This document shows, piece by piece, positions 1 through 64,000 of a DNA stretch of 64,000 nt; the first letter of the stretch is position 1; each line of letters starts with the position of its first letter. The notes below the pieces were generated by a model, which was not told where the DNA came from, searched no databases, and was given only the letters and a program-made list of their open reading frames with translations. Source of the stretch: Leucothrix arctica (lineage in GTDB: Bacteria > Pseudomonadota > Gammaproteobacteria > Thiotrichales > Thiotrichaceae); the NCBI RefSeq assembly GCF_003172895.1, contig NZ_QGKL01000042.1:124001-188000 (forward strand), given 5' to 3'. The position numbers were made by a program, and so were the translations under genes.

Positions 1-536
1 TGTGTCCAGTATACAAAGCGGTCATAAAAGGGAAAGTAGTCAAGGTTAATTGCTGCTATGTAAGGTTGGGCAATGCTCTGCATCGGAGCAAGACTAGTCA
101 GCTCCCCCGCAGATGGTAAACGCCAGTCACTATGACCACAGTAGTTCTGTTGGTTGACACGCTCAATATAGGCGTGAGTATTACAATAGCTTGTCGGCTC
201 ATTATGGTGGTATCCGTCACAAGTGACATTTAGCGGAGAGCTTGCTGGGTAGGCAAGTTGACTACCAGTGTTAGTTTGTTGAGGTTCAAACCATGTGTAA
301 GATGCGTGGTTATGTAGTGAGGTACTCGGATCGCGCTTTTGCCAAAATAGACCAGTGCTGAAGTCCTCCACGCAAGCCCATTCAATCGCACTCTTAGCGA
401 GTCTCAAACCATTTGAGTCTAGCTTAAATAGCTGCTGTTTTGATGAGTGTGCTGCATTAGCATAGAAGGTACTTGTGCATGTCAGGAGTAGTGTAACTAA
501 AAAGCTTGTCGTGCGTTTTTCTGGTGTGGCTGACAT
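1..536 (-). CDS. Exported DUF1566 (Lcl C-terminal) domain protein, 3' part cut by window edge
   Basis: The reading frame runs from ATG at 536 down to base 1 with no stop, so only the first 178 residues are visible. The start has an AAGGA Shine-Dalgarno 7 nt upstream. Residues 7-28 form a hydrophobic signal peptide ending in ANA, a good signal peptidase I site, so the product is probably periplasmic or secreted. The rest matches the DUF1566 pattern: a CVEDFSTGLFWQKRD stretch from about residue 55, then HNHASYTWF, paired cysteines, and YCGHSDWRLP near residue 143. This domain is common in exported proteins of aquatic gammaproteobacteria, often with unknown function. No catalytic role can be given. 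The gene reads away from the DUF1287 lipoprotein on the same strand. Confidence 0.75.
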   Translation of the reverse strand, partial: MSATPEKRTTSFLVTLLLTCTSTFYANAAHSSKQQLFKLDSNGLRLAKSAIEWACVEDFSTGLFWQKRDPSTSLHNHASYTWFEPQQTNTGSQLAYPASSPLNVTCDGYHHNEPTSYCNTHAYIERVNQQNYCGHSDWRLPSAGELTSLAPMQSIAQPYIAAINLDYFPFYDRFVYWT

Positions 537-647
537 GAAAAAATCCTTTTATTCGGGGCAGCGCATTAGACGTGGTTATAAAATAACAACTGCCGTCTCA
601 GTCTTCTTATGAACTAAGTTAAAAGGTCGTTCTATGAAGACTAGCGG

Positions 648-1496
648 TCATAAAGATTTACCAAGTGTTGAATTTTTTTGTGCCTTTGCTTGTTTTAATT
701 GTTGCTTGGGCTGATAGCGATAGTGTCCCGAAATTTTGAAGTCAAACAACATGTCTTCAATGACAGGGCCGTTACCAATATTATGAGCGATTAAATGACG
801 GTCTGGATCTTCGTCACTCGTCATTTCAAGTACGACACCAATGTGTGGCATTTTTGGGTTTAGCTGCCAGGTTACAAGGTCACCCGGTTTATAGTTTTTT
901 GGGTTGTTAGTAACTTCGAGAGATCGACCATTACGCTCGAAAAAAGCTTGTAGGTTGTAGACCCGACGATGGTCGATATTAGTATCCGGCTTACGTAAAC
1001 CCCAGCGTTTACGGCTTGGATAGCGACTAAAGTTACGACGCATGTCTTCGTGAACATTTTTCTGCAAGTCGATTCCTAACTCACGATACGCGCGAATAAC
1101 GACATCGGTACAAACACCTATTTCAGGAGGGACATCGCCCATCGGATACGCTATTTTTAAGTAACTGCCATCATAGCGAACACGGTGCATGGTTCTTGAT
1201 AATGCCGCTTGCGCTAATTCTTCTTCAAAGGTTAAGGGTACTTCAACGATTATCGGCGGAGCTTTCTCAATAGGTGAGTAAGGGTCTTCCTTAGTATCTA
1301 ACGGATATATCTGGTGCTTGTTTAAAAGCGCTAAAGAGGGGGATTCTGTAACCGTCGAATCAATCGGGGGTATTGTGAGTACTTCTGAAACATGTGTCTC
1401 AGTTTTATCTGAAGAACCGACACAGCCAGTCAATACAAGGCTTAAAAGGGTGCTTAGTACGGTTAACTTTTGCTGTATTGGGGGACTGATTTTCAT
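648..1496 (-). CDS. DUF1287 family lipoprotein (YijF-like)
   Basis: 282 residues. An N-terminal hydrophobic segment ends in the lipobox LTGC with Cys25, so the protein should be a lipoprotein anchored on the periplasmic side of the envelope. After a Pro/Thr-rich linker of about 60 residues comes a DUF1287 domain: VRYDGSYLKIAYPMGDVPPE, GVCTDVVIRAYRELGIDL, the NIDHRRVYNL block, PGDLVTW and PHIGVVLE. The family resembles NlpC/P60-like papain folds, and the Cys of GVCTD and the His of PHIG are plausible catalytic residues, but no substrate is known. It is divergent from the MerR gene, sharing a 117-bp promoter gap. Confidence 0.8.
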   Translation of the reverse strand: MKISPPIQQKLTVLSTLLSLVLTGCVGSSDKTETHVSEVLTIPPIDSTVTESPSLALLNKHQIYPLDTKEDPYSPIEKAPPIIVEVPLTFEEELAQAALSRTMHRVRYDGSYLKIAYPMGDVPPEIGVCTDVVIRAYRELGIDLQKNVHEDMRRNFSRYPSRKRWGLRKPDTNIDHRRVYNLQAFFERNGRSLEVTNNPKNYKPGDLVTWQLNPKMPHIGVVLEMTSDEDPDRHLIAHNIGNGPVIEDMLFDFKISGHYRYQPKQQLKQAKAQKNSTLGKSL

Positions 1497-1577
1497 TAGT
1501 ATAATTTAAACAGATTCAGGAGGGAGTCAAGTGTGAGCCATTACTATTAGATTACAATTGACCCAATAGTAAATTGG

Positions 1578-1607
1578 TTGACGTATACGTAAACTATGGT
1601 TTACTCT
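1578..1607 (+). promoter_or_regulatory. Promoter and predicted operator of the MerR gene
   Basis: TTGACG at 1578-1583 is a good -35 and TACTCT at 1602-1607 a possible -10, spaced 18 bp. Two dyads overlap it: ACGTATACGT at 1581-1590 and GTAAAC-tatg-GTTTAC at 1589-1604, the second inside the spacer as is usual for MerR-family sites. The 17 bases 1578-1594 match 13 of 17 with a site before prpE (35349-35365). If the -10 is right, transcription starts at or next to the ATG at 1614. Confidence 0.55.
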
Positions 1608-1613
1608 TATTAA

Positions 1614-2021
1614 ATGGAAAAGATAGATGAACAGCTTTATACAATTTCAGAGCTCTCAGTATTGTTTGGTATAAGTACTCGTGCGATTCGTTTTTATGAG
1701 ACTAAACAATTACTTAATCCTCAGCGTGTTGGCGGAAACAGGGTTTACAACAACAGCGATAGAGTTAGGTTGAAACTGATATTACGTGCAAAAAGGCTTG
1801 GCTTTTCCTTAGCAGATATACATGAATATATAGGACTTTATGATGCTGACCCCGATCATAGAGAGCAAATTCAAGTACTGCTATCCAAGTTGTCTGTCCG
1901 TAAAAAAGAGTTGATTCAACAGCAAAAAGACATAGCGACAACGATTAGTGAATTGGAAGCATTAGAGACGATATGCATGGACCAAATGTCCGGCATGGAA
2001 GACTCAAGTGATAGTGGCTAA
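1614..2021 (+). CDS. MerR family transcriptional regulator, LiuR-like
   Basis: 135 residues. The N-terminal winged helix-turn-helix is clear: LYTISELSVLFGISTRAIRFYE, then a GGNRVYNNSDRVRLKLILRAKRLGFSLADI segment, followed by a coiled-coil dimerisation helix (about residues 85-125). The NRVY and LILRAKRLGFSLADI wording is typical of LiuR-type MerR proteins that control branched-chain amino acid and fatty acid breakdown. The C-terminus has a single Cys and no metal-binding loop, so a metal sensor is unlikely. ATG at 1614 is the only possible start, because a stop codon lies directly before it; no Shine-Dalgarno precedes it, suggesting a leaderless mRNA. It is followed after 56 bp by an acyl-CoA ligase, a likely target. 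Confidence 0.85.
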   Translation: MEKIDEQLYTISELSVLFGISTRAIRFYETKQLLNPQRVGGNRVYNNSDRVRLKLILRAKRLGFSLADIHEYIGLYDADPDHREQIQVLLSKLSVRKKELIQQQKDIATTISELEALETICMDQMSGMEDSSDSG

Positions 2022-2052
2022 CTCGTTCCAAAGCACTAACTCAGCGCTATAG

Positions 2053-2066
2053 TAAATCATGATTTA
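2053..2066. promoter_or_regulatory. Palindrome before the acyl-CoA ligase gene
   Basis: TAAATCATGATTTA is a perfect 14-bp palindrome in the 56-bp gap between the MerR gene and the ligase, just ahead of the GAGGTGG ribosome site. It may be an operator, but it lacks the ACGT steps of the site at the MerR promoter, so the binding protein is unclear. Confidence 0.35.
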
Positions 2067-2077
2067 AGAGGTGGAAA

Positions 2078-3739
2078 ATGGAGAAAATCTGGCTGGAAAG
2101 TTACCCAGAGCACATTAATGCTGAAATAGACGTTAATGAATACTCATCGTTGAATGAGGTTCTAGAAATAAGTGTCAAAAAGTTTGCAACGCGACCTGCT
2201 TATGAAAATCTAGGTAAAGTGTTGAGCTATGGGGAGCTTGATGAGCTAACTAAGCAGTTTGCATCTTACACAACCAACGTTCTTGGTCTTAAAAAAGGCG
2301 ATGCAATTGCCATTATGCTACCAAACTTACTGCAATATCCTATTGCGCTATTTGGTGCGTTGAGAGCAGGGCTGATCGTCGTTAACACCAATCCTTTATA
2401 TACCGACCGCGAATTAGAGCACCAGTTGAAAGACTCGGGTGCTAAAGCCATTGTTATACTAGAAAATTTTGCACATACATTGGCTAGTGTGGTGGATAAA
2501 ACAGATGTTAAGCACATCATTACTACCCAAGTTGCTGACATCGTTGACTTTCCTAAGTCACTACTTATCAATAGTATTGTTAAGTACGTCAAAAAAATGG
2601 TGCCATCATTTAACTTACCAACTGCGGTTAAGTTTAAAGAAGCATTGAGTCAGGGTAAGCAACATACGTTTACTCCTGTTGAGGTTTCTCACGATGATAT
2701 TGCGTTCCTTCAATACACAGGTGGAACAACGGGTGTTGCTAAAGGTGCGGCATTAACGCATCGAAATATGATTGCGAACTTATTGCAGGCGCATTCTTGG
2801 GCAAGTGAAGATCTCAATGAAGGTGTTGAATTGGTAGTCACGGCGTTGCCGCTTTATCATATTTTCGCACTGACCGCTAACGCACTATTTACAATGAAGT
2901 TAGGTGCTCATGCATTGTTAATTACTAACCCGAGAGATATGCCTGGGTTTGTAAAAACACTTAAAGGGCGTCGTTTCTCCTATATTACGGGCGTTAACAC
3001 GTTGTTCAACGGTCTCGTTCATACGCCGGGTTTTGATCAGTTAGACTTTTCAAACTTGAAGTTGTCGCTAGGTGGTGGAATGGCTGTTCAGCGTTATGTG
3101 GCTGAAGAGTGGAAACGTATCACTGGTTGTACTTTGGTTGAGGCTTATGGTCTTACAGAAACAGCACCTGCAGTGACGATTAATCCAGTTAAACTCGCTA
3201 AATTTAATGGTGCTATTGGCCTACCGCTACCCTCTACCGACGTGAGTATTCGTGATGCTGATGGTAATGAGTTGGGTATTAATGAGCCTGGTGAGTTGTG
3301 TGTTAAAGGCCCTCAGGTCATGCTTGAGTATTGGAATCGTCCAGATGAGACTGCCAATGTATTGTCGAAAGATGGTTGGCTAAAGACGGGTGATGTTGCT
3401 GAGATAAATGAGCAAGGCTTTTTAAAGATTGTCGATCGCTTGAAGGACTTAATTATCGTCTCTGGATTTAATGTCTATCCAAATGAGATTGAAGATGTTG
3501 TGACGCTACACCCTAAAGTATTGGAAGCAGGTGTTGTGGGTGTTGTTGATGATAAGTCTGGCGAAGCCGTAAAGCTGTTTGTTGTTAAAGGTGATGAGAG
3601 CCTGACTGAAGATGAGTTACGTGCTTATTGTCGAGAAGAGTTGACAGGCTACAAGCGTCCTCGTCACATTGAGTTTATTGACGAGTTGCCTAAGAGTAAT
3701 GTTGGAAAGATACTGCGACGTGAGTTGCGTAAAATCTAA
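2078..3739 (+). CDS. fadD: Long-chain fatty acid--CoA ligase (FadD-like)
   Basis: 553 residues, full length for the family. It activates fatty acids to acyl-CoA through an acyl-AMP intermediate, at the inner face of the membrane. AMP-binding motifs are intact: the phosphate loop YTGGTTGVAKGA near residue 213, the GLTETAP motif, GWLKTGDVAEI, the hinge DRLKDLIIVSGFNVYPNEIED and the C-terminal lysine in LPKSNVGKILRREL. The start is supported by GAGGTGG 6-8 bases upstream. It sits downstream of a LiuR-like MerR gene and ends at a strong bidirectional terminator shared with pckA. The exact chain length used cannot be read from sequence; a branched or medium-chain acyl ligase is an alternative. Confidence 0.85.
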   Translation: MEKIWLESYPEHINAEIDVNEYSSLNEVLEISVKKFATRPAYENLGKVLSYGELDELTKQFASYTTNVLGLKKGDAIAIMLPNLLQYPIALFGALRAGLIVVNTNPLYTDRELEHQLKDSGAKAIVILENFAHTLASVVDKTDVKHIITTQVADIVDFPKSLLINSIVKYVKKMVPSFNLPTAVKFKEALSQGKQHTFTPVEVSHDDIAFLQYTGGTTGVAKGAALTHRNMIANLLQAHSWASEDLNEGVELVVTALPLYHIFALTANALFTMKLGAHALLITNPRDMPGFVKTLKGRRFSYITGVNTLFNGLVHTPGFDQLDFSNLKLSLGGGMAVQRYVAEEWKRITGCTLVEAYGLTETAPAVTINPVKLAKFNGAIGLPLPSTDVSIRDADGNELGINEPGELCVKGPQVMLEYWNRPDETANVLSKDGWLKTGDVAEINEQGFLKIVDRLKDLIIVSGFNVYPNEIEDVVTLHPKVLEAGVVGVVDDKSGEAVKLFVVKGDESLTEDELRAYCREELTGYKRPRHIEFIDELPKSNVGKILRRELRKI

Positions 3740-3776
3740 TAGCGCTATGATATTCAAATAGACAATTTAGAGATAA

Positions 3777-3806
3777 AAAAATCCCTGCTTATAAGCAGGG
3801 ATTTTT
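3777..3806. terminator. Bidirectional Rho-independent terminator between fadD and pckA
   Basis: A perfect 30-nt palindrome: A-tract, TCCCTGCTTATAAGCAGGGA, T-tract, centred at 3791/3792. It reads as hairpin plus U-run on both strands, serving the convergent genes on each side. Confidence 0.92.
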
Positions 3807-3826
3807 GTTTGCGTTGTAACTAAAGC

Positions 3827-5425
3827 TTAAATTTGAGGGCCAGCTTCAACGAGTGCTTTACCCGCATCGTTATCCGTATACTTCTCGAAGTTGTTAACGA
3901 ACAGTTTTGCTAGATCTACTGCTTTGTCATTCCACTCAGAAGGGTCGGCATAAGTATTGCTAGGATCTAAGATGGCGCTATCAACACCCGGTAACTCAGT
4001 AGGTACCTCTAGGTTGAAGTAAGGCACAACTTTAGAGTCAGCCTCTTCAATGCTGCCATCTAAGATTGCATTAATAATACCGCGAGTGTCTTTAATAGAG
4101 ATGCGCTTGCCAGTACCGTTCCATCCTGTATTAACCAAGTAAGCAGTCGCACCAGAGTCTTGCATACGCTTAACTAATGTCTCAGCGTATGTAGTCGGGT
4201 GCAAGCTTAGGAAAGCTGCGCCAAACGCTGCTGAGAATGTCGGTGTAGGCTCAGTAATTCCACGCTCAGTACCCGCCAATTTAGCCGTGAAGCCAGAAAG
4301 GAAGTGATACTGAGTTTGCTCAGGCGTTAGCTTAGATACTGGTGGTAACACACCAAATGCATCTGCAGATAAGAAAATAACTTTCTTAGCCGGGCCACCG
4401 CGAGAGTAAGGCTTAACAATATTTTCAATGTGCTCAATAGGGTATGAAACACGGGTATTTTCTGTGCGAGAACCATCTTCAAAATCAATAGTGCCGTCAT
4501 CACGAACCGTTACATTTTCAAGCAGTGCATTACGGCGGATTGCCGCATAAATCTCAGGCTCAGCATCGGCACTTAAATTGATTGTTTTAGCGTAGCAGCC
4601 ACCTTCAAAGTTGAAGACACCTTCATCATCCCAACCATGCTCATCATCACCAATTAGCGCACGCTTAGAGTCTGTAGATAGTGTTGTTTTACCTGTGCCA
4701 GATAAACCGAAGAAAATAGCTGTGTCGCCATCTTTACCGACGTTTGCTGAGCAATGCATTGAAGCAATGCCGCGAAGCGGAAGGTAGTAGTTCATCATAG
4801 AGAACAAACCTTTCTTCATCTCGCCACCGTACCAAGTCCCACCGATGATTTGAATGCGCTGAGTTAAGTCGAAAGCGACGAAATTCTCAGAGTTAAGGCC
4901 TTGTTCTTTCCAGTTTGGGTTGCTTGTCTTTGCGCCGTTCATCACAACAAAGTCAGGTTCGAAACCTTCTAGTTCTGCCTCAGTCGGGCGGATGAACATG
5001 TTTTTAACAAAATGAGCCTGCCAAGCAACTTCAGTGATGAAGCGAACTTTTAAGCGAGAGTTTTCATTAGCGCCACAATATGCGTCAACAATAAATAATT
5101 TGCCGCCAGATAGTTGCTTGCTGACCAATGCTTTAAGGTCATTAAACACTTCTGTCGTCATTGGTTTATTGTCGTTCTTACCTTGGTCAGACCACCAAAT
5201 GGTATCGCGAGTAATGTCATCGCGGACAATGTATTTATCTTTTGGTGAGCGACCGGTAAAGATACCCGTATCGACATTGATAGCACCCGTAGTCGTTTCT
5301 AGACCACGTTCATAACCTTCAAGGTCATCGCGTGTCTCTTCCGTGTACAGCGTGCTGTAGGATGGATTGTAAATAACTTCAGTTACGTTTTCTATTCCGT
5401 ACTTTGATACGTTAATGCGTGACAT
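3827..5425 (-). CDS. pckA: Phosphoenolpyruvate carboxykinase (ATP)
   Basis: 532 residues, the usual size for the bacterial ATP-dependent enzyme. It converts oxaloacetate and ATP to PEP, CO2 and ADP, the first step of gluconeogenesis. Motifs seen: [15 protein letters not shown] near residue 57, the metal/substrate block [20 protein letters not shown], the kinase P-loop [11 protein letters not shown] near residue 243, the second metal site [19 protein letters not shown], and the [12 protein letters not shown] block. All are intact. It stands alone between a shared terminator and a 1-kb intergenic region, so it is probably a single-gene transcript. The Shine-Dalgarno upstream of the ATG is weak (AGAGAAC). 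Confidence 0.97.
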
Positions 5426-6406
5426 GGTTCTCTAGTTCCCGTCTAAATTTAAAACGTCCTGCTTGGCTGGGCAAAATCGTCATTAGAATAGAGTACAAAG
5501 CTTACTGAATTGGTCAAACCCTGATGCCACTCTTTAACGGCGGTCAACACTGTGGGTTAGGGTATTCAAGTGTGCGTCATACTCAATTTACTCATAGCGC
5601 AACTCGTACTTAGTAACCCAATACGTAGTGGGTAAGCAAGCATCTCTATCGAGTGACTACATCGCGAAGATAACATAGTAAACAGCCTCTACCAACAGGG
5701 CTTTATACATCTTTTAAGGTGCTGAAAACCGATAATAACTGGCAGCGATGTAACTCAACTTGTATAACAACTTACAGTAATGCAGGCTTAATCAATATTG
5801 GTAATACAACATGTAAAAGTGTCTTATTGAAGTATATATATTTAAAGGGAGGGAGCTCTATAGCCTAATTTAATGCGCTAATTACAATCAGGTTTTCTTA
5901 ATGTGTGTTAGTTTTTTGTTATGAATAATTAGCTAAGAGTAGCTTTTTCATTGGTTGTAGGTGGGAATTACGAGTCTAGAAAAGACTTGATGCAGAATTG
6001 TTTCAGAGTTTTTAATGGTTAATCTGATGAAGGGTTTTATTTGAAATTGTAAGGGTTAGCTTATTCAATAGTAGAACTTTTAACCTATATAAGCGTGAAG
6101 ATTGATAGCTACCATTAGACAGATGGGTATTACAACTCAACGCTTGTTAAATATTGGCTAGTCACAAGGCGGTAAAATTGAGGAAAGAAACCGATAAAAA
6201 TTATTTATTGCTATTTTTATGAGCGGTCAATAAACCATCATAAATGGCAAAGTAATGATTAGTATTGACTAAGCAAGGTAGTAGGGCGTTTTTCTATGAG
6301 ACAGTTTGGGGTTTTTGATGTGTATTGCATTAAATCAATAATTCATTTAACTAAGCAACTAGCATAAGAAGTGCAGAGTTGACTTGTTAAATACATTAAA
6401 AAACAC
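5426..6406. other. Large gene-poor intergenic region
   Basis: About 1 kb between the start of pckA and the terminator of acnB. It is AT-rich, with stops in all frames. I could find no coherent coding remnant, RNA gene or repeat of the core-arm family. It must hold the pckA promoter at its left end. A small RNA cannot be excluded. Confidence 0.6.
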
Positions 6407-6442
6407 GCAGGCTACTCTTGGTATTACACCTGAATAGCCTGC
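6407..6442 (-). terminator. Terminator of acnB
   Basis: GCAGGCTA (6407-6414) pairs perfectly with TAGCCTGC (6435-6442). Read on the minus strand the hairpin is followed by GTGTTTTTTAATG, a U-run, 44 bp after the acnB stop codon. Confidence 0.8.
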
Positions 6443-6485
6443 ATGATTTGTCCTAATTTAACGTTCTAAATTAGGGATAAGCTTT

Positions 6486-9293
6486 TTAGCTATAAAAGCT
6501 AATAGTCTTAGCTGTTGGAGCCTTGCTTAGTTCATGTAGCGGTGGAGCGAAATCAGTAAGCTTGATTCCTTTCACTGCCGCTTTGTACTCTTCGATAGTC
6601 GGAGTACGACCAAGAACAGTAGAAAGAACAACGACTGGAGTAGATGAAAGAAGTGACTCACCTTTCTTCTCAGCAGAATCTTCAACAACTCGACCTTGGA
6701 AAAGACGTGTTGATGTAGCGATTACAGTATCACCTTTCTCAGCTTTTTCTTGGTTACCCATACATAGGTTACAACCAGGACGCTCTAGGTACATGATGTT
6801 CTCGTATTTAGTACGAGCAGACTCTTTTGGAGCGTCATCATTAAACTCAAAACCAGCATACTTCTGAAGAACATCCCAATCGCCTTCAGCTTTAAGCTCA
6901 TCAACGATGTTGTATGTTGGTGGAGCGATAACTAGTGGTGCTTTGAACTCAACCGAACCATTTTGCTCTTCAATGTTTCTAAGCATTTGAGCGATGATCT
7001 TCATATCGCCTTTGTGAACCATGCAAGAACCAACAAAACCTAGATCAACCTTTCTCTCACCTTTGTAGAAAGAAACAGGGCGAATCGTGTCATGCGTGTA
7101 ACGCTTAGATACATCAGGGTTATTAACGTCAGGATCAGCAATCATTGGCTCACTGATCAAGTCTAGATCAATAACAACTTCAGCAAAGTACTTAGCATTG
7201 CTGTCTGGTGTAAGTGCAGGTTGCTCGCCCGTTGTAATTTGGTCAATGCGCTTATCAGCAATCTTGATCAAACCATTAAGCATTTGAATGTCATTGTCCA
7301 TACCCTTATCGATCATGATCTGGATACGGCTCTTAGCAATCTCAAGAGACTCAATAAGTGTCTTATCTTCAGAGATACAGATAGAAGCTTTTGCCTTCAT
7401 TTCGGCACTCCAATCTGTAAATGTGAATGCTTGGTCAGCTAGTAGCGTACCGATATGTACTTCAATGATGCGGCCTTGGAAGACGTTATCGCCACCAAAC
7501 TGCTTAAGCATTTGAGCCTGTGTTGCATGAACAACATCACGGAAATCCATGTAGTCCTTCATTTCACCTTTAAAGGTTACTTTTACAGACTCAGGGATAG
7601 GCATACTTGCTTCACCTGTTGCTAGTGCAAGACCTACTGTTCCAGAGTCAGCACCGAAAGCAACACCCTTAGACATACGAGTATGAGAGTCACCACCGAT
7701 GATGATAGCCCAGTCGTCAACAGTTATGTCATTCAATACTTTATGAATAACGTCAGTCATTGCAGGGTAAACACCTTTAGGATCACGTGCAGTGATAAGA
7801 CCAAACTTATTCATGAACGCCATTAGCTTAGGAATGTTTACCTGAGCTTTTGAGTCCCATACAGATGCAGTGTGACAACCTGACTGGTAAGCGCCGTCAA
7901 CGATTGGAGAGATAACCGTTGCAGCCATAGACTCAAGTTCTTGAGATGTCATTAAGCCCGTTGTATCTTGAGAACCAACGATGTTTACTTGAACACGAAC
8001 GTCAGAACCAGCGTGTAGTGCAGCTTTAGAAGTTACACCAACAGCGTTCTTGTTAAAGATCTTCTCAACAGCCGTTAAACCTTGGCCTTCATGTGAGATT
8101 TCTTTAGAAAGAGCATATACAGCGTCAGCTTCAACGCCTAGTGTCTTAGCAGCAAAAGTCTGTAGCTTCTTACCAAATACGATTGCGTAAGAACTTCCAG
8201 CTTTCATGAACTCAACTTTCTGTGGAGTAAATGCAGCAGAGATGTCAGATAGCTCTGTACCAGCGTTGTATAGTTTCTTTTCTTTTGTGTTGATAGTCAG
8301 CACAGTACCAGTCTCAACTGAGTATGCTTCTTTCAATACAGCGTCGCCGTTATCATCAACGACTGTGTTTCCAGCAGCATCTACGTCTTTAACCCAGTTC
8401 TTAAGGTTTAAACCGATACCACCAGTAACATCTACTGTTGTAAGGAAGATTGGTGAGATACCGTTAGTACCCGCAACAACAGGTGCAAAGTTTACGAAAG
8501 GAACGTAAGGACTTGCTTGCTTACCAGCCCATAATGCAACGTTGTTCACGCCAGACATACGAGATGAACCAACACCCATTGTGCCTTTCTCAGCAATCAA
8601 CATAACTTTCTTAGTAGGGTGCTGTGCTTGCAGAGCTTTAATTTCTTGCTGCTCTTTAGGTGTCATCATGCACTGTCCGTGCAACTCACGGTCAGAACGA
8701 GAGTGAGCTTGATTACCTGGAGATAGTAAGTCAGTTGAGATATCACCTACACCAGCGATGTATGTAACGACTTCGATCTCTTCGTCGATCTCAGGAAGCT
8801 TTGTGAAGAACTCAGCTTTTGAATAGCTCTCAAGAACGTCTTTAGCAATTGCATTGCCGCTCTTGTAAGCTGCTTCAAGTTGATCCATATCTGCTTCGTA
8901 AAGGAATACTTGAGTTTTAAGTACTTCTGCAGCAGGTGCAGCAACGTCAGTATTGTCAGATAGAGCAAGGTCTAGAAGTACCTTAACTGAAGGGCCACCT
9001 TTCATATGAGACAATAATTCAAACGCATAAGTCGGTGTGATTTCTGCAACCACTGATTCGCCAAGAATGATTTCTTTCAAAAATGCAGCTTTAACACCTG
9101 CTGCACTAGTCGTACCAGGCAGTGTGTTATAGATAAAGAAATTAAGTGAATCTGCACGGTACTCATTACCAGTATCTTTGATTTGCGCAATGATTTCTGA
9201 CGTCAATTCTTCGCCATCAATTGGCTTAGGGTGAAGTCCTAGCTCTTTTTCACGCGTTGCAATTTCTTTAATATATTCTAGATATAGACTCAT
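6486..9293 (-). CDS. acnB: Aconitate hydratase B, Bacteroidota-like form
   Basis: 935 residues. It interconverts citrate and isocitrate with a [4Fe-4S] cluster in the cytoplasm. The C-terminal cluster motif CNLCMGNQ is at 841-848 and the third cysteine is in YQSGCHTASVW near the middle; GGDSHTRMSKGVAFGADSG and the VGSQDTTGLMTSQELESMA blocks are also typical of AcnB. It is about 70 residues longer than E. coli AcnB (865) and its wording (LGLHPKPIDGEELTSEIIAQ, NFFIYNTLPGTTSAAGVKAA, a charged insertion near residue 300) is what I associate with Bacteroidota enzymes. It lies 120 bp after gltA on the same strand, with a hairpin between them, and a good terminator follows. Identity as AcnB is firm; the foreign origin is inference. 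Confidence 0.94.
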   Translation of the reverse strand: MSLYLEYIKEIATREKELGLHPKPIDGEELTSEIIAQIKDTGNEYRADSLNFFIYNTLPGTTSAAGVKAAFLKEIILGESVVAEITPTYAFELLSHMKGGPSVKVLLDLALSDNTDVAAPAAEVLKTQVFLYEADMDQLEAAYKSGNAIAKDVLESYSKAEFFTKLPEIDEEIEVVTYIAGVGDISTDLLSPGNQAHSRSDRELHGQCMMTPKEQQEIKALQAQHPTKKVMLIAEKGTMGVGSSRMSGVNNVALWAGKQASPYVPFVNFAPVVAGTNGISPIFLTTVDVTGGIGLNLKNWVKDVDAAGNTVVDDNGDAVLKEAYSVETGTVLTINTKEKKLYNAGTELSDISAAFTPQKVEFMKAGSSYAIVFGKKLQTFAAKTLGVEADAVYALSKEISHEGQGLTAVEKIFNKNAVGVTSKAALHAGSDVRVQVNIVGSQDTTGLMTSQELESMAATVISPIVDGAYQSGCHTASVWDSKAQVNIPKLMAFMNKFGLITARDPKGVYPAMTDVIHKVLNDITVDDWAIIIGGDSHTRMSKGVAFGADSGTVGLALATGEASMPIPESVKVTFKGEMKDYMDFRDVVHATQAQMLKQFGGDNVFQGRIIEVHIGTLLADQAFTFTDWSAEMKAKASICISEDKTLIESLEIAKSRIQIMIDKGMDNDIQMLNGLIKIADKRIDQITTGEQPALTPDSNAKYFAEVVIDLDLISEPMIADPDVNNPDVSKRYTHDTIRPVSFYKGERKVDLGFVGSCMVHKGDMKIIAQMLRNIEEQNGSVEFKAPLVIAPPTYNIVDELKAEGDWDVLQKYAGFEFNDDAPKESARTKYENIMYLERPGCNLCMGNQEKAEKGDTVIATSTRLFQGRVVEDSAEKKGESLLSSTPVVVLSTVLGRTPTIEEYKAAVKGIKLTDFAPPLHELSKAPTAKTISFYS

Positions 9294-9342
9294 ATGATCC
9301 TCTCAAAGGCAGTCATTGCCTGCATAGTTTGTATGTATCCAA

Positions 9343-9372
9343 CCTGATAGTTTGCAACTCCAAATTATCAGG
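9343..9372 (-). promoter_or_regulatory. Hairpin in the acnB leader
   Basis: CCTGATA/TATCAGG plus TTTG/CAAA pair across one mismatch, with a 6-nt loop, between gltA and acnB. No U-run follows in the direction of transcription, so it is more likely an mRNA processing or stability structure, or an operator, than a terminator. Confidence 0.45.
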
Positions 9373-9413
9373 TCGATAAACAGTATGGTGGGTTATATTT
9401 GTGAGGGCTGCTA

Positions 9414-10718
9414 TTAGCGGTCACTCATTTCCACGTACTCTCGCGTTTCTTTACCGGTGTATAGCTGACGTGGGCGTCCAATGCGAGACTCTTCATCGCC
9501 CATCATCTCGTTCCACTGAGAAATCCAACCGATGGTGCGAGCCATAGCGAACAATACGGTGAACATGTTCAATGGGATACCCATGGCAAGGAAAATCACG
9601 CCAGAGTAAAAATCAACATTAGGGTACAAGTTGCGAGATTTGAAGTACTCATCATTTAACGCAACTTCTTCTAGTTTCATTGCTGTATCAAGCATCTCTT
9701 TGTAAGGAGAGTCAGCGGGCAGGTCGCGAAGAATATCGTGGCAAACTTCACGGATGATACGTGCGCGTGGGTCATACGCTTTATAAACACGGTGACCAAA
9801 GCCCATTAGACGGAAACGGTCACTCTTGTCTTTAGCACGATCAACAAATGACTCAAGTGTCTTGCCTGACTTAATGATGTCTTCAAGCATGCGGATAACT
9901 GCTTCGTTAGCGCCACCATGTGATGGGCCCCATAACGTTGCAACACCCGCTGCAACTGCAGCAAATGGATTTGCTTCAGAGCTTCCAGACAAGCGAACTG
10001 TGGAAGTTGATGCATTTTGCTCGTGATCAGCATGAAGAATTAAGATCAAATCAAATGCTTTTACATGTACAGGATCAGCAACATATTTCTTGTTTGGTGA
10101 GCCGAACATCATGTACAAAAAGTTTTCGCTATAACTCATCGAAGAGTCGGCATACATAAACGGTAGGCCTTTAGCGTGACGATAGCTCCAAGCAGCAATC
10201 GTTGGAATCTTGGCAACAAGACGAAGCATCGCAGTTTCGCGGTCTTCTTTATTGTGGACATCCATGTGGTCGTGATAAAAGGCAGAAAGAGCACCTGTTA
10301 CACCCATCATGATTGCCATCGGATGAGCATCGCGACGGAAACCGTTATAAAAGTTCTTTAGTGCTTCATGCACCATGTTGCGGTTATCAATCTCAGACTC
10401 AAAATTTTCAAGCTGCTCAGGCGTCGGTAATTCACCATGAAACAGTAGGTAACATGTTTCTAGGTAGGAACTACTGTGAGCAAGCTGCTCGATAGGGTAG
10501 CCACGGTATTCAAGGATACCTTTTTCGCCATCCATATAGGTAATGTCACTAGAGCAACTAGCGGTAGATACAAAGCCAGGGTCGTAAGTAAAGAAACCCA
10601 ACTCTTTATACAATGGACGGATGTCGACTGTAGGAGGCCCCATAGTTGGCTCAAGGACGTTTAGCGTAACCTTTTCACCAGTCTCATCATTAATAAGGGT
10701 CATCGTTTTTGTAGTCAT
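9414..10718 (-). CDS. gltA: Citrate synthase
   Basis: 434 residues, the Gram-negative hexameric type with an N-terminal extension that in relatives binds NADH. It condenses acetyl-CoA and oxaloacetate to citrate. Catalytic blocks are present: LWGPSHGGANEAV, GFGHRVYKAYDPRA and YPNVDFYSG, supplying the His, His and Asp of the family. A GGAG site precedes the ATG by 7 nt. It lies 108 bp after sucD and 120 bp before acnB, all on the minus strand, which would give one TCA-cycle transcript from sucB to acnB if the hairpins in between do not stop it. It is distinct from the second, propionate-linked synthase prpC in this window. Confidence 0.97.
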   Translation of the reverse strand: MTTKTMTLINDETGEKVTLNVLEPTMGPPTVDIRPLYKELGFFTYDPGFVSTASCSSDITYMDGEKGILEYRGYPIEQLAHSSSYLETCYLLFHGELPTPEQLENFESEIDNRNMVHEALKNFYNGFRRDAHPMAIMMGVTGALSAFYHDHMDVHNKEDRETAMLRLVAKIPTIAAWSYRHAKGLPFMYADSSMSYSENFLYMMFGSPNKKYVADPVHVKAFDLILILHADHEQNASTSTVRLSGSSEANPFAAVAAGVATLWGPSHGGANEAVIRMLEDIIKSGKTLESFVDRAKDKSDRFRLMGFGHRVYKAYDPRARIIREVCHDILRDLPADSPYKEMLDTAMKLEEVALNDEYFKSRNLYPNVDFYSGVIFLAMGIPLNMFTVLFAMARTIGWISQWNEMMGDEESRIGRPRQLYTGKETREYVEMSDR

Positions 10719-10760
10719 GATATCTCCGTTTTGTATAAATCTGCTTTCTTGTCAAAACAT

Positions 10761-10784
10761 CCCTTCGCCAAATTAGGCAAAGGG
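10761..10784 (-). promoter_or_regulatory. Hairpin between sucD and gltA, weak terminator or attenuator
   Basis: On the minus strand CCCTTTGCC and GGCGAAGGG pair fully if one U-G wobble is allowed, with a 6-nt loop, followed by ATGTTTTGAC. The short U-run would give partial termination between sucD and gltA. Confidence 0.45.
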
Positions 10785-10826
10785 AAGTCAGTCTTAATCT
10801 AACGAATTAGACAGTCTTTCTTGTAC

Positions 10827-11699
10827 TTACCAGCCAGTGTGGATCTTCACGCCTTGGCCTAGCTGTGCTGGAGAACGAACTGTGTAAACACCCGCCGCTT
10901 CCAACGCCGCAAACTTGTCATCAGCAGTACCTTTACCGCCAGCAATGATCGCGCCAGCGTGACCCATACGCTTACCAGCAGGAGCAGTAACACCTGCGAT
11001 GTAAGCAATAACAGGCTTAGTAATGTTGCTCTTGATGAACTCAGCTGCTTCTTCTTCAGCAGAACCACCGATCTCGCCAACCATAAGGATAGCTTCAGTC
11101 TGTGGATCAGCTTCAAATAACGTTAGTGCGTCGATGAAGTTTGTGCCCGGGATAGGGTCGCCACCGATTCCGATACATGTACTCTGGCCGAAACCAAGAT
11201 CAGAAGTTTGCTTAACACACTCATACGTCAATGTACCAGAGCGAGAAACAACACCTACTTTACCAGCCATGTGCATAGCACCAGGCATGATACCGATTTT
11301 GCACTGGTCAGGAGTAATGATACCTGGGCAGTTAGGACCGATTAGGCGTACGCCTAGGCTGTCAGCAATATACTTAGCATCAAGCATGTCTAGTGCAGGG
11401 ATACCTTCAGTAATACATACAACCAACTCAACGCCAGACTCAGCAGCTTCGATGATTGAATCCTTACAGAAAGGAGCCGGTACATAGATAACACTTGCGT
11501 TAGCGCCAGTAGCTTCTACAGCTTCACGCGCTGTGTTGAATACTGGAAGGTCTAGATGAGTTGAACCGCCTTTACCAGGAGTAACACCACCAACCATCTG
11601 CGTACCGTAGTCGATAGCTTGCTGTGAGTGGAAAGTACCTTGCTTACCAGTGAAACCCTGGCAGATAACTTTAGTATCTTTATTAACTAAAACACTCAT
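10827..11699 (-). CDS. sucD: Succinyl-CoA synthetase, alpha subunit
   Basis: 290 residues, full length. With SucC it converts succinyl-CoA to succinate with formation of a nucleoside triphosphate. The CoA-binding Rossmann start ([14 protein letters not shown]), IGPNCPGII and the phosphohistidine motif MGHAGAII with His247 are all present. Its ATG overlaps the sucC stop codon by one base (TAATG), so the two are translationally coupled and made in equal amounts. gltA follows 108 bp downstream past a weak hairpin. Confidence 0.97.
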
Positions 11700-12865
11700 T
11701 ACTTTTCTCCTACCGCAGCAACAATCGCATCTGCAGCTTCTGTTAGATCATTCTTACTGATTAGGTCAAGGCCACTAGCTTCTAGTAAAGCAGCACCTTC
11801 TTCAGCACGGTTACCTTGAAGACGTACAACCAAAGGAACTTTGATATTTACTTCTTTAACAGCTGCGATAACACCTTCAGCGATCAAGTCACAACGAACG
11901 ATTCCACCAAAGATATTCACAAGAATACCGTCAACTTTTTCGTCAGAAAGGATGATCTTAAGGGCTTCAGCAACACGCTCAGCAGTAGCAGTACCACCCA
12001 CGTCTAGGAAGTTAGCTGGCTCACCACCTTGTAGCTTGATTATGTCCATAGTAGCCATCGCAAGACCGGCACCGTTAACCATGCAACCGATGTTGCCATC
12101 TAGTGCAACATAGTTAAGTTCCCACTCTTCAGCGCGAGCTTCACGAGCATCTTCTTGAGAGGTATCACGTAGAGCAACTAGTTCAGGGTGGCGGTAAAGA
12201 GCACTTCCATCAACGCCGATCTTGCCATCAAGACAAAGTAGGTCGCCGTCAGTAGTCACTACTAATGGGTTAACTTCAACCATTGCTAGATCTTTCTCTT
12301 TAAACAATTTAGCAAGACCCATTAGGATCTTAGTGAATTGCTTAATTTGTGCGCCTTCAAGACCAAGTTGGAACGCGATATCGCGACACTGGTAAGGCAT
12401 AACGCCAGCAATAGGATCAACTTCAGCAGTTAGGATCTTCTCAGGAGTTGCTTCTGCAACTTCTTCAATATCCATTCCACCTTCAGTAGACGCCATGATA
12501 ACGATACGACGTGAAGCACGATCAAGAACAGCACTTAAGTACAATTCACGAGCGATTTCACTAGTCTCTTCAACATAGATAGTGTTGATTGGCTGACCTT
12601 TAGCATCCGTTTGGAATGTTACAAGGTTTGTGCCTAGCAAGCTTTCAGCGAACGCAGCAGCTTCATCAGCTGTGTCAAATAGCTTAACGCCACCTGCTTT
12701 ACCGCGGCCACCAGCATGAACCTGAGCTTTAACAACTTTCTTTGCCGTACTAACTTTTTCAGCAGCTGCTTTAACTTCAGCAGGAGTCGTGCCGATATAG
12801 CCAGTAGGAGTTGGTATGCCGTACTCACGGAACAACGCTTTAGCTTGATATTCGTGTAAATTCAT
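11699..12865 (-). CDS. sucC: Succinyl-CoA synthetase, beta subunit
   Basis: 388 residues, full length. It starts [20 protein letters not shown], has an ATP-grasp nucleotide-binding domain ([19 protein letters not shown] near 45-63) and the C-terminal CoA-ligase domain with [12 protein letters not shown] and [15 protein letters not shown]. The start has a strong AAGGAAAC Shine-Dalgarno. It lies 26 bp after lpd and overlaps sucD by one base. The E. coli order sucC-sucD is kept, but here lpd sits inside the cluster between sucB and sucC. Confidence 0.97.
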
Positions 12866-12891
12866 TCGAGTTTCCTTTAGGGGGGATCCTG

Positions 12892-15512
<2,621 letters not shown>

Positions 15513-15834
15513 TTAAATATGTGCTCCTGATATGTGAAGGGTGTGTCCTAAGCTAGTTGCAATGCAAGTAGGTAACGATCAATGCGGTGTGCTGTATTTT
15601 AAGAACGGCACGATTATACGCAGGCAAGAGTTTTAGACATACTGTGATAACCAATAGTGTGTATCAAGCACACTGATGATTATATTAAGACAGCCTATAA
15701 ACTACTTCAATTGTTACTATGATTGTTAGCTAACCAACCGCCGAAGATTATCACAGGCTCTCATTGTGTGGTAGTTTTGATACGTTGTAGAAGGCTCAGT
15801 TTGGGATACATTTTGTAATGTCGGGAGGTAGGTT
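15513..15834. promoter_or_regulatory. Divergent promoter region sucB / aceK
   Basis: 322 bp with no gene. It must carry the promoter of the sucB-acnB run (minus) and that of aceK (plus). It is AT-rich with several TATAAT-like stretches; I could not assign one pair of -35/-10 boxes with confidence, and saw no terminator or repeat. Confidence 0.6.
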
Positions 15835-17595
15835 TTGGATATGCGATCATCTGTAGATTTTGAAACAATTGCTGAAACAGTGCTAAATATGTTCGATAGA
15901 CACTACAGTATTTTTTTAGATATCACTCGGGGAGCCAAACAGCGTTTTGTTTTACAGGACTGGGAAGCCGACCGGGTAGCATCTAGGCAACGTATAACGT
16001 TATATCAAAAGCGAGTAGATGAGGCCTGCGATCAAATTAGTGAGCAATTTGACTTAAGTAATGTTGATAAAGAGCTTTGGCGAAACGTAAAGCGGGTTTA
16101 TGTTACTTTATTATATGAACACAGACAGCCAGAGCTAGCAGAGACATTCTACAACTCTGTCTTTACCCGATCATTTGCCCATCGCTATTATAATAATGAC
16201 AATCTATTTGTAAGGCCTGCACTCTCTACTGCCTATTTAACGGGCAGTAACCCCGCTTACAAAAGCTATTACCCAATGAAGATCAATCTCACTGAATGTC
16301 TTCAAGAAGTACTGCGTCAGTGTGATGTGGGCTTGAACTTCGCCAATTTTGATCGCGATGTGTCGTACCTAACAGACCAGCTCCAGTACATATTGAAGAC
16401 TACCCGTAAGTACACTGACTCTTACCAAATCCAAGTCTTAACACCTTTGTTTTATCGTAATAAAGCGGCTTATATTGTAGGGCGAGTGCTTAACGGGGCT
16501 CACTTTCATCCTTTTGTTATTCCTTTGTTACATGATGAAAATGGTGAAGTGTATGCGGATGCATTACTATCTGAGAGTAAAGACATCACCAACTTATTTA
16601 GCTTTGCGCGTGCCTACTTTATGGCAGATACCGAAGTACCTTCTGCAGTGGTAAATTTCCTTCATCAAATGCTGCCTCATAAAACAGCGGCAGATCTATA
16701 CACCTCTATAGGGTTACAGAAACAAGGTAAAACCGAGTTTTATCGTGACTTCCTGGCACATTTACGTCATTCAACTGATCAGTTGGTGACATCCAAAGGC
16801 ACGCTCGGAATGGTGATGACTGTATTTACGCTTCCATCGTATCCCTTTGTATTCAAAGTTATTAATGACCGCTTTGCACCACCAAAGCGTGTAACGACTC
16901 ATTTGGTAAAAGAAAAATACCAGCTGGTAAAAATGCATGATCGCGTTGGGAGACTTGCGGATACGTTAGAGTTTTCTCACGTAGCACTACCACTTAATCG
17001 ATTCTCTGAAGACCTACTCGAAAGCTTAAAACAGCGCATCCCATCCAGTATTAAAATTGAAGGTGACATGCTGATTATTCGACACCTATATATAGAGCGT
17101 CGATTGGAGCCATTAAATCTATATGTTGACGAGGTGAGGGGAGACAAGTTGGAAGGCGCATTTGTGGAATACGGGAATGCTATAAAGGAACTAGCTGAAG
17201 CCAATATTTTTCCGGGCGACTTGTTATTAAAGAACTTCGGTGTCACCACTAACTGCCGTGTGATCTTTTATGACTATGATGAGATTGAACTTATGGAGGA
17301 TTGTAACTTTAGAAAAATACCTGCACCTGAGAATATGCAGCAAATGATGGCATCGGAGCCTTGGTATTCGGTTGATGAAAAAGACGTGTTCCCAGAAGAG
17401 TTTTTGCTGTTTGTATCATCACGAGTCGAGCGTAAAGAGCTTTTTATGAAGCATCATAAAGACTTGCTTGATGTTGATTATTGGCGAGCAGTTCAAGAAA
17501 GGATTCGCGCTGGCGTTATTGGCGATGTATTTCCTTATGACAAAACAAACCGCTTCCAAAATATTTACGATGGCCGGATTTTGCCGAAAAAGTAA
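15835..17595 (+). CDS. aceK: Isocitrate dehydrogenase kinase/phosphatase
   Basis: 586 residues, normal for AceK. It phosphorylates and dephosphorylates isocitrate dehydrogenase, directing carbon to the glyoxylate shunt on acetate or fatty acids. The regulatory N-terminal half and the kinase half are intact, including the ATP-binding GMVMTVFTLPSYPFVFKV with its lysine near residue 340, and the GDLLLKNFGVT and VIFYDYDEI blocks of the catalytic site. Two starts are possible: TTG at 15835 lies 6 nt after GGGAGG, while ATG at 15841 would be 12 nt away, so TTG is preferred. No aceA, aceB or icd gene lies in the window, so it is detached from its usual partners. Confidence 0.95.
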   Translation: MDMRSSVDFETIAETVLNMFDRHYSIFLDITRGAKQRFVLQDWEADRVASRQRITLYQKRVDEACDQISEQFDLSNVDKELWRNVKRVYVTLLYEHRQPELAETFYNSVFTRSFAHRYYNNDNLFVRPALSTAYLTGSNPAYKSYYPMKINLTECLQEVLRQCDVGLNFANFDRDVSYLTDQLQYILKTTRKYTDSYQIQVLTPLFYRNKAAYIVGRVLNGAHFHPFVIPLLHDENGEVYADALLSESKDITNLFSFARAYFMADTEVPSAVVNFLHQMLPHKTAADLYTSIGLQKQGKTEFYRDFLAHLRHSTDQLVTSKGTLGMVMTVFTLPSYPFVFKVINDRFAPPKRVTTHLVKEKYQLVKMHDRVGRLADTLEFSHVALPLNRFSEDLLESLKQRIPSSIKIEGDMLIIRHLYIERRLEPLNLYVDEVRGDKLEGAFVEYGNAIKELAEANIFPGDLLLKNFGVTTNCRVIFYDYDEIELMEDCNFRKIPAPENMQQMMASEPWYSVDEKDVFPEEFLLFVSSRVERKELFMKHHKDLLDVDYWRAVQERIRAGVIGDVFPYDKTNRFQNIYDGRILPKK

Positions 17596-17916
17596 TAGCT
17601 AGTATTTAAAAAATAGTAGTCAGCCTTGTATGAGTGACTATAGGGCTCATAGAGTCAGTCTTTCAGGAGGGGAAAGCACTGTCTAATATTTTAGAAAGTG
17701 CTATCATACGACACCAATTCCATAGAGCATTTATGGAATGTATCAAAGGGTTGATAAGCGTGTGTTACATAGACTCTTTAGCAGTAATGTGAAAATTAGG
17801 GAACTCTAATATACCCAGTTAGTGGCGTTGATCATGCAGGTCTGATTGCATCTAGCGTCAAAGAAACGACGTATATTATTGTTTTGATTGCACTTATTTT
17901 AGGCAAAAATATTATC
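17596..17916. promoter_or_regulatory. aceK-sucA intergenic region with a hairpin
   Basis: 321 bp. The only clear structure is an inverted repeat ATTCCATA/TATGGAAT at 17717-17724 and 17732-17739 with a 7-nt loop. No U-run follows, so it may be an operator of sucA. No strong terminator for aceK was seen. Confidence 0.5.
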
Positions 17917-20748
17917 ATGGCGACCACACAACAAACGACGTTTGAGAAAATGCGAAAGGATTCAATGCTTGACGGTAGTAGTGCCGTTTACCTTGAGTCA
18001 ATGTACGAATCATATTTGGAAGATCCTTCTTCTGTCACAGACAACTGGCGTCGATACTTCGACGAGTTACCAGTAGACAGTGAATCTAATGGTAGCGAAG
18101 CTCACCACTCAGTTGTACGTGACCAGTTCCGTAACTTAGGTATGAAGCTACAAGCAGCAACAGTCAGCGGTGATGATGCTCACCGTGAGAAGCAAGTAAA
18201 AGTTCTACAGCTAATTAACTCATATCGTTTCCTTGGTCACATGAAAGCGAAAACTAACCCGCTAGCGGAAGGCGAAGTGGTTAATGTTCCGGAGCTTACA
18301 CTTGCGTACCACTCACTATCTAAATCTGACTTAGAAACAGTGTTTAACACGGGATCTTTGGCTGGCGTTGATGATCTAAAGCTTAAAGATATCGTTGCTA
18401 GATTAGAAGGTATTTATTGCGACACGACTGGTGCGCAGTATATGTATATCTCTAACACTGAAGAGAAGCGTTGGATTCAGGGTGAGTTAGCACGTAACTA
18501 CACGACATCTACATTTGATACAGAGCGTCGTAAGTACCTATTAAAACAGCTTGTTGCTGCGGAAGGTCTTGAGCGTTACCTAGGTTCTAAATACGTAGGT
18601 CAGAAGCGTTTCTCACTTGAAGGTGGTGATAGCTTAGTTCCAATGCTAGATGAGCTAATTCAGCACACTGGTAGTCAAGGGATGCGAGAAATCGTTATCG
18701 GAATGGCTCACCGTGGTCGTCTAAATGTATTGATTAACATCATGGGTAAATCACCAGCGATGTTGTTCAACGAGTTCGCCGGTAGTGTTGATAACGGTGG
18801 TCGATCAGGTGATGTTAAATATCACATGGGTTACTCATCAGATATGCAAACTAAAGGTGGCCCAGTTCACCTTGCAATGGCATTTAACCCATCTCACCTT
18901 GAGATTGTTGGTCCTGTTGTTATCGGGGCATCTCGTGCTCGTCAAGACCGTCGTGATCCTGAAGATGCGCGTCGCTCAGTAATGCCAATTGTTATTCACG
19001 GTGACGCTGCACTAGCAGGTCAGGGTGTTAACATGGAAATGCTGAACATGTCTGACACGCGTGGTTACCACACACACGGTACTATCCACATTGTTGTTAA
19101 TAACCAAGTTGGTTTCACAACAAGTGCAATCGCTGATGCGCGTTCTACTGAGTACTGTACTGACATCGCTAAGATGATCGGCTCACCAGTGTTTCACGTA
19201 AATGCGGATGATCCAGAAGCTGTTATCAATGTGACTCGTATGGCGGTTGACTATCGTGCGAAGTTCCGTAAAGACGTCTTTATCGATCTAGTTTGCTACC
19301 GTCGTCACGGACACAATGAAGCTGATGAGCCATCAGCAACACAGCCGTTGATGTACAAGAAAATTAAAGCACGCGCTACAGCACAATCACTTTATGCAGA
19401 GCGTTTGATCAAAGCAGGCGTTGTGACTAAAGAAGACGTTGCGGGTTACATCGCTGACTACCGTAAGGCATTGGAAGATGGTGCTTCAACAGTACCTCAT
19501 CTGATTCCTGAAGGTCAGCATCAGCAAGATTTCCCAATTAATTGGGCACGTTTCGGCGGCACTTCTTGGGATGACGAGGTTGACACAACCATTACCGAAG
19601 AAGCTTATAAGCGTCTAGGTATGGCACTGACAACAGCACCAGAAGGCTTCCGTCTTAATGCACGTGTAAAAGCGGTTGTTAAGAAGCGCGAGCAAATGGC
19701 CAACCTAGAAGCACCTGCAGATTGGGGCTTCGGTGAAAACCTTGCTTATGCCTCTATTCTAGATGGTGGCAACCCAATCCGTATCTCTGGAGAAGACGTT
19801 GGTCGTGGAACATTCTTCCATCGCCACGCAGTATTTCATGAGCAAGATACAGGTAAGTTACACATTCCACTTGAGCACATTGATAACGATCCCAAGTCGT
19901 TCGCAATCATTGACTCTCTATTGTCTGAGGAAGCGGTACTAGCATTTGAGTACGGTTATGCAGCAACAGAAGCAGACAAGCTAGTTATCTGGGAAGCACA
20001 ATTTGGTGACTTCGCTAACGGCGCACAGATGGTAATTGATCAGTTCATCAGTTCAGCACACCAGAAATGGGCACTACACTGTGGATTAGTTATGTTGCTG
20101 CCACATGGTTATGAAGGTATGGGGCCTGAGCATTCATCTGCTCGTCTTGAACGTTTCATGCAGTTATGTGCACAGGAAAATATGCAAGTTTGTGTACCAA
20201 GCACACCTGCACAGATCTTCCATATGTTACGTCGTCAAATCTGTCGTGACTACCGCACGCCATTGATCGTAATGACGCCTAAGAGCTTGTTACGTCACCC
20301 AGCTGCTGTTAACGAAATGGCTGATTTCACTGAGCACGGTTTCCAAAACGTGATTGATGAAGTGAATGACATGGACGTTAATAAGGTAACTGACGTTATC
20401 TTATGTAGTGGTAAGATTTACTACGAGCTACTTGATCGTCGTAACTCAGAAGCACTTGAGCACGTTGCAATCGTTCGTGTTGAGCAGCTTTATCCTTTCC
20501 CTGCGATTGATCTTGATAAAATCTTGGCTAAGTACCCTAATATCGAAAAGCATATCTGGGTTCAAGAAGAGCCGTTCAATCAAGGCGCTTGGTTGAGCAT
20601 CCAGCCTGCTATTCGTGAAGTACTAGGCGAAGACGCTAAGCTAGTGCCAGTAACTCGTGCTTCTATGGCGGCTCCTGCTGAAGGAAGTCATAAAGCTCAC
20701 GTTATTGCTCAAGAGAAGATAATTGTTACAGCATTAGGTCTTGGTTGA
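17917..20748 (+). CDS. sucA: 2-oxoglutarate dehydrogenase E1
   Basis: 943 residues from the ATG at 17917 (an upstream in-frame TTG at 17884 would add 11 residues with no family support; the family starts close to this ATG). It is the thiamine diphosphate-dependent decarboxylase of the complex. Visible: the N-terminal SSAVYLESMYESYLEDPSSV segment, GMAHRGRLNVL, the ThDP motif from GDAALAGQGVNMEML to NNQVGFTTS, RRHGHNEADEP, and the transketolase-like C-terminal part (HGYEGMGPEHSSARLERF). sucB-lpd are on the opposite strand beyond aceK. A strong terminator follows, so sucA is its own transcript. Confidence 0.97.
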   Translation: MATTQQTTFEKMRKDSMLDGSSAVYLESMYESYLEDPSSVTDNWRRYFDELPVDSESNGSEAHHSVVRDQFRNLGMKLQAATVSGDDAHREKQVKVLQLINSYRFLGHMKAKTNPLAEGEVVNVPELTLAYHSLSKSDLETVFNTGSLAGVDDLKLKDIVARLEGIYCDTTGAQYMYISNTEEKRWIQGELARNYTTSTFDTERRKYLLKQLVAAEGLERYLGSKYVGQKRFSLEGGDSLVPMLDELIQHTGSQGMREIVIGMAHRGRLNVLINIMGKSPAMLFNEFAGSVDNGGRSGDVKYHMGYSSDMQTKGGPVHLAMAFNPSHLEIVGPVVIGASRARQDRRDPEDARRSVMPIVIHGDAALAGQGVNMEMLNMSDTRGYHTHGTIHIVVNNQVGFTTSAIADARSTEYCTDIAKMIGSPVFHVNADDPEAVINVTRMAVDYRAKFRKDVFIDLVCYRRHGHNEADEPSATQPLMYKKIKARATAQSLYAERLIKAGVVTKEDVAGYIADYRKALEDGASTVPHLIPEGQHQQDFPINWARFGGTSWDDEVDTTITEEAYKRLGMALTTAPEGFRLNARVKAVVKKREQMANLEAPADWGFGENLAYASILDGGNPIRISGEDVGRGTFFHRHAVFHEQDTGKLHIPLEHIDNDPKSFAIIDSLLSEEAVLAFEYGYAATEADKLVIWEAQFGDFANGAQMVIDQFISSAHQKWALHCGLVMLLPHGYEGMGPEHSSARLERFMQLCAQENMQVCVPSTPAQIFHMLRRQICRDYRTPLIVMTPKSLLRHPAAVNEMADFTEHGFQNVIDEVNDMDVNKVTDVILCSGKIYYELLDRRNSEALEHVAIVRVEQLYPFPAIDLDKILAKYPNIEKHIWVQEEPFNQGAWLSIQPAIREVLGEDAKLVPVTRASMAAPAEGSHKAHVIAQEKIIVTALGLG

Positions 20749-20781
20749 TTAGAAACTTAAACATCATGATTTAAAAAACTT

Positions 20782-20820
20782 ATCATCCTACCTAGTTTAT
20801 TAGGTAGGATGATGTTTCTG
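20782..20820 (+). terminator. Terminator of sucA
   Basis: ATCATCCTACCTA (20782-20794) pairs perfectly with TAGGTAGGATGAT (20801-20813), 6-nt loop, followed by GTTTCTGTTTTG. It separates sucA from mqo. Confidence 0.88.
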
Positions 20821-20867
20821 TTTTGTTACAGCAGAATTTCTTTAGTAACTTCCGGTGATAATCGACC

Positions 20868-22364
20868 ATGATAGAAAAAAATGTTGACGTATTATTAGTT
20901 GGTGCAGGTGCAATGAGTAGTACCCTTGGTGCTTTACTTAATCAGCTTGATCCTAATTTAAGCATGTTAATGGTTGAAAAGCTGGACAAACCAGCTCAAG
21001 AAAGTACCAGCGGTTGGAATAATGCCGGTACAGGACATGCAGCTTATTGTGAGTTGAACTACACTTCACTAAAAGCGGATGGCAGTATGGATACAGGTAA
21101 GCCTGAAACCATTAATCCTGCTTTTGAAGTAAGCCTACAATTCTGGTCTTACCTTGTTAACAAGGAAGTCCTACCAGAACCAAACCTATTTATTAATACC
21201 GCTCCCCACGTTAGTTTTGTTTGGGGTGAGGGTAATGTCGACTTCTTGCGTAAACGCTATGAAGCGATGCACACACATCACCTATTTAAAGACATGGAAT
21301 ACTCAGAAGACCCTGCGGTTTTAGCTGAGTGGATGCCTTTAATCATGGAAGACCGTGACCCGACTCAAAAGGTTGCGGCAACCCGTATTCGTTACGGGAC
21401 AGACGTTGACTTCGGTCAAGTCGCTCGCCATATCATTTCTGATTTAGAGACCAAAGATAACTTTGATCTTATGCTCAATCACACCGTTGTTGATATGCAT
21501 CAGCGTGAAGAGGGCGATTGGCAAGTTCACTTACGTCACACTCTGACTGATATTCAAAAAATTGTTCGTGCTAAGTTTGTATTTCTAGGTGGCGGCGGTG
21601 GCGCATTACCACTACTACAGATGGCTGGAATACCGGAAGCAAATGGTTACGGTGGTTTCCCAGTTAGTGGTCAATGGTTGGTTTGTCACAAGCCTGAAAT
21701 CGTTGAACAGCATGACTCAAAAGTTTACGGTAAAGCCTCTATTGGTGCGCCGCCGATGTCCGTTCCTCACCTTGATACGCGTATTATCGGTGGTAAGAAG
21801 GCGTTGTTGTTTGGACCATTTGCTGGCTTCACGACTAAGTTTTTGAAGACTGGCTCTATGTTTGACCTTATTAAGTCAGTTAAGCCTAATAATCTCGTGC
21901 CGATGTTGTCGGTTGCTAGAGATAATATGGACTTGACGCGTTATTTGATTAAAGAAGTTAAGCAGTCATTTGATGATCGTTTGGACACGCTTCAACTGTT
22001 TTATAAGAATGCTAAAGCTGAAGATTGGGAACTCTCTATTGCTGGACAACGTGTTCAGATCATTAAGAAAGATGAGAATAAGGGCGGTAAGCTAGAGTTC
22101 GGTACAGAGGTTGTTTCTTCTGCTGACGGTAGTCTTGTTGCGTTGCTTGGAGCTTCACCGGGTGCATCTACTTCTGTTCAGACAATGGTTGGTGTGATCG
22201 AGAAAAGCTTTGCTAAAGAGTTCGCTGAGAATGATTGGGCTGGTCGTTTGAAGGAAATGATTCCTTCTTATGGTGAGCGCTTGGACAAGGATGCAGCGTT
22301 GTTGCATCGTGTTCGTAAGTATACGTTGAGTACTTTGAAGTTGGACGATGAATACACTAGTTAG
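20868..22364 (+). CDS. mqo: Malate:quinone oxidoreductase
   Basis: 498 residues. This membrane-associated FAD enzyme oxidises malate to oxaloacetate and passes electrons to quinone. The dinucleotide motif VLLVGAGAMSSTLGALL starts at residue 8; further family blocks are STSGWNNAGTGHAAYCELNY, FVWGEGNVDFLRKRYEAM, and the glycine-rich FLGGGGGALPLLQMAGI. No membrane helix is seen, as expected for a peripheral protein. It stands between the sucA terminator and a long core-arm repeat that ends in a U-run, so it is likely monocistronic. No NAD-linked malate dehydrogenase is in the window. Confidence 0.96.
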   Translation: MIEKNVDVLLVGAGAMSSTLGALLNQLDPNLSMLMVEKLDKPAQESTSGWNNAGTGHAAYCELNYTSLKADGSMDTGKPETINPAFEVSLQFWSYLVNKEVLPEPNLFINTAPHVSFVWGEGNVDFLRKRYEAMHTHHLFKDMEYSEDPAVLAEWMPLIMEDRDPTQKVAATRIRYGTDVDFGQVARHIISDLETKDNFDLMLNHTVVDMHQREEGDWQVHLRHTLTDIQKIVRAKFVFLGGGGGALPLLQMAGIPEANGYGGFPVSGQWLVCHKPEIVEQHDSKVYGKASIGAPPMSVPHLDTRIIGGKKALLFGPFAGFTTKFLKTGSMFDLIKSVKPNNLVPMLSVARDNMDLTRYLIKEVKQSFDDRLDTLQLFYKNAKAEDWELSIAGQRVQIIKKDENKGGKLEFGTEVVSSADGSLVALLGASPGASTSVQTMVGVIEKSFAKEFAENDWAGRLKEMIPSYGERLDKDAALLHRVRKYTLSTLKLDDEYTS

Positions 22365-22388
22365 TTTTAACTTTGGTAGTTAGCATCC

Positions 22389-22480
22389 AGCCCTGCTGGT
22401 TGCTAATACAATGTTCTACGCCGACGCGCTTTGCGCGAAAGGTCTGCGATCATCGTATTAGCAATCAACGGGGCTTTTTT
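22389..22480 (+). repeat. Core-arm inverted repeat, copy A; also terminator of mqo
   Basis: Left arm 22389-22413 and right arm 22451-22475 are complementary at 21 of 25 positions; all four differences are transitions. Between them lies a 37-nt core (22414-22450) holding CGCCGACGCGC-ttt-GCGCGAAAGG. The hairpin ends in GGGGCTTTTTT, so the transcript of mqo should stop here. The core differs at two positions from copy B near 42.46 kb. Confidence 0.85.
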
Positions 22481-22499
22481 ATTGATGTGAAATTAAGGC

Positions 22500-23357
22500 T
22501 TAAAGCGTATTAGTTGGTAAGTCTATTACCAAAGGTTCCAGTACGATAGCGATATAAATCACCCAAATAACGAGTGCTACGTGCAGCACATCATTCTCTG
22601 AGAACCATTTACCTTCCTTCCAGAGCTTATTGGTTAGGTCTAATGCAGCGTACTTTTCAAATAGCCACATGGTCAAGATCAAACCAAACCAAGTACCAAG
22701 CAAGGCCAGGTCGAGTGGGTTGCCAAACTCCCAATAACGCCACGCATTTAAGCCAATACAAAACACAATAAAAGGCGTGCAGAAGTGCACCATTAGCTCA
22801 AAAGTGATCAGTGACTTTACGGGCTTAAATGCGCCCCAACAGATCATTAGGGTGTAACCGATACTAACGACGGTGGCGATGATAATAGATAGTGATTGGC
22901 CAAACGATTCTAAGCAAGAGTAGGCGACTGCTACAAACATTACGTTGACGCTGACTTGCTGAAAGACGAGATAAACGACTTCCCACCAACTAGTCCAAAC
23001 CGCTCTAGGTCTACCTTTACACTTGAGTTGGTAGCCAAAGGCTTGGTAGCTAGTACCTGCGATAAGTGCGCCAACACCCCAAAGTATCAGTGAAATACCC
23101 CAGAGCATACGCGAGCTTTGCTGCTGGTCATCAACTATAAAATACACACCCAATATTGTTGTCATTACGCCCAATAAATACACCCAAAAAGATGAGCTAG
23201 GCTGTGTAATGAAAACGTCTTTACCAAACATGCGATATGTTTTGCAGGGTTGAACTGTTGACCAAGTTTCCTCGTTTAATTGTGGGTCGTCGGCTTTAAT
23301 GCTGTAAAGCCTCTGCCAAATGGAAGAGGCTTTTTCTAATTTTCTGGTAGGGGGCAT
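22500..23357 (-). CDS. Multi-pass membrane protein of unknown function
   Basis: 285 residues. The first 55 are soluble and polar; from about residue 57 there are roughly seven hydrophobic segments (for example WVYLLGVMTTILGVYFIV, MLWGISLILWGVGALIAG, VNVMFVAVAYSCL, IIIATVVSIGYTLMICWGAF), so it is an inner-membrane protein. I do not recognise the family and see no transporter signature. Its ATG lies 2 bp after the stop codon of the reductase gene upstream, so the two are probably co-transcribed and perhaps co-functional. Its 3' end faces the terminator-like repeat of mqo. Confidence 0.7.
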   Translation of the reverse strand: MPPTRKLEKASSIWQRLYSIKADDPQLNEETWSTVQPCKTYRMFGKDVFITQPSSSFWVYLLGVMTTILGVYFIVDDQQQSSRMLWGISLILWGVGALIAGTSYQAFGYQLKCKGRPRAVWTSWWEVVYLVFQQVSVNVMFVAVAYSCLESFGQSLSIIIATVVSIGYTLMICWGAFKPVKSLITFELMVHFCTPFIVFCIGLNAWRYWEFGNPLDLALLGTWFGLILTMWLFEKYAALDLTNKLWKEGKWFSENDVLHVALVIWVIYIAIVLEPLVIDLPTNTL

Positions 23358-23359
23358 AC

Positions 23360-24538
23360 TTAGTCGTCTGATAGCTCGAATAGTGTTTTTTGCTCATCAG
23401 TGAGCGCGGGTGGAATAAGTACAAATTTGCCCACGTGCTTTTTCTCTGTGAACTCTTGCTGTGCTTGAGCGATATCTTGTAACGGGAAAGTTTTAGCCAG
23501 TAGCGGTTTGATTTCACCCCGCTCGATATAGCTAATCAGGTTTGGAAAAATAGGCTCGTCCCAACCTGTGCATCCAATAAGTGTCAGGTCTTTTAGGTAT
23601 AAGTTGCGCATGTCTAGGCTAACGATTGGCCCTGCGATAGCACCAGATGACGCATAACGACCACCACGCTTTAATACTTGTGTCATTTGGCCAAATGTTT
23701 CACCTGCGACATTATCAATGACAACGTCCATCGACTTTTCGCCAAGCGCTTCAACAAGGTCAGTACCACGTGTCACGATACGATCAGCCCCTAGAATAGC
23801 GGCTTCTTCAACTTTATTAGCACCAACAATAGCCGTCACGATAGCACCACGACGTTTAGCGAGTTGAACGACGGCTGAGCCAACACCACCTGAAGCACCA
23901 GCGACTAGTACCGTGTCACCCGCGCTGACATCTGCACGGTGAATCATGTTTTCAGCAGTACCGTATGCACAAGGAATCGTACCCAGCTCTGCATCTGTCC
24001 AGTCACTTTCAACAGCAAAGACTTCTGATGCAGCAATTTTTACAAACTGAGCAAAAGCACCGTCAAAGTCAGAAGCCATCCAAATATTTTCTGGCGAATT
24101 CCAGCCTTCGTTTCTAATACTGCAACGGATAAGTACTCGCTCATTAATTCGGTTAGCATCGATGTTTGCTCCAACCGAAACAATTCGACCGCAGCAGTCG
24201 GTGCCTTGAACAAACGGAAAGGGCGTTTCTTCGTTCCACCCACCATCTGACTCACTTGCTGCGTTTTCTTGTTCGGCGTCATTACTACCGAGTGCTTCTG
24301 TGCCTTCGGTAACTTTTGAAGAGTACCAACCAAGGCGGGTATTGATTTCAGTATTATTAACGCCCGCTGCAAGTACTTGAACTAAGACTTCATCGTCATT
24401 TGGCGTCGGGATAGCGACATCTTGGTAGCTGAGCATTTCATAACCGCCGTTTGCTAGTGTCACGACTGCTTTCATGGATACTTGAGTATCCTTTAGTTTA
24501 AATCTGTTCTTATCCCATGAAGGGGTTGAAATGGTCAT
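23360..24538 (-). CDS. Medium-chain zinc-type alcohol dehydrogenase / quinone reductase family protein
   Basis: 392 residues from ATG at 24538, chosen because GGAG lies 5 nt upstream; an in-frame ATG at 24598 has no such site. The GroES-like domain begins at SMKAVVTLANGGYEML and keeps AAGVNNTEINTRLGWY; the VQGTDCCGRIVSVG block follows and then the Rossmann motif VLVAGASGGVGSAVVQLAKRRGA. The NAD(P)-binding residues are intact; classical structural-zinc cysteines are not obvious, so an oxidoreductase of the quinone-reductase side of the superfamily is likely. Substrate unknown. It is followed closely by a membrane protein gene. Confidence 0.8.
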   Translation of the reverse strand: MTISTPSWDKNRFKLKDTQVSMKAVVTLANGGYEMLSYQDVAIPTPNDDEVLVQVLAAGVNNTEINTRLGWYSSKVTEGTEALGSNDAEQENAASESDGGWNEETPFPFVQGTDCCGRIVSVGANIDANRINERVLIRCSIRNEGWNSPENIWMASDFDGAFAQFVKIAASEVFAVESDWTDAELGTIPCAYGTAENMIHRADVSAGDTVLVAGASGGVGSAVVQLAKRRGAIVTAIVGANKVEEAAILGADRIVTRGTDLVEALGEKSMDVVIDNVAGETFGQMTQVLKRGGRYASSGAIAGPIVSLDMRNLYLKDLTLIGCTGWDEPIFPNLISYIERGEIKPLLAKTFPLQDIAQAQQEFTEKKHVGKFVLIPPALTDEQKTLFELSDD

Positions 24539-24663
24539 GAATGCTCCGAGGTATTTTGATGGTGAATTGTGAAGCTGATCAGGTCTGAGAACAGGCATTC
24601 AAAGTAAAGAGTATGATACTCATAAACGGATGTAAAAGCATGTGAACTGGGTGATTTGGCAAA

Positions 24664-24686
24664 GTTGCTTAAGTCATTAATTTTGG
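24664..24686 (+). promoter_or_regulatory. Possible promoter of the histidine-rich leader
   Basis: TTGCTT (24664-24669) and, 17 bp later, TAGAGT form a modest sigma-70 promoter that would start transcription a few bases before the leader ATG at 24702. Confidence 0.35.
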
Positions 24687-24701
24687 ATAGAGTCTGAACC
24701 T

Positions 24702-24785
24702 ATGAAAATTTTAATCATCAACCAAATAGTAATTTTTCATCATCATCCTCACCATATTCGGCTGGGGAAGTTACTGCTTGCATGA
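24702..24785 (+). CDS. Histidine-rich leader peptide (his-attenuator type)
   Basis: 27 codons: MKILIINQIVIF then HHHPHH then IRLGKLLLA and TGA. Five histidine codons out of six in a very short frame, followed 21 nt later by a Rho-independent hairpin, is the classic layout of the histidine operon attenuator. Shine-Dalgarno is weak. The surprise is the location: the genes after it are a peptidase E relative and a DUF6891 protein, not histidine biosynthesis. It may be a displaced or recruited attenuator. A metal-binding peptide by chance is the main alternative. Confidence 0.55.
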   Translation: MKILIINQIVIFHHHPHHIRLGKLLLA

Positions 24786-24806
24786 TGTTTTGCCCGATCA
24801 TCAAGA

Positions 24807-24840
24807 AAGCTCTCTCAGCACTGCTAAGAGGGCTTTTTTT
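24807..24840 (+). terminator. Attenuator-type terminator after the leader peptide
   Basis: AAGCTCTCT (24807-24815) pairs with AGAGGGCTT (24827-24835) with one G-U pair, and the loop can pair further (AGC/GCT). TTTTTTT follows at 24834-24840. Upstream, ATGAT (24782-24786) and ATCAT (24796-24800) can form a competing hairpin, as needed for attenuation. Confidence 0.65.
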
Positions 24841-24939
24841 ATTTATATCGGAGTAAAAAATGAAATTTAATTTAGTAGTTAGTCATAAATATGATGTACA
24901 TGTTACCGAAGGCTCTAAACAGCAAAGAGGTAGCGGACA

Positions 24940-25567
24940 ATGAAGTATTACCTATCGTCTTATAAGCTTGGGGAATCACCAGAAAAATTCACTCAGCTGC
25001 TAAAAAAATGGCAACACTGTGGGCTATATTCCAAACGCGACAGACTTCACAGTCGCTGATCTTGAGCAAGTAAAGTCTCATAGAGTCAGTGATGTTGAGG
25101 ATTTAGAAAAACTGGGTTTAGCTGTGAAAGTTGTAGATTTAAAACAGTACTTTGATTCTGACCCTAAAGAACTAGAAGGCCTTGTGAGTTCACTATCAGG
25201 CTTATGGGTAAGTGGCGGAAATGTGTTTATCTTACGTCAAGCGATGATGCTTAGCGGCCTTGATCAGCTCATCATAGAGAAGAGCAAAGACCCAGTCTTT
25301 GTCTATGGTGGCTATAGCGCAGGCTGTTGCGTATTATCCAAATCACTTAAATCATATCAGTATGCCAGCGACGCTAACGACACACCTTATTCGGGTATTA
25401 GTACTGCTAATTGGGACGGCTTGGGTTTAATTAATTTTGCCTTCATGCCACACTTTCAGTCAGACCACTCGGAGTCCGAAGCTATCGATAAAGAGATCGC
25501 GTATTGCAATGCTAACGGGATAAGTTATAAACCAGTAAAGGACGGAGATGTTCTTATCTATGAGTAA
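24940..25567 (+). pseudogene. Peptidase E-like (family S51) gene with a frameshift
   Basis: The family start MKYYLSSYKLGESPEKF begins at ATG 24940 with AGAGG upstream, but the frame breaks at a run of seven A (25002-25008). Deleting one A joins it to NGNTVGYIPNATDF and the rest, which is intact to 25567. The catalytic serine motif GGYSAGC and the PHF..DHSES block remain. Relatives cleave Asp-X dipeptides or similar. As read, only a shortened form from GTG 25019 (182 residues) can be made, lacking the first beta strand. Sequencing error in the homopolymer, phase variation by slippage, or true decay are all possible. Confidence 0.7.
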
Positions 25568-26132
25568 TACAATGCCTGAATATCAAATAGTCAGTGAACT
25601 ACGATCTTTAGTTAGATCTGGTTTCTACACCAAACAAGAATTACTCGATATGTTTTGTAATGAAATATGTGAGTCTTGTAATGTAGTCCCGGAAGATGTC
25701 TCGACCATCATAGACTCTGATATGGAAAGCATAAAAGCTGAGAAAACGACATGGCCTGCTGTAACAGATTGTGATCGTTTAGATTTAGCATTCTCAGTGC
25801 TTAACTCTGTCGGTATGATTTCATTGCAAAATGCTGGATGCACACAGAGCGACGCTTATGGTGATATCCAAGACTTGTATAACAAACACCCGAATCAAGA
25901 CTCTGTCATTGGATACTGCTTTTATCACCGTCAAGACTTAGAAAGAGCTGTTCGAGGCATGGGGCTATATGTTGCCTTTGGCCCTATGGACGCAAAACTA
26001 GAAGACACCGAAGGCCCAAAGATAGGCGAAGTGATTCGTGAGACGTTAGAAAAGCAAGGTCTTGAAGTGGAGTGGGATGGTACTTTTAATACCAGAATGT
26101 TGTTACCCACCATTACTTGGAAAAAGCGATAA
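25560..26132 (+). CDS. DUF6891 domain protein
   Basis: 190 residues from ATG at 25560, which overlaps the end of the peptidase E frame and has GGAG 12 nt upstream; the ATG at 25548 would overlap that site and is unlikely. The sequence carries the pattern I know as DUF6891: WPAVTDCDRLDLAF, QNAGCTQSDAYGDI, FYHRQDLERAV, GLYVAFGPM, IGEVIRETLEKQGLEVEW and a C-terminal W-K-K-R. Soluble, no signal peptide, function unknown. The overlap suggests translation coupled to the peptidase gene, and control by the same leader. Confidence 0.65.
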   Translation: MSNTMPEYQIVSELRSLVRSGFYTKQELLDMFCNEICESCNVVPEDVSTIIDSDMESIKAEKTTWPAVTDCDRLDLAFSVLNSVGMISLQNAGCTQSDAYGDIQDLYNKHPNQDSVIGYCFYHRQDLERAVRGMGLYVAFGPMDAKLEDTEGPKIGEVIRETLEKQGLEVEWDGTFNTRMLLPTITWKKR

Positions 26133-26224
26133 ATTCCAGTTTCAACCCCGATTTGGACAGTTCGCTAAGAGTACTTTGGGCAGTGCAGGAAGGGTTATCC
26201 TACTTTGATTTAGGGCGTATGGTA

Positions 26225-26716
26225 TTAACTACTAGAAGACTCGTCCAGTAACCAGTTATAAAATAATGTTGAAGCAGGTGACAAAGCGGTTCCCCGTCGA
26301 TGACAAAGGTAATAGCTACCTTCTGATTCAATACTTTCAATAAATGGGGCAACCAACTGCTGGGAAAACGCACCTTCTTGCATCATTTCGTCGTACATTA
26401 TTCAAACCCCAAAGCCATTTTCAGCCATGCTAACAGCGAATGCATGGCTGTCCATATAGTGACGCGGTTGTTTACTCAGCGTAGATAAGTCCATCTTTAG
26501 TAGCCACTCATCCCAACCTTGTTTTGTTCTGAGTACATCCAGTATTGGTAAACTTTTCAAGTCGGTGAGTGTACGTAAATGTTTTGCCTTTTGCGGACTG
26601 CAATAGGGTCTTAAATTGGGAGTAATTAGACGATTAGATTCAAACTCAGGCCAGTTTTCCATGCCATAACGAATCTCTAGATCAAGCTGACGAACATCAC
26701 TCGCGATTACTTTACT
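26225..26716 (-). pseudogene. LysR-type regulator remnant (GcvA-like), N-terminus lost, in-frame stop
   Basis: Only the effector-binding domain survives. The frame is open from 26716 and reads SDVRQLDLEIRYGMENWPEF, then the CSPQKA, ILDVLRTKQGWDEWL and MDSHAFAVSMAENGFGV blocks. A TGA at 26402-26404 interrupts it, and the same frame continues to 26225 with YYLCHRRGTALSPAS and NWLLDESSSS, the normal LysR C-terminus. The helix-turn-helix and about the first half of the protein are missing. This is a dead regulator next to the XRE-cupin gene; its former target is unknown. Confidence 0.75.
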
Positions 26717-26741
26717 TTAGTTATCGCGGGTCAAGCATCTA

Positions 26742-27332
26742 TTAATAGCCACCGCCAGCAACGGTCCAAACCACCACAGCATCTTCAGTCTTAGATGGGT
26801 TCCGTACCCAGTGTTGCTCATCACCCGTTAGAATAAAGCTATCACCCGCCTTAAGTGAAAAGCTCTTTTCACCAAGGCCAATATCTAAAGTACCTGACTG
26901 TAATAAACCGCCTTCTTCACCTTTTCGCTCGCGTGACTCTGTACCGGAGCCTGGGGCAAAGGTTGTTAAAATCATTTGTAGCTGTCCAGATAACTGAGGT
27001 GATAACAGCTCCTCACGAATACCAGTCCCTGCAAAGTTTAAACTACGTCGAGCATTACCACGGACAATATGATTTATCTCGTCACTAGGGGCTTCTGAGT
27101 CGGTATGAAAGAACCAACTGACTTGCACATCTAGCACTTTAGCGATCGCTTGCAGAATAGGGATTGGTAGTGCTGAAACACCACGCTCGACTTGACTGAC
27201 ATAACCGAGTGAACGGCCAATGTTTTCAGCCATCTCGCTCAAGGTGATGCTTTTTGATTTACGTAAATCACGTATTTGACGGCCGATTCTTAAGTTCTCT
27301 AAATCAGCATCAGTTTGTTTTTGTTTACTCAT
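26742..27332 (-). CDS. XRE family regulator with cupin domain
   Basis: 196 residues. Residues 15-70 are a lambda-repressor type helix-turn-helix (IRDLRKSKSITLSEMAENIG then SLGYVSQVERGVSALPIPIL). The C-terminal half is a small cupin sensor domain (SGTLDIGLGEKSFSLKAGDS, FILTGDEQHWVRNP). Such PuuR-like regulators usually sense small amines or their breakdown products. The gene follows the dimethylglycine dehydrogenase-like gene on the same strand after 98 bp holding a palindrome and a long hairpin, so it is a likely regulator of that gene. Confidence 0.85.
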   Translation of the reverse strand: MSKQKQTDADLENLRIGRQIRDLRKSKSITLSEMAENIGRSLGYVSQVERGVSALPIPILQAIAKVLDVQVSWFFHTDSEAPSDEINHIVRGNARRSLNFAGTGIREELLSPQLSGQLQMILTTFAPGSGTESRERKGEEGGLLQSGTLDIGLGEKSFSLKAGDSFILTGDEQHWVRNPSKTEDAVVVWTVAGGGY

Positions 27333-27354
27333 ATTTGACCATTGTATATGGCGG

Positions 27355-27408
27355 GGAACGTTCCATGCTAATAATAAAGCGCCGATTGTAGCTCTTTATT
27401 ATTGCATG
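27355..27408. promoter_or_regulatory. Palindrome and long hairpin between the XRE regulator and the flavoprotein gene
   Basis: GGAACGTTCC at 27355-27364 is a perfect palindrome close to the regulator start, a candidate operator. Partly overlapping is a stem of CATGC plus AATAATAAAG (27364-27379) against CTTTATTATT plus GCATG (27394-27408), 15 pairs with one bulged T and a 14-nt loop. There is no U-run, so it may end or protect the flavoprotein mRNA. Confidence 0.5.
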
Positions 27409-27430
27409 AAGTTTTGCCACTATTTACTGC

Positions 27431-29881
27431 TTAGCACTTAATTTTTTTCATCGAAGGGTCATAGAAAGAGCGTAAAGACGGTGTGACCTTATAGCGCTCA
27501 CACTCAACTTCTATCTCAAACGAAGTCGACTCTAACCAGTCTTTAGTGACTCCAGCCTCATGCTCGACATAACCCATTGCCACCGTTGCGCCAACCGTGT
27601 GCCCAAACATACCTGCGGTGGTACGACCGACAATTTTACCGTTCGCGTAGATTGGCTCTTCGTGGTAGCAAAGTGGCCCAGCATCTTCAAACAAAAAGGC
27701 AATAAAACGCTTAGGAAGTGGGCCGTTAGCTTTTTGTTCAAGCACCGCTTCTTTACCAATAAACCCACCTTCTTTCTCGAAGTTACAGGTAAAGCCTAGT
27801 CCTGCTTCAAGCACAGTGTCGTGGTCGGTTATATCATGACCCCAGTGACGATAGCATTTCTCCATACGCAATGAGTTCATGGTGTGGTAACCATAAGGGC
27901 GGATATCAAAAACTTCACCCGTTTCAAAGATCAACTCATAGACACTCGGCGCGTATTCGGTTGGAATATAAAGCTCCCAGCCCAGCTCACCGACATAGGT
28001 AATGCGAGATGCGCGAACGATGGCATAACCTAACTCTATCTCTTGGGACGTGGCAAACGGGAAAGCCTCGTGTGAAAGATCAGCTTTGGTTAATTTAGAT
28101 AAGACGTCACGTGACCTAGGTCCCATTACTGTAATAACGGCGAAAGCGGATGTCATATCGGTAAAGAAGACTGACGCGTCTTTTGGTTTATTTCGGCGTA
28201 ACCAGTCCATGTCGCGTGTTTGGCAAGCAACACCTGAAACCACTAAATACGCATCGCTGGCGGTGCGTGTCACCGTGACATCAGCTTCAATACCGCCACG
28301 TTCATTTAGCCACTGCGTGTAAACCATTTTGCCGATAGCAACGGAGATGTTGTTACAGCAGATTCGATTCAAAAAAGTTTCTGCATCAGGGCCTTCGATT
28401 TTATATTTGCAGAAAGAGCTTTGGTCAATCACACCCACTGAGTTTCTTACTGCACTGTGTTCTTGTTTGTTATTTTCAAACCAATTTTGTCTACCAAAAG
28501 AGTACTCGTATTCAGCTGCTTGACCTTCTTTTGCAAACCAGTTGGCACGCTCCCAGCCATTCTCGCTGCCAAACACCGCACCTTGCGCTTTTAGCTGTTC
28601 ATGCAACACGGAGCGCCTAACACCACGCGCTGTTTTGTATTGCTTAAATGGGTAATGCGTTTCATATAGTAGGCCTAAAGACTCAGTGGTACGCTCTTCC
28701 AAGTAACGCTGAGTCCCTTGGAATGGCATGTTGCGGCGGATATCCACGTCCCATAAATCTTGTGGCGCATGACCTTTATGAATCCACTCAGCCAGCATTT
28801 TTCCAGCACCACCAGCAGATTGAATCCCAACTGAGTTAAAGCCAGCAGCAATGAAGTAATTATGTAACTCTGGTGCTTCCCCGAGGTGATAACGGTCATC
28901 AGGAGTGAATGACTCAGGACCATTAAAAAATAGTTGTAGACCCGTTTCTTCTAATATCGGTAGGCGGTGCATTGCAGCTTCTAGATAAGGCTCTAAATGG
29001 TCGTAGTCATCGGGCAGTTGATCAAAGAAGAAACTGCCTGGGATGCCGTCCATGCCCCAAGGTTTAGCATTTGGCTCAAACATACCAACAAGCAACTTAC
29101 CTGCATCTTCTTTGTAATAGCAGAAGCCGTCCATGTCGCGCATAGTGGGTAAACCACGCTGTAGTTCGGGGATGCTTTCTGTGACAACATAGAAGTGTTC
29201 AGCAGCATGCAAAGGGATATTCACCCCCGCTTTTTTACCGAACTCACGTGCCCACATACCCGAGCAGTTCACAACAAACTCAGCATCAATATCGCCTTGT
29301 TCCGTGATCACGCCAACCGCTTTGCCGTCTTTAATTTTCATATCCAAGACTTTGACTTCTTCGATGATCTTAGCACCGCCCATACGTGCACCTTTAGCCA
29401 AAGCTTGTGTCACGTCAACGGGGCTAGCCATGCCGTCCATGAGGAGGTGAATAGCGCCGATAACATCATCGGTATTCATCAAAGGCCACATGGCTTTAGC
29501 TTGCTCAGGGGTAATTACATCACAAGGAAAGCCAGCAACTTTTGCCATCGAAGCGCCACGTTTGATTTCAGAGAGGCGTTCTTTGTTAGTCGCAATCGTC
29601 AGTGAGCCGTTACGTACAAAGCCAGTGCCTTGGCCAGTTTCAGCTTCGAGTTGCTCGTATAACGTTGCGCTGTAGTTAGCCAACATAGACATGTTGTAGT
29701 TAGCTCGTAATGTTGGCACTAAGCCAGCAGCATGCCAGGTGGTGCCGCAAGTGAGCTGTCGTCTTTCTAGTAAAACTACGTCGGTAAAACCAAGTTTTGT
29801 TAAATGATACGCAACGCTACAACCGATAACGCCGCCACCAATAATAACCACTTGGGCGGAAGAGGGTAATTCCTTCGTCAT
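27431..29881 (-). CDS. FAD-dependent dimethylglycine/sarcosine dehydrogenase-like protein
   Basis: 816 residues from ATG at 29881, which has GGAG 7 nt upstream; an ATG at 29911 has no site. Domains in order: FAD/DAO oxidoreductase (VVIIGGGVIGCSVAYHL), with TTWHAAGL whose His is the covalent flavin site in relatives, a middle FAO domain, and a C-terminal GcvT-like folate-binding domain (from about residue 430) with GEVFDIRPYGYHTMNSLRMEK and GRTTAGMFGHTVGATVAMGYV. It would demethylate N-methylated glycines and pass the one-carbon unit to tetrahydrofolate, part of glycine betaine breakdown. Exact substrate is not fixed by sequence; no other betaine genes are nearby. Confidence 0.82.
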   Translation of the reverse strand: MTKELPSSAQVVIIGGGVIGCSVAYHLTKLGFTDVVLLERRQLTCGTTWHAAGLVPTLRANYNMSMLANYSATLYEQLEAETGQGTGFVRNGSLTIATNKERLSEIKRGASMAKVAGFPCDVITPEQAKAMWPLMNTDDVIGAIHLLMDGMASPVDVTQALAKGARMGGAKIIEEVKVLDMKIKDGKAVGVITEQGDIDAEFVVNCSGMWAREFGKKAGVNIPLHAAEHFYVVTESIPELQRGLPTMRDMDGFCYYKEDAGKLLVGMFEPNAKPWGMDGIPGSFFFDQLPDDYDHLEPYLEAAMHRLPILEETGLQLFFNGPESFTPDDRYHLGEAPELHNYFIAAGFNSVGIQSAGGAGKMLAEWIHKGHAPQDLWDVDIRRNMPFQGTQRYLEERTTESLGLLYETHYPFKQYKTARGVRRSVLHEQLKAQGAVFGSENGWERANWFAKEGQAAEYEYSFGRQNWFENNKQEHSAVRNSVGVIDQSSFCKYKIEGPDAETFLNRICCNNISVAIGKMVYTQWLNERGGIEADVTVTRTASDAYLVVSGVACQTRDMDWLRRNKPKDASVFFTDMTSAFAVITVMGPRSRDVLSKLTKADLSHEAFPFATSQEIELGYAIVRASRITYVGELGWELYIPTEYAPSVYELIFETGEVFDIRPYGYHTMNSLRMEKCYRHWGHDITDHDTVLEAGLGFTCNFEKEGGFIGKEAVLEQKANGPLPKRFIAFLFEDAGPLCYHEEPIYANGKIVGRTTAGMFGHTVGATVAMGYVEHEAGVTKDWLESTSFEIEVECERYKVTPSLRSFYDPSMKKIKC

Positions 29882-30140
29882 ACTAGTACTCCGAACGCCT
29901 TGGAGCTTCAAAGCGTCTAATAAGTTTGCTTAAAAAGAGGTATTGAGTGTTTTTAATAAATGAAAGTATTATAATTAATTTCATTTTTATGATTATTTAG
30001 AGAGTAATTGAAGTCAATGTTTTTGTAAAACTACTTAGCAATATTGTTAAGTAATGACTTAAGCACCATTAAGCGGCGTTGACTGGGTCATGACTAACCC
30101 TTTAGGATGACTTTAGAACTTAAAACAATTGGAACTATTG

Positions 30141-31238
30141 ATGTTCGATCAAATAAAAGACTCCTTCAATCCCGGCAAGAATCCTGACCTTATTCACGCA
30201 CACGAGTTTCAGCGAGAGAACTTACCCACCTTATGGCTAGTGGGCAAAACGGGTGCGGGTAAATCGACATTTATTCAAACAATTACAGGGCTATCATCGG
30301 TTGAAGTCGGTAACGGCTTTGCTCCTTGTACTAAGACAGCACAAGTTTATAACTTTCCTCAAGACAAGCCGTTGCTACGCTTTTTAGATACCCGAGGGCT
30401 GGGTGAAGCGGACTATGACCCTGAGGACGATCTAGAAGAAATTGGTCAATTAGGTCATGCATTAGTCGTCGTCATGAAGGTCGATGAACCAGAACAGTCA
30501 GCGGTACTAAGTGCCCTTAAAAAAATCAGACAGAAAAATAAAATTAAACACTTATTACTTATCCATAGTGCAGTGCTGCTGTCGAATAAAAAAGATCGCG
30601 AACGCCAAATCGCTTTTAATGAGCTACAAGTCAAAGAGATTTGGGGAAGTGACTTTAAAGCGGTTGCCGTTGACTTTGAAACTGAAGATGGTTCGGTTTA
30701 TCAATACGATGTGCTAGTCGATGTGCTTGAGGAAATGCTGCCTGTTATAGGGATAATAGCCGATGTTAAAGAACACTCAACGATTGAAGAAGCTAACTTT
30801 GACACGCTCAAAAAAGAAGTACTTTGGTATGCGGGGAGTGCAGCGGCCAGTGATTTGATTCCAGCCATAGGTTTAGTGACGGTGCCCGCCATCCAAGCGA
30901 AACTACTGCACAGCTTAGCCAACCAATACGATGTCGAGTGGAATAAGCGCACGTTCAATGAGTTTATTGGCACACTAGGCAGCAGTTTTGCCTTGCAGTA
31001 CGGGGTGAAGTTTGGGGTGAGGGAGTTAATAAAATTTGTCCCTGTGTATGGGCAAACGGTAGGCGCGGTTACCGCCGCTACAATGAGCTTTGGCACGACG
31101 TATGGTTTAGGTCGAGTAGCGTGTTATTACTTTTATCACAAGAGTAAGGGGTTACAAATCCCAGCAGAGATAATGCAAGACTTGTATAAAAACGCATTTA
31201 AACAAGGTAAGGCGGCATCGGGTTATGAAAAAAATTAA
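30141..31238 (+). CDS. GTPase with DUF697-like C-terminal region
   Basis: 365 residues from ATG at 30141, with GGAA 6 nt upstream; a TTG at 30129 is less likely. G-domain motifs: P-loop VGKTGAGKST (residues 34-43), G3 FLDTRGLGE, and LLLIHSAV in place of a canonical NKxD. The C-terminal half is hydrophobic and glycine/alanine rich (AASDLIPAIGLVTVPAIQ, FVPVYGQTVGAVTAATMSFG), like DUF697 regions of YcjF-type proteins that associate with membrane. It overlaps the next GTPase gene by 14 bp. Role unknown; envelope stress has been suggested for relatives. Confidence 0.75.
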   Translation: MFDQIKDSFNPGKNPDLIHAHEFQRENLPTLWLVGKTGAGKSTFIQTITGLSSVEVGNGFAPCTKTAQVYNFPQDKPLLRFLDTRGLGEADYDPEDDLEEIGQLGHALVVVMKVDEPEQSAVLSALKKIRQKNKIKHLLLIHSAVLLSNKKDRERQIAFNELQVKEIWGSDFKAVAVDFETEDGSVYQYDVLVDVLEEMLPVIGIIADVKEHSTIEEANFDTLKKEVLWYAGSAAASDLIPAIGLVTVPAIQAKLLHSLANQYDVEWNKRTFNEFIGTLGSSFALQYGVKFGVRELIKFVPVYGQTVGAVTAATMSFGTTYGLGRVACYYFYHKSKGLQIPAEIMQDLYKNAFKQGKAASGYEKN

Positions 31239-32796
31239 GGGCTTATATCGTCTACTATCTGACTTATCAGGCAGTCGTTGGTTGATTTTCATGATATCAG
31301 CGTTGCTTCCTGTGCTGACTATTATGGGCTTTAGTTTCTTCTTAGCGATTAAATATGACTACATACTTGAGCTGTCGATAGCGATTACTGTCAGTACCTT
31401 GCTTGTTACGATTCCTTTGTTTTTTCTTAGCCGGAAGGCCAAGCAAACAGAGTCGGAAACTAATAACGAAGCATTAGCCCCTATAAAAGATGGTTTGGTT
31501 AAAACATCTAGTGATTGGTCTCAAGCAGAATTAGTCATTTGGAATCACTCTAGGACTTACACGAGAAAGCAGCTTAAAGCTGGTATTGAGTGGGGGAATA
31601 TTCACCACGAGGGTTTTGAGGTTTTGGACCTTGTCGCTCAAAAGTTTGGTAAAAAGCCCTTAGAGTTTTCAATTCCAGAAGGGTTGAAGTTATTTGAAGA
31701 GGTTAGTCGGCGCTACAAGTTAGTGGTTAAAGAGAATATCCCTGGCATTGAATATATTAAAATATCGCATATCAAAGCGGGGTATGAGGCTTACGATAAA
31801 TACGGTGCTGTCGGACAAAAAGTAGTTAAAGCGGCTATCTGGGCAAATCATGCCAAAAATCTATACTACAATCCGTTAAAAGTCGTGTCAGACCTCACTA
31901 AAGAACAAGCTACGTCGTCAATGACTAAAGGCTTTGTGGATGACATGCAGTTAATGGCCAAAGAAGCCTTACTGGATGAAGTTGCCGCGGTGGCCATTGA
32001 TTTGTACAGCGGGCGATTCAGTTTAGAGACTGAGGATCTTCAGGTGACCAGTGCCTCTGAGTCAGATGAAGGGAATTTTGCTTCTGCCTTAGAGCCAATC
32101 CGCATTGTGACAGTAGGGCAGACCGGCGCAGGTAAATCTTCGATTGTGAATCTGCTCACCGATGAATTAGCCGCTGAAGTTGATGTCTTACCCTCGACAC
32201 AGACCTCAACGGTGTATGACGCCCTTATTGATGATATTGAAGTGAGACTGGTTGATTTACGCGGTTTAGACGGCATTGCAGATACAGAAAAGCAGATGTT
32301 AAATGAGATGACTCAGGCAGACTTGATCTTGTGGGTACTCAAAGCCAACCAATCGGCCCGTGATCTTGATAAGAAACTCAATGATAAACTTGCTCTATTT
32401 TATGCAGATCCTAAAAACATCTCGTATAAAAAGCCGGTTGTTATTGCCGTGGTAAACCAAGTAGATAACTTAAAACCAATGACCGAATGGCAGCCGCCAT
32501 ATGATTTGGAAAACCCAGATACCGCGAAAGCGAAGACCATCGTTCAGGCTGTTGCTTATAACCAGGCGCTAATGAATACCGATATCGCTTTGCCGTTATC
32601 GATTTCACCCACTAAAATGCACTTCGGTGTTGAGGCGCTTAAGCAAACATTGGTCGATGAGATTGTCGAGGCCAATAATGTGCAGAGAAACCGTCAGCGG
32701 GTCGAAGCCATGAAGCGTGGTGTGTCGTTTAAAAAGCAGTTTCATAAGACTGTGAATGTTGGCAAGAAACTCGTACGTCGCACACTTAAAGATTAG
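31225..32796 (+). CDS. Membrane-anchored GTPase
   Basis: 523 residues. Two transmembrane helices at the N-terminus (about residues 17-40 and 47-70) are followed by a helical region and then a GTPase domain: P-loop VGQTGAGKSSIVNLL near 297, G3 LVDLRGLDG, and G4 VVNQVDNL. The C-terminus is basic. It overlaps the previous GTPase gene by 14 bp, so the two should be made together and may form a heteromeric membrane GTPase pair. I do not know the biological role. Confidence 0.75.
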   Translation: MKKIKGLYRLLSDLSGSRWLIFMISALLPVLTIMGFSFFLAIKYDYILELSIAITVSTLLVTIPLFFLSRKAKQTESETNNEALAPIKDGLVKTSSDWSQAELVIWNHSRTYTRKQLKAGIEWGNIHHEGFEVLDLVAQKFGKKPLEFSIPEGLKLFEEVSRRYKLVVKENIPGIEYIKISHIKAGYEAYDKYGAVGQKVVKAAIWANHAKNLYYNPLKVVSDLTKEQATSSMTKGFVDDMQLMAKEALLDEVAAVAIDLYSGRFSLETEDLQVTSASESDEGNFASALEPIRIVTVGQTGAGKSSIVNLLTDELAAEVDVLPSTQTSTVYDALIDDIEVRLVDLRGLDGIADTEKQMLNEMTQADLILWVLKANQSARDLDKKLNDKLALFYADPKNISYKKPVVIAVVNQVDNLKPMTEWQPPYDLENPDTAKAKTIVQAVAYNQALMNTDIALPLSISPTKMHFGVEALKQTLVDEIVEANNVQRNRQRVEAMKRGVSFKKQFHKTVNVGKKLVRRTLKD

Positions 32797-32849
32797 TTAA
32801 AGCGAGGTTCGTAAAGTAGCTTTTGTAACGAAACATTCAGTCCGTAAAG

Positions 32850-33755
32850 CTATACATCAAGCTCTTGTTGATAATATGTTTTCAAACGTACGCGCCAACC
32901 CGGTAACCACCGTTGCTCATTGCGCTCAACAGGTGCATTAGCCACTCGATGCGTTAAAACAATGTCAGCCGCTGTCGCAAACGCCTTCAATGCTTCGTTA
33001 CCCGTCTGTGTCGGTTCCATCGTTTCAAGCACCTGGCGGAGACCCCAACCGACATTGTTATGCTGCTCAGAAGTCACAATACCTTCACCTTTAAAGTTCA
33101 CATAATCAACCAAAAGGTACAGTCCACCCGGTGAGCTCTTAACGGTATTAAACCGCTCAGTGATTTGTTTTTGTCTGTCGGTCTCTAAACCTCTAACTAT
33201 TTTAGGTAAGGCGCTATCTAAACGCTGAAATAGGTACAACGCTTGCAAGCCGCTAGTATCTGATAAGAACTGCTGTAATTCTTGAACCTTATCGCTGCTT
33301 CTGTTCTTGTTAAGATCAGCCTGATCACGCCATAAAGCACCGACGGTGATCTGCTCTAATAACCAACTAGGTACATCAGCCCCGTTAGCCTTAAGAAACC
33401 GAATCATGTCAGGAAAGCTCTCAGTAAACCCGATAGTGCTACCCGCTGGAAACCAAATAAAGTGACCGATACCCAGTGATGGAAATGCTTCGTTAGGGTT
33501 CCAATAAACCAGATTTTCAGGTTTACCACCTGTTTCATTAAGATAGATTTTTTGTCCTATGGCCTGTAACTGTATGCTATCAATACCTTTCGCTTTTGGT
33601 GGCTTTGATACAGTGATTGCTGGTGTTGGCTCTATTGTTTTGACAGATTTCTGGTTTGAAATGCAACCAGCAACAATCGTAAGTGTCAGCGCAATTAATA
33701 GTGCCAATAACAAGATTGGCTTACGGGGAAGTAACTTTAAAAAATTAGCAGGCAT
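32850..33755 (-). CDS. Lipoprotein with a possible lysozyme-like domain
   Basis: 301 residues. A hydrophobic N-terminus ends in VAGC with Cys31, so a lipoprotein. After a linker the segment IGQKIYLNETGG ... FPSLGIGHFIWFP resembles the Glu ... GIGH layout of phage-type lysozymes (Glu in T4 lysozyme followed by TIGIGH), with Glu near residue 94 as possible acid. The remainder (ALWRDQADLNKN, LVDYVNFKGEGI, WGLRQVLETM) is conserved-looking but unfamiliar. A muramidase acting in the periplasm is a reasonable guess, not shown. It converges on the GTPase gene and is divergent from the SGNH hydrolase. Confidence 0.65.
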   Translation of the reverse strand: MPANFLKLLPRKPILLLALLIALTLTIVAGCISNQKSVKTIEPTPAITVSKPPKAKGIDSIQLQAIGQKIYLNETGGKPENLVYWNPNEAFPSLGIGHFIWFPAGSTIGFTESFPDMIRFLKANGADVPSWLLEQITVGALWRDQADLNKNRSSDKVQELQQFLSDTSGLQALYLFQRLDSALPKIVRGLETDRQKQITERFNTVKSSPGGLYLLVDYVNFKGEGIVTSEQHNNVGWGLRQVLETMEPTQTGNEALKAFATAADIVLTHRVANAPVERNEQRWLPGWRVRLKTYYQQELDV

Positions 33756-33903
33756 TAGTGGCGGGACATGTAATAGAGTACAAAGAAGTGTAACACTTTT
33801 TACAGCGTATAATTTTCATCCAATTTAAATGGGACGACTCATAAATTAGTTTAAAATACGCTAGTCGTCTTCTGGCGCACAACTATAATAATAAAAGGGA
33901 ATC

Positions 33904-34530
33904 ATGCTACTTCAACAAATTAGTAAACAGTTTAAAGTCCTTGTTACCGTGTGCATCGTTGCATTATTGGTGACTAGCTGTGGTGGTAAAAAATTAGACG
34001 TTATCGCCAGTGACGGAAAGATTTTAGCGTTTGGTGATAGCTTAACGGTGGGTGTTGGCACATCTATAGAGAATAGCTATCCCACCATACTTGCTCAACT
34101 CACTGGTTTAACGGTGATTAATTCTGGTATTTCAGGCGAAACAACAGACCGAGGTCTTGAAAGGCTCCCGGCAGAACTAGACCGTACTCAACCTGATTTA
34201 ATGATCCTTATCGAAGGTGGAAACGATATTCTTCGAAACAAGAGTAAATCCCAGTTAAAAGCCAATCTAAAAGGAATGATTGAGCAAGCAAACATACGCA
34301 GTATTCCTGTTGTACTCATAGGGATACCCGAGAAGTCTTTGTTCTCTGATTCTGCACCGTTGTATGAAGAGTTAGCTGAGGAGTTTGATCTGGTTTTTGA
34401 TGACTCACTAATCGGTGGCTTGCAACGTAGCCCATCAATGAAGTCAGATATCGTTCACTTCAACAAACAAGGCTACCGTAAAATGGCCGAATCAATTTAT
34501 GAATTATTGGATGATAGTGGTGCGCTGTAG
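33904..34530 (+). CDS. SGNH/GDSL-family lipase or esterase, lipoprotein
   Basis: 208 residues. Lipobox VTSC with Cys26. The SGNH blocks are complete: block I AFGDSLTVGVG with Ser46, block II Gly in NSGISGETT, block III GGND with Asn108, block V DIVH with Asp183 and His186. This is the TesA/arylesterase layout but the protein is a lipoprotein rather than soluble periplasmic. It would hydrolyse small esters or acyl groups at the envelope. Ribosome site AAAGGGA precedes the ATG. The methyltransferase gene follows after 46 bp. Confidence 0.87.
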   Translation: MLLQQISKQFKVLVTVCIVALLVTSCGGKKLDVIASDGKILAFGDSLTVGVGTSIENSYPTILAQLTGLTVINSGISGETTDRGLERLPAELDRTQPDLMILIEGGNDILRNKSKSQLKANLKGMIEQANIRSIPVVLIGIPEKSLFSDSAPLYEELAEEFDLVFDDSLIGGLQRSPSMKSDIVHFNKQGYRKMAESIYELLDDSGAL

Positions 34531-34576
34531 TAAACCGTACCTTGCGCCATAGCGACCACCACACAAAGGAAACACC

Positions 34577-35212
34577 ATGAGCTTCTACGAAGATAAAATT
34601 CTACCGCACGTTATTCATTGTGCCTGCTCACTCTCACCCATCATGTCACTCAGAGAAAAAGTCGTACCTTTGGCCTACGGCAATGTCTTAGAAATAGGCA
34701 TTGGCTCTGCGGTCAATATGTCACTCTACGACCCCGACAAAGTAAACATGGTTTGGGGGTTAGAACCTTCAGATGCCATGCGCCAAAAAGCCGCAAAAAA
34801 CATCGCTAATTCACCCGTTCCAGTGGAGTGGTTAAGCTTACCCGGTGAGAAAATCCCACTTGAAGATAACTCAGTTGACTCGGTAGTAATCACTTACGCG
34901 CTGTGCACCATCCCTGACTGGCAAACGGCGCTAAAACAAATACACCGAGTACTAAAGGATGATGGGAAGATCTTCTTTTGCGAGCACGGTCAAGCTCCCG
35001 ATGAGTCCGTACAAAAGTGGCAGAACAATTTAAATGGTGTCTGGAGCAAACTTGCAGGTGGCTGTAATTTAAATAGACCTGCCGTTGAGAACATCCAAAA
35101 CAATGGGTTTTCTATCGATTGGTCTGATAGTAATTATATGAAAGGCGCACCGAAGTTTGCAGCGTATATAAGCTATGGTGTAGCGACTAAGGTTGCCACA
35201 AACAGTGCTTAA
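34577..35212 (+). CDS. Class I SAM-dependent methyltransferase
   Basis: 211 residues. Motif I is NVLEIGIGSAVNMSLY, followed by the acidic residue in WGLEPSD, then SVVITYALCTIPDW (motif post-II/III) and HRVLKDDGKIFFCEHG. It belongs to the small-molecule methyltransferase type 11 group; the FCEHG and WSKLAGGCNLNRP blocks are shared with METTL7-like and lipid methylating proteins. Substrate not known. Ribosome site AAAGGAAA precedes the ATG. Confidence 0.8.
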   Translation: MSFYEDKILPHVIHCACSLSPIMSLREKVVPLAYGNVLEIGIGSAVNMSLYDPDKVNMVWGLEPSDAMRQKAAKNIANSPVPVEWLSLPGEKIPLEDNSVDSVVITYALCTIPDWQTALKQIHRVLKDDGKIFFCEHGQAPDESVQKWQNNLNGVWSKLAGGCNLNRPAVENIQNNGFSIDWSDSNYMKGAPKFAAYISYGVATKVATNSA

Positions 35213-35257
35213 AGCCGCACGGTAAAATAGCTTTGACGATAAATAAAGAAAAAAACT

Positions 35258-35271
35258 TAGACTAAAGTCTA
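35258..35271. promoter_or_regulatory. Inverted repeat upstream of prpE
   Basis: TAGACT-aa-AGTCTA is a perfect 6-2-6 dyad 147 bp before the prpE start. It may be an operator; the binding protein cannot be named. Confidence 0.4.
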
Positions 35272-35348
35272 GATCATCAAATGTCGCTGTGTTTTGCCCC
35301 GTTTCGGCCTTTTTAGTTCTTGGGAAACGCTATTTTCGTATGTTAGTC

Positions 35349-35387
35349 TTTACGTTAACGTAAGCGTAACGACCTTTATATAAGGTC
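35349..35387 (+). promoter_or_regulatory. prpE promoter with a predicted LiuR-like operator
   Basis: TTACGTTAACGTAA at 35350-35363 is a perfect 14-bp palindrome. The 17 bases 35349-35365 match the MerR gene promoter (1578-1594) at 13 positions. Just after it, GACCTT-tatat-AAGGTC (35371-35387) overlaps a TATATA -10 box (35377-35382); TTAACG at 35355-35360 would be the -35, spaced 16 bp, inside the palindrome. A repressor here would block the promoter. Confidence 0.55.
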
Positions 35388-35417
35388 AATGATGCAGAAT
35401 TTGAGGAGGTTTTCATC

Positions 35418-37319
35418 ATGTCTAACTACCAAGAGATACACCAGCAGTCGCTGAATGATCCTGAGAAATTTTGGGGCGAAGCAGCCACTGGAATTGACTG
35501 GATAACACCACCAACCAAGGTGTTAGATAATGACGCTAAGCCAGTTCCACGCTGGTTTGCAGGTGCTGAGCTAAATACATGCTACAACTGTTTAGACAGA
35601 CATGTTGAAAATGGTCGAGGCGACCAAAACGCGCTTATTTATGATTCCCCAGTCACTGGCACCATCAAGCACTACACTTATTCAGAGCTAACCGACAAGG
35701 TTGCTAAGTTTGCCGGTGCATTAGCCGCTAAAGGTGTGGGCAAAGGTGATCGCGTTATCGTGTATATGCCGATGATCCCGGAAGCTGCTATTGCGATGTT
35801 AGCCTGTGCGCGTATCGGCGCAATTCACTCCGTAGTATTTGGTGGCTTCGCAGCTAATGAGCTAGCGACACGTATTGATGACTCACAGCCAAAAGCGATT
35901 GTGAGTGCGTCTTGTGGTATTGAGCCTAGTGGCGTTATTAAATACAAGCCGCTATTAGATAAAGCAATGGATATTGCTAAGCACAAAGTAGAGTGCTGCA
36001 TCGTTAAGGCACGGCCTGAGCAAGAAGCGACATTACAAGCAGGTCGTGACTATGACTGGGAAGAAGTTTCAGCAAATGCAGAGCCAGCAGACTGTGTCAC
36101 CGTGTCTGCGACTGACCCGCTTTACATCCTATATACCTCAGGTACGACAGGTCAGCCAAAGGGTGTTATCCGTGACAACGGTGGCCATGCGGTTGCGCTA
36201 AATTGGTCGATGAAGAACATATATAATGTAGAAGCAGGTGATGTGTATTGGGCTGCTTCTGATGTAGGTTGGGTAGTGGGTCATTCGTATATTGTTTACG
36301 GGCCACTGCTTAAAGGTTGCACCACCGTCATGTATGAAGGGAAGCCAGTCGGGACACCCGATGCTGGTGCTTTCTGGCGAGTGATTGAAGCGCATAATGT
36401 AAAAATTCTATTTACAGCACCAACCGCTTTTAGAGCGATCAAAAAACAAGATCCTGATGCGAACGAGCTTAAAAAATACGACATAAGCTGTTTGCAGTCG
36501 TTATTCTTAGCCGGTGAACGTTGTGACCCAGATACATTATTTTGGGCACGCGACACGCTTAAAATCCCAGTGGTTGATCACTGGTGGCAGACAGAAACAG
36601 GTTGGGCGATTGCCGCTAACCCAATGGGTATTGAGCCTTTAGAAGTTAAGCCGGGCTCTCCAACGGTTGCGATGCCAGGGTTTGACGTACAAGTACTGTC
36701 AGCGGATGGTACTGAAATGGCTGATGGTGAAATGGGTGACTTAGCGATTAAACTGCCCCTTGCTCCGGGTTGTTTGCCGACGTTGTGGGGCAACGACCAA
36801 CGCTTTATTGATGCCTACCTCACTGAGCACGAAGGTTACTACACAACGGGTGACGCAGGCTTTAAAGACGCTGACGGTTACTTGTGGATTATGAGTCGTA
36901 CCGATGACGTGATTAATGTTGCAGGGCACCGACTGTCAACAGGTGCAATCGAAGAAGCATTATCAGGCCATAAAGATGTAGCAGAGTGCGCTGTATTTGG
37001 AGTGAAGTGCGGTTTCAAAGGTCAGTTACCACTTGGCTTAGTCGTACTGAAAGATGGCGTAGAGCGTGAATATGCCGAGTTACACTCTGAGTTAATATTG
37101 CGAGTACGCCAACAGATTGGCCCAGTCGCAGCCTTTAAGATGGTCGCTATCACCAAACGATTACCAAAAACTCGCTCAGGAAAAATACTTCGCGGCAGCA
37201 TGGCTAAGATTGCTGATGGCGATGAGTGGGTCATGCCCGCGACGATTGATAACCCAATGATCATGGATGAAATTTCAGATACATTGAATGGTATGGGTTA
37301 TCCGTTAGACGAAAAATAA
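35418..37319 (+). CDS. prpE: Propionyl-CoA synthetase
   Basis: 633 residues. It activates propionate with ATP and CoA. Adenylation motifs are intact: YILYTSGTTGQPKGVIRDNG near 236, WWQTETGW, YYTTGDAGFKDADGYLWIM, and the C-terminal LPKTRSGKILRGSM with the catalytic, acetylation-sensitive lysine. The wording and length separate it from acetyl-CoA synthetase, which is confirmed by its place as first gene before prpB-prpC-acnD-prpF. Start ATG has GAGGAGG 8-9 nt upstream, a very strong site. The promoter carries a predicted LiuR-like operator; no prpR, prpQ or other regulator gene is in the operon. Confidence 0.94.
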   Translation: MSNYQEIHQQSLNDPEKFWGEAATGIDWITPPTKVLDNDAKPVPRWFAGAELNTCYNCLDRHVENGRGDQNALIYDSPVTGTIKHYTYSELTDKVAKFAGALAAKGVGKGDRVIVYMPMIPEAAIAMLACARIGAIHSVVFGGFAANELATRIDDSQPKAIVSASCGIEPSGVIKYKPLLDKAMDIAKHKVECCIVKARPEQEATLQAGRDYDWEEVSANAEPADCVTVSATDPLYILYTSGTTGQPKGVIRDNGGHAVALNWSMKNIYNVEAGDVYWAASDVGWVVGHSYIVYGPLLKGCTTVMYEGKPVGTPDAGAFWRVIEAHNVKILFTAPTAFRAIKKQDPDANELKKYDISCLQSLFLAGERCDPDTLFWARDTLKIPVVDHWWQTETGWAIAANPMGIEPLEVKPGSPTVAMPGFDVQVLSADGTEMADGEMGDLAIKLPLAPGCLPTLWGNDQRFIDAYLTEHEGYYTTGDAGFKDADGYLWIMSRTDDVINVAGHRLSTGAIEEALSGHKDVAECAVFGVKCGFKGQLPLGLVVLKDGVEREYAELHSELILRVRQQIGPVAAFKMVAITKRLPKTRSGKILRGSMAKIADGDEWVMPATIDNPMIMDEISDTLNGMGYPLDEK

Positions 37320-37389
37320 AGATCAAACGATTACCTATTTATATAATTGCGCCATAGCGCTTTTATGAACGAATTTTGAGGACAAGACA

Positions 37390-38271
37390 TTGAGTATCGA
37401 ATCAGCAGGCGCAAAGTTTCGCCAAGCAGTAGCAGCAGAAAAACCATTACAGTGTGTCGGCGCAACAACGGCGTATCACGCACGTTTAGCAGAAGCGAGC
37501 GGTTATAAGTCACTGTATATTTCAGGTGGCGGAGTGGCAGCCGGCTCTTGTGGTATCCCTGATTTAGGTATCACCACAATGGAAGACGTACTGATCGACT
37601 TACGTCGTATTACAGACGTCACAACACTGCCAGTATTGGTTGATATCGACACAGGTTGGGGTGGTGCATTTAACATCGCTCGTGCGGTACGTGCATTTAC
37701 AAAAGGTGGTGCAGCAGCGGTCCATATTGAAGATCAAGTTCAGCAGAAGCGTTGTGGTCATCGTCCAAACAAAGCCATCGTGACACAGTCTGAAATGGTT
37801 GACCGTATCAAGGCCGCGGTAGATGCTAAGACTGACCCTGAGTTCGTGATCATGGCACGTACAGATGCATTGGCAGTAGAAGGTCTAAACTCTGCAATCG
37901 ACCGTGCATGTGCATGTGTGGAAGCAGGTGCGGATATGATTTTCCCGGAAGCGATCACTGACTTAGACATGTACAAGAAGTTTGCTGAAGCGGTGAATGT
38001 GCCTATCTTGGCGAATATCACTGAGTTTGGTTCAACGCCATTGTTTACTACAGACGAGTTGGCTTCTGCTGACGTGAGTATTGCACTGTATCCATTATCT
38101 GCATTCCGTGCGGCTAACCAAGCGGCTTTAAATGTTTACACACAGTTGCGTGAAACAGGTACACAAGCAGGCGTGTTAGACACGATGCAAACACGTATGG
38201 ATCTATATGACTACCTTGGTTATCACGAGTTTGAGCAGAAGCTAGACGGACTATTTAAGGATGAGGCGTAA
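37390..38271 (+). CDS. prpB: 2-methylisocitrate lyase
   Basis: 293 residues, full length. It cleaves 2-methylisocitrate to pyruvate and succinate, the last step of the methylcitrate cycle. It has the lyase signature [10 protein letters not shown] near residue 119, [14 protein letters not shown] with the metal-binding Asp, [11 protein letters not shown] and NITEFGSTP. The start is a TTG with GAGG 8 nt upstream; no ATG gives the conserved N-terminus. prpC follows after only 3 bp. Confidence 0.95.
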
Positions 38272-38274
38272 TCG

Positions 38275-39429
38275 ATGACTGAACAGACTAAACCAGCATT
38301 TAAGCCAAAAAAGTCGGTCGCACTATCAGGTACAGCCGCAGGAAATACAGCAGTATGTACCGTAGGCCGTACCGGTAATGACTTACATTATCGTGGCTAC
38401 GACATTCTAGAATTTGCAGAGCAGGCCGAGTTTGAAGAAATCGCTCACCTGATCGTTCATGGCACACTGCCAAACCAAGCAGAGCTTAATAAATACAAAG
38501 CTAAGCTGAAGTCGCTGCGTGGTTTACCCGCAGCGGTTAAAGCAACACTTGAGAACATCCCACCATCAGCACACCCAATGGATGTGATGCGTACCGGTTG
38601 TTCAGTACTAGGGACTTGCCTGACAGAAAAAGACGCACACCCTGAAGCAGAAGCACGCGATATTTTAGATCGCTTAATGGCTAGCTTCGGTTCTATGTTG
38701 TTGTACTGGTATCACTACAGCATCAATGGAAAGCGTATTGAAGTTGAGACAGATGACGACTCAATCGGTGGTCACTTCCTACACCTTCTACATGGTGAAA
38801 AGCCATCAGAAGAGTGGGTTAAGGCGATGCACGTTTCATTGATTTTATATGCAGAGCATGAGTTCAATGCCTCTACATTTGCAGGTCGTGTTGTCGCTGG
38901 AACAGGTTCTGACATGCACTCATGCATTACCGCTGGAATAGGCGCGTTACGTGGCCCTAAGCACGGTGGTGCAAACGAAGTCGCTTCTGAAATCCAGAAA
39001 CGTTACAACGATGCAGACGGCGCAGAAGCGGATATCCGTGAGCGTATGTCTCGTAAAGAGATCGTGATTGGTTTTGGACACCCTGTTTACACGGTTTCTG
39101 ACCCGCGTAACGAAGTAATCAAACGAGTTGCAAAGCAGCTGTCTGAGTCTAATAGCGACATGAAAATGTTCGATATTGCAGAGCGTTTGGAAACAGTCAT
39201 GTGGGACGAGAAGAAGATGTTCCCGAACCTTGATTGGTTCTCTGCGGTGTCTTATGACCAGATGGGTGTACCAACGGATATGTTTACGCCGTTGTTTGTT
39301 ATCGCGCGTACTTCAGGTTGGGGCGCGCACGTGATTGAGCAACGCCAAGACGGCAAGATCATTCGCCCATCAGCCAACTACATCGGCCCAGAAGATAAGG
39401 TGTTTGTGCCGCTTGCTGAGCGGGGGTAA
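38275..39429 (+). CDS. prpC: 2-methylcitrate synthase
   Basis: 384 residues, shorter than GltA as is usual for this enzyme. It condenses propionyl-CoA with oxaloacetate. Catalytic residues lie in [23 protein letters not shown] and [10 protein letters not shown]. The [15 protein letters not shown] block is typical of the PrpC branch. It is 3 bp after prpB, so coupled. It is followed by a 395-bp gap with two core-arm repeats before acnD. Confidence 0.95.
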
Positions 39430-39447
39430 GTTTTTGCTTGGGTGGTC

Positions 39448-39520
39448 GCGATCAGATATTTACTTCACTTCGCCGACAAGCTGCGCTTGAAAGGACTGCG
39501 TGAAGTTAATATCTGATCGC
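39448..39520 (+). repeat. Core-arm inverted repeat, copy C
   Basis: Arms 39448-39468 and 39500-39520 are complementary at 20 of 21 positions. The 31-nt core has CGCCGAC and GAAAGGACTGC like the other copies, but its inner stem is CAAG-ctgcg-CTTG instead of CGCGC/GCGCG. It lies 18 bp after the prpC stop codon. No U-run follows. Confidence 0.82.
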
Positions 39521-39725
39521 TTAGGGTGATGGAATGTTCGGTGCCTTTTGTTGGTATCCTCAAGCGGCTTTTGTGGGGGGCGAGGTTAATAGCTGACAGT
39601 CTGAGTCTATATTGTTGCTTGGAATGACTTTTCAGCAATTTAGATTCGCTCTCGCGGTAGGTAGTTAGCTCAGGCGTATTCCCCCCGCCAAAAACAACTC
39701 ACATCGATGTATGAATGATAGAAGT

Positions 39726-39792
39726 ATCTGGAACTTACTTTGCGCAGTCCTTTCGCGCCTAGCGCGTCGGCGAAGCAAAGTAAGTTCCAGAT
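39726..39792 (-). repeat. Core-arm inverted repeat, copy D
   Basis: Arms 39726-39743 and 39775-39792 are complementary over all 18 positions. The 31-nt core, read on the minus strand, gives CGCCGACGCGC-tag-GCGCGAAAGGACTGC. It lies 32 bp before the acnD start and faces copy C. Confidence 0.85.
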
Positions 39793-39824
39793 GCGGATAG
39801 GGCAAACACCAATGGAAAGAAAAA

Positions 39825-42425
39825 ATGAATATTTTGTTTAGAAAGAAATTAGATGGTACGGACTTGGATTATTACGATACGCGTGAAGCGGTCGATGCTA
39901 TCCAAGCAGGTGCTTATGCAACGTTGCCTTATACCTCGCGTATTTTGGCGGAGCAATTGGTTCGTCGCTGTAAGCCTGAGACGTTGACTGACTCACTTAA
40001 GCAGCTTATTGAGCGCAAGCAGGATTTGGATTTTCCTTGGTATCCTGCACGAGTGGTATGCCATGACATTCTTGGTCAAACGGCGCTGGTTGATTTGGCT
40101 GGTTTGCGTGACGCGATTGCTGAGCAGGGTGGTGACCCTTCGAAGGTGAACCCTGTCGTACCGACTCAGCTTATTGTTGATCACTCTCTAGCAGTGGAAG
40201 CGCCAGGTTTTGACCCTGAAGCATTTGAGAAAAACCGTGCAATAGAAGACCGCCGTAACAAAGGGCGTTTTGACTTTATTGAGTGGTGTAAAACCTCGTT
40301 TAAAAATGTAGACGTGATTCCAGCGGGTAACGGCATCATGCACCAGATCAATCTGGAAAAGATGTCACCGGTGATTCAAGCGCGTGGTGGCGTTGCATTC
40401 CCAGATACATGTGTAGGTACAGACTCGCACACACCACACGTTGATGCACTGGGTGTCATGGCGATTGGTGTAGGTGGTTTGGAAGCTGAAACGGTGATGT
40501 TGGGGTTACCATCGATGATGCGTTTACCAAACATAGTCGGTGTGGAACTTACGGGCAAGCGTCAGGAAGGCATTACAGCGACGGATGTTGTGCTTGCGAT
40601 CACTGAGTTTTTGAGAAATGAAAAAGTAGTGTCTGCGTACCTTGAGTTCTTTGGTGAAGGCACTAAGAGCTTAACTATTGGTGATCGTGCGACGATTTCT
40701 AATATGACGCCAGAGTATGGCGCGTCAGCAGGTTTGTTCTATATTGATGAGCAAACGATTGACTATCTTAAACTCACAGGCCGCGAGCCTGAGCAAGTAG
40801 CTTTGGTTGAGCAGTACGCGAAAGAAACAGGCCTTTGGGCTGATGACTTGGTTAACGCTAAATACGAGCGTGTACTGACGTTTGATCTATCATCGGTTGA
40901 GCGCAACATGGCTGGGCCATCAAACCCACACCGTCGTTTAGCAACAGCTGACTTAGTTTCAAGTGGTATCGCGAAGGACTTAGACAAAGCAAAAGCCGAA
41001 GAAGCGAGCGGCAAAATGCCTGATGGTGCAGTTATCATCGCAGCGATCACTTCTTGCACGAATACTTCAAACCCACGCAACGTGGTTGCAGCAGGTTTAG
41101 TAGCACGTAAAGCGAATGAGCTTGGTTTGATCCGTAAGCCGTGGGTAAAAACATCGTTTGCACCGGGTTCGAAAGTTGCTGAGTTGTACCTAAAAGATGC
41201 TGGTTTGTTAAGTGAACTTGAGCAGCTTGGTTTTGGTATTGTTGGTTTTGCGTGTACTACCTGTAACGGTATGTCGGGCGCACTTGATCCTGTTATCCAA
41301 CAAGAGATTGTTGATCGTGACTTATATGCGACGGCGGTACTGTCGGGTAATCGTAACTTTGACGGTCGTATTCACCCTTACGCAAAGCAAGCGTTTCTAG
41401 CGTCACCACCATTGGTTGTTGCTTACGCGATTGCGGGAACGATGCGCTTTGATATTGAGCAAGATAGCTTGGGTAACGACAAAGACGGTAATCCAATTAC
41501 GCTGAAAGACATCTGGCCGACCGATGAAGAGATCGATGCGATTGTAGCCGCGAGCGTAAAGCCTGAGATGTTCCGTCAGATTTATAACCCAATGTTTGAT
41601 CTAGGCGTTATCACTGAAGCGAAAAGCCCGCTGTATGACTGGGATGAGAAGAGTACTTACATCCGTCGTCCGCCGTATTGGGAAGGTGCATTAGCCGGTG
41701 AGCGTACTATGAAAGGTATGCGTCCTTTAGCGGTGCTGGGTGACAACATAACGACTGATCACTTGTCGCCATCTAACGCGATCATGCTGGAAAGTGCAGC
41801 GGGTGCATACTTGCACAAAATGGGCTTGCCAGAAGAAGACTTCAACTCATACGCAACACACCGTGGTGACCACTTAACCGCGCAGCGTGCAACATTCGCT
41901 AACCCTAAGTTGTTGAATGAAATGTGTCGTGACGATAGTGGAGAGATCAAGCAAGGCTCGTTGGCGCGTATTGAGCCAGAAGGCACTGAAAGTCGCATGT
42001 GGGAAGCGATTGAAACCTACATGGAGCGCAAGCAACCGTTGATTATTATCGCGGGTGCTGATTATGGTCAAGGTTCGTCACGTGACTGGGCGGCTAAAGG
42101 TGTTCGTCTTGCAGGTGTTGAAACGATTGTTGCTGAAGGCTTTGAGCGTATTCACCGTACTAACTTAGTTGGCATGGGCGTGTTACCGCTTGAGTTTACG
42201 GGTGGCGAAACGCGTGAGACTTACGGCATTGATGGAACTGAGACGTTTGACGTTGAAGGTGAGATTTCACCGGGTGCAGCGTTGACAGTGATCATGCATC
42301 GCAAGGATGGTGAACGCCTTGAGATACCAGTGAAGTGTCGCTTAGATACTGCGGAAGAAGTCTCTGTTTATGCGGCTGGTGGTGTACTTCAGCGTTTTGC
42401 TCAGGACTTCTTAGAGGCATCTTAG
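39825..42425 (+). CDS. acnD: 2-methylcitrate dehydratase, Fe/S-dependent
   Basis: 866 residues, the AcnD branch of the aconitase A family. With PrpF it replaces PrpD in making 2-methylisocitrate. Cluster cysteines are in ITSCTNTSNP and CTTCNGMSG; VDHSLAVEAPG, GTDSHTPHVDALG, SGNRNFDGR and DYGQGSSRDWAAKG are the usual aconitase blocks. AcnD is normally paired with prpF, and prpF does follow, 242 bp on. The gene is flanked on both sides by facing core-arm repeats. GGAAAG precedes the ATG. Confidence 0.95.
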   Translation: MNILFRKKLDGTDLDYYDTREAVDAIQAGAYATLPYTSRILAEQLVRRCKPETLTDSLKQLIERKQDLDFPWYPARVVCHDILGQTALVDLAGLRDAIAEQGGDPSKVNPVVPTQLIVDHSLAVEAPGFDPEAFEKNRAIEDRRNKGRFDFIEWCKTSFKNVDVIPAGNGIMHQINLEKMSPVIQARGGVAFPDTCVGTDSHTPHVDALGVMAIGVGGLEAETVMLGLPSMMRLPNIVGVELTGKRQEGITATDVVLAITEFLRNEKVVSAYLEFFGEGTKSLTIGDRATISNMTPEYGASAGLFYIDEQTIDYLKLTGREPEQVALVEQYAKETGLWADDLVNAKYERVLTFDLSSVERNMAGPSNPHRRLATADLVSSGIAKDLDKAKAEEASGKMPDGAVIIAAITSCTNTSNPRNVVAAGLVARKANELGLIRKPWVKTSFAPGSKVAELYLKDAGLLSELEQLGFGIVGFACTTCNGMSGALDPVIQQEIVDRDLYATAVLSGNRNFDGRIHPYAKQAFLASPPLVVAYAIAGTMRFDIEQDSLGNDKDGNPITLKDIWPTDEEIDAIVAASVKPEMFRQIYNPMFDLGVITEAKSPLYDWDEKSTYIRRPPYWEGALAGERTMKGMRPLAVLGDNITTDHLSPSNAIMLESAAGAYLHKMGLPEEDFNSYATHRGDHLTAQRATFANPKLLNEMCRDDSGEIKQGSLARIEPEGTESRMWEAIETYMERKQPLIIIAGADYGQGSSRDWAAKGVRLAGVETIVAEGFERIHRTNLVGMGVLPLEFTGGETRETYGIDGTETFDVEGEISPGAALTVIMHRKDGERLEIPVKCRLDTAEEVSVYAAGGVLQRFAQDFLEAS

Positions 42426-42435
42426 GTTTGGTGCC

Positions 42436-42528
42436 GCCTCGGTAATTGGTAATACACTGCTCTACGCCGACGCGCTTTGCGCGAAAGGACTGCGATCAGC
42501 GTATTACCAATCAACGAGGCTACTTTTT
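42436..42528 (+). repeat. Core-arm inverted repeat, copy B; terminator-like
   Basis: Arms 42436-42459 and 42497-42520 match at 21 of 24 positions. The 37-nt core (42460-42496) differs at two bases from copy A 20 kb away. The stem ends in GAGGC then TACTTTTTA, so it can work as a terminator for the prpE-acnD transcript. It begins 11 bp after the acnD stop. Confidence 0.85.
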
Positions 42529-42569
42529 ATGGTGGCCTTTAGTGAAGGCGCTCTATCAGATTACTACAA

Positions 42570-42645
42570 CATTGTTTAGGTATTTGCTTTCCGAAGTCCT
42601 TTCGCGCTAGCGCGTCGGCGTAGGAATGTGAATACGTAAATAATG
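42570..42645 (-). repeat. Core-arm inverted repeat, copy E
   Basis: Arms 42570-42592 and 42623-42645 match at 18 of 23 positions. The core read on the minus strand gives CGCCGACGCGC-ta-GCGCGAAAGGACTTC. It ends 22 bp before prpF and faces copy B, repeating the arrangement of copies C and D. Confidence 0.8.
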
Positions 42646-42667
42646 TAACAACCCAAGAGAACAAACG

Positions 42668-43834
42668 ATGGCACAGATAAAAATACCGGCAACTTATATG
42701 CGTGGTGGGACTAGTAAAGGTGTTTTCTTTAAGCTGGACGATCTGCCGAAGGCGGCTCAGGTGCCGGGCGAAGTGCGCGATAATATTCTGCTGCGTGTGA
42801 TTGGTAGTCCTGATCCTTACGGTAAGCAAACGGACGGTATGGGTGGCGCTACGTCGAGTACTAGTAAGACGGTGATTTTGTCGAACAGCGAGCAGCCTGA
42901 TCACGATGTGGATTACTTGTTTGGTCAGGTGTCTATTGATAAGCCGTTTGTGGATTGGAGCGGTAACTGCGGCAACTTAACGGCAGCGGTGGGTTCGTTT
43001 GCGATTAGTAATGGCTTGGTGGATGCTGCGCGCATTCCTGAAAACGGGATTGCGGTGGTGCGTATTTGGCAGGCGAATATTAAGAAAACGATTATTGCTC
43101 ATGTGCCAATGACCGATGGTGAAGTACAGGAAACGGGTGACTTTGAGTTGGATGGCGTGACCTTTCCAGCGGCAGAGGTGCAGGTTGAGTTTATGAGTCC
43201 TGTGGATGCGACTGACGCGATGTTCCCAACGGGTAACTTGGTGGATGAGCTTGAGGTGCCTGGGGTGGGTACGTTTAAAGCGACCATGATCAATGCAGGG
43301 ATACCAACGATATTCCTTAATGCTGACTCGATTGGTTACACGGGCTGTGAGTTGCAGGAAGTGATTAATGGCAGTGACAAAGCCTTGGCCATGTTTGAAA
43401 CAGTTCGTGCTTATGGTGCGGTGCGTATGGGCTTGATAAGCAATATTAGCGAAGCGGCTGCACGTCAGCATACGCCGAAGGTTGCCTTTGTTGGAGCGCC
43501 AAAGAGCTACGTGTCATCTAGCGGTAAGCAGGTGAATGAGTCTGATATTGACTTGAATGTTAGAGCCTTGTCGATGGGTAAATTACACCACGCGATGATG
43601 GGCACGGCTGCGGTGGCGATTGGAACGGCAGCGACTATTCCGGGGACATTGGTCAATCTGGCTGCGGGTGGTGGCGAGCGTGATGCGGTAACGTTTGGGC
43701 ATCCTTCAGGGACGTTGAAAGTAGGGGCTGAAGCGGTAGAAGGCGAGAATGGCTGGGTGGTTAATAAGGTGGTGATGAGTCGTAGTGCGCGGGTGTTGAT
43801 GGAAGGTTGGGTTCGGATTCCTGATGTGACTTAA
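42668..43834 (+). CDS. prpF: 2-methylaconitate isomerase
   Basis: 388 residues, full length. It isomerises the product of AcnD so that the methylcitrate cycle can go on. Family features include YMRGGTSKGVFF near residue 9, DPYGKQTDGMGGATSSTSK, DWSGNCGNLTAAVG and NAGIPTIFL. It is the last gene of the propionate operon. It is preceded by two core-arm repeats, so it may have partly separate expression. A hairpin follows at 43.9 kb. Confidence 0.94.
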   Translation: MAQIKIPATYMRGGTSKGVFFKLDDLPKAAQVPGEVRDNILLRVIGSPDPYGKQTDGMGGATSSTSKTVILSNSEQPDHDVDYLFGQVSIDKPFVDWSGNCGNLTAAVGSFAISNGLVDAARIPENGIAVVRIWQANIKKTIIAHVPMTDGEVQETGDFELDGVTFPAAEVQVEFMSPVDATDAMFPTGNLVDELEVPGVGTFKATMINAGIPTIFLNADSIGYTGCELQEVINGSDKALAMFETVRAYGAVRMGLISNISEAAARQHTPKVAFVGAPKSYVSSSGKQVNESDIDLNVRALSMGKLHHAMMGTAAVAIGTAATIPGTLVNLAAGGGERDAVTFGHPSGTLKVGAEAVEGENGWVVNKVVMSRSARVLMEGWVRIPDVT

Positions 43835-43890
43835 ATGTACCGTATGTACCCAAACTTCAAATGGGTATTCTCATGAGCGGTTTAATTTTA

Positions 43891-43917
43891 TAATCGTCTC
43901 ATATTTTGAGACGATTA
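43891..43917. terminator. Hairpin between prpF and vapC
   Basis: TAATCGTCTCA and TGAGACGATTA pair perfectly around a 5-nt loop. The genes on both sides converge on it. It lacks a strong U-run on either strand, so it is a likely but not certain terminator. Confidence 0.55.
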
Positions 43918-43932
43918 ATTGAAGATTGTTTT

Positions 43933-44331
43933 TTATACCCAGTTTTCAAGCTTAAGCCCATTTACTCTTTCAAACTCCTTGGTGTTATTAGTAACCAGAG
44001 TGATACCGCGACGCTTTGCCTGTCCAGCTATTTGCAAATCATAAGGCCCAATAATTTTTCCTATTTTTGCGAGGTCTGCACGTATATACCCAGCCACCAA
44101 GGCGTCCTGATTATCGAAAGTCAGCGTCTCGAAGAGCGAGAAGAAGTCGACTGCTGTTTGAGAGTTGCGCTCCGGAAACTGACTTTTGGCTGCGCCATAC
44201 ATCATTTCAAAAAACGCGATGGAAGATAAGCAAATATCTGTAGAGGGAAGTGCCTCAAGTCGCTCAATAACAGATTCAGGCTTTCTTTTGATTAGATAAA
44301 TACAGATGTTTGTATCTAGCAGATATTTCAC
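43933..44331 (-). CDS. vapC: VapC-type PIN domain toxin
   Basis: 132 residues, a complete PIN ribonuclease. Acidic residues: Asp6 in LLDTN, Glu42 in FFEM, Asp98 in GPYDLQIAGQA; the last position is TNNTKEF. This wording is typical of VapC toxins that cut initiator tRNA. Its ATG overlaps the antitoxin gene by 4 bp, so the two are coupled. The antitoxin is of RelB/DinJ type rather than VapB, a mixed pairing. It sits at the left edge of the defence island. Confidence 0.88.
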   Translation of the reverse strand: MKYLLDTNICIYLIKRKPESVIERLEALPSTDICLSSIAFFEMMYGAAKSQFPERNSQTAVDFFSLFETLTFDNQDALVAGYIRADLAKIGKIIGPYDLQIAGQAKRRGITLVTNNTKEFERVNGLKLENWV

Positions 44332-44603
44332 TCGAATGGATCCTCACGCTTCTGCAGATGTGGTTGTTCACGTCCATTAGACATAAAGTCGTCACTGAAT
44401 CCGGCTAAAATAGCTCGTAAGTCCTGCTGCTCATTACGCTTTTCTGGCAATTGAACAGGAAACGGCAAACCGTTTTTTTCCACAATCATGCACGTGAACA
44501 TATTGACAGCTTCAGAAAAATTCATGCCGAGACGAGATAAAATCTGCTTTGCTTCATTGAGTGATTCTTCCTCTATGCGAAGACTAGTTTGTATTTTTGA
44601 CAT
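44328..44603 (-). CDS. RelB/DinJ-type antitoxin
   Basis: 91 residues. An N-terminal ribbon-helix-helix (MSKIQTSLRIEEESLNEAKQ, LGMNFSEAVNMF) is followed by NGLPFPVQLP, the classic RelB/DinJ phrase, and a charged tail that would wrap the toxin. It should neutralise the PIN toxin encoded next and repress the pair by binding the operator just upstream. Start supported by GGAGAT before the ATG. Confidence 0.85.
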   Translation of the reverse strand: MSKIQTSLRIEEESLNEAKQILSRLGMNFSEAVNMFTCMIVEKNGLPFPVQLPEKRNEQQDLRAILAGFSDDFMSNGREQPHLQKREDPFE

Positions 44604-44621
44604 TGGATCATCTCCTTTTTT

Positions 44622-44650
44622 GTATACTCAAAGTATACCATATGGTATGC
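44622..44650 (-). promoter_or_regulatory. Operator/promoter of the toxin-antitoxin pair
   Basis: Two overlapping dyads: GTATACT-caa-AGTATAC (44622-44638, perfect) and GTATACC-atat-GGTATGC (44633-44650, one mismatch), 19 bp before the antitoxin ATG. Autorepressed toxin-antitoxin operons usually have such paired sites. Confidence 0.7.
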
Positions 44651-45055
44651 AAATTAGAAGTTAAGCGATGTTGCTGCATGGAATATAGCAATATCGGGCT
44701 AAATGGATAGCAAAGCTTAAGCGAGGTTTGAAATCATACTGGAATGTTGAAAGTATGGGGACTAGCAACTAAGTGGTTTGGCGATTTGAAAGGTAGTTAT
44801 GAGTCAAAGTGATAAGGTATTGATTGAGGGGATGTGGTCGGGTGGATGCCTGCGTACGTTTTTTATTTTATATTAGAGCTGTTAGTATATTAAATACCCA
44901 ATGAAAGTTGCGATATTATGCATTTAGATGAATAATCAGCGCCAAACATTAGCGCTTGAAATATACCTGTTTCGCTTTTTAATACATGCAGATTAAAGGT
45001 GTATTCTTAAAAGCCCAAGTTAGCAATGTCTTGTTAATATTCTCAGGAGAACTAA
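44651..45055. promoter_or_regulatory. Leader region of the DISARM locus
   Basis: About 400 bp between the toxin-antitoxin promoter and the first methylase gene. It is AT-rich, with a small hairpin AGCGC/GCGCT at 44938-44956. The DISARM promoter must be here, but no single -35/-10 pair stands out. AGGAG at 45045-45049 is the ribosome site for the TTG start. Confidence 0.5.
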
Positions 45056-46105
45056 TTGAAATCTGTAGTAGCGGTTGACTTATTTTGTGGGGTAGGAGGA
45101 TTAACTCACGGCTTAGAAAAAGCAGGTCTAAAAGTAATCGCAGGGATCGATATTGATCCGAAGTGTGAATATGCCTTTGAAGCAAACAACGATTCAAGAT
45201 TCATCTTGAAGAGTGTAGACAAAGTAAATAAAGCTGAGCTACAGAGTTTATATGCTGGGGCTGAAGTTAAAGTCTTGGCAGGATGTGCTCCTTGCCAGCC
45301 CTTTTCGACTTATAGTCAAGGAACAAGGGGGGCACAAGATGATAAGTGGAAGCTGCTCTTTGAGTTTCAACGACTGATTTCTGAGAGTCAACCCGACATA
45401 GTAACAATGGAGAATGTTCCTTTGCTAGTTAAGAACGAAGTATTTACAGACTTTGTTCAAGCTTTAAAAAAACAAAATTACTATGTACATTATAGCGTTG
45501 TTGAGTGTGTAAAGTATGGGCTACCACAAACAAGGAAGCGTTTGGTTCTTCTAGCATCAAAGCTTGGTGAGCTGAAGTTAAGCCAACCAACTCATAAAGA
45601 AGATAATTTCAATACTGTAAAAGATGCCATCAAGTCTCAACCTCAATTGCAGTCAGGGAAAACTTCAAAAAATGATCTGCTCCATAAAAGTTCTTTGCTG
45701 AGCGACTTAAATATGGAGCGAATTAAGTATTCTAAACCCGGTGGAAGTTGGCGTGATTGGCCTGTGCATTTGGTATCTGAGTGTCATAAAAAGCATAGTG
45801 GAAGAACTTACGTAAGTGTTTATGGGCGAATGGAATGGAATAAACCTTCGCCAACTATTACAACTCAATTTTTTGGTTTTGGAAATGGTCGTTTTGGTCA
45901 CCCAACACAAGATAGAGCCTTGTCTCTTCGGGAAGGGGCTATATTACAGAGCTTCCCTAAAGACTATAAATTCTGCCCACCTGGAGTAACTCCCGAGATA
46001 AAGACAATCGGTCGGCTGATTGGCAATGCAGTTCCAGTTAGGCTGGGTGAGGTAATAGGGGAAAGCATAATGGAACATATTAGCGAGCACGCCGCTTCAA
46101 GATAA
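45056..46105 (+). CDS. drmMII: DISARM C5-cytosine methyltransferase (DrmMII-type)
   Basis: 349 residues from a TTG start with AGGAG 6 nt upstream. It methylates cytosine to mark host DNA as self. Motifs: I VDLFCGVGGLTHGLE, IV with catalytic Cys80 in AGCAPCQPFS, VI MENVP (Glu119), VIII PQTRKRLVLLA and X IGNAVPVRLGEVIGES. The target-recognition part between VIII and X is about 150 residues, normal for the family. It leads the DISARM run, 22 bp before drmD. This methylase defines class 2 DISARM in the first descriptions, while drmD and drmMI define class 1; here they occur together. Confidence 0.85.
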   Translation: MKSVVAVDLFCGVGGLTHGLEKAGLKVIAGIDIDPKCEYAFEANNDSRFILKSVDKVNKAELQSLYAGAEVKVLAGCAPCQPFSTYSQGTRGAQDDKWKLLFEFQRLISESQPDIVTMENVPLLVKNEVFTDFVQALKKQNYYVHYSVVECVKYGLPQTRKRLVLLASKLGELKLSQPTHKEDNFNTVKDAIKSQPQLQSGKTSKNDLLHKSSLLSDLNMERIKYSKPGGSWRDWPVHLVSECHKKHSGRTYVSVYGRMEWNKPSPTITTQFFGFGNGRFGHPTQDRALSLREGAILQSFPKDYKFCPPGVTPEIKTIGRLIGNAVPVRLGEVIGESIMEHISEHAASR

Positions 46106-46127
46106 AATAATATAGGGGAGTAAGGAC

Positions 46128-49100
46128 ATGAATAGTCTTGAACAGGTAGTTTTGACCACGCCTGAATCTGGTCAGTTAGTCGAAGTGCGTCGTAGACAGT
46201 GGATAGTTGCCGATATTGTCGCATCAGAGCCTGTAAATAGCGGTTATCCTAAGCAACACCTGGTGACGTTATCATCGATAGATGAAGATGGTTTAGGTGA
46301 AGAGTTACAAGTGGTTTGGGAGATTGAACCAGGCGCGCATGTTATCGAAAAATCAGGACTTCCTGAGATCACTGGCTTTGATGATGCCGATAGATTAGAT
46401 GCTTTCCTAGACGCTGTGCGTTGGGGAGCAGCTACAAATGCTGATCGTGGCTTTTTACAAGCACCATTTCGCAGTGGTGTTAGCATTGAAGACTTTCAGC
46501 TAGATCCATTGGTTCGTGCCATCAGTATGGCTCGTGCAAACTTACTGATTGCGGATGACGTCGGTTTAGGTAAAACAATTGAAGCTGGTTTGGTAATACA
46601 AGAGTTACTCTTACGCCATAGAGCACGTTCGGTATTAATCATTTGTCCGGCTTCCCTGCAGCTTAAGTGGCAGGATGAAATGTTAGAGAAGTTTGGTCTG
46701 GATTTCAAAGTGGTTAATACCGACTATATTCGCCAATTACGTCGAGACCGTGGTATTCATGCTAACCCTTGGACATCATTCCCACGGCTGATCGCTTCCC
46801 AAGATTGGATTAAAAGTGGAGAGCCACTGCGATTGCTTCGTGAAATAATCCCTGCTCATGCAAAATACCCTCGTAAGTTTGATATTTTGGTGGTAGATGA
46901 AGCGCATAATGTAGCTCCAGCAGGTTCTACCAACTATGCTTTAGAAAGCTTGCGTACTCGTATGATTCGCGAAATTGCACCGCACTTTCAGCATAAATTA
47001 TTTCTAACGGCTACGCCGCATAACGGGTATACCGAGTCATTTACCTCGCTATTAGAGTTGCTAGATGATCAACGTTTTTCACGAAATATCCTACCAGATG
47101 AAAAGCAACTACAACGTGCCATGGTACGTCGTCTAAAAACAGACTTAGTCGATGCTGAAGGCAAGCCTCTCTATCCTCCTCGAAAACTACAAGCGCTTGA
47201 GATCTACTATACTGACGAAGAGCGCAACATTCATAAACTGCTTAATGATTATTGTGCTAGCAGGGAGGCAGATACTAGTGAAGATAAAAAGGCTATCGGT
47301 ACAAAGTTTGTTAATGGCTTATTGAAAAAGCGCTTATTCTCTTCACCTGCTGCTTTTGCCTCCACTTTAGAAAAGCATATTAATACAGTTCATAGTGGCG
47401 GTAAGAAGAAACAAACGACGGTAATAGAGGAACGTATTCTTAGAAAAGCCATACTAAGAGCTGAAGAAGATTATGCCAAAGATCAAGATTATGAAGATGC
47501 ACAAAACGAAGCTGTGGAAGAAGCGAGTAGGCGAAGTTTCCCTTTCACAAAAGAGCAAAGCCAGTTAATCAAACAACTACGTGGCTGGGCCCAGCGAGCA
47601 CAGCACCAATCTGACTCAAAGGCTAAGGCAATTTGTCAGTGGATAGAGGAAAACCTAAAAAATAATAATGAATGGAGTCAGGTTCGCGTCATTCTGTTTA
47701 CAGAGTACCGTAGCACTCAACAATGGCTGCAAAAAATCCTTACGGAAAATGGCTATGGCGGCGATCGTCTAGATATTATTCATGGTGGTATGGATCAGGA
47801 CGAGCGTGAAGTCATAAAAGCCGCCTTTCAAACATCTCCCGAAGACTCTCCAGTACGAATACTGCTTGCAACTGACGCTGCCTCAGAAGGTATCGATTTA
47901 CAAAATCACTGTCATTGTCTTATCCATTTAGAGATTCCATATAACCCTAACGTTATGGAGCAACGTAATGGTCGAATAGATCGTCATGGCCAGAAGGCTA
48001 GTGAAGTGTTGATTTGGCATCCAATTGATGCTGGTGATGGAAACGGTCAATCTGTCGGTGGTCATAAAGATGACATCATTCGTGCACTAAGAAAATTAGA
48101 GTCGATGCGTGAGGATATGGGGAGTGTTAACCCTGTTATTGCACCTCAGATGTCAGGGCTAGTAGAAGGTACTATAAAAGAGCTTGATACACGTGAAGCA
48201 GAAGCGAAAACACAGAAAGCGCGAAAATACGTTAAGGCCGAGCGTCAGTTGAAAGAAAAAATCAATAAACTTCATCAACAGCTACTAGAAACCCAACAAG
48301 ATTTCCATTTAACCCCTGAGCATGTTTTAGCAGCAGTGCAAACAGGTTTAGCGGTTGCTGAAAAGCCTCCGTTAAAACCAGTTGAATTAAAAGATACTCC
48401 AAGCGGCAGTATCTTTCTTATGCCTGAATTAATAGGCACTTGGGCAGAGTGTACAAGGGGTCTTAATCATCCTTTTACCGGAAAGACTCGACCTATAACC
48501 TTTGACCATAAAGTTGCGAGAGGGCGTGATGACGTGGTCTTAGTGCATCTGAATCATCGCTTAGTACAAATGTGTCTGAGGTTATTACGAGCACAAGTAT
48601 GGGCTCAAGAAGGCGATCCAAATAAAAAGATGTATCGCGTAGCTTTACGTACTTTGCCCGATGATAAAATCGATGGCATTGGTGTACTTGTAGTTTCAAG
48701 ACTGGTTATAACAGGTGGAAATCATCATCGCTTGCATGAAGAAATCACTTACGCAGGTGGTTATCTGAAAGACAAAAGTTATAACAGAGAACGTGGTGTG
48801 ACTAAAATAAATGATTGGTTAGAGCAATCAACTGCGGTTAAAGTGCCCGCTCACCTTCATAGTGCGTTAGCAAAACGTTTTGATCATAATCAGTCTGCGC
48901 TTCAAAACACTATTGAAGCTCGCTCTAAAGAGCGATTAAAAGATCTGGAAAACACGCTTAAAAATCGTAAAGAGAGAGAAGTTGCAGATATAACCACAGT
49001 TCTTGATGAGCTTGAGGCAGCTATTAAGAAGGAGCTAAACAGTTCCGATGAACCCGAACAGTTATTACTTTTTAGTGAAGATGAGCGTACTCAGGTAAGA

Positions 49101-49262
49101 CGAGATTTGGATGCCTTGAGTGCGCGACTTAGCAGAATACCTGAAGAGCGTGAGCATGAAGTCCATGCTATCGAACATAGGTATGCAGATTATGTCGCCC
49201 GAACTTTCCCTGTCGCAGTAATATTCTTAGTACCACAATCTATGGCTGGAGGAGCACAATGA
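46128..49262 (+). CDS. drmD: DISARM SNF2-like helicase DrmD
   Basis: 1044 residues. An SNF2/HepA-like ATPase: Walker A DDVGLGKTIEAG with Lys149, DEAH at 257-260, motif III FLTATPHNGYTESF, and C-terminal motifs LLATDAASEGIDLQ and NGRIDRHGQ. A long helical region with coiled-coil character (about residues 850-1010) precedes the end. DrmD marks class 1 DISARM, an anti-phage system. It overlaps drmMI by 4 bp (ATGA). Start ATG has GGGGAG upstream. Confidence 0.9.
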   Translation: MNSLEQVVLTTPESGQLVEVRRRQWIVADIVASEPVNSGYPKQHLVTLSSIDEDGLGEELQVVWEIEPGAHVIEKSGLPEITGFDDADRLDAFLDAVRWGAATNADRGFLQAPFRSGVSIEDFQLDPLVRAISMARANLLIADDVGLGKTIEAGLVIQELLLRHRARSVLIICPASLQLKWQDEMLEKFGLDFKVVNTDYIRQLRRDRGIHANPWTSFPRLIASQDWIKSGEPLRLLREIIPAHAKYPRKFDILVVDEAHNVAPAGSTNYALESLRTRMIREIAPHFQHKLFLTATPHNGYTESFTSLLELLDDQRFSRNILPDEKQLQRAMVRRLKTDLVDAEGKPLYPPRKLQALEIYYTDEERNIHKLLNDYCASREADTSEDKKAIGTKFVNGLLKKRLFSSPAAFASTLEKHINTVHSGGKKKQTTVIEERILRKAILRAEEDYAKDQDYEDAQNEAVEEASRRSFPFTKEQSQLIKQLRGWAQRAQHQSDSKAKAICQWIEENLKNNNEWSQVRVILFTEYRSTQQWLQKILTENGYGGDRLDIIHGGMDQDEREVIKAAFQTSPEDSPVRILLATDAASEGIDLQNHCHCLIHLEIPYNPNVMEQRNGRIDRHGQKASEVLIWHPIDAGDGNGQSVGGHKDDIIRALRKLESMREDMGSVNPVIAPQMSGLVEGTIKELDTREAEAKTQKARKYVKAERQLKEKINKLHQQLLETQQDFHLTPEHVLAAVQTGLAVAEKPPLKPVELKDTPSGSIFLMPELIGTWAECTRGLNHPFTGKTRPITFDHKVARGRDDVVLVHLNHRLVQMCLRLLRAQVWAQEGDPNKKMYRVALRTLPDDKIDGIGVLVVSRLVITGGNHHRLHEEITYAGGYLKDKSYNRERGVTKINDWLEQSTAVKVPAHLHSALAKRFDHNQSALQNTIEARSKERLKDLENTLKNRKEREVADITTVLDELEAAIKKELNSSDEPEQLLLFSEDERTQVRRDLDALSARLSRIPEEREHEVHAIEHRYADYVARTFPVAVIFLVPQSMAGGAQ

Positions 49263-52200
49263 GTATTCATGCTGAATGGCTTTCACTTATTGAAATCTCT
49301 GGTGCTTTCTTGGCAGAGCCAATTCTAGACCAAGCGTTTCCTCAGGGTTTAGAGGGTTTAGAAACATCGAAAAAGCAAGCTTTCCGCCAGACCTATGATG
49401 AGTGGCGTGAGGCCTTGGATACCGAAGATGAGCTGCAAGCCAAACTACATGAGGAATGGATAAACTGGGTTTTAAAAACAGGGCTTGAGTGGGATGAAGA
49501 TGACGAAGGAGAGGAGTTAAAAGCTGGGGTGGATGTGCCGCCAAGTTTGAAGCTAGATCTGTTAGAGCATAACCTGACCCTAAAACCTGATTATGCTTTG
49601 TTTGGTAACGATACTGACAAGCCATATTTATTAGTGGTTAGCTACCCTGCTCATGTTGACCTAAACAATGTGGTAGTCGGAGATGCTTGGTCCACTACTC
49701 CCGCAGAGCGGATGAGTCACCTCTGCCGTGCTACTGGCACACGACTAGGTTTGGTAACTAATGGTGAGCAGTGGATGATTGTAGATGCCCCAGAGGGAGG
49801 TATCACCAGTTATGCTAGTTGGTATGCAAGGTTGTGGAGTCAGGAGCCAGTTACTCTAAAAGCTTTTTTCAGTTTATTAAATATTAGAACGGTATTTAGT
49901 GGCTTTGGTTTGGAAGGCCAAAAACTGACTGAGTTATTAGATAACTCACTTAAGCACCAAGATGAAGTAACTGAAACACTCGGTGCGCAAGTACAGCGTG
50001 CCGTTGAAGTGCTAATTCAATCAATCGATCGTATCAATAACGACTCAAATGGTGAGTTATTGGATGGGGTCGAACCCAGTGAATTATACGAAGCAGGTCT
50101 AACCTATATGATGCGCTTGGTATTTTTACTTTGTGCGGAAGAGCGAGGCTTGCTCTTATTGGGTGATGAAACCTATGAAGCGAATTACGCTGTTTCGACT
50201 TTGCGAATGAAGTTGCGTGATGAGGCAGGTTTACATGGTGAAGAGGTTCTCTCATACCGTAATAATGCTTGGGCACGGCTACTGGCTGTCTTTCGTGCTG
50301 TTTATGGCGGGGTGGAGCATGAAGATATGCGGATGCCTGCTTTGGGTGGTTCACTATTTGATCCTGATCGCTTTCCTTTCCTTGAAGGAAGATCTAAAGG
50401 TTCTAGTTGGAAGGTCGATGCAGCACGCCCACTTCCTATCGATAATCGAACGGTTTTACTCTTTCTTGATGCAATACAAATATTCAAAGGTCGAACGCTT
50501 TCATACCGTGCACTAGACGTTGAGCAGATTGGTTATGTTTATGAGGGATTACTGGAGCGCACGGTTATTCGTTCGCCTGATGTCACCCTAGAGCTGAAAG
50601 CTACTAAGAATGCAAAAAAAACCTGGTTACTGTTAGGGGAGTTAGAATCAGCTAGGCTGGACGGTTCTGTAGCTGTCAAGGAATTACTAAAAGAACGCAC
50701 CGGCAGTTCTGCTACACGTATTTCAAATGATCTTGCAAAAAATGTGTCCGAGGACGAGGCAGATAAACTACTTCTGGCTTGTCAAAATGATACTGATATG
50801 AGAGATCGGATTATCCCATATTATAATTTCTTGCGAATGGATGCTTGGAATAACCCCCTTCTGTATTTGAAAAACACATTTATTGTTACTACGGGGTCTG
50901 ATAGACGAGAAACAGGGGCTCATTACACACCAAAATTATTAACGGAATCCATCGTAAAAAAAGCCCTAGATTCGATTGTTTACATCGGCCCTTCTGAAGG
51001 GAAAGAGAGGCAAGTCTGGCAAGTTATCCCCCCAGATAGATTTCTTGATTTAAAGATATGCGATTTGGCAATGGGATCTGGAGCCTTTTTGGTTCAAGTT
51101 TGTCGCTATTTGTCGGACCGTTTACTTGAGTCATGGGCACAAGCTGAACTTACGGGAAAGGTGATTACCCTTGATGGCATCGCTGTTGAAGATTCAGAAG
51201 ATATTGAACTCTTAACTCATGATGCAGAAGAGCGTCACCTTATTGCTCGTCGCCTGATCAGCGAGCGTTGCCTTTACGGCGTCGATGTAAATCCCCTTGC
51301 TGTAGAACTGGCAAAACTTTCAATTTGGCTAGTTACTTTAGCAAAAAACAGGCCTTTTGGTTTTTTAGATCACAATCTCAAATGTGGCGATAGCTTATTG
51401 GGTGTTACTAATATTGAACAGCTGTCTTACCTTAACTTTAACCCGACCAAATTAAGTGAGGGCGGAGGTGTTAGCAAACAATTGTTTTCGCAGAAAGTTG
51501 AAGAGGCAGTAAAAAATGTCATAACTTTGCGCTTAGAGTTAAGAAAAAGACGAATATTTGATATTCACGATATTGATGTAATGGCAAATCTAGATCAACA
51601 AGTGCGAGAGAAGCTAGAGCTGCCTGAGTTAGTTGCTGATGCTTTGGTGGTTGAGACTCTAAAGGCAGGGGGAAAGACTCCAAATTCTTCGACACTCTCC
51701 ATTGAGTCTGGTCAAGTATTTAATGGTGACAAAGATGCTGTTTTTAGCTTAAAAAAACGTGTGAATAAAGGCTTGAATAATAATTTACAAAGTGGCTCGA
51801 AGATTATAAAGCCTTTTCATTGGTGCCTAGAATTTCCCGAGGTGTTTAATGGATCTGCCAAAGGGTTTGATGCTGTTGTCGGGAACCCTCCATTTCTAGG
51901 AGGACAAAAATTAACCGATGTATTTGGTAAGGCTTATCGAGAATTTTTAGTGAACTATATTGTCGACGAAAAGAGAGGTAGTGCAGATCTTTGTGTATAT
52001 TTCTTTATGCGAGCATTTTCATTGCTTGGAGTTGAATCGAATCTTGGTTTAATTGGAACAAAGAGTCTTGCTGAAGGAGATAATAGAGAAGTTGGGCTGG
52101 AGAGTGTCATCGAAAATAAGGGGAAAATATTTGATAGGGAGGTGAGTTTGAGTTGGCCGGGCCAAGCGGCAGTAATTATATCATTGATCTGGATTAGAAA

Positions 52201-53290
52201 AGGAAAATGGAGCGGCTCGTTATACAACTCGAAACTAGATTTGCAAAATGATAATATTGTTGGATCATATAAAGTCTCAGCTTTATCAGAAAACGATGGA
52301 CTGGCGTATATAGGTTCGCAGTTAAGCGGTGAAGGTTTTAAACTGTCGAAATTAGAGGCTGATAACTATTTGAAAGAATGCCCCGAATGCATAGATGTAA
52401 TAGCACCTATTTTAAGAGGTGAGGATGTCACTAGTGAACCCAGTCAGCGTGCGACCCAGATGGTAATAAACTTTGGAAATAGAACAGAAGAAGATACTAA
52501 AAAATACGGGCCTTGTTATCTTCATGTGAAAAATAAGGTTTATCCGGAAAGACATAAAGTTAAGAGGGATTCGAGGCGTTTAAGGTGGTGGATGTATGCC
52601 GAAAGAAGTGAAAAAATGTATAAAAAAATATCCAGTTTAGATGAGGTAATAGTGCACCCATCTCCATCAAAGTATATTTGCCCGGCAATTGTTCCTTCAA
52701 ATCAAGTTTTTTCCGCTCCAATGGTTGTGTTTACAAGTTCATCTAGAGCAATTTTTGCTTGTCTTCAATCTAATGCACATTGGTTATGGGTAGTTGCAAA
52801 TAGTTCAAAGTTGGGTGAAACACAAAGGTACACCCCATCCGATTCATTAAGAACCTTCCCGTTTCCTGAGAACATAAATGGTATGGAAGTTTTATATGAA
52901 ATTGGTGCCGAATATGAATCATTAAGGAAGGTGATTATGCGTAGCAGGGATATTGGCGTAACAGGCTTGTATAATTTGTTCCACGACAAGGAGTGCTCGG
53001 ATTCAAAAATTAAAGAATTGTGTCGGTTACAAGTGAAATTAGATGAAGCAGTCTTGAAAGCTTATGGGTGGTCAGATATATCAATGAAGCATGGATTTTA
53101 TAGGCTGGCATACTTACCTACCGGAAAAAGCATGAGGTTTACAATCTGTGACCAAGCACGTGAAGAAATTTATTCACGACTGTTAACGCTAAATAAGGAA
53201 AGGTCAAAGGGTCAATTAAAAGGTAGTAAAATTAATAAAAAAAACAATAACTCCCCAGTGACAAGCCAGCAGATTAATATTTTTGAGTAG
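49259..53290 (+). CDS. drmMI: DISARM adenine methyltransferase DrmMI
   Basis: 1343 residues. A large N6-adenine methylase: SAM motif DLAMGSGAFLVQVC from about residue 602 and catalytic NPPF at 876-879. The first 500 residues have no methylase motif and resemble the N-terminal parts of other large defence methylases; the last 400 or so should carry target recognition. It protects host DNA in class 1 DISARM. The 3' third of the gene is visibly richer in A and T than the start, suggesting exchange of the recognition part. The end is poly-Lys/Asn. Confidence 0.9.
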   Translation: MSIHAEWLSLIEISGAFLAEPILDQAFPQGLEGLETSKKQAFRQTYDEWREALDTEDELQAKLHEEWINWVLKTGLEWDEDDEGEELKAGVDVPPSLKLDLLEHNLTLKPDYALFGNDTDKPYLLVVSYPAHVDLNNVVVGDAWSTTPAERMSHLCRATGTRLGLVTNGEQWMIVDAPEGGITSYASWYARLWSQEPVTLKAFFSLLNIRTVFSGFGLEGQKLTELLDNSLKHQDEVTETLGAQVQRAVEVLIQSIDRINNDSNGELLDGVEPSELYEAGLTYMMRLVFLLCAEERGLLLLGDETYEANYAVSTLRMKLRDEAGLHGEEVLSYRNNAWARLLAVFRAVYGGVEHEDMRMPALGGSLFDPDRFPFLEGRSKGSSWKVDAARPLPIDNRTVLLFLDAIQIFKGRTLSYRALDVEQIGYVYEGLLERTVIRSPDVTLELKATKNAKKTWLLLGELESARLDGSVAVKELLKERTGSSATRISNDLAKNVSEDEADKLLLACQNDTDMRDRIIPYYNFLRMDAWNNPLLYLKNTFIVTTGSDRRETGAHYTPKLLTESIVKKALDSIVYIGPSEGKERQVWQVIPPDRFLDLKICDLAMGSGAFLVQVCRYLSDRLLESWAQAELTGKVITLDGIAVEDSEDIELLTHDAEERHLIARRLISERCLYGVDVNPLAVELAKLSIWLVTLAKNRPFGFLDHNLKCGDSLLGVTNIEQLSYLNFNPTKLSEGGGVSKQLFSQKVEEAVKNVITLRLELRKRRIFDIHDIDVMANLDQQVREKLELPELVADALVVETLKAGGKTPNSSTLSIESGQVFNGDKDAVFSLKKRVNKGLNNNLQSGSKIIKPFHWCLEFPEVFNGSAKGFDAVVGNPPFLGGQKLTDVFGKAYREFLVNYIVDEKRGSADLCVYFFMRAFSLLGVESNLGLIGTKSLAEGDNREVGLESVIENKGKIFDREVSLSWPGQAAVIISLIWIRKGKWSGSLYNSKLDLQNDNIVGSYKVSALSENDGLAYIGSQLSGEGFKLSKLEADNYLKECPECIDVIAPILRGEDVTSEPSQRATQMVINFGNRTEEDTKKYGPCYLHVKNKVYPERHKVKRDSRRLRWWMYAERSEKMYKKISSLDEVIVHPSPSKYICPAIVPSNQVFSAPMVVFTSSSRAIFACLQSNAHWLWVVANSSKLGETQRYTPSDSLRTFPFPENINGMEVLYEIGAEYESLRKVIMRSRDIGVTGLYNLFHDKECSDSKIKELCRLQVKLDEAVLKAYGWSDISMKHGFYRLAYLPTGKSMRFTICDQAREEIYSRLLTLNKERSKGQLKGSKINKKNNNSPVTSQQINIFE

Positions 53291-53326
53291 CATTATATTT
53301 TTCACGAATCAACTTGTAGGCCTATT

Positions 53327-56300
53327 ATGACTGAGTCAAAACCTTGGATAGAAAATGGTGCGTATATAGTTATTCAGCACGAAATAGAAAATATATCGCC
53401 GTATATTTATCAGCTATCAGGACAAAAAGAGCTGTATAAAAGTGTGAAGCCCGGTGAGTGGGTACTGTTGACCAATAAAGCTTTGCAAGCGATTAGTGTG
53501 GGGAGAGTGTATTGTCAGCGCAGCACCTTAGACTCCACCACGATTTTTTTTGATAAGCACTTTATGGCTGATGCGCCAATACCATTGAGTTCAGCAGAGC
53601 TTAGGCCGCCAAAATCAGGCCATATGTCCCGCTTAGAGTGGATTGGATTTGTTGAAGCGCTCCCTAAACTATTCCATAAAACCATTGCAGAGATTCCGTT
53701 GATAGAGGATGACGTCTATGTGCGTGACCTTTTACAGAATGCGGTAATGGATGATCTCTTAGGGCCCGCTAACGGCCCTTCAGAGCAGATTCTCGATATG
53801 AGTGTCCGCGACCGTTATCTGCTCGGTCGCTTAGCGCCATTGGACTCTACTGATAAAAGCGGTGGTTTTGGTATTGATGGCTCTAGTGATGATGACGAGG
53901 CACCTGATGATTTGGTTGTAAAAGCTCAAGCCGTCAAACCTGACACCCCTACCAATAATGCTTCTCCTGACCCTGAGTCAAATGAAGAAGTTGATGCAGC
54001 CAGCAATCAGTCATTGATACCTTCAAGCATGGGAATGACTTTTTGTGTTGCTGGAGACGTCGATCAAATTGAGGTGGAAGCCCTTTGGGGGTGCTACGAG
54101 CGGTTTTATGATCATGAAATGTATAAAACGACCAAAAACCCAGAAACGGGAGAGGAAAAACGTGGTCAGAAAGTTAAAGTTTGGCAGCGTATACCTTGTG
54201 GAAAAACTGTTCTACTACCATTAACAACTGGCGTCATTAACCCTCTTAGCCCAGATAAAGAGCAACCCAATGTTGTAGTCCAAGGGACTGTAAGAGAGCC
54301 TAATGAAAACGGTGATCGCTTGGTGACGTTGTTTTTGGTCAATACCCAAGTTGAACCACCATCAAACCGTGACACTGCTTGGTTGTTTCAACCTGAAATA
54401 ATTGTGCGCTCTTTAAGCGATGGGGATCCTATCTTTCGCCGACGGCCAGTAATGAGTACTAACGAAAGCGACTGGGAACGTGCATCGCTTGAGATGATTT
54501 ATCGTAAGCAAGTAGAGTTTGCAGTGGGACATGGTGTAGCCGTCCATGCTTCTGTGGACAGTGCAAATGTTGAACTGGCAACCACTATCAAAACCGTCAT
54601 CATGCCAGAGTACGAAGTGCCTATTACTGAGGTGCCCGGCTTGCGTTCTGAGGACAGAACCGCTCTAAAGACCATGGTTAATGATGGCTATTTAGATATG
54701 ACCCGCCTAGCGGCAATGACGCGTAATGAGTTGGTTAGTGCTCTAACATTAATGACTGACGACTATGCTATCTGGATTGCTGAGCAGCTTGCTAGAGTGG
54801 GTGTTGATGTAAATGGCCATGATGATTCAGCTAAACGTGCAATGGCAAGTTGTAAGGAAATTAACTTACGCTTGCAAGAAGGTATTGCTGTATTGGCTGA
54901 CGAGAGTAACGAAGAGGCATTGAAAGCTTTTCGCTTTGCTAATCAGGCAATGGCTAAACAACGTGTACAAAGTATTTATGCTTTGAAGTTACGGCAAGGT
55001 AAAAAAATTAAACTGGATGAGCTGTGGAGTGATCCCAAAAATTACTCATGGCGTTCGTTTCAGTTAGCCTTTTTATTATTGTCAATTCCAGCGCTGGCAA
55101 ACCCCAAGCATCCTGACAGAATTAGCCCTGCCGAAGCTTTTGCTGATTTACTTTGGTTTCCTACTGGTGGTGGTAAAACCGAGGCTTATTTAGGCGTCGC
55201 TGCATTTACTATGTCGATTCGCCGTTTTCAAGGAAGTTTGGGTGGCTACGACTCCAGCCGAGGTCTAGCGGTAATTATGCGTTATACCTTGCGTTTATTG
55301 ACGTTGCAGCAATTTCAGCGAGCGACAGCATTAATCTGCGCAATGGAAGTCATTCGACGTGATGCTATCGCTAAGGGCGATGTCAGTTTAGGGGAGCAGC
55401 CATTTACTATCGGGTTGTGGGTCGGGAATAAGGTATCCCCAGGTACAACAGATGCAAGCCACCAGTCAATCAAGGATATTCGTAACCCTGATAAATTCAA
55501 TGCAGGTAGTTCGTCACCAGCACAGCTGACTAGTTGCCCTTGGTGTGGAACTGAGATAGACCCAAGTAAACACATTGAGGTGAATACCCATAAGTTGCAG
55601 ACTTCGATTTACTGCGGGGATAAAAAAGGACGTTGTGATTTTTCAAAAGCTAAGACGGCTAAATTTGCTCATCCAGGTTTACCAGTACTGGTAGTGGATG
55701 AAGAAATTTACCATCGCCCACCTTCAATGATGATTGCAACAGTTGATAAGTTTGCAATGATGGCTTGGCGTGGGCAAACCCGTACTTTATTTGGCAAAGC
55801 CAGTCTTGAGTGCGAGCGACATGGTTTGTTGTGGCCTGATGGCGATTGTACCGGCAACCATCCTAAGACGCCTACTTTGGCGGCTACCAAAGCTAAGGTA
55901 ATAAAGCCAATAAGACCACCTGACTTAATTATCCAAGATGAGTTTCACTTAATAAGTGGACCGTTAGGAACTATGGTTGGCTTGTATGAAACAGCGATTG
56001 ATGAGCTAACGACTTGGGATCTTGATGGCATAAGTGTTAAGCCTAAAATTATCGCCTCTACAGCTACTGTCAGAAAAGCGAAAGAGCAGGTCAGTGGCGT
56101 GTTTAATCGTAAAGTCGCAATATTTCCTCCGCATGGTTTAGATATTGAAGATAACTTCTTTTCAGTACAACGGCCAATTGAGCAACAGTATGGTCGTCGC
56201 TATCTCGGTGTTTGTTCACCAGGGAGTGCAAGACCTGCCGTGTTGATTCGCGTATACACTGCGTTTTTGACGGCTTCACAAGCGTTGTTTGACCAGTTCG

Positions 56301-57328
56301 GCAGGGTGGCTGATCCCTATATGACTAGCGTTGGATACTTTAACTCATTGCGTGAACTGGGTGGTATGAAACGTCTGGCCGAGGATGATGTGCAAACACG
56401 TTCGTATCGAGTGCAGATGAGTCTAGTTGATCGACCTGGGTTATCTCAGCGCAGCGTGAATAATATTAAGGAGCTAACTTCGCGTGTTTCAAGTCAAGAC
56501 ATTCCTAAGTATCTTGACCAGCTTGAGGTGCCTTTCCGTGCTGAGTTTGATGATGAGAAGCAAAAATTTGTTACTAAGTGGAAAGAAGGTGAAAGTCGTG
56601 CGATTGATGTGGTTCTCGCTACCAATATGTTATCGGTAGGAGTCGATGTTAATCGCTTAGGTGTGATGGCTGTTAATGGGCAGCCTAAAAGTACCGCTGA
56701 ATATATTCAAGCAACCAGTCGGGTAGGGAGAAGTTTTCCGGGCTTGGTATGTACTGTGCTTACTTGGGCAAGACCACGTGACTTATCACATTACGAAACA
56801 TTTGAGCATTACCACGCTACTTTTTATAAGCACGTTGAAGCCCAGTCTGTCACACCGTTCTCTCCTAGAGCGATGGACAGAGGTTTGACTGGTGCCATGT
56901 TAAGCCTGATGCGGCTTAACAATGATGAGTTAAATCCTAATGATGGTGCGTCAGCTCTTAAAAGCACTACTGACCCGATAGTAAATGAGATAACTAAATT
57001 GATTACCGATCGAGTGTCAATGGTGGCAGAAAGTGCAGAAGCTCAACAGCTTGCTGAGGCGTCAATTAAACAACGTATAGATGAATGGGTTAAAGAAAAT
57101 GCAGTTGCGGGTCGTACTGTTGCTTATGAAAAAAGAGGTAAAAAAATTGACTCTAAGGTGAGACTGATAAAGTCACCCGGAGTTGAAGAATGGGACAGAT
57201 TTACAGTCCCTATGTCGATGAGAGAGGTAGAGCCTGGGGTTAAGTTGCAAATGAATACCAATATGCTCGACGCTGGCCCCAATTGGAAAGCACAGATTGT
57301 AAAAAACAAGGAAGCTGAGGATGAGTAA
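53327..57328 (+). CDS. drmA: DISARM helicase DrmA
   Basis: 1333 residues. A superfamily 2 helicase with an unusual arrangement: Walker A PTGGGKTEA (Lys617), DEFH at 871-874, TATVRKAKEQ, and C-terminal LSVGVDVNRLGVM and QATSRVGRSFPG. Residues about 180-230 are an acidic, low-complexity linker between the N-terminal domain and the rest. Cysteine pairs (CPWCG near 743 and others) suggest a small zinc module. With DrmB it forms the core DNA-translocating complex of DISARM. It overlaps drmB by 8 bp. The ribosome site at its own start is weak, 36 bp after drmMI. Confidence 0.92.
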   Translation: MTESKPWIENGAYIVIQHEIENISPYIYQLSGQKELYKSVKPGEWVLLTNKALQAISVGRVYCQRSTLDSTTIFFDKHFMADAPIPLSSAELRPPKSGHMSRLEWIGFVEALPKLFHKTIAEIPLIEDDVYVRDLLQNAVMDDLLGPANGPSEQILDMSVRDRYLLGRLAPLDSTDKSGGFGIDGSSDDDEAPDDLVVKAQAVKPDTPTNNASPDPESNEEVDAASNQSLIPSSMGMTFCVAGDVDQIEVEALWGCYERFYDHEMYKTTKNPETGEEKRGQKVKVWQRIPCGKTVLLPLTTGVINPLSPDKEQPNVVVQGTVREPNENGDRLVTLFLVNTQVEPPSNRDTAWLFQPEIIVRSLSDGDPIFRRRPVMSTNESDWERASLEMIYRKQVEFAVGHGVAVHASVDSANVELATTIKTVIMPEYEVPITEVPGLRSEDRTALKTMVNDGYLDMTRLAAMTRNELVSALTLMTDDYAIWIAEQLARVGVDVNGHDDSAKRAMASCKEINLRLQEGIAVLADESNEEALKAFRFANQAMAKQRVQSIYALKLRQGKKIKLDELWSDPKNYSWRSFQLAFLLLSIPALANPKHPDRISPAEAFADLLWFPTGGGKTEAYLGVAAFTMSIRRFQGSLGGYDSSRGLAVIMRYTLRLLTLQQFQRATALICAMEVIRRDAIAKGDVSLGEQPFTIGLWVGNKVSPGTTDASHQSIKDIRNPDKFNAGSSSPAQLTSCPWCGTEIDPSKHIEVNTHKLQTSIYCGDKKGRCDFSKAKTAKFAHPGLPVLVVDEEIYHRPPSMMIATVDKFAMMAWRGQTRTLFGKASLECERHGLLWPDGDCTGNHPKTPTLAATKAKVIKPIRPPDLIIQDEFHLISGPLGTMVGLYETAIDELTTWDLDGISVKPKIIASTATVRKAKEQVSGVFNRKVAIFPPHGLDIEDNFFSVQRPIEQQYGRRYLGVCSPGSARPAVLIRVYTAFLTASQALFDQFGRVADPYMTSVGYFNSLRELGGMKRLAEDDVQTRSYRVQMSLVDRPGLSQRSVNNIKELTSRVSSQDIPKYLDQLEVPFRAEFDDEKQKFVTKWKEGESRAIDVVLATNMLSVGVDVNRLGVMAVNGQPKSTAEYIQATSRVGRSFPGLVCTVLTWARPRDLSHYETFEHYHATFYKHVEAQSVTPFSPRAMDRGLTGAMLSLMRLNNDELNPNDGASALKSTTDPIVNEITKLITDRVSMVAESAEAQQLAEASIKQRIDEWVKENAVAGRTVAYEKRGKKIDSKVRLIKSPGVEEWDRFTVPMSMREVEPGVKLQMNTNMLDAGPNWKAQIVKNKEAEDE

Positions 57329-59204
57329 GAAGTTTAAAGACACCTCAAACATTACTCCTGTAGGGGAAGTGCGACCAACTCAGTTGCTTTGGACTTATGG
57401 GCCGGGTGCTTTAATTGATATGCCTAGTTTATCTGTTGTGACGTTAGGAATTGATCGCTGGGAGAAGGACCGCTGCCCTCCGATTGTTGAGGCTAGGTTA
57501 TTAGCTGCTGTACAGAAAGTACTTGGCTCGCAAGTAGAGACCATGCGGATGCCACCGTTTGTTAAAGCGGATAAAGTCGACCCCTGGTCGGCTGAGGCTC
57601 GTGTTGGCGTACCTGTTAGGCCTTTTCCTAGGTGGTTGAGATGCGTCAAATGTGGAATGTTAGCGGAGTATGACTCCGGTCTCTTTAAGGTGAAAGAAAG
57701 CCGTTACCGCCCTGAGAACACGCGCTTTGTTCATCAGTCTTGTTGTGGCTCAGAAGGAGATAAGCCAGCACGTGATGCAGATGCTGTACCTGCTCGTTTT
57801 TTATTGGCTTGTCGGAATGGTCACTTAGATGATTTTCCTTGGCGTTATTATGTTCATGGTGGACAAACTGATTGTACTGCCGGATTACGTTTTTTCGAAA
57901 GTGGGGCTTCACTACAGACTGAGAACCTTTGGATAAAATGTGATGGTTGTGATGCGAAAAGAAACATGGCTCAGGCTTTTGGTAAGTCAGGCAAAGAAAA
58001 CCTACCTGCCTGTCGAGGTCGTCATCCGCACCTTGATCGTTATGACAGTGATTGCGATGAAGAGCCTCGTGGAGTTCTTTTAGGTGCAACAAATAGCTGG
58101 TTCCCAATTACTTTGTCCGCCTTAGCCATCCCACTTGCTCGTGATCCTATCATTCAGTTGGTTCAGGATGGATGGGATAACTTTGTTGATGTTGAATCAC
58201 TTATTGAAGTAAAAGCAATTCTCAAAGTTATGGTTAAAAATGCGATTTTACCCGGTATTAGTGCATACACACCCGACGAAGTATGGGCGGTTGTAGAAGC
58301 AATACAAAATGGCGATATTGATAACACTGTCACACAGGATGATATAAAAGGGCCAGAGTGGGATGTGTTCATTGAACCTAATCCTCCAACGGATTGGCCT
58401 CATTTTTTAAGCGAAAGTACAGAAGTGCCAGCCAGTTACAAAGCTCAAATTTCTAATGTGTTGTTGTTAAAACGTTTACGAGAAGTTAATGCGTTAATTG
58501 GTTTCACACGTGTAGAAGCGCCGGAAGAAAGTAATGATCCTGATGAGCAGCCACCAATGGCTGCGCTGTGTAATGATACGCCGGATTGGATACCTGCAAG
58601 TCAGGTACATGGTGAAGGTGTATTCATTCGTTTTGCTGAAGATAGACTCAAGGTATGGGAAGAAAAGCCTGCCGTTAAAGCCTTGAGTGAAAAGTTATTC
58701 GAAGGTCATCAGGGTTGGCGGAACTCAAGAAAACTTGACCCAGATAAAGGTTACCCAGGGATACGTTATGTGCTTTTGCATACCTTATCACACCTTTTAA
58801 TTAGGGAGCTGGCGTTAGAGTGTGGTTACAATGCAGCCAGTATTCGAGAGCGCATTTATGCGGACACTAGTGATGGTAAGTCGCAGGCAGGGATTCTAAT
58901 CTATACAGCAGCGGCTGACTCTGATGGCACACTTGGAGGCTTGGTTGAACTAGGTAAGCCTGATAGTTTGGGACGTCTTTTGGATCAGGCTATTAATCGA
59001 GCCAAAATATGTTCTTCAGATCCTTTGTGTTCAGAGCATGAGCCTCAGAAAGATAGGACACTTCATGCTGCTGCCTGCCACGCTTGTGCTTTTGCAGCGG
59101 AAACGTCTTGTGAACGTGGGAATCTCTATCTAGATAGGGCCTTAGTCGTTGCAACTCTAGACAATCCACATGCAGCATTTTTTAATGATTTAACTAATGA
59201 ATAA
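57321..59204 (+). CDS. drmB: DISARM DUF1998 protein DrmB
   Basis: 627 residues. A DUF1998-containing protein. N-terminal RPTQLLWTYGPGALIDMP is the family start. Several Cys clusters probably bind zinc: CVKCG, SCCGSEGD, CDGCDAKR, and C-terminal CHACAFAAETSCERGN. LHTLSHLLIRELALECGYN and the AGILIYTAAADSDGTLGGL block are the DUF1998 core. It binds DrmA and is needed for DISARM in studied systems. Overlaps: 8 bp with drmA, 8 bp with drmC. Confidence 0.92.
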   Translation: MSKKFKDTSNITPVGEVRPTQLLWTYGPGALIDMPSLSVVTLGIDRWEKDRCPPIVEARLLAAVQKVLGSQVETMRMPPFVKADKVDPWSAEARVGVPVRPFPRWLRCVKCGMLAEYDSGLFKVKESRYRPENTRFVHQSCCGSEGDKPARDADAVPARFLLACRNGHLDDFPWRYYVHGGQTDCTAGLRFFESGASLQTENLWIKCDGCDAKRNMAQAFGKSGKENLPACRGRHPHLDRYDSDCDEEPRGVLLGATNSWFPITLSALAIPLARDPIIQLVQDGWDNFVDVESLIEVKAILKVMVKNAILPGISAYTPDEVWAVVEAIQNGDIDNTVTQDDIKGPEWDVFIEPNPPTDWPHFLSESTEVPASYKAQISNVLLLKRLREVNALIGFTRVEAPEESNDPDEQPPMAALCNDTPDWIPASQVHGEGVFIRFAEDRLKVWEEKPAVKALSEKLFEGHQGWRNSRKLDPDKGYPGIRYVLLHTLSHLLIRELALECGYNAASIRERIYADTSDGKSQAGILIYTAAADSDGTLGGLVELGKPDSLGRLLDQAINRAKICSSDPLCSEHEPQKDRTLHAAACHACAFAAETSCERGNLYLDRALVVATLDNPHAAFFNDLTNE

Positions 59205-60342
59205 ACTTCTTGATGCTGTTTATGAGTTGGTCATTGATCAGCACCCAAATAAAATTAACGCGCTTGCGTCTTCTATAAAATCTTGCTCCTTGGAGGACGC
59301 GTCAACACTAAAGAATTTTTTTGCTACCGAGGCTGCGAATAAGTCTCTGATTTTTGTACTTAGGGAGTGGTCGCGACTTGGTTGCACATCTGATGAGCTG
59401 GCAGGAATATTAAAAGGTGCGTCACATGGTTATCTATCAGAAAAAGCTAGAGAACAGGTTCAGCTAGTCTGGACTGGTCCAGATTTTAATCAGGTTCCTA
59501 TCAGGCATTCTGAGCAAATTCTTTTAGAGTTGATCAACTCTGCACACACATCACTTTATATTATTTCCTTTGTCCTTGTTAAGGTACCTGCTGTTGAAGA
59601 AGCTATAGTGCGAGCGCTTGCTAGGGATGTTGATGTGCGTATGTTGCTAGAGTCAGAAGATAAAGACGGAGCTGGTAATTTTCAAGATACTATCAAGCGT
59701 CTTCAAACTGAAATACCAGAGTTAATTCTTTATATCTGGCCTAGAGAAAACAGAGAAACCATTGCAGGTGGTTTTGCGCGAGTCCATGCTAAGTGTGTAG
59801 TTGCAGATCAAAAAACAGCATTTATAACTAGTGCAAACTTAACTGCTGCAGCTCTAGATAAGAATATTGAAATGGGTGTGCATGTTAAAGGTGGAAAAAT
59901 ACCGCTAACAATATATCAGCAGTTTTTAGGCATGATCAGGGCAAGAGAAATTACTCCTTATGTTGGAGATCGCTATTCAAATGCCACTACGGCTGCCAAT
60001 AAACCTTCAGCTACTCAGCTAACCCAGTTGTCTGATAATTTGGAAGCTGGTACTGAAAAATTAATTAGCTTTAAAAATTCTATCCTTGATGTTGAAGAAC
60101 AACGCTACTTTAAAGCTCTTGGCGCTGATGACGATATGCCGAAACAGAACTCTATCGTTTTGATACGTTTTCAAGAGCAGTGGTTTATTGGAAAGTATGT
60201 TTGGTCAAGACTTCAGGAAACTGAAGTTAATCGTGTATACTATTTGGTCACATTAAGGGGCTTTGGGCCTAAGACAAAGATTGAAATAGAAGAAGCTGAT
60301 TGGGAGAGTTTTTTCCCTAAAGCTGTTGCAGTGACTAAATAG
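59197..60342 (+). CDS. drmC: DISARM phospholipase D-like protein DrmC
   Basis: 381 residues. One HKD motif: VHAKCVVAD with His197 and Lys199, followed by TSANLT. A single motif means that a dimer would build the nuclease site, as in Nuc-like enzymes. The first 90 residues are helical, then the PLD domain; the last 70 residues form a small domain of unknown role. It overlaps drmB by 8 bp. In studied systems DrmC is not always needed for defence. Confidence 0.9.
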   Translation: MNKLLDAVYELVIDQHPNKINALASSIKSCSLEDASTLKNFFATEAANKSLIFVLREWSRLGCTSDELAGILKGASHGYLSEKAREQVQLVWTGPDFNQVPIRHSEQILLELINSAHTSLYIISFVLVKVPAVEEAIVRALARDVDVRMLLESEDKDGAGNFQDTIKRLQTEIPELILYIWPRENRETIAGGFARVHAKCVVADQKTAFITSANLTAAALDKNIEMGVHVKGGKIPLTIYQQFLGMIRAREITPYVGDRYSNATTAANKPSATQLTQLSDNLEAGTEKLISFKNSILDVEEQRYFKALGADDDMPKQNSIVLIRFQEQWFIGKYVWSRLQETEVNRVYYLVTLRGFGPKTKIEIEEADWESFFPKAVAVTK

Positions 60343-60354
60343 GACTTAGAGATC

Positions 60355-62031
60355 ATGGCTAGATTAATACCAAAGGTAGAAATAGAAGAGATAGGGGTTA
60401 AATCTGAGCGTGATACAGCACGATTCCTCGTTGATCAGTTACCAAATGACTGCATTATTTATCATAGTTATCCTTGGCTTAAAACGGATCGAAATGATCG
60501 TGGTAACACTACAATCAAGGAAGGTGAAACCGATTTTGTTATTATTTTGCCTAGCCATGGGATGCTTGTACTTGAAGTTAAAGGTGGCGAAATTACTTAT
60601 GATGAACACTCTAGAACATGGAGTAGAGTATTAGGAGGCGGTAGGCTAAAAGGTATTCAAGACCCTTTCGAACAAGTTCGTCGAAACACGCATTACTTGA
60701 AGGATAAGATAATGCTCCGGGGATACCCTGGTGCTAAAAATTTACCATTCACCTTTGGCTATGCCGTTGTTTTTCCTGACTGTGAATATAGCGGCCCCAC
60801 GCCAGTAGGTTCTGAACCAGCCATAATATTTTCCGCAAGTGACTTACCTTATTTAGATCGCCGGATCGCTACTGCTTTAAATCAGTGGTCACGCTTAGAT
60901 AGACCTAGACCGCTTTCTAGTAACGATATTAGCAATATTAGTAAAGCAATTTCCCCTAGTTTTAACCTATTGCCCGTACTTTTCCGAAAGTTAGAAGAGC
61001 AGGAAGAAAAGTTATTTCGCCTGACTAAAGAGCAGCAAAACTTACTGGCTTTTTTAGGACAAAAACAAAGGGCTTGTATTGAAGGTGTTGCTGGCTCTGG
61101 TAAAACCATGTTGGCACAGGCACAAGCAGAAAAATTTGCTGATCAGGGCATGCGGACGCTATTAGTTTGTTATAACAAAACCTTAGCCAAATGGATAAAT
61201 GATTCTATAGCCCTTGAGTACAAAGATAAGATCGTTGTTAAACACTTTCATGGCTTATGTGCAGACTGGGTTCGTAAAGCTGGTATGGCCTTCTCTCCAC
61301 CAACCCAGAACGCTGATCAGTTCTGGAAAGATGAAGCTGCTGATTTGCTGATGGATGCCATTGATATGGTTACCGAGAAATTTGATGCTGTGATTGTGGA
61401 TGAAGGACAGGACTTTTATCCTAATTGGTGGATGCCATTAGAAATGATTAATTCTAAAGAAGATAAAGGTGCTATGTATGTGTTTTATGATCCACGACAA
61501 AATTTGTATATTGGGGAAAAGGGAGCACTTCCTGCACTTGGTGAGCCACTAAATTTACCGACTAACTGTCGTAATACAAGGTTAATAGCAGATAAGTGTA
61601 GTGACATATTAGATGTTGATATTCTCACACGTGATGATGCGCCAGTAGGTACAAAACCTGTTGTTTTAAGTCTCGAACTAGATTCTGATATTAGAAGAAG
61701 CGTTGAACGTTATATTTCTGAATGGGTGAAACAAGGAAAGTTAAAAACTTCACAGGTTGCTATTCTAAGCCCGAATAGAAAAATACGAAGCTCATTAAAT
61801 GATCTGTTATCTGTCAAGGGCATACAAATTATAGAAGACATCGATGATTGGCGAAGTGGCAAAGGTGTACTGTTTTCAACAGTGAAAAACTTTAAAGGTC
61901 TAGAGTCTGATGCTGTGATTATTGTTGATGTGCCTACTGAGGAGGATTCAACTTTTTTCAAGCAGTCTGACTTTTATGTTGCTTGTTCTAGGGCAAAGCA
62001 TTTACTTGTTGTTATCCATAAAGCAGTTTAG
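60355..62031 (+). CDS. NERD domain plus UvrD-type helicase
   Basis: 558 residues. N-terminal NERD nuclease-like domain (about 12-130) with Asp60 and Glu74-x-Lys76 in EVKGG, the PD-(D/E)xK pattern. Then a compact superfamily 1 helicase: Walker A GVAGSGKT (Lys250), DEGQD at 349-353, FKGLESDAVIIV and a final YVACSRAKHLLVV. It starts 12 bp after drmC and shares its direction, so it should be on the DISARM transcript. It is not one of the named Drm proteins; it may be an added effector or a passenger. A DNA repair role is the alternative. Confidence 0.8.
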   Translation: MARLIPKVEIEEIGVKSERDTARFLVDQLPNDCIIYHSYPWLKTDRNDRGNTTIKEGETDFVIILPSHGMLVLEVKGGEITYDEHSRTWSRVLGGGRLKGIQDPFEQVRRNTHYLKDKIMLRGYPGAKNLPFTFGYAVVFPDCEYSGPTPVGSEPAIIFSASDLPYLDRRIATALNQWSRLDRPRPLSSNDISNISKAISPSFNLLPVLFRKLEEQEEKLFRLTKEQQNLLAFLGQKQRACIEGVAGSGKTMLAQAQAEKFADQGMRTLLVCYNKTLAKWINDSIALEYKDKIVVKHFHGLCADWVRKAGMAFSPPTQNADQFWKDEAADLLMDAIDMVTEKFDAVIVDEGQDFYPNWWMPLEMINSKEDKGAMYVFYDPRQNLYIGEKGALPALGEPLNLPTNCRNTRLIADKCSDILDVDILTRDDAPVGTKPVVLSLELDSDIRRSVERYISEWVKQGKLKTSQVAILSPNRKIRSSLNDLLSVKGIQIIEDIDDWRSGKGVLFSTVKNFKGLESDAVIIVDVPTEEDSTFFKQSDFYVACSRAKHLLVVIHKAV

Positions 62032-62094
62032 GGAGGTTGGAAACTCAGCTTTTTGAAATCTGGCGGAGTACTTCAGCAACCTCAGAGTAAAATG

Positions 62095-62136
62095 TCATGA
62101 GTAGTAAATAAGATCTGATTTATCAGCGATAATCAT
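62095..62136 (-). pseudogene. Short frame coupled to the antitoxin, possible toxin relic
   Basis: An ATG overlapping the antitoxin stop (ATGA) opens a frame of 13 codons beginning MIIADKSD. PIN toxins paired with this antitoxin type normally start at exactly this place with MI-x-x-D. It may be all that is left of the toxin gene, but it is too short to prove. Confidence 0.3.
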
Positions 62137-62375
62137 GCTCGGCCGTTATTAATAATATCATCAATGTCATCTGCAGAAATCACGTTTGGTGAAATTTGTG
62201 CGCGGAGTCTTTGGATGTTTGTTAACTTATCCTTTGGTGTTTTCAGGCGGGGTAGCAAGGCTTGCTCAAGTCTGATTATAACTTCACTATTGATACTTCT
62301 GTGATGATTTTCAGCGGTGCTTTTTAGGGCTTCGTAAAGTTCTTCAGGAATATTCTTGATTGTAATAGTAGGCAT
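62133..62375 (-). CDS. FitA-like ribbon-helix-helix antitoxin without toxin
   Basis: 80 residues from ATG at 62375, with AGAGG 9 nt upstream; the longer frame to 62492 would run through the promoter of the next gene. The start MPTITIKNIPEELYEALKS and HHRSINSEVIIRLEQAL are typical of FitA/Arc-type DNA-binding antitoxins. No PIN toxin follows, only a 13-codon frame. The gene is divergent from the DUF4143 ATPase. Confidence 0.8.
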   Translation of the reverse strand: MPTITIKNIPEELYEALKSTAENHHRSINSEVIIRLEQALLPRLKTPKDKLTNIQRLRAQISPNVISADDIDDIINNGRA

Positions 62376-62463
62376 AGTGATACCTCTTAAAGTGAATGTG
62401 GTTTCATTTTGATTACATAATGGTTGCATATCAACAAGTGGATATATCTTTTTTGAGGCAAAA

Positions 62464-63624
62464 GTGATACCTAGAAACATAAGTAAAGCCATATACCGCT
62501 ACGCGAAGTCGTTTCCAGTAGTGGAAATCACAGGCCCGCGCCAATCAGGTAAAACCACGTTAGTGCGCTCACTCTTCGCTGACAAACCCTACGTAACTCT
62601 AGAAGATCCTTCAGAGCGCCTATTTGCCGAAGATGACCCAAAAGGTTTTCTAGCTCGCTTTAGTGAAGGTGCAATTTTTGATGAGGCACAACGCTGGCCA
62701 GACTTGTTTTCTTATCTTCAAGGAATGGTAGACGAAGACCGTCAGGTAGGGCGCTTCATTCTTACAGGTTCACAGCAGTTTAGTTTACTGGCAGGTGTTT
62801 CACAGTCATTAGCGGGGCGCGCGGGTGTAACACGTTTATTGCCATTGGCATCGTCAGAGATTCCTAACTTATCAGCGAGTAGCCTGAATTCTATTTTGAT
62901 CACGGGCGGTTATCCTGCGCTTCATGCTCAGACTATTAACGCGCAAGATTGGTTTGCCAGTTACATAGCAACCTATGTGGAGCGTGATGTGCGCCAATTG
63001 ATAAATGTTCAGGACTTAACAACGTTTCAGCGGTTCTTGCGTTTTTGTGCAGGGCGCTCGGGCAGTTTGCTCAACCTAAACGCATTGGCGGGCGAAGCGG
63101 GTGTTACCAATAAAGTGGCTCAGGCTTGGATGTCGGTATTGCAGTCGAGTGATCTGGTTTATTTATTGCCGCCGTATCACAAGAACTTCGGTAAGCGTTT
63201 GGTCAAGACACCTAAGCTATATTTCGTGGATACAGGGTTGGCTTGTTGGTTATTGGGTATTCGCTCGGAAGAGGTGTTGGCCTTACACCCATTGCGTGGT
63301 GCGTTGTTTGAAACGTGGGTCGTTGCTGAGGCGCTGAAAGCTCGTTATAACGCTGGTGAACCAGCTGATTTGTATTTCTGGCGAGATAACAATGGTGTCG
63401 AAGCAGATCTGCTTTATGAGAAAGATGGAATGCTTCAAACCATTGAAGTTAAGTCAGGTGCAACGGTGACTAGAGACTATATAAAAGCAGGGCAGAAGGC
63501 TGCGAAGTTTGCAGGTGACGAAGCTCTGACACCTTGGTTAGTGCATGGTGGTGATGATAACTACGAACGCAATGGCGTTGATGTTGTTGGCTGGCGTAAC
63601 TTTGCTGAGCGTATTTTCAAGTAA
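62464..63624 (+). CDS. AAA ATPase with DUF4143
   Basis: 386 residues from a GTG start, the position fitting the family start MIPR. AAA domain: Walker A GPRQSGKTTLV (Lys30), Walker B GAIFDEAQRWPDLF, sensor LTGSQQFSL. The DUF4143 part (from about 190) has a winged helix and a nuclease-like end (YFWRDNNGVEADLL, IEVKSG) with the D...ExK pattern of restriction-like folds. Such genes are widespread, often near toxin-antitoxin and defence loci. Its role is not known. Confidence 0.88.
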   Translation: MIPRNISKAIYRYAKSFPVVEITGPRQSGKTTLVRSLFADKPYVTLEDPSERLFAEDDPKGFLARFSEGAIFDEAQRWPDLFSYLQGMVDEDRQVGRFILTGSQQFSLLAGVSQSLAGRAGVTRLLPLASSEIPNLSASSLNSILITGGYPALHAQTINAQDWFASYIATYVERDVRQLINVQDLTTFQRFLRFCAGRSGSLLNLNALAGEAGVTNKVAQAWMSVLQSSDLVYLLPPYHKNFGKRLVKTPKLYFVDTGLACWLLGIRSEEVLALHPLRGALFETWVVAEALKARYNAGEPADLYFWRDNNGVEADLLYEKDGMLQTIEVKSGATVTRDYIKAGQKAAKFAGDEALTPWLVHGGDDNYERNGVDVVGWRNFAERIFK

Positions 63625-63660
63625 AGTGGCAAATACTTAGATGTGTGTAGGGAGTAAACA

Positions 63661-64000
63661 GTGATTAGTACAAAAGAGATAAACGATTTAATCAGAAATG
63701 TAGTTCATAAAATAAATTACGAATCATGCGATTATGAAGTCTCCATAAAGTTACTACAAAGCACAGGTAACAAGGGTAGTTTTGAAAATATCCTCACCTC
63801 TTTATTTGAGAAAGAAGTAACCGTTACCAATTTAAAAAAGGTAAGCAAAAGTCAAATTTTAGACTCAATGGAGTTTGCTCTGACTCATGTAGATTATTCG
63901 CCCGCTCCTTATTTCGGCACAGAAGATCATAAGCAGGATGTTCATTTAATTCAGCAGCTTTTTTCAAGCTTATTGTATAGATATGAGGAGGTCTATACGT
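63661..64000 (+). CDS. Unknown protein, cut by window edge
   Basis: An open frame of 113 codons runs from GTG 63661 to the window end, with GGGAG about 10 nt upstream. It begins MISTKEINDLIRNVVHKINY and is polar and helical, without signal peptide or known motif. It lies 36 bp after the ATPase gene on the same strand and may be co-transcribed. Family not recognised; the end is outside the window. Confidence 0.6.
   Translation, partial: MISTKEINDLIRNVVHKINYESCDYEVSIKLLQSTGNKGSFENILTSLFEKEVTVTNLKKVSKSQILDSMEFALTHVDYSPAPYFGTEDHKQDVHLIQQLFSSLLYRYEEVYT

Follow-up and report, generated by a model that had tools for sequence, protein, structure and literature searches.

An apparently orphaned histidine-codon attenuator of Leucothrix arctica, related to the leaders of HisRS paralogs

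Introduction

Attenuation of amino acid operons involves a leader ORF with regulatory codons, a terminator and an antiterminator (PMC1183508), and the his operon leader (Rfam RF00514) is characterized by a run of His codons, a terminator and alternative folds. Histidine leader peptides have also been described in bacilli, upstream of hisS* and hisZ (Naville and Gautheret, 2010; PMC2965389). Here we describe a leader in a 64-kb stretch of DNA from Leucothrix arctica (the window) which shares these elements with the amino acid operons, but is followed by genes that do not belong to amino acid biosynthesis. Its homologues resemble the leaders of bacilli in that a His-codon leader with an attenuator precedes a paralog of histidyl-tRNA synthetase (HisRS). 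However, the leaders of bacilli are from Firmicutes, that paper reports no sequence similarity to proteobacterial leaders, and no HisRS paralog follows the copy in the window. While His leaders before such paralogs are thus already in print for bacilli, what is new here is that the window leader has homologues before HisRS paralogs; in one open-access library, PMC7824862, PMC5009743 and PMC9437257 included, we found no report of the gammaproteobacterial leaders or of a His-codon frameshift such as that described below.

Results

Layout of the leader and its surroundings

The features of the locus are as follows:

24665-24693, plus strand: weak promoter-like pair (TTGCTT-17-TAGAGT; 7/12 consensus matches), located 37 nt ahead of the leader ATG
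24702-24785, plus strand: leader ORF MKILIINQIVIFHHHPHHIRLGKLLLA, 27 codons and TGA, homologous to the leaders of a gammaproteobacterial genome (G362) and of Pseudomonas silesiensis
24716-24787, plus strand: predicted long hairpin (minimum free energy fold) hiding the antiterminator strand without a stalled ribosome
24738-24755, plus strand: regulatory codons HHHPHH, five His codons within the leader ORF
24761-24772, plus strand: antiterminator 5' strand (region 2), predicted to pair with 24808-24819 when the His codons are masked
24803-24840, plus strand: strong intrinsic terminator; 24803-24819 and 24823-24839 form the stem, and the run of seven T is at 24834-24840
24860-24943, plus strand: 27-codon ORF with a good ribosome-binding site, its stop overlapping the peptidase start (ATGA); no Pfam match
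24940-25567, plus strand: peptidase E-like (S51) gene (Peptidase_S51, E 7.9e-17), interrupted at a seven-A run (25002-25008)
25548-26132, plus strand: intact DUF6891 gene (DUF6891, E 1e-51), overlapping the peptidase end
26402-26662, minus strand: remnant of a LysR-type regulator with a weak, sub-threshold Pfam match

The 27-codon frame with HHHPHH and the terminator with seven T, as reported by the first-pass annotation, are present at 24702-24840, giving the layout of an attenuator: a short ORF carrying a series of codons for a single amino acid, then a terminator. The terminator stem begins 17 nt past the leader ORF end (24785), and its 5' arm is common to the antiterminator in the predicted folds. 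The leader is flanked by a divergent gene on the minus strand (23360-24598, alcohol-dehydrogenase-like) and by a plus-strand unit made up of the 27-codon ORF, the peptidase E-like gene and DUF6891; since no plus-strand gene lies upstream of the leader in this gap, the terminator does not close off a preceding gene. We infer only from its sequence that 24665-24693 might serve as the promoter: two overlapping alternatives to this pair score 8/12 consensus matches, and a stricter scan found no promoter. The leaders of G362 and P. silesiensis have a TTGAC[A/G] box at -35 and -36. Elsewhere in the window, a further His-rich short ORF (MHPHTLHHFHHVTKE) was seen at 16564 on the minus strand, and a short repeat (22400-22482) is 89% identical to a site of the same contig at a distance of about 20 kb, and part of it also matches contigs C7 and C28 of this genome.

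The leader and the his operon

The first-pass annotation had likened the locus to the his operon leader. The attenuator layout away from his genes was borne out, but neither a match to RF00514 nor a downstream hisG was found: the window leader does not match the His_leader model at the gathering score, nor is such a match among the 30 listed up to E 10. With stricter filters, the best match of this model in the L. arctica genome lies outside the window leader and below the cut-off, and none of the 63 genomes of the order has a match above it. The one hisG found in the genome is on another contig (G000:C29) and has no His leader within 1.5 kb upstream, so that the identical leader on a normal his operon, which the first-pass annotation had named as grounds for rejecting its idea, was not seen. 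A near-copy of the window leader is likewise absent from the rest of the genome, the next match being of 26 bases (E 0.7). Because hisG is leaderless and no near-copy exists, we rejected the idea that the leader is a duplicate of a his leader of L. arctica itself. Judged by these comparisons, the window leader is not a his-operon leader.

Relatives of the leader

Searches with the leader DNA found it in one of 57 relatives, namely L. arctica itself. Among 369 gammaproteobacterial genomes, seven had some match at E <= 0.001, comprising L. arctica, G362 (with 88 matching bases at E 4e-6) and a further five with 29-53 bases (L181-L185), which we did not accept as leaders; this search scored no more than two candidates per genome and may therefore have missed leaders. 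On plasmids and phages, the leader DNA gave short matches only (E 0.03 or weaker). The G362 leader (MRKNQSHMIHQYHQANHIWLGALLLV) and that of a P. silesiensis plasmid (MNTSTQFFALHHHQSHCRLGALLRVENTIS) have ORFs of 26 and 30 codons with the His codons at the same place, and each is followed by a terminator resembling that of the window. In local alignments the window leader scored 236 against G362, where none of 1000 shuffles was as good (best 106), and 140 against P. silesiensis, again with none of 1000 as good (best 85); for the stretch before the terminator alone, the result was also 0/1000 for both. A model built from these two leaders finds the window leader (24744-24839, E 3.6e-11) as its only match in the 64-kb window up to E 10, and in 100 of 296 loci (506,558 bases) it found the training leaders only, each on both strands. 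The P. silesiensis stretch had no match in E. coli genomes.

These comparisons indicate that the leaders of the window, G362 and P. silesiensis belong to a single related group. The absence of conserved His codons in relatives had been named beforehand as an argument against the attenuator, and here the outcome is divided: P. silesiensis keeps HHHQSH, but in G362 the His codons are scattered (HQYHQANH) and there is no run of them. Against leaders from Paraburkholderia plasmids (see below), the window leader showed no kinship with L188 (494/1000 shuffles as good) and a marginal one with L189 (5/1000); the Paraburkholderia and viral leaders are similar in design and may have arisen separately. 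Leader-like peptides were found in 17 of the 63 genomes of the order at E <= 1, L. arctica included. Apart from seven weaker matches left out of the reading, these gave 14 other loci, none of which is a short His ORF with a terminator hairpin; several are antisense within coding genes (e.g., L159/L161).

HisRS paralogs behind the leaders

In both G362 and P. silesiensis, the leader and terminator stand directly upstream of a stand-alone HisRS paralog of about 210 residues. Such paralogs correspond to the catalytic core (PF13393) and have half the length of an ordinary hisS product. A profile search of the 369 genomes showed stand-alone HisRS in G362 (364 bits) and in one further genome, G300 (338 bits), all others scoring at most 108. 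In G362, an operon made up of the HisRS-like ORF, a P-loop kinase (AAA_33) and a Thg1-type tRNA-His guanylyltransferase (L186, 5044-10207) follows the leader in this order. Bacterial Thg1 genes in neighbourhoods with a polynucleotide kinase have been predicted to act in RNA repair (PMC2904730), and the G362 operon resembles these in having a P-loop kinase and Thg1; it differs in its HisRS paralog and His leader, neither of which is named in the available part of that paper, and the window has neither the kinase nor the Thg1 gene. HisRS is known to charge minihelices carrying G-1 and C73, and Thg1 adds G-1 (PMC9976931). This arrangement could coherently be read as a spare core HisRS that is induced by a shortage of charged tRNA-His. 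The genes upstream in G362 match the candidate defence families PDC-M68A/B.

A tblastn search with the G362 HisRS-like protein gave 68 plasmid records, and in five the match covered at least 80% of the query. Of these, H27, H28, H30 and H31 were examined, H29 with its annotated hisS in two pieces being left out. A His-codon leader lies just upstream of the HisRS paralog in all four and a terminator in three. One of these leaders is that of P. silesiensis and the other three are from Paraburkholderia (MELRNVPSKAHHHHGRYPLRRGPLRP, MELRNVPNQSRHHHGRHQTRRGSLRP and MEPCLVSNQPRHHHGRHSMRRGSLRP), of which MEPCLVSNQPRHHHGRHSMRRGSLRP has lost the terminator and the gene start. No His leader was present at the three phage loci that covered at least 80% of the query (out of 20 phage hits), and of the 72 viral contigs, where the scan reached at most 520 bases upstream of the HisRS match, three have a His-rich ORF with a strong terminator there, L207 and the near-identical L203 and L204. 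Stand-alone HisRS thus also occurs without such a leader, in G300, in 3/3 phages and in 69/72 viral contigs. In phage Phosso (L193, 3609-4549), a tRNA-His gene lies shortly before the HisRS-like gene. No match to Thg1, the kinase, the peptidase or DUF6891 was obtained at 1e-4 around the HisRS-like loci other than that of G362 (L187-L265 and L296).

In L. arctica itself, a Pfam search found no HisRS paralog directly downstream of the window leader, and the sole profile match in the genome at E <= 1e-20, a threshold at which a decayed paralog scoring weaker would be missed, is the ordinary hisS of 438 residues.

Predicted folds

Folding the RNA for competing hairpins, as proposed in the first-pass annotation, predicted an antiterminator when a ribosome sits on the His codons. 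With the transcript cut before the terminator 3' arm, the predicted number of antiterminator pairs in the window leader is 0 for the free RNA, 14 with the ribosome stalled and 0 with the ribosome at the stop (0/14/0). The 14 pairs, or 12 by a narrower definition of the arms, hold with the ribosome on any of the first three His codons. On the full-length transcript the terminator wins in every state tested, including that with the His codons masked, and the antiterminator is predicted only on transcripts cut before the terminator 3' arm. The E. coli his leader, put through an equivalent test as a control, behaved similarly: the antiterminator formed in three of four folds with a stalled ribosome and in no free or stop fold. 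The corresponding predictions for the other leaders (free/stalled/stop) were 0/6/0 for L188, 0/6/4 for L189, 0/7/0 for L207, 10/10-5/3 for L203 and L204, 11/12-14/0 for G362 and 15/15/14 for P. silesiensis. An antiterminator is therefore predicted in each folded leader; the predicted switch is clean in the window, L188 and L207, less clean in L189 and G362 and absent in P. silesiensis, where the pairs hardly change between states.

How much weight these folds can carry was evident from shuffled sequences. The fold of the whole window leader is better than those of all 200 shuffles (z -4.2), an excess due largely to the terminator. The antiterminator pairing was equalled in 83/2000 and 23/2000 shuffles and in 84 of 2666 48-mers of the window, so that it is modestly unusual and by itself weak evidence; the full switch arises in 61/1000 shuffles (145 by a looser rule) and in 28/1000. 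It is the homology to other leaders that is decisive for the window leader.

Split HisRS genes and a candidate +1 frameshift

We classified 81 stand-alone HisRS loci (G362, G300, four plasmids, three phages and 72 viral contigs, some of them near-duplicates), of which 47 are continuous, at least 24 split and 10 not classifiable. In the split genes the N-terminal part lies in another frame, always +1. The 24 loci (L188, L189, L193, L202, L212, L214, L215, L221-L224, L226-L230, L235, L238-L243 and L262) comprise 21 recognized by a script and three by reading (L202, L212 and L229). At the frame change, all 24 have [CG]TT CA[CT], at 19 distinct sites, by a script that searched for the motif itself; as conserved residues of the new frame partly constrain the site, this count is not a pure measure. 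A stop in the 0 frame follows within 0 to 10 codons in 24/24, and in 12/24 the stretch [AC]GG[AG]GG ends 3 nt before the slip codon; nothing alike was seen at L212 and L215. In L202 and L262 the site is at other places in the HisRS gene.

This resembles the programmed +1 frameshift of prfB (PMC12421855): the split HisRS paralogs often show a Shine-Dalgarno-like, purine-rich stretch, a gap of three nucleotides and a CTT (or GTT) slip codon, with the difference that they have a His codon at the position of the prfB stop. The Paraburkholderia loci L188 and L189 carry both the His leader and the frameshift site. The prfB-like site belongs to the HisRS relatives and not to the window.

The downstream unit

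As the first-pass annotation had it, the genes following the leader are a Peptidase_S51 gene and DUF6891 and not his genes; the peptidase frame, however, is interrupted. Its open GTG ORF spans 25019-25567, and its relatives have the N-terminus in one frame; the frame change at 25002-25008 could reflect decay, assembly error or slippage. The peptidase occurs in one of 63 genomes of the family (that of L. arctica) and DUF6891 in three of 369 gammaproteobacterial genomes, L. arctica included. The small ORF at 24860-24943 was considered as a HisRS remnant, which is unsupported: 2648 of 20,000 shuffles and 79 of 801 reading frames of the window score as well.

The first-pass annotation had asked whether relatives keep the leader beside this peptidase, and none was found to do so, the homologous leaders preceding stand-alone HisRS instead. 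At 80 of 171 peptidase loci (a few spanning only 126-770 bases upstream), no His-rich short ORF with a terminator lies upstream on the peptidase strand, by a terminator test looser than that of the chance estimate below, and the best-scoring relative of the peptidase (L070, 57%) has no leader. No viral contig was confirmed to carry the peptidase or DUF6891. A comparison within the genus for an empty site gave no clean insertion point, as the neighbours' matches in the two-contig genome G004 are far apart.

Discussion

We suggest, with a probability of roughly 65%, that the window leader is a ribosome-mediated transcription attenuator reading His codons, which shares common descent with the leaders of HisRS paralogs and has here become separated from any such gene. 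The locus has the leader ORF and the terminator, two homologous leaders precede HisRS paralogs, and no such paralog was found here; because its homologues stand before HisRS paralogs, the window copy looks like a sensor of His shortage parted from its usual gene. In the scenario that we propose, RNA polymerase would transcribe the leader with a ribosome following. When charged tRNA-His is ample, the ribosome would reach the stop codon (24783-24785) and cover region 2, allowing the terminator at 24803-24840 to form; when there is no translation, the long hairpin would hide region 2, and the terminator would form as well. When charged tRNA-His is short, the ribosome would stall on HHHPHH, region 2 (24761-24772) could pair with 24808-24819, and transcription would run on into the 27-codon ORF, the interrupted peptidase and DUF6891. 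The alternative folds are predicted ones, and we presume that the leader is transcribed, still switches and produces read-through that matters for DUF6891.

The purpose proposed in the first-pass annotation, an attenuator evolved for amino acid scavenging by the peptidase, finds no support here, given that the homologues precede HisRS and that the peptidase was seen in just one of 63 genomes of the family, has a broken frame and has a best-scoring relative without the leader. The suggested rise in peptidase translation also needs rewording, as the switch would act on transcription read-through. The leader is thus a His attenuator by descent and orphaned, possibly still working, and most likely not kept for the peptidase; what is left may be a switch driving DUF6891, or a relic.

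That the leader is such a relic, a true His attenuator by descent which came with or lost its HisRS paralog and controls nothing useful in a decaying stretch, we consider unlikely, though it is the rival to be taken most seriously. The interrupted peptidase frame, the detection of this gene in a single one of 63 family genomes, the remnant of a LysR-type regulator downstream and the weak promoter-like site would all fit decay, but the leader has kept its His codons, the two hairpins and the T run undamaged, and DUF6891, with its strong match, is intact. A terminator in a gap with no plus-strand gene upstream would also suit a small RNA gene, with a transcript from the divergent intergenic region ending at this terminator and the ORF inside it incidental; this is very improbable in view of the two homologous leaders, which keep the ORF (26 and 30 codons) and the His codons at the same place before a HisRS-like gene. 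Still harder to sustain is pure chance, with a terminator following a His-rich ORF by coincidence. While a genome of 4.75 Mb and the other amino acids, which would have been equally noticeable, widen the search, in 100 Mb of order-3 random sequence (one strand) only 91 words with five His in six codons occurred, of which 33 were in a short ORF and one was also followed by a terminator; 728,891 bases of real sequence (both strands, excluding the E. coli control and five own copies) held one such word and none in a short ORF. Together with the significant homology to two other leaders, this refutes chance in practice.

A wider scenario can be put forward tentatively, as a possibility that we would not favour over its negation. 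Stand-alone HisRS paralogs on plasmids, in phages and in defence-gene neighbourhoods could be emergency genes for a shortage of charged tRNA-His, switched on through two kinds of sensor, attenuators that read His codons and a +1 frameshift of the prfB type in which a His codon occupies the A site; Paraburkholderia plasmids have the two together. The window would then hold a transplanted, still working attenuator that puts the DUF6891 unit under the same alarm. If true, such an alarm for DUF6891 would make more sense as a response to attack on tRNA than as a means of scavenging amino acids.

The orphaned leader suggests that a His-tRNA sensor is separable from its own gene and able to precede unrelated genes. 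The small HisRS paralogs, which in one genome occur with a kinase and Thg1 beside candidate defence matches, seem to have their expression tied to His-tRNA shortage. If the two sensors, the attenuator and the His-codon frameshift, both work, the function of the HisRS paralogs and of DUF6891 would become directly testable, and mobile elements and phages would be reading the shortage or damage of one tRNA.
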